In this document: positions 1-14,668 of the stretch, in pieces | Layout of the letters: each line of letters begins with the position of its first letter | Position numbering within the stretch: position 1 is the first letter of the stretch | Assembly: GCA_030064795.1 (NCBI GenBank) | Contig: JASJEI010000294.1 | Coordinates: forward strand, 1-14,668 | Source: Pleurocapsa sp. MO_226.B13 | GTDB taxonomy: Bacteria; Cyanobacteriota; Cyanobacteriia; Cyanobacteriales; Xenococcaceae | Direction of reading: 5' to 3' | Length of the DNA stretch: 14,668 nucleotides | Program-made: the position numbers and the translations under genes | The notes under the pieces: model-generated | Databases searched by the model: none | The model's input: only the letters and a program-made list of their open reading frames with translations | What the model was told of the DNA's origin: nothing

Positions 1-2
1 CT

Positions 3-143
3 CGGATTACTAATGGCAATTTCCGCCTTTTAAATCGACTGTTTAGACAGATTCAGCGCGTAATTAAAATCAACGAGCTTAACTGCATTACAGCAGAAGT
101 TGTGGAAGCTGCCAGGGAATGTTTGGTAATTGGAGCAATTTAA
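3..143 (+). pseudogene. tniB: C-terminal fragment of a TniB/TnsC-like AAA+ transposition ATPase (cut by window edge)
   Basis: The third forward frame is open from the window edge to a TAA at 141-143 and gives 46 residues. They include NGNFRLLNRL, then a hydrophobic/basic helix with RVIKINELN and EVVEAARECLVIG. This resembles the last helical segment of TniB/MuB-type AAA+ ATPases, which load the DDE transposase at the target in Tn5053/Tn7-like elements. The ATPase core (Walker A and B) lies outside the window, so intactness cannot be judged. A GGGAG motif at 145-149 follows the stop directly and precedes the resolvase-like relic, as in a tightly packed tni operon. The assignment is by eye from a short tail; another AAA+ protein with the same helical lid is possible. 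Confidence 0.6.
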
Positions 144-149
144 CGGGAG

Positions 150-275
150 ATGAAAATTGGCTATATCTGTAATTTCAAAGAGGGACAGAGCGATCCTGAA
201 ACGACTACAGTTGTCGCTCTAAAAGAAGCAGGTTGTCAAAAGATATTCAGCAATACTATGCAGGACATTACTTAA
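150..275 (+). pseudogene. Relic of a serine resolvase/invertase N-terminus
   Basis: A 41-codon frame starts at ATG 150, directly after GGGAG at 145-149, and ends at TAA 273-275. Its start MKIGY and the later ALKEAGCQKIF match the usual opening of serine recombinases (MKIGYARVST...Q...AL..AGCEKIF). The segment that should carry the catalytic serine (RVS) reads ICNFK instead. The protein stops after strand two, against about 180-200 residues for the family. It therefore looks like a dead stub of a TniR-type resolvase. In tni modules such a resolvase normally sits downstream of tniA, tniB and tniQ, so a tniQ gene would be missing between this stub and the TniB tail. A small unrelated peptide cannot be excluded. 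Confidence 0.45.
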
Positions 276-298
276 TGAGTAACGCCATCTATGTAACA

Positions 299-1198
299 CT
301 ACCTTCTTCTATGTTTAGCTAAGTCTTTGCGCGGCGAGTTGCCGAACTTGCGTGAATACTCACGACTAAACTGCGTGGGGCTTTCATAGCCTACTTCAAA
401 CGCAGCACTGGAAACGTTATGCGTCCCATTCATCAACAATCGGCGAGCTTCGAGGAGCCTAAGCTCTTTCTGATATTGCAATGGCGTCGTAGCGGTAAGT
501 GCCTTGAAATGCTCGTGAAAGGACGACGGGCTTAACCCTGCAACACTTGCTAACTCTGCCACGGTCAGGGATGTGGCGTAGTCCTCCTTAATGCGGCTGA
601 TCGCCTTAGCTATACGGTCAGCATGGCTCCCAGGGCGAAGTAGCTGGCGCAGCATATCGCCATGCTGTGCTAGAAGTAGTCGGAAATGGATTTCGCGCAG
701 GACAAGCGGGAGCAGTACCTTGGCTTCTAAAGGTCGATCGATCAAATCAACGAGCCGCCCCATCGCATCGAGCAGAGCCTCATCTGTCTTGCCAACGTTG
801 AGTGCCCGAGTATGCTCTTCTTCAATCTCGACTTCGCTCACCTCGTTGTAAAGACTGCGCACTATACCCATGTCAAGTTCCAATACAAGAGCTACATAAG
901 GGTTCATCTCGGTTGCTTCGGTCACGCGCGAGATGACCGGCAGTTGATGGCTGACAATCAGGGACTCACCCGCTGTAAAACTCACTCGGCGCATACCCAA
1001 ATGGGTTTCCTTACGTCCCTGGAGGATGAGGCAGAGCAAGGGATTGTAAAGAACCGCCTCCAACGCCGTGGGCTTGCGGCTTCGCAGAATTGTAAGTCCG
1101 GCGAGGTCAGTGGCATACAACTCCATATTTGCCTGTTGGCACTCTGCGTGTCGATCTGCATAAGCACAAACATGGGCAATAAGATCTCGGTTCTGCAT
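299..1198 (-). CDS. AraC/XylS-family transcriptional regulator
   Basis: This 299-residue protein has the two-domain layout of YqhC-like AraC regulators. Residues about 20-180 form a cupin-type AraC N-terminal domain (PLLCLILQGRKE, FTAGESLIVS, LPVISRVTEA). Residues about 190-299 form the double helix-turn-helix (LTVAELASVAGLSPSSFHEHFK, then AAFEVGYESPTQFSREYSRKFG). The ATG at 1196-1198 is preceded by AAGGAGA seven bases upstream, which supports this start. It is transcribed away from three SDR genes and is probably their regulator; related AraC proteins often control neighbouring reductase genes and respond to small electrophiles or aldehydes. The inducer cannot be read from the sequence. The gene looks intact. 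Confidence 0.93.
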   Translation of the reverse strand: MQNRDLIAHVCAYADRHAECQQANMELYATDLAGLTILRSRKPTALEAVLYNPLLCLILQGRKETHLGMRRVSFTAGESLIVSHQLPVISRVTEATEMNPYVALVLELDMGIVRSLYNEVSEVEIEEEHTRALNVGKTDEALLDAMGRLVDLIDRPLEAKVLLPLVLREIHFRLLLAQHGDMLRQLLRPGSHADRIAKAISRIKEDYATSLTVAELASVAGLSPSSFHEHFKALTATTPLQYQKELRLLEARRLLMNGTHNVSSAAFEVGYESPTQFSREYSRKFGNSPRKDLAKHRRR

Positions 1199-1260
1199 AA
1201 ACGTCTCCTTTTCCGTCTATCGACCAAGATACATATGCGGATGTAAAAAGACCAATAGAT

Positions 1261-1296
1261 CGGAGGATTAGGCAGATCTTTCGGAGGATGTGGCAG
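1261..1296. promoter_or_regulatory. Candidate AraC-type operator (two direct half-sites, 21-bp period)
   Basis: CGGAGGATtaGGCAG (1261-1275) recurs as CGGAGGATgtGGCAG (1282-1296), matching at 13 of 15 bases with a period of exactly 21 bp, two helical turns. AraC-family proteins typically bind tandem direct half-sites on one DNA face with about this spacing. A possible -10 (TATTAT, 1319-1324) has no recognisable -35. The downstream half-site would end where the -35 should be, as at activator-dependent promoters. This would put the transcript start near 1331, upstream of the SDR start at 1352. The repeat is seen; its role is inferred. Confidence 0.6.
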
Positions 1297-1351
1297 GCAG
1301 GCAGTCATGGTGAGACCTATTATTTGGAACATAGTAAGTTTATATCTGACC

Positions 1352-2110
1352 ATGACTGACAAAATCGCTCTTATCACTGGCGGTAGCCGCGGTATTGGCC
1401 GTAGCACTGCCTTGTATTTGGCAGAGAAAGGTGTTGGCGTCGTGCTGACTTACCTGAGCCGTTCGGACGAGGCAAATTCAGTCGTAGCCAAGATTGAAAA
1501 CCTCGGTGGTTGCGCTGCTGCACTCCAACTCAATACAGGTGATACCGCGCAGTTTAAGTCTTTCGCGGAGCGCTTTGCCAATACTCTCAACCGTGTGTGG
1601 GGACGCCAGTCGTTCGATTATCTCGTTAACAATGCTGGGAGCGGCATTAATGCTTCCTTTGCTAAGACGACAGAAGACGAATTTGACACCCTGATGAATA
1701 TTCATGTGAAGGGAGTCTTCTTTCTCACACAACGACTTTTACCGCTGATTGAAGATGGTGGTCGGATCGTGAATCTCTCCTCTGGTCTCGCCCGATTCTC
1801 GCTACCTGGATACGCTGCCTATGGAACGATGAAGGGGGCAGTAGAGGTTCTTACTCGCTATATGGCCCAGGAACTTGGCCCACGCGGCATTGCAGTTAAT
1901 GCGATCGCGCCTGGTGCGATCGAGACTGATTTTGGCGGAGGCATGGTGCGCGACAATCCCGAGGTTAACAAGTTTGTGGCCGCTTCCACAGCGATGGGAA
2001 GAGTGGGCCTTCCCGATGATATTGGCGGTGCGATCGCTAGCCTCTTGACTGGTGAAAATCAATGGATGACCGCGCAGCGCATCGAAGTTTCCGGCGGCAT
2101 GAACCTTTAA
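1352..2110 (+). CDS. Short-chain dehydrogenase/reductase (classical SDR) 1
   Basis: This 252-residue NAD(P)-dependent oxidoreductase has the Rossmann motif TGGSRGIG at residues 9-16, NNAG at 93-96, a catalytic Ser at 143/144, and Tyr157-x-x-x-Lys161 (YGTMK). These are followed by APGAIETDF and a C-terminal end typical of FabG-like SDRs (VSGGMNL). The frame is open from an earlier ATG at 1307. I chose ATG 1352 because the fold begins two residues later, and the extra 15 residues would overlap the putative promoter. No clear ribosome-binding site precedes 1352. The next SDR follows after 19 bases. The substrate is unknown; an aldehyde or keto group is usual for this family. It lies divergent from the AraC gene and downstream of the 21-bp-period repeat. 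Confidence 0.93.
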   Translation: MTDKIALITGGSRGIGRSTALYLAEKGVGVVLTYLSRSDEANSVVAKIENLGGCAAALQLNTGDTAQFKSFAERFANTLNRVWGRQSFDYLVNNAGSGINASFAKTTEDEFDTLMNIHVKGVFFLTQRLLPLIEDGGRIVNLSSGLARFSLPGYAAYGTMKGAVEVLTRYMAQELGPRGIAVNAIAPGAIETDFGGGMVRDNPEVNKFVAASTAMGRVGLPDDIGGAIASLLTGENQWMTAQRIEVSGGMNL

Positions 2111-2129
2111 CCAGAGAAAAAACTAAAAC

Positions 2130-2945
2130 ATGAGAAAGACAATTTTAATTACTGGGGCCTCCAGTGGCATCGGCAAGGAAACAGCGAATTTATTCCAAGC
2201 GAAGGGGTGGAACGTAATTGCCACCATGCGTACACCTGAGAAGGAAGAAGAGCTGACTCAACTAGATAACATCCTGATTACTCGTTTGGACGTGACCGAC
2301 AGCAGCTCAATCAATACATCCATTGCCAAAGGTATCGAGAAATTTGGACGTATCGATGTACTTTTGAATAATGCGGGGTACGGTGCCTATGGCCCACTAG
2401 AAGCCTTTCCAATGGAAAACATCCGCCGCCAGTTTAACACCAACGTGATTGGCCTCCTGGAAACGACAAAAGCGATACTGCCTCATTTCCGCACAAACAA
2501 GGCTGGGACAATTGTGAACATTAGCTCAATTGGTGGGCAGATGACGTTTCCCCTCGGTACGCTCTATCACGGCACCAAATTTGCGGTCGAGGGTCTTTCC
2601 GAAGCGTTGCATTACGAGCTAGAACCCTTTGGCGTAAAGGTGAAGATTGTGGAGCCTGGTATGATCCGCACCGATTTTAGCAGTCGTTCCTTCGATTTTG
2701 TCAACGACGAGACGATAGAAGAATACCAAGACACCGTACAAAAGCTCTTTACCCATTGGCGTGGCATAGGTGAAAGCGCATCTGAACCCAGTGTCGTGGC
2801 AGAGGTGATTTGGACTGCCGTGACCGACGAGACTAATACACTACGCTATCGGGCTGGCAAAGATGCTGTCAAATTGCTGGATCACCGCAAAGCCCAGGAC
2901 GATGAATTTTTTATCGGCAATATGAAAAAACAGATAGGTCTGTAA
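2130..2945 (+). CDS. Short-chain dehydrogenase/reductase 2
   Basis: This 271-residue classical SDR has TGASSGIG at residues 8-15, NNAGYG after the fourth strand, a catalytic Ser at 132/133 (ISSIGG), and Tyr146-x-x-x-Lys150 (YHGTK). The EPGMIRTDF segment follows. The long C-terminal part (about residues 185-271) resembles the extended substrate loop of SDRs acting on bulky or lipid-like substrates. Its ATG lies 19 bases after the stop of SDR 1, with only a weak AGAGAA upstream, so translation may be coupled to SDR 1. It belongs to the same transcription unit and is probably under the AraC regulator. It is intact and complete in length; the specific substrate cannot be assigned. Confidence 0.93.
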   Translation: MRKTILITGASSGIGKETANLFQAKGWNVIATMRTPEKEEELTQLDNILITRLDVTDSSSINTSIAKGIEKFGRIDVLLNNAGYGAYGPLEAFPMENIRRQFNTNVIGLLETTKAILPHFRTNKAGTIVNISSIGGQMTFPLGTLYHGTKFAVEGLSEALHYELEPFGVKVKIVEPGMIRTDFSSRSFDFVNDETIEEYQDTVQKLFTHWRGIGESASEPSVVAEVIWTAVTDETNTLRYRAGKDAVKLLDHRKAQDDEFFIGNMKKQIGL

Positions 2946-3021
2946 ATTTCAGCACGTATTCCTCCTCTGAATTAATCACCTAAACAATACATACAACAAT
3001 ATAGATAACGGAGAATTAATT

Positions 3022-4026
3022 ATGTCTCGCGATCAACACCGTTCTTCTGGACCTTCAGATCCAACCCGTCGCAAACTGCTCTCGACTGCTGCCATTGGTG
3101 TAGCAGCAGCAGCTACTGCTGCCGCTCTAGGCACACCTGCCGCCGCACAGGACACTTCTACTAGTGTGACTGCGCAACCATCGCCAGAACCGACTGGTGA
3201 ATTTACAGGTCAGTGTGCTTTTATAACAGGCGGTGCTCGGGGCATCGGCTACGCCTGTGCTGAAGAGTTCGCCAAAGCCGGCGCAAATATTGTTCTCTAC
3301 GACATCGCAGGCAATATCGATACCGTCAACTATCCCCTGGCAACCGAGCAAAACTTGGCAACGGCAAAATCGAATATCGAAGCCCTTGGCGTCAAATGCA
3401 TCGCGATTAAAGGCGATGTTCGCGACAGCACGAAGCTGGAAGAGAGTGTTGCACGTACAGTCAGAGAATTCGGCCGTTTAGACATCCTAATCGTCAATGC
3501 GGGTGTCACACACGTTGGCGTGATCGATGAGTTTCCTGACGAAGAAGTCCAAACGGTCATCGACATCAACCTCACTGGAGCCATCAAAACCACTCAAGCA
3601 GCACTACCGATCATGCGCAGGCAGAACGCTGGCCGCATTGTGATGATTTCCTCAATCTTGGGACGGATTGGCAACGAGGACTTCTCGGTCTATGCATCAA
3701 CAAAATGGGGATTAATCGGTTTCGCTAAGAGTACGGCTCTCGCGATGGCCAAACATAATGTGACGTGTAATGCCGTGTGCCCAGGATGGGTGCGGACAAA
3801 ACTGGCGGACAACGACTATATTCTCAACGCGGTGTCCCCGGAAAATCCCAACTTTGAAGCTGTGTCAGAAGCAGCCGAAGCAAGCTACCATCCTTTACCC
3901 ATCGGAGCTTACGAACCTGTTGATATTGCACGAGTAGTCAAGATGTTTTGTGGTCAAGCTACGGCGATGATTACTGGAGAAGTTTTTGACATCTCGCAGG
4001 GCCAAAACGCACGATTCAACGCTTGA
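3022..4026 (+). CDS. Tat-exported short-chain dehydrogenase/reductase 3
   Basis: This 334-residue SDR carries an N-terminal export signal. A twin-arginine motif TRRKLLS lies at residues 15-21, then an Ala-rich hydrophobic stretch (22-38) and an AxA-type cleavage site near residue 42 (PAAAQ). A mature SDR fold follows: TGGARGIG at 69-76, NAG (VNAGVTHVG), Ser at 210/211 (ISSILG), Tyr224-x-x-x-Lys228 (YASTK), then CPGWVRTKL. Tat export of a folded enzyme with its NAD(P) bound fits the usual reason for using this route. GGAGA at 3010-3014 supports the ATG at 3022. It lies 76 bases after SDR 2, so it may have its own promoter or be the last gene of the operon. A periplasmic or thylakoid-lumen location is inferred. 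It is intact. Confidence 0.92.
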   Translation: MSRDQHRSSGPSDPTRRKLLSTAAIGVAAAATAAALGTPAAAQDTSTSVTAQPSPEPTGEFTGQCAFITGGARGIGYACAEEFAKAGANIVLYDIAGNIDTVNYPLATEQNLATAKSNIEALGVKCIAIKGDVRDSTKLEESVARTVREFGRLDILIVNAGVTHVGVIDEFPDEEVQTVIDINLTGAIKTTQAALPIMRRQNAGRIVMISSILGRIGNEDFSVYASTKWGLIGFAKSTALAMAKHNVTCNAVCPGWVRTKLADNDYILNAVSPENPNFEAVSEAAEASYHPLPIGAYEPVDIARVVKMFCGQATAMITGEVFDISQGQNARFNA

Positions 4027-4082
4027 TGATCGGTGCAATCTTAGTAACTTAGGCTTCATAACTATTAATTGTGCCGCCATGG

Positions 4083-4101
4083 CAGGATAATATCCTGATT
4101 T
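4083..4101 (+). terminator. Weak hairpin after the SDR genes
   Basis: CAGGAT (4083-4088) and ATCCTG (4092-4097) are perfect inverted arms around a 3-base loop, followed by ATTTT. The stem is short (6 bp), so this is only a possible terminator of the SDR operon, 57 bases past the stop codon. Confidence 0.3.
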
Positions 4102-4282
4102 TGGTAGGTTTTACCGCTCTAAGTTGATCGGTTTGAACTCAAGAAATGATTGCTTTCTCACTCTTTTTTAACCCATTCTCACTCAGTAATCAGAAGCTTC
4201 TCATTTAAGTTAAGCACTCTAGTAGTGAGGGCAAACATTCTCATTTCATTTGTGCGTAAATACCCATTTTCCGACACTATAC

Positions 4283-4310
4283 GCCCCTAACCGAGATGGC
4301 TAGGGGCTTT
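4283..4310 (+). terminator. Hairpin terminator, probably shared by converging transcripts
   Basis: GCCCCTAACC (4283-4292) pairs with GGCTAGGGGC (4298-4307), with one G-U type mismatch and a GAGAT loop, followed by TTT. On the minus strand the same hairpin lies four bases after the stop of the truncated leftward gene at 4314. It could therefore end both the SDR transcript and that relic. The poly-T tract is short on either strand. Confidence 0.6.
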
Positions 4311-4313
4311 CGA

Positions 4314-4571
4314 TTACTTTAAGTGTTGCTTAACTTTAGTGGCCCAGTTGGGGTCAGTGGCATAAACACCATTAAGAGCGTCCGCGATCGCCTCTGGTGT
4401 CATCCCCTTGGGTTCTAATCCCTGTTCATTCAGGATGTTAACGACTGTCCTGGCAAAACTATCAGCGCAACCAGAGCTACAGAAATCATCGGTTATAGCC
4501 TGCTCAGTTCCTCCATACCACTCGGTTGTCCCATGCGTGGAAGTGCTAAGGGAACCAGGATACCTGAGCTG
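4314..4571 (-). pseudogene. C-terminal remnant of a leftward gene, possibly a FlgJ-like glucosaminidase
   Basis: On the minus strand a frame is open from just after a TGA (4572-4574) to TAA at 4314-4316, giving 85 codons with no plausible start codon at its head. It contains TEWYGGTEQAITDDFCSSGC, then SFARTVVNILNEQGLEP, and ends GVYATDPNWATKVKQHLK. The YATDPNWA-KV ending is characteristic of the last helix of FlgJ/GH73-type glucosaminidase domains, which cleave peptidoglycan. That match is from memory and is moderate only. A GCGATCGC octamer lies inside the frame, consistent with resident cyanobacterial DNA. The upstream part is absent: the preceding stretch shows no continuation in another frame. 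I read this as a truncated gene, perhaps cut by an old rearrangement near the Tn3 insertion. Confidence 0.45.
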
Positions 4572-4882
4572 TCACGGGCTAAAGTTCATATCGAATTTTA
4601 TTCACTCGATTTTGTCAGCTTTTTTTATCTGCTTTTTTTTCGACTTGCCAACCGGCTGCATTCCTCTCCCAAACTCTTGAGACGGCTGCTTTTCGGCGTT
4701 TGCGGTCGGCATCGGGTGAGAGTTCAAGGGAACACATTGGAAAAAATATCGCCAATGCTGAGGGGGGTACAGCAATTCTTTCAAAAGTGTGCGGAAGGGG
4801 TAAAATCAGCAGCCAAAAAAAAATCCCACACCCGCCGATCGCAGGATGCGGGGATGGAATTAGCCGATGGTGGAGGCGATCA
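4572..4882. other. Unassigned stretch between the gene remnant and the Tn3 left end
   Basis: No convincing gene is seen on either strand. There are two pyrimidine-rich T runs (about 4619-4640) and an A9 run (about 4816-4825). Several overlapping open frames exist, but none has a recognisable motif, a good ribosome-binding site or a consistent amino-acid composition. Frames crossing 4883 would run through the Tn3 inverted repeat and are chance openings. Confidence 0.5.
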
Positions 4883-4937
4883 GGGCGTAAAGAGGGGATA
4901 CGTGCAAAATCCGCCAAATTGTAAAGTTTTGTAACAA
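4883..4937 (+). repeat. Tn3-family left terminal inverted repeat
   Basis: These 55 bases start GGGCGTAAAGAGGGGATACG and match the reverse complement of 8671-8725 at 44 of 55 positions by my alignment without gaps. Conservation is in two blocks: an outer one of 25 bp (TAAAGAGGnGATACGTGCAA plus the GGG tip) and an inner one (TGTAAAGnTTTGTAACAA). A variable middle of about 12 bp separates them. Confidence 0.85.
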
Positions 4938-4953
4938 ACAGGTCTCTCCACTT

Positions 4954-5070
4954 GTCTAAACTTTGCCGAGAAGGGGCTAATTTAGGCAAAGTAGACTGGA
5001 GTTAGGAACGTCAATTAGAGGGTTTGACCCATGTTGTTCCTAACTGCTCAACTTCCGTTTTCGGCAAAGT
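4954..5070. promoter_or_regulatory. Putative TnpI recombination site (nested inverted repeats over the tnpI start)
   Basis: Two repeat sets lie between the left IR and the body of tnpI. ACTTTGCC (4960-4967) is inverted to GGCAAAGT at 4985-4992, and GGCAAAGT recurs at 5063-5070 inside the coding region. GTTAGGAAC (5001-5009) is perfectly inverted to GTTCCTAAC (5036-5044). Inside that pair, GTCAA (5010-5014) faces TTGAC (5024-5028). Tyrosine recombinases of Tn4430 type act at a site just upstream of their own gene made of inverted core arms plus accessory repeats. The position and repeats fit that; the exact core and crossover point are not determined here. Binding there could also autoregulate tnpI and tnpA. 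Confidence 0.6.
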
Positions 5071-5651
5071 CCAAATCTCGCTCTCCTCCTCCCCCCAAGA
5101 AAAGCTCAGAGCGAGAACGGGAATATTTGCGCCCGTCAGAAGTCGAGTCCCTCATGGCGGCGGCTCGGCAAATCGGCCGGCATGGCCTCCGAGATGCGGC
5201 CCTAATTTTACTGATGTTTCGCCACGGACTGCGGACAGCCGAATTAGTCGCCCTCAAATGGTCAAGCGTTGACCTTCAGGGGGGTTACATTGAGATCCGA
5301 AGAGTCAAACACGGACATGATAGCGTCCATCCCCTCCGTTCTCCAGAATTAAGGGCTTTGCGCCAACTCCAACGGGATTACCCGGAAACCCAATACGTCT
5401 TCGTCTCCGAACGAAAGGCTCCCCTCTCAACTCGTTCAGTTCGCCACATCATAGCTAGGGCGGGGAAACGAGCCGGAATTCCCTTAGACGTTCATCCCCA
5501 CCAACTGCGCCATGCCTGCGGCTACTATCTAGCGTCTCAAGGGCATGATACTAGGGCGATTCAGGACTATTTAGGACACCGGAACATTCACAACACAGTG
5601 CGCTACACCCAAATGTCGCCCCAAAGATTTGAGAAATTTTGGACAGATTGA
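5031..5651 (+). CDS. tnpI: TnpI-type tyrosine recombinase (cointegrate resolution)
   Basis: This compact 206-residue phage-integrase-family recombinase has the full catalytic set: Arg68 (FRHGLRTAEL), Lys93 (RRVKHGHD), His157-x-x-Arg160 (HPHQLRHACG), His183 (LGHRN) and nucleophile Tyr192 (VRYTQMS). The N-terminal SAM-like arm domain is reduced to about 30 basic, Pro/Ser-rich residues, making it shorter than most integrases (about 300 residues). The ATG at 5031 has AGAGGG eight bases upstream and falls inside the nested repeats of the putative recombination site. tnpA follows after 27 bases. It probably resolves Tn3-type cointegrates in place of a serine resolvase. An alternative role as an integrase unlinked to the transposon is less likely, since it lies inside the inverted repeats. 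Confidence 0.88.
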   Translation: MLFLTAQLPFSAKSKSRSPPPPKKSSEREREYLRPSEVESLMAAARQIGRHGLRDAALILLMFRHGLRTAELVALKWSSVDLQGGYIEIRRVKHGHDSVHPLRSPELRALRQLQRDYPETQYVFVSERKAPLSTRSVRHIIARAGKRAGIPLDVHPHQLRHACGYYLASQGHDTRAIQDYLGHRNIHNTVRYTQMSPQRFEKFWTD

Positions 5652-5678
5652 GCGATCGCCAGAGATAATACTGTTTCT

Positions 5679-8663
5679 GTGCCCTCAAACAATCGGCTAA
5701 TAAGAGCGAACGTGGCTTCAATTGAAAGAACAGCTTATCCGCGATTCAAACGTTACTACACCGCCAAGGAACTTCAAGAAATTTATACACCCACTCCGGC
5801 GGAAATAGCATTTGGTAGAACCTCAACAACTGGAGAAGAAAACTATCTCAACTCGATCGTTTTGCTCAAGTCATTTCAGCGACTGGGCTATTTTCCCAAG
5901 CTATCTGACCTTCCTGATGCGGTCATTAACTACATCCGCACTTTTCTAAAACTCCCGCAAACTCTCGACTTGGGCTATCAATATCCCCAGACTTTATCGC
6001 GCCATAAAAAAGCAATTCGCTCTGATCTTCAGGTCAGTCCATTCAATCAAGAAACTAAGAGCTTCATCCGGGAAATTATCAAAGAATCAGCTTTAGTCAT
6101 GGACAATCCGGCTGATTTAATCAACGTCGCCATTGAAGAATTAGTCAAAAGGCGGTCGGAATTCCCTCCCTTTGCCACCTTAGATCGACTCGTTCGCCAC
6201 GAGCGAAATCTAGTTAATCAACAACTATTTTCTCAGATCACCAGTCAACTCAGTCAGGAATATCAACAGCGACTCAATGACCTCCTCGACAGTCACTCAA
6301 ACAAGCGAAGTGACTATAACGACCTCAAAAAACTGCCCCAAAAATCCAGCCGCAATCATCTCAACGACTTATTAGTTCACTTAACTTGGTTAGAAACGTT
6401 AGGAGAGGTACAGGATTTAATCCAACCGCTCACTGCCAGTAAAATTAAACATTTTGCCGCCGAAGCTAAAGCTTTAAATGCTGCGGAACTCAAAGATATT
6501 ACCATCCCCAAACGACTGACACTACTTCTGTGTCTGATTTATACAGCCCAAGTGCAGATTCGGGATTCCTTGGTAGAAATGTTTCTCAAACAAATGAAAA
6601 AAATTCAAAACAAAGCCAAGAACGAGTTGGAGTTAATCCGCCAAAAGAATCAAGAAACAACGGAAAAATTAGTCTCAGTTTTAACCGATGTCCTCGAAGT
6701 TTTCCAAGACCCCTTACCGGATAGCCAAGCCGTAGCCCAAATTCAAGGCATTTTTCAACCTCAAGGAGGAGTGGAGTCTCTCCTCGATGAGTGTGAAGCC
6801 GTTAATGCCTACAAAGGGAATAATCACCTCCCCTTACTGTGGCGCTTTTACAAGAGCCACCGCAGTTCTTTTTTCCGTGTCATTAATGCCCTCAAGTTAG
6901 CTTCAACTAGCTCGGACGAGAGATTAATTAAAGCGGTGGAATTCTTGCTCCAGAACGCCCACCGACGCGGGGCGTTGCTGACCGCTGAAGTTGACCTGTC
7001 TTTCACTTCAGAAACTTGGCGAAAATGGGTATTAGTAGAGCATAACTCTCAAACTAAAATGGTGCGGCGGCATTGGGAAGTTTGTCTTTTTTCTTATCTC
7101 GCGGCTGAACTGAAGTCCGGGGATATCTGTGTTTTTGGCAGCGAATCTTATGCGGATTATCGCCGGCAATTACTGACTGGGTCTGAAGGGGAGCCATTAG
7201 TGGGAGAATACTGTCAGAATTTAGGTTTTCCTGAAGATGCAGATGGCTTTATTGACCAACTCAAATCTGGGTTAGCCGAAACAGCTTTATCTGTGGATGA
7301 AGGCTATCCCAACCATACATCTGTTGTCATTAACGAAGCGGGAGAACCCGTCTTAAAACGACCGCTGAGTCGGAAAAGCCGCCCTTCTCTACAAGCTCTG
7401 GAAGCGATTATAGAAGAGAGAATGCCGGAACGGAATCTCATTGATATCCTCAGAAATGTGGATTACTGGACTAATTTTACCCGCCATTTTGGTCCTTTTA
7501 GTGGCTCTGACCCGAAATTGGAGCGAGCGAACGAACGCTATCTCCTGACTACTTTTGCTTATGGTTGCAACCTCGGCCCGACTCAAGCGGCGCGTCACAT
7601 GAGGGGAGTCGTTACCCCCCAGATGCTTTCTTTCGTCAACCAACGCCACGTCAGTTTAAAAGGTCTCAATGCCGCTTTGACTGATCTTATTAATCGTTAC
7701 CATGTGTTGGACTTGCCTAAGTTGTGGGGAGATGGAACGACCGCTGCGGCTGATGGGACTAAATATGACCTCTACGAGCAAAATTTACTATCGGAGTATC
7801 ACATCCGCTATGGGGGTTATGGGGGGATTGCTTACCATCATGTCGCTGATAGTTATGTTGCTCTATTCAGCCATTTTATTTCCTGCGGGACTTGGGAAGC
7901 GGTTTATATTATTGAAGGGTTGTTGCAAAATAAATCGGACATTCAACCGGAGACAATTCATGGTGATACTCAAGGTCAATCGACTCCCGTTTTTGCCCTA
8001 TCTTATCTGTTAGGGATTAATTTGATGCCTCGCATCCGTAACTGGAAGGATTTGACTTTCTATCGCCCCGATAAGGAGACGGTTTACCCACATATTGATG
8101 CTTGGTTCACAGAGACGATTGATTGGGACTTAATTCGGACTCACTGGCAAGATTTGTTTCGCGTCGTTCTGTCTATTCAAGCGGGTAAGATCTCTTCGGA
8201 TATTTTGTTGAGGAAGTTGGGGAACTACAGTCGGAAAAATCGTCTCTACCGCGCTTTTCGGGAACTGGGAAGGGTGGTCAGAACGGTCTTCTTGCTCCAG
8301 TTTATTTCTAAGGCTGAATTGCGACAACAGATTACGGCGGCGACGAATAAGGTAGAAGCTTATCACGGTTTAGTTAAGTGGTTCTTTTTTGGGGGCGATG
8401 GCATCATTGCTAGTAATGACCCAGAACAACAGGAAAAGAGCATTAAGTACAATGACCTGATTGCTAATGCGGTTATCTTCCAGAATGTGGTGGATTTGAC
8501 AGAAGTTTTGCAGCAGCTTCAACGTGAGGGGTATCTTCTGGAACGAGAGGATGTAGCTGGCTTGAGTCCTTATTTAACTCGTCACATCAAGCGATTCGGG
8601 GATTATGTGATTGACATGGAGTCCATTCCCCGTGCCTTGGATGAACAGATGCTCTTACTTTGA
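5679..8663 (+). CDS. tnpA: Tn3-family DDE transposase TnpA
   Basis: This 994-residue protein is the normal size for Tn3-family transposases (about 960-1020). The N-terminal part (TAYPRFKRYYTAKELQEIY) is the DUF4158-type DNA-binding region that recognises the inverted repeats. The C-terminal half is the Tn3 DDE domain, with Asp685 (LWGDGTTAAADG), Asp763 (IHGDTQGQS) and Glu893 (NKVEAYHG) as the likely catalytic triad. The frame can start at GTG 5679. A GTG at 5712 with AAGAG upstream, giving a protein starting at ASIERTAYP, is an equally good start (983 residues). It carries out replicative transposition to cointegrates that TnpI would resolve. No frameshift or stop interrupts it. It ends just before the right inverted repeat. 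Confidence 0.95.
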   Translation: MPSNNRLIRANVASIERTAYPRFKRYYTAKELQEIYTPTPAEIAFGRTSTTGEENYLNSIVLLKSFQRLGYFPKLSDLPDAVINYIRTFLKLPQTLDLGYQYPQTLSRHKKAIRSDLQVSPFNQETKSFIREIIKESALVMDNPADLINVAIEELVKRRSEFPPFATLDRLVRHERNLVNQQLFSQITSQLSQEYQQRLNDLLDSHSNKRSDYNDLKKLPQKSSRNHLNDLLVHLTWLETLGEVQDLIQPLTASKIKHFAAEAKALNAAELKDITIPKRLTLLLCLIYTAQVQIRDSLVEMFLKQMKKIQNKAKNELELIRQKNQETTEKLVSVLTDVLEVFQDPLPDSQAVAQIQGIFQPQGGVESLLDECEAVNAYKGNNHLPLLWRFYKSHRSSFFRVINALKLASTSSDERLIKAVEFLLQNAHRRGALLTAEVDLSFTSETWRKWVLVEHNSQTKMVRRHWEVCLFSYLAAELKSGDICVFGSESYADYRRQLLTGSEGEPLVGEYCQNLGFPEDADGFIDQLKSGLAETALSVDEGYPNHTSVVINEAGEPVLKRPLSRKSRPSLQALEAIIEERMPERNLIDILRNVDYWTNFTRHFGPFSGSDPKLERANERYLLTTFAYGCNLGPTQAARHMRGVVTPQMLSFVNQRHVSLKGLNAALTDLINRYHVLDLPKLWGDGTTAAADGTKYDLYEQNLLSEYHIRYGGYGGIAYHHVADSYVALFSHFISCGTWEAVYIIEGLLQNKSDIQPETIHGDTQGQSTPVFALSYLLGINLMPRIRNWKDLTFYRPDKETVYPHIDAWFTETIDWDLIRTHWQDLFRVVLSIQAGKISSDILLRKLGNYSRKNRLYRAFRELGRVVRTVFLLQFISKAELRQQITAATNKVEAYHGLVKWFFFGGDGIIASNDPEQQEKSIKYNDLIANAVIFQNVVDLTEVLQQLQREGYLLEREDVAGLSPYLTRHIKRFGDYVIDMESIPRALDEQMLLL

Positions 8664-8670
8664 AGGGGGA

Positions 8671-8725
8671 TTGTTACAAATCTTTACATCGTGTTCAAAT
8701 TTGCACGTATCTCCTCTTTACCCCC
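8671..8725 (-). repeat. Tn3-family right terminal inverted repeat
   Basis: Read from the right end on the minus strand it begins GGGGGTAAAGAGGAGATACG, a typical GGGG-type Tn3 tip. It ends TTTGTAACAA seven bases after the tnpA stop codon. It pairs with the left repeat at 44 of 55 positions. Confidence 0.87.
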
Positions 8726-9020
8726 TGGGCAGTCCCTGCAAAAGTCACGTTTTTTGACTTCGCACGGTTTAGGCTGAATGCCTTTCCAGAAAAGGGTTTG
8801 CGGACTTTGCCAGCAATCGCTCTCTAGGGCCTCTCAAGCACTGAAAGCTGCAAAATTTCCGAAATTGCCCCTCGTGACACCGTCGCCAGATTTACCCCAA
8901 GAGCTGTATTCCCGAGGAGCGGCGTGAATCTTTCGATTCACGCTCCGTTTTGCAGACGAGTCGGGCGAGCGATCGTCCGGCTTAGTTCAACAGCATTAGC
9001 CCTTCTCGCGGGTTCAGGTA
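8726..9020. other. Gene-free stretch between the Tn3 right end and the par repeats
   Basis: No gene is convincing. A short hairpin, AAGTCA (8742-8747) facing TGACTT (8755-8760) around a T-rich loop, lies 16 bases outside the transposon end. A much stronger hairpin is at 8922-8943. One plus-strand frame runs open for about 67 codons up to 9037 but starts without an initiation codon and shows no recognisable family. The segment may be old plasmid backbone or a replication-region fragment. Confidence 0.45.
8922..8951 (+). terminator. Perfect 9-bp hairpin, possible terminator
   Basis: GCGTGAATC (8922-8930), loop TTTC, then GATTCACGC (8935-8943) form a perfect stem. On the plus strand TCCGTTTTGC follows, a weak T tract. 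No plus-strand gene precedes it outside the transposon. On the minus strand it lies about 200 bases past the end of the par operon and is followed by no T run. It could alternatively be a structural site of the plasmid backbone. Confidence 0.45.
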
Positions 9021-9052
9021 AATGTTTAGATTTTTAAATGTCTAGATGTCTG
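9021..9052. repeat. par-flanking iterated repeats, block 1
   Basis: These are degenerate copies of the TGTTTAGA/TGTCTAGA type (ATGTTTAGA at 9022-9030, ATGTCTAGA at 9039-9047, then TGTCTGG). They are the outermost of four clusters of this motif around the par operon, about 90 bases downstream of the RHH gene. Confidence 0.6.
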
Positions 9053-9120
9053 GCTACTGCCTAGAGCTTGAGAACTCTTAAATCTGCGGGCGTGCTGTCC
9101 GCTCCCTCCCCTCCTCGAAA

Positions 9121-9158
9121 ACATCTAGACATTTAGATGTTTAGACATTTAGATGTTT
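9121..9158. repeat. par-flanking iterated repeats, block 2 (tandem 16-mers)
   Basis: AGACATTTAGATGTTT occurs twice in perfect tandem (9127-9142 and 9143-9158), preceded by the related ACATCT. The array overlaps the 3' end of the leftward RHH gene: its last codons (K-H-L-N-V-stop) are made of repeat sequence. This suggests a centromere or operator array bound by the RHH protein. Confidence 0.75.
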
Positions 9159-9434
9159 TCGACGGTCGAGCCAGTCTTCGATGAGTTCGGCAACGATATC
9201 GCTCATGTCGCGTCCGTCTTCGATGGAGGCTGTTTTGAGTTGGCGGTGCAGCGCTTTGGGTAAGTAGAGCGTCGTTCGCTGATACTCGGTGTCTTTACTC
9301 TTGGCTAAAGGTTCTTCCGTTGGCTTGGGGGGCTCGTCGTCAGATCGACTACCCGTCGGTCGGTCGCTGCTGCGAACGCTTTTGAACAGGTTGTTAAAAC
9401 GACTTTCCGATTGTGTTTTTTTCTGTGAACTCAC
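9141..9434 (-). CDS. Ribbon-helix-helix partition/regulatory protein (ParG/CopG-like)
   Basis: This 97-residue protein has a polar, charged, flexible N-terminus (about residues 1-50). Its C-terminal ribbon-helix-helix domain shows strand RTTLYLPKALHRQLK, helix DGRDMSDIVAELIEDWL and a basic tail. That matches the architecture of ParG-type centromere-binding proteins: a mobile tail that stimulates the ParA ATPase plus an RHH dimer that binds repeats. The frame stays open much further upstream, through parA. I place the start at GTG 9432-9434 because it overlaps the parA stop (GTGA) and has GGGAG nine bases upstream. Coupled translation with parA is likely. Its target is probably the flanking AGACATTTAGATGTTT repeats, and it may autorepress the operon. 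Confidence 0.82.
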   Translation of the reverse strand: MSSQKKTQSESRFNNLFKSVRSSDRPTGSRSDDEPPKPTEEPLAKSKDTEYQRTTLYLPKALHRQLKTASIEDGRDMSDIVAELIEDWLDRRKHLNV

Positions 9435-10021
9435 GCTAGTATCTCCCGACCGACTTCGACGTAACAGTTCCAGGCGATGTTGGCCATACGGTCTTTCACT
9501 TGGTTCACGGAAACTCCTTCGAGGGACGCTTTTTGAAACGCTGCCAGACGGCGGATCTGCGTGTTGAAAATCGGCAGTCCTGCCTCTTCGATCGTCTGTC
9601 GTGCGTCGTCGCCAGCGGTCGAGGGTTTCGGCGGGACGATGGTTAACAGAATCCGATACTCCGTTTCGAGCGCCTGGAGCGATTCGACCATGTGCAACAT
9701 GGCACTGAGGGCCATCGCGTCGGGCGTACAAGGCAACACCAGCAGGTCGCATCCTTCAGCGATGGTTTTGAGGTCTTGGGGTTCGGGACGGGCGGGCGTA
9801 TCGATGACGATGCGATCGTAATGACGGGCGTACTTCACGGCTTGCTTCTCGTCGCACACCTTAAACGGTAGCTGTCCGCGCTGCGACCATTCCCATGCCG
9901 AACGGTTGAGGTCGCCATCGACGAGCAGCGTGGGGGTTTGGGTTTGAAAGTACGCGGCCAGATGGAGCGCCGTTGTGGTTTTGCCAACGCCACCTTTAAA
10001 CGATGCCGTAGTGACAATCAT
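9431..10021 (-). CDS. parA: ParA-family partition ATPase
   Basis: This 196-residue ParA/MinD-superfamily ATPase has the deviant Walker A KGGVGKTT at residues 9-16, a Walker A' region LLVDGDLNRS, Walker B RIVIDTPA and the later LLVLPCTPDA. It is short and lacks an N-terminal HTH, as in type Ib partition ATPases that pair with a small RHH protein rather than ParB. The RHH gene overlaps its stop codon by four bases (GTGA), so the two form one operon. The ATG at 10019-10021 has no strong ribosome-binding site. Repeat clusters lie upstream (10057-10198) and downstream of the operon. It should segregate a low-copy plasmid or stabilise an integrated element. The gene looks intact. Confidence 0.93.
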   Translation of the reverse strand: MIVTTASFKGGVGKTTTALHLAAYFQTQTPTLLVDGDLNRSAWEWSQRGQLPFKVCDEKQAVKYARHYDRIVIDTPARPEPQDLKTIAEGCDLLVLPCTPDAMALSAMLHMVESLQALETEYRILLTIVPPKPSTAGDDARQTIEEAGLPIFNTQIRRLAAFQKASLEGVSVNQVKDRMANIAWNCYVEVGREILA

Positions 10022-10056
10022 TAGGTTGAAGCTATATCGAACGGCTCGATTTTAGC

Positions 10057-10095
10057 AGACATTTAGATGTTTGAGTGTTTGAATGTCTGAATGTC
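10057..10095. repeat. par-flanking iterated repeats, block 3 (parA upstream region)
   Basis: This block opens with an exact copy of AGACATTTAGATGTTT (10057-10072), followed by degenerate units (GAGTGTTTGAATGTCTGAATGT). It lies 36 bases upstream of the parA start codon, where an operator or centromere would be expected. Confidence 0.7.
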
Positions 10096-10150
10096 GAGAG
10101 ACTCGAACTCCTCAAATTCCCTTTTAGTTAGGGTTTTAGGGCGGCAAGCC

Positions 10151-10198
10151 AAATCTAGATGTTTAGATGTTCGGATATTTAAATATTTAAATGTTTAG
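10151..10198. repeat. par-flanking iterated repeats, block 4
   Basis: These are degenerate copies of the same motif (TCTAGATGTTTAGATGTTCGG, then ATTTAAATATTTAAATGTTTAG). The stop codon of the leftward tnpB 3' exon (TAA at 10195-10197) lies at the edge of this block, so the tnpB-containing element abuts or entered the par repeat region here. Confidence 0.6.
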
Positions 10199-10398
10199 TT
10201 AAAGTCTTCGCTTTCTGCGATTGTCTCGATATTGACAGCGAACCTGGCCGGCACCCAAATCGCGTCTCGTGAATCGATTTCGAGCGGGGCGTGCTGAGCC
10301 TGCCCCACTCGATGTTCGGCTGTCTTGGGGTTGTCAATACGAATATGAACTACGCCTATCCGCTGCGCTGAGATCGGCGTTTCTGACGCTTCAACCGA
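10195..10398 (-). pseudogene. tnpB: tnpB 3' exon (after the group II intron)
   Basis: Downstream of the predicted intron 3' end, the minus strand is open for 67 codons in the frame that continues the tnpB 5' exon. The join reads ...KQLG|SVEASETPISAQRIG... and the frame ends at TAA 10195-10197. Joining at GGG|TCG keeps the codon phase, which supports the splice sites chosen. The conserved TnpB domains all lie in the 5' exon. This tail has no motif I recognise and may partly be host sequence read through to the par repeats. In IS200/IS605 elements the guide (omega) RNA comes from the end of tnpB and the right end, so this exon could contain that RNA. I could not identify the right-end hairpin. 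Confidence 0.5.
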
Positions 10399-10438
10399 GT
10401 AAAGTCAGCGACTCCCTCACGAGAGCCGCTGCTCTCCA

Positions 10439-10472
10439 AAACCGTGCTTGATAGTTTCCCATCACACGGCTC
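10439..10472 (-). ncRNA. Group II intron domain V
   Basis: The 34-nt hairpin reads GAGCCGTGTGATGG, loop GAAA, then CTATCAAGCACGGTTT on the minus strand. It shows the catalytic AGC triad at the base, the GAAA tetraloop and a two-base bulge. It lies 20 bases past the RT stop codon, as expected for the region after domain IV. Confidence 0.9.
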
Positions 10473-10491
10473 CTCATCGAAACGGGATTTG

Positions 10492-12417
10492 TCAAATCCA
10501 CGTCATCACCAACATATCCTCTATCCACAGGTAATTTTGGGGGATGTTGGATAGTGGTTTGGGCTGGGTACTGTTACAACCCGATTTGTTGCCATAGCTG
10601 CCATCGACGGCAGTTTTACTATCGTGGCAGTGTCGATGGAGCAGTTGCCAGTTTTTGTACTCATCCTTACCACCTTTCGATTTGGGGATGATGTGGTCTA
10701 GCTCGATAATGTCTCCATCCAGAAAGTGTAGTCCACAGTGCGGGCATATCCCTTTTTGCTTCTTGAGTAGCTTGGCTATTCTTTTTGGCATTTCGGGGTG
10801 TTTGCCCATTCGGGTACTCCAGTACGTGAGATTGCCATCATAAGGGGTGGCATCACCTTTGACCTTGACGTACCCCAAGTTGGTGGATACGGAGGTGTGT
10901 TTAATTAAGTGGTAGGGATTAGAATGTTCTCGGGTTGAGAACACCCACTTGTCCTCACCTATGGTGTGCCAATACTTCTGTAGAAGCCATTTGTACCCTT
11001 TATTGCGGTGTCTGTGTTTTCCCCATTTCCAGAGCTTCCAATAGACCAAGGAATAGATTTTTGAGAACACCTTACTGCATGGGTATGGCTTGAAGTAGTT
11101 GCACCATCCGATGATGATAGGGTTCAGGTTCTTGATTAATTCTACCTGGGATTTCCCTCTGTGTTTGTCAATGACTTCAGCCAGTTTCGCGTAGTGCCTT
11201 TTTTGGGATTCCTTGGAGGGTGAGATTTGGGTTTTGAAGCCGAGTAACCTTCCTTTTGAGTCCTTTCCAGACACGCACTTTCCAGCTTGAAACTGTTTGA
11301 TGTGAAATCCAAGAAAGTCAAACCCTTCCTTCTCTCCCCGGTAGGGATTGAGGGTGTGGGTGATTCGGGTCTTGCTCGGCTTGAGTTCTAGTCCCATTTC
11401 TCGTAGCCATTCTGCTATGGACTGAAGGCACTGGTGTATAGCCTCTTCGGACTCGTGGAGAATCACGAAGTCATCGGCATATCGGATTAGGGATATTGAG
11501 CTTCTCTTGTCCTTTTTGGCAAGTTGGTGTTTTCCGTTCGTCCGTTTCATGTCGAACGTTTCGGCTAACTCTTTTACCCTTTTCTCCATGCCGTGAAGGG
11601 CTACGTTTGCCAGTAGGGGGGATATAACCCCTCCTTGCGGTGTGCCTTCTTCTGTCGGGAATAACTCTTTTCCATCCATCACACCAGCTTTTAACTAAGC
11701 TCGGATTTGTCTCCGAAGGGTGGGGGAGGTATTCAGTTTTTCGAGGAGTTTCCCGTGATTGATTCGGTCAAAACATTTGGCTATATCCGCATCCAGAACG
11801 TATTTGGGTTTTTGCTTGATACTGCCATGAATTGCTTCTATAGCAATCCTAAATGGTTTGCGGAAACGGATCGGCTGAAACCCCCATACCGTAACGATCT
11901 ATCCTGAAAACAAGCTGCAAATGAAGTCGTACTGCTATATAGCATCATGACAGCTTCTTCCGGGTCTGAAACCGTAGCTATTTGGCTCAAACTTGGCTTC
12001 CCATTCGGGTTCTAGTGCTAGTTTAACGAGAGCCTGTAATGCGCGGTCATACATGGTAGGTATCCCCAAAGGTCTTTTTTCCTCTTTTCCGGGCTTAGGA
12101 ATCCAAGCCCTTTGAGTCGGTTTGACCTTCGTACCCAGTTTCAGTTCTCCGACAAGCCTCAGACGTGCTGCTGGGGATAGGGATTTTACCCCGTCCACTC
12201 CTGCCGTCTTCTTGCCCTGGTTGTCCTGGGTGACTCTACGCACCGCCATTGCTTTGGCAGACCAAGAGTTGATTAGCAACCTCTGGAGTCTGTGAACCAG
12301 CTTGACATCGCCACGACGAGACGCTCGGCAAATCCGTTTTTGCAGCTTGAAGACATTCCGCTCCAGCTTGCGCCAGGGGATATCTTTCCATTTATACATC
12401 GGCTGTTCCGTGTTCAT
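10492..12417 (-). pseudogene. ltrA: Group II intron-encoded reverse transcriptase/maturase with HNH domain, disrupted
   Basis: The N-terminal half (12417-11938) holds RT0-RT3 (VRRVTQDNQGKKTAGVDG, RPLGIPTMYDRALQ, SYGFRPGRSCHDA). The C-terminal half (from 11682) holds GTPQGGVISPLLAN, the catalytic YADD, the maturase X domain and an HNH endonuclease (CPHCGLHF, ELDHIIPKSKGG, HRHCHD). Between them the same frame continues with YVLDADIAKCFDRINH, which carries the first catalytic Asp. Two lesions break the gene. A 97-bp insertion splits codons for DAIEAI and brings in stops. A TAG at 11695-11697 replaces the expected Trp of RAWLKAG. Restored length would be about 608 residues. The start at ATG 12415-12417 suits the family. 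As it stands no full RT can be made, so splicing or mobility would need a related protein in trans. Confidence 0.9.
11841..11937. mobile_element. 97-bp MITE-like insertion in the intron RT gene
   Basis: The RT coding sequence reads GATGCTATAGAAGCAATT when this block and one TA are removed, restoring codons for DAIEAI. The block is flanked by a duplicated TA (11839-11840 and 11938-11939). Its ends are imperfect inverted repeats: TAGCAATCC on the left, TAGCAGTAC read from the right, with a shared TTTGC further in. TA target duplication with TAGCA-type ends is typical of IS630/Tc1-like non-autonomous elements in cyanobacteria. It encodes nothing. Its parent is unknown, and the IS630 copy at the right end of the window has no obviously matching ends. 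Confidence 0.8.
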
Positions 12418-13072
12418 AACATTACCGCTACTTGCAGCCTTGCCTTCCGTTCCGAAGTGAGTCCGTCAGCCTATCCTTGCCGTTACAGCAAGGCGTTCGC
12501 TTCTGACTCAATCTTTCCCACCCGTCACCTATCTATTGATAGAGGTTGCGCCTTGGTTGGCTACTCATCCAATCGACCTTGAATGAGAGTGAGCGGTTGG
12601 GTTACTTCGTTCCTAATAGCCATTGGTTTGTCCGGTTAGGATGATACTCTCCGCCCAGGTTCGGGAAGTGCTTATCAACTGGACTAAGGACTCCGTTGAT
12701 TCCCTTAATATTTGACCTTTTTGGTTCGTCTAGCGTCTCAATCCCTTTTCGCTAGTCGAAGCTGAGGACGGTTCTGACGTACCTTCGCTCGCGCTATCCA
12801 TATGGACTTGCTCGGTCTGCATTAACCGTGGGATTCGGTGTGCTTTTGACCTTTTATCCCCGCTTTACGGATTGAAGACCACTCTCTACCGTAGGGGATA
12901 TGCTTTCACCCATGCACCTTGGGAATAGGACTTGGGATTTCTAGGATACTTTCCCTCACCTACATGGCTATTAAGTTGTCATCTGCTGAGGATTTAAGTG
13001 CGAACTCCATCCCGAAGGATTACTCAACAGATGCCAATCATCCCCCTGTTTCCAGGTTTCGATTGAACGAAT
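12418..13072 (-). other. Group II intron domains I-III (non-coding 5' region)
   Basis: This is the 5' ribozyme portion between the GTGCG intron start and the RT start codon, about 655 bases, a normal size for such introns. Short chance open frames on both strands are not genes. A TTCGGG at 12660-12665 on the plus strand would give CCCGAA in the intron RNA. That could pair with five of the last six exon bases (CTCGGG) as EBS1, a tentative match that needs a folded model. Confidence 0.75.
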
Positions 13073-13077
13073 CGCAC

Positions 13078-13518
13078 CCCGAGTTGCTTCAGGCTTCCGC
13101 AGTCAGTAGAGCTAGGTGCGTCTGCGTCTAGAGAGGACGGTTCCCGCCCCCTTGCCCAAATCAAATTGACTTGAGCGGCGTTGACATCGCGATCCTCAAC
13201 GTGGCCGCAATGCTGGCAACGATGCACCCTGTCAGATAGGGTTTTGGGTGTCAGTTCCCAACACTTCGCACATCGCTGTGTGGGTTTGACTTGCCGAGTG
13301 GGGGACTCAACGTAGAATCCCCCCGCCTCAGACGACTTGTAGGAGAGTAGATCCCCTATCGTGCCAAACCCGGTTTCGAGAATCGAGCGGTTCAGTCCAG
13401 CTTTCTGGCGTTTCCGCTTTTTCCCCTGGCGCGTCATGTTCCGCACTTCCAGCTTTTCACCAGCAATTAGGCTGTTACCGCGAACTATATCGCTGGTGAT
13501 ACGAAATCCGATTTCCAA
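13078..13518 (-). pseudogene. tnpB: tnpB 5' exon, truncated at its 5' side (IS200/IS605-type RNA-guided nuclease)
   Basis: About 147 codons match the C-terminal part of cyanobacterial TnpB. They include the RuvC-II Glu (LIAGEKLEVRNM), KAGLNRSIL, VESPTRQVKPTQRCAKC, the second zinc-ribbon half CQHCGHVE and RuvC-III DRDVNAAQVNL. The acidic tail and GSLKQLG follow, ending at the intron. Full TnpB has about 400 residues: the N-terminal WED/REC-like region and RuvC-I Asp are missing. The frame is cut just before ITSDIV, next to the IS630 transposase gene, so an IS630 insertion probably removed the 5' half. The apparent TTG start at 13516-13518 is not a real gene start. No nuclease activity is expected. 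Confidence 0.88.
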
Positions 13519-13531
13519 AAAGCGGTAACAA

Positions 13532-14606
13532 TCAGGCGAAGTTTAACCAATGATAATTCGTCAGATTACGAATTTCTTCTTGCATCTGCTCTTGCAAAAT
13601 ACAACATCTTGCACCTAAGACTTCTTCAAGCTCCTCAATTGTTTCAAAATAAGTATTAACCCAAGGCTCATCTACTAACTTCCACAAACGTTCAGCCGCT
13701 TGCAATTCCGGCGAATACGGGGGGAGATATTCGATTTCCATTCCTGAAGGCACTGACACCTTCGGACTTGTATGCCATCCGGCCCTATCTTCCACTAACA
13801 AAATGATTGTTTCTTCAGAAGCACCCACATCTTTAGCAAAGGCTTCAAAGACGACATTTAGCCATTTGACGTTGACTCGTGGAATTAAATACCAATGGGT
13901 TTCTCCCGTCTTAGGATTCACAAATCCATAGACGTAAACCCACTCATATCGATGTTCCACTATGGCTTCCGGTCTTTGTCCTGTTAAACTCCAAATTTTT
14001 GCCAGGATAGGTTTTAATCCCACACGATGTTCGTCGAAAAACCAGACTTGAACTTCGGAGCTTGGATGCTCTTCTTGTAACTTTTTTACCTTGAGCGGCA
14101 AATCCTTCTTGAACTGTTCTTGCTCCTCTTTATTTCCTTTTTTGTGTTTGGGTCTCGGTCTCTGCCCAGAGTAACCGCACTTTTTTAGATCATCCCATCC
14201 TCGCTGATTCCAGACTTTCTCTCGTCCCGTTTCTTTTTCAATCCAGCGAGCCACTTTCGGCCCCGTCCATTGCCCTCCATCAGAGGGTTTTCCCTTGAGA
14301 GCTTCTTTGAGTTTATTCAATTGCTCTTCATTGAGTAACGCTCGGCGTTTGTTTGTCTTGGGGTGATTTTGATTTCGTTGATTTTTGACTCCTTTCTCAC
14401 CTTATTGGTTATATCTTTTAACGACTTTTTGGGCATATTCATAATTGAGTCCCACAGCTATAGCACTATTCTTGAGCGTCCAACCTCTTGCCACTTTCCA
14501 TGTCGGAATGCCACCGTCTGGCTTCCACGTTATCGTGGCTTTTCTTGTATTTTTCTTTCAGTTCCTCTGCATTGAAATGAGGGGCTAAACTCACTTTTCT
14601 TGGCAT
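13532..14606 (-). pseudogene. IS630-type DDE transposase, broken by a frameshift and a stop
   Basis: The gene starts at ATG 14604-14606 with MPRKVSLAPHFNAEELKEKY, typical of this transposase group. Near 14500-14512 the frame shifts: VEARRWH in the first frame continues as WKVARGWTLKNSAIAVGLNY one base over. A TAA at 14402-14404 then interrupts QKVVKRYNQ*GEKGVKNQRN. From about 14320 a 262-codon frame is open to TGA 13532-13534. It carries the catalytic core: WFFDEHRVG (Asp), LLVEDRAGWH (Asp) and LPPYSPELQAAERLW (Glu). A TATAAT at 14640-14635 could be its -10 box. Some IS630 relatives use a frameshift to join two frames, but a separate in-frame stop argues for decay here. I could not find matching terminal repeats. 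Confidence 0.87.
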
Positions 14607-14634
14607 CGCTCTCGTCTTTGACTACACTTCTTGT

Positions 14635-14640
14635 ATTATA
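14635..14640 (-). promoter_or_regulatory. Possible -10 box of the IS630-type transposase gene
   Basis: Read leftward this is a perfect TATAAT, 28 bases before the ATG at 14606. The -35 position falls near the window edge (about 14658-14663) and shows only a weak GAATCC. Confidence 0.4.
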
Positions 14641-14668
14641 GCCAGGTCTTCGCATGCGGATTCCGTAT

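Follow-up and report, generated by a model that had tools for sequence, protein, structure and literature searches.

TnpB is an RNA-guided DNA cutter and the ancestor of some CRISPR enzymes. At one locus of Pleurocapsa sp. MO_226.B13, a group II intron had been proposed to lie between the coding part of a tnpB gene and the end of the element that should yield its guide RNA. Is this arrangement borne out, and does it reflect a chance insertion or a lasting association between intron and host gene? We analysed a 14,668-nucleotide stretch of contig JASJEI010000294.1, referred to here as the window.

Intron, host gene and IS right end

The features of the locus, with the evidence for each, are as follows.

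10345–10397, minus strand: exon 2 to the IS right end, with terminus TAGTTCAT and the 3' part of the predicted guide RNA (comparison with relatives)
10356–10397, minus strand: coding part of exon 2, RLKRQKRRSQRSG plus stop (uninterrupted relative L008, joined frame)
10398–13077, minus strand: group II intron, 2680 bases, GTGCG...TTTACT (D5/D6 match, tail alignment, frame on joining)
10398–10474, minus strand: intron domains 5 and 6 (RF00029 at 10474–10399, end extended by one base)
10492–11682, minus strand: intron-encoded protein, C-terminal piece with RT end, GIIM maturase and HNH (ORF list, Pfam)
11838–11942, minus strand: MITE-like insert of ~105 bases with inverted ends, breaking the intron protein (sequence read directly)
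11935–12417, minus strand: intron-encoded protein, N-terminal piece with RVT_N and RT start (ORF list, Pfam)
12684–12689, minus strand: EBS1, intron nt 389–394 (z 7.0 against permuted exons, 0/500 permutations as high)
12758–12762, minus strand: EBS2, intron nt 316–320 (z about 10, 0/500 permutations as high)
13078–13083, minus strand: IBS1, final 6 bases of exon 1 (pairs with EBS1)
13086–13090, minus strand: IBS2 (pairs with EBS2)
13078–13149, minus strand: 5' part of the predicted guide-RNA fold, inside exon 1 (alignment of 17 relatives)
13078–13518, minus strand: exon 1, tnpB C-terminal fragment (homology to TnpB residues 259–406)
13532–14320, minus strand: IS630-family transposase gene, directly upstream of the broken 5' side of tnpB (Pfam)

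The placement of a group II intron within the 3' part of tnpB was borne out. The TNB domain of exon 1 (Pfam, E 6e-13) ends at 13078, the D5/D6 match to RF00029 at 10474–10399 scores 56.4 bits against a cut-off of 40, and RVT_N, RVT_1, GIIM and HNH domains all fall inside the intron, in an ORF that is in two pieces. The 5' end, GTGCG at 13077, lies where the preliminary description had it and fits the GUGYG rule for group II introns. The 3' end does not: aligned tails and reading frames of relatives place it at 10398 (TTTACT), one base past the claimed TTTAC at 10399, which is also the last base of the Rfam match. The intron is presumably CL-type (chloroplast-like), which would suit the cyanobacterial host and the HNH domain. 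In both pattern searches of genomes, the backwards-read control pattern gave no match in any genome listed, so the intron signal is not due to chance. The DNA of the 3' junction had no exact match in the genome contig collection. A second D5-like match (8909–8957; RF04356, E 0.0096, under its cut-off) falls outside the listed genes, in a GC-rich hairpin, and was set aside as terminator-like.

Exon 1 aligns with residues 259–406 of the 425-residue L001 TnpB at 74% identity, and its motifs are presumably the RuvC-II region, the zinc ribbon and RuvC-III. The frame had been thought to reopen after the intron as TCG GTT GAA (SVEASE). This reading is wrong: exon 2 begins at 10397 and gives RLKRQKRRSQRSG, resembling the uninterrupted L008, which ends RLKRQKRLSQRSG, and both the corrected intron end and this likeness rule out SVEASE. 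The exon junction itself could be checked against relatives without an intron, and 16 of the 17 that were aligned have CT[AT]GGG at the insertion point.

The IS right end is base 53 of exon 2. Its terminus TAGTTCAT occurs in all 20 relatives examined (from 29 loci), and it has a subterminal hairpin with arms at 10380–10372 and 10360–10352 and one mismatch. Because the IS already ends at 10345, the open stretch down to 10195 is unsupported as tnpB. IS200/IS605 elements L001–L003, with divergent tnpA and tnpB, share the TnpB family and the right end; unlike the window, they have an uninterrupted tnpB and a tnpA. No tnpA was found among the window ORFs given to Pfam, and the 5' side of tnpB is missing.

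The window copy is a fossil. Its tnpB is truncated, with the first ~258 residues absent, and the intron protein is broken both by the insert and by an in-frame TAG at 11697–11695, found by direct reading. With tnpB as well as the intron protein disrupted, this copy is uninformative on function.

Exon pairing, guide RNA and reading frame

EBS1 and EBS2 were located by permutation over 29 introns, in which they covary strongly with the exons; each was the top of 278 columns tested. Pairing between EBS and IBS, named in the preliminary description as a point to check, is present in the window at five of six positions for EBS1 and five of five for EBS2. One IBS1 position differs from the relatives, with the loss of one EBS1 pair and one pair of the guide-RNA fold.

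The predicted guide-RNA fold has 94.9% of cells paired, with double changes in 15 of 27 pairs, and none of 500 shuffles scored as high. The guide would begin at 10344. As had been suggested, the intron stands between the coding part and the guide-RNA 3' end; both the IS right end and the 3' portion of the predicted guide RNA fall in exon 2. Because the intron splits this covariation-supported fold, splicing would be needed to join the guide RNA as well as TnpB. The same fold is also split by an intron in Hydrococcus (L012/L057), 22 bases upstream. This is the nearest case, and no other intron occupied exactly the same tnpB site among the introns examined.

When the exons are joined, the TnpB frame continues in 19 of 22 cases; 12 of these were assessed by eye, and intact relatives served as the reference for the window and Hydrococcus. 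Where exon 2 alone has a significant match to the TnpB profile, it is in the predicted frame in 5/5 cases. The exceptions are L100, L115 and L306; in L100/L101, two copies of tnpB with its intron are present and the frame does not carry on into exon 2. A stop lies at the exon junction of L102. L180, whose 3' end is that of a nested intron, and L302, whose 3' end is the sequence end, were left out of the count, and L260, L276, L295, the second intron of L300, L303 and L308 had no intron tail for this test.

We considered whether the arrangement could be an artefact of assembly or annotation, in which an intron contig was wrongly joined to one bearing tnpB, as several relatives lie at contig ends. 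This is highly improbable: the intron is bordered by both exons in the window as well as about 20 relatives, EBS and IBS match and frames are preserved, and several tnpB-resident introns are inside contigs of 3.3 to 6.8 Mb (L099, L109, L297).

Distribution of related introns

Two censuses were not selected for host gene. In the broader intron family, 10 of 103 introns are in tnpB and 93 were not called there; among close relatives, 41 of 66 are in tnpB (6 of the 41 assigned by hand). By comparison, tnpB accounts for about 0.9% of the sequence in such genomes (8 genomes with 48.2 Mb in total gave 341 TNB matches, 21–107 per genome, at an assumed 1.25 kb per gene); binomial P values for the enrichment ignore the kinship of introns and genomes. 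The second census classified 70 loci, a part of all matches, and the 40 hand-picked regions were all exact matches, 8 of them from a single genome. One intron (G135; L111 and L274) is common to both censuses. The window's own branch is in tnpB in 10/10 members (SH-aLRT 99), at four positions; several sites coincide once TnpB is aligned. Overall, tnpB-resident introns occupy about ten positions along the TnpB profile. On plasmids, introns of named relatives were found, with no tnpB case among the matches listed or in the one region viewed.

These data bear on the reading, offered earlier as the fallback, of simple opportunistic insertion, in which introns land anywhere and the tnpB copies are survivors in a dispensable and abundant gene. 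The 93 of 103 introns outside tnpB and the broken window copy would fit it, and bacterial group II introns are described as often lying amid mobile DNA (PMC4424553). However, every tnpB case in both censuses is in sense orientation and none is antisense, the EBS sequences covary with the exons, and most frames are kept. Among 27 upstream ORFs outside tnpB of at least 60 residues given to Pfam (of 34 ORFs listed), one had a transposase-type domain (DUF4277, L169). We take DUF4277 to be a domain of transposases. Separately, the upstream ORFs of L202 and L203 look by eye like Rpn-type nucleases, without a Pfam match.

Ectopic copies also argue against landing anywhere. Introns at least 99% identical to tnpB-resident ones are found elsewhere (L100 with L165 and L166, L109 with L108, L163 with L113), and their sites have 13–28 upstream bases, and no more, in common with the tnpB copy. 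Since these sites mimic the tnpB target, tnpB is indicated as the source. Simple opportunistic insertion is insufficient, because close relatives concentrate in tnpB and their EBS sequences match the exons, and we judge it unlikely.

A standing partnership would be a different explanation. Splicing would gate TnpB and guide RNA, and the intron would dampen the nuclease or gain from TnpB-driven upkeep of the IS, in parallel with group I IStrons. Consistent with this are the fold split in the window and Hydrococcus, open TnpB frames of 382 and 393 residues upstream of introns in relatives, and one IS with two introns at two loci. In the last case (L099/L243), the same tnpB with two tandem introns spans 6.58 kb; the left edges agree within about 20 bases beside a hairpin, the right edges lie at ...GTAGTTTAT, and the flanks differ beyond. 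For RmInt1, inefficient splicing has likewise been suggested to hold its IS in check (PMC4238363). However, plain homing explains the pattern, and most tnpB sites, in the RuvC-III region, precede the guide-RNA segment, so that guide formation there would be independent of splicing. On the sequence evidence, a partnership seems rather doubtful.

We consider it probable that the decayed cyanobacterial HNH-bearing group II intron of the window reverse-spliced into an IS200/IS605 tnpB, and that tnpB is the main home of its clade. The sequences themselves show the insertion and its boundaries, the exon pairing, the preserved frame, the enrichment in tnpB, the ectopic copies and one copy borne by an IS. 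Entry into the tnpB 3' end would have been by reverse splicing through EBS1 and EBS2 pairing. The clade would home to conserved coding motifs of multi-copy tnpB, and tnpB-resident introns probably splice, which would restore TnpB and, where the insertion is close to the 3' end, also the guide RNA. They would occasionally retrotranspose to look-alike sites, and would be carried along whenever the IS is copied. The preference for tnpB may reflect many conserved targets per genome together with tolerance, the gene being dispensable and its message repaired by splicing.

Known systems and significance

In a group I IStron, the intron and the IS are combined in a single unit, which splices from a host gene (PMC4227781). 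The window element shares with IStrons the combination of a self-splicing intron type with an IS bearing ORF B (PMC4227781). It differs in that its intron is group II by D5/D6, lies within an IS gene, and has boundaries that do not enclose the IS. Since the intron lies inside the IS, whose right end remains in exon 2, the window element is not an IStron, and the term "group II counterpart of IStrons" does not apply in the strict sense. More tentatively, cyanobacterial group II introns and TnpB may form a lasting composite, an inside-out counterpart. A clade faithful to tnpB would hop between its sites, spread by homing, IS-riding and TnpB-driven IS maintenance, with splicing gating the nuclease and, at 3' sites, the guide RNA.

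The closest precedents are the ISEL1 introns and RmInt1. The F4 introns in ISEL1 of Thermosynechococcus elongatus (Mohr et al. 2010, PMC2882425) resemble that of the window in being cyanobacterial group II introns that occupy a conserved site in an element of the IS200 family, and that study suggests that such introns can proliferate by inserting into other mobile elements. They are described as three introns without an ORF that share a single site in one species, whereas the window's clade is ORF-bearing and found in many genomes and at about ten TnpB-profile positions. The main text of that paper does not contain the word tnpB (PMC2882425). Three Thermosynechococcus genomes that we searched gave three intron-family matches, in two genomes. 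RmInt1 of Sinorhizobium is also a group II intron at home in an IS transposase gene (ISRm2011-2), and the transposase needs splicing; unlike the window intron, it is class D and without an endonuclease domain, its host is an IS630-Tc1 transposase, and a guide RNA is not involved (PMC4238363). A literature search, with subscription papers mostly outside it, returned no group II intron inside tnpB reported by that name, and we found no earlier description of the tnpB association of this clade.

A 2022 survey asked why CL-type introns multiplied in cyanobacteria, and saw no apparent relation between their sites and terminators (PMC8919778). A conserved, multi-copy gene as home offers a concrete and testable answer for one clade. 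The finding joins programmable RNA-guided nucleases and self-splicing retroelements. With an intron inside the guide-RNA segment, the guide would be in one piece only after splicing, providing a natural test of splicing versus guide-RNA processing.

The interrupted tnpB and its intron

In the window, the tnpB sequence breaks off at 13077, where GTGCG marks the start of the intron. RT, maturase and HNH domains lie inside it, its D5/D6 match RF00029 at 56.4 bits (cut-off 40), and a TNB domain lies upstream. These features bear out the preliminary description, which had placed a group II intron in tnpB.

Features of the tnpB region in the window
14320–13532, minus strand: IS630-family transposase gene, preceding the TnpB part
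13518–13078, minus strand: C-terminal part of TnpB, with TNB domain (E 6e-13)
12417–11935 and 11682–10492, minus strand: intron-encoded protein, in two pieces
11942–11838: insert of ~105 bases with inverted ends, between the intron-protein pieces (sequence read directly)
11697–11695: in-frame TAG, between the intron-protein pieces (sequence read directly)

The TnpB part corresponds to about residues 259–406 of the 425-residue TnpB of L001, an uninterrupted IS200/IS605 copy (74% identity, tblastn). By the same comparison, the first ~258 residues, which in TnpB include RuvC-I, are absent. The NCBIfam guided_TnpB match (E 1.3e-19, 71 bits) is under the cut-off of 100, as expected because the window's TnpB is a fragment. 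In L001 itself, on an Acaryochloris plasmid, a diversity-generating retroelement has its Avd and reverse transcriptase (3010–4448) directly 3' of the intact tnpB.

Rfam ends the window's intron at 10399 (TTTAC). Related introns have the tail TTTAAT at the aligned position (e.g. L052, the second intron of L053, L055, L099 and L109). With the end moved one base, to 10398 (TTTACT), exon 2 begins CGG TTG AAG; the first intron of L053 is also one base longer. The joined exons then read ...GSLKQLG/RLKRQKRRSQRSG and stop (slashes here and below mark insertion points), and the uninterrupted tnpB of L008 (Geitlerinema), 88% identical over the best segment, reads ...GSMRQLG RLKRQKRLSQRSG and stop. The DNA earlier assigned to exon 2 is thus indeed exon, but its reading as SVEASE was in the wrong frame, because the end at 10398 gives a product matching that of L008.

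Elsewhere in the window, a ParA-type partition ATPase gene (NCBIfam ParA_partition, below cut-off) and a small companion gene (9434–10021 and 9144–9752) have AT-rich direct repeats on either side (by eye, ACATTTAGATGTT-like), at ~9020–9160 and ~10060–10210; together these look like a plasmid partition locus. At 5031–8663 a gene for a tyrosine recombinase precedes one for a Tn3-family transposase (762 bits), forming a Tn3-like transposon that adjoins the tnpB region. A near-perfect GC-rich hairpin at 8909–8957, with a weak group II D5 score (RF04356, below cut-off), is probably a terminator.

Host genes of related introns

Introns of this kind also interrupt tnpB in Hydrococcus (L012), Prochloron (L052) and Symploca (L053, twice, and L058); overlapping contig ends led us to treat L057 as the 3' half of the L012 intron. 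Since this set is biased, its genomes having been picked for close tnpB relatives, we performed two censuses blind to host gene, with genomes partly shared. The first used an intron 5' end pattern on 388 genomes of a cyanobacterial class and gave 113 matches in 57 genomes. The pattern of the second was narrower, closely resembling the window's intron (at most one mismatch allowed), and on 388 genomes of an order it gave matches in at least 81. The control, the pattern read backwards, gave 0 in every genome listed in either census. From the matches listed in the second census 70 loci were classified, 30 as output and 40 hand-picked, the latter all exact matches and 8 from one genome.

The analysis used purpose-built TnpB profiles, with Pfam and NCBIfam as a check on borderline flanks, and the unit counted was the distinct intron with at least 300 upstream bases. 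Duplicates, introns with short upstream flanks (e.g. L306, TnpB by NCBIfam, and L257) and two introns that the counting script's pattern did not pick up (L262 and L267, the latter in tnpB) were excluded before counting. In the first census 10 of 103 introns lay in tnpB in sense and 0 in antisense, L103 (TnpB N-terminus, by eye) being outside the 10. Among the matches listed and classified in the second, 41 of 66 were in sense (35 by profile and six by hand: L273, L284, L286, L295, L299 and L305) and 0 in antisense. One intron (L111, L274) is common to both. Eight genomes (48.2 Mb) contain 341 TNB matches; taking 1.25 kb for each, these make up ~0.9% of the sequence. The binomial P for the tnpB excess is 4e-8 in the first census and 1e-66 in the second, a yardstick only because introns and genomes are related.

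Pfam matches among 27 non-tnpB host ORFs included ribonucleotide reductase small chain (2), ResIII (2), group II RT (2), CutA, ParE, SSB, GST and one DUF4277. In the wider family, the introns L067, L154 and L232 have conserved host genes outside mobile DNA: purM, where the intron is in frame as judged by eye, and ribonucleotide reductase small-chain genes. At L111, a HEARO RNA (2692–2889; RF02033, 111 bits) lies ~960 bases upstream of the start of the tnpB-resident intron.

Insertion sites, exon recognition and reading frame

Forty-five tnpB cases were placed on a profile. The commonest site falls between N and I of DRDxNAAxN/IL (18/45), followed by DR/D (7/45) and the zinc finger, SQKC/SSCG (5/45), with others scattered over further positions. 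A tree of 154 introns, 41 of them in tnpB, required 22 host changes, compared to a mean of 35.0 for shuffled labels (lowest of 200 shuffles, 26). In the window's branch (SH-aLRT 99), 10/10 introns are in tnpB at four positions, L052 and L053 coming from the biased first set and seven from the censuses. The clade is therefore faithful to the gene and varies its site.

Positions of the introns in the window's branch
DR/D: L052, L098, L299, L303
SQKC/SSCG and the equivalent YTSIS/FL (equivalence by eye): L281, L300, L301, L302
EDLNIKG: L053
C-terminal site: the window's intron

For exon recognition, 30 related introns were aligned and 29 used, one tandem copy being left out. Across 278 columns, we sought six-base intron segments complementary to their own exon more often than to the exons of other introns. 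IBS1 and IBS2 each gave a single outstanding place, at intron nt ~388–394 (z 7.0) and nt ~316 (z about 10) respectively, with 0/500 permutations as high for each. At the window's junction EBS2 pairs at 5/5 positions and EBS1 at 5/6. The window's IBS1 differs from its relatives at one position, so that one EBS1 pair is lost, as is one in the predicted guide-RNA fold. By its sequence, the window's intron is a worn copy of a putatively tnpB-homing group II intron.

Joining the exons kept the TnpB frame in 19 of 22 tnpB introns with both exons, L012/L057 among them, and did not in L100, L115 and L306 (3/22). In five cases (L052, the first intron of L053, L103, L300 and L301) exon 2 alone is a significant TnpB profile match, in the predicted frame in 5/5; for the window and L012/L057 the joined frame agrees with intact relatives. 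The remaining 12 frame-keeping cases were judged by eye from residues past the junction. The frame calls for L063, L102 (with a stop codon at the exon junction) and L174 rest on comparison with known TnpB C-termini.

Predicted guide RNA and probable modes of spread

The IS right end lies directly 3' of the tnpB stop codon and consists of a hairpin, then TAGTTCAT, beyond which relatives diverge; this terminus is present in 20/20 relatives examined (from 29 loci). Without three near-duplicates, 17 intact relatives were aligned over the last 150 bases up to the right end. In the consensus fold of the predicted guide RNA 94.9% of cells are paired, with double changes in 15/27 pairs, the structure being taken from the same alignment that scored it and the region being also coding. 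Shuffled controls were as high in 0/500 by any measure, and slid controls gave 31–45%. The window's insertion point falls between columns 116 and 117, within helix 3 (61–69/111–118), and the intron also parts the strands of helix 2 (54–57 in exon 1, 125–128 in exon 2). The Hydrococcus intron, 22 bases upstream of the window's site, is likewise within the predicted guide-RNA segment. At both sites the predicted guide RNA would stay split in an unspliced transcript, its two parts separated by 1.8 or 2.7 kb.

Near-identical introns (at least 99%) also occur elsewhere in the same genome, sharing only 13–28 upstream bases with the tnpB copy: L100 with L165 and L166 (both with part of the ORF absent), L109 with L108, and L163 with L113. 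Their sequences point to retrotransposition to look-alike sites. In L099 (3535–8752) and L243, a single tnpB carries a tandem pair of identical group II introns, the second inserted precisely where the first ends. This 6.58 kb tandem-intron tnpB occupies two loci 1.6 Mb apart in one genome; the left edges of the copies are within about 20 bases of each other, beside a hairpin, the right edge is ...GTAGTTTAT, and the sequence outside differs. Most simply, these introns would have been carried by the IS. One genome (G336) has twintrons (L115, L178, L180), a second group II intron being nested in the 5' part of a tnpB-resident intron.

An IStron identity of the window's element was excluded on structure. 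The closest precedent to tnpB-resident introns comes from T. elongatus, where the three introns of the F4 family occupy a conserved site of the IS200-family element ISEL1; it has been proposed that inserting into another mobile element favours spread (PMC2882425). No report of a clade housed mainly in tnpB was found in the literature searched, for the most part non-subscription papers. Our data extend the F4/ISEL1 precedent to an intron clade with tnpB as its main host.
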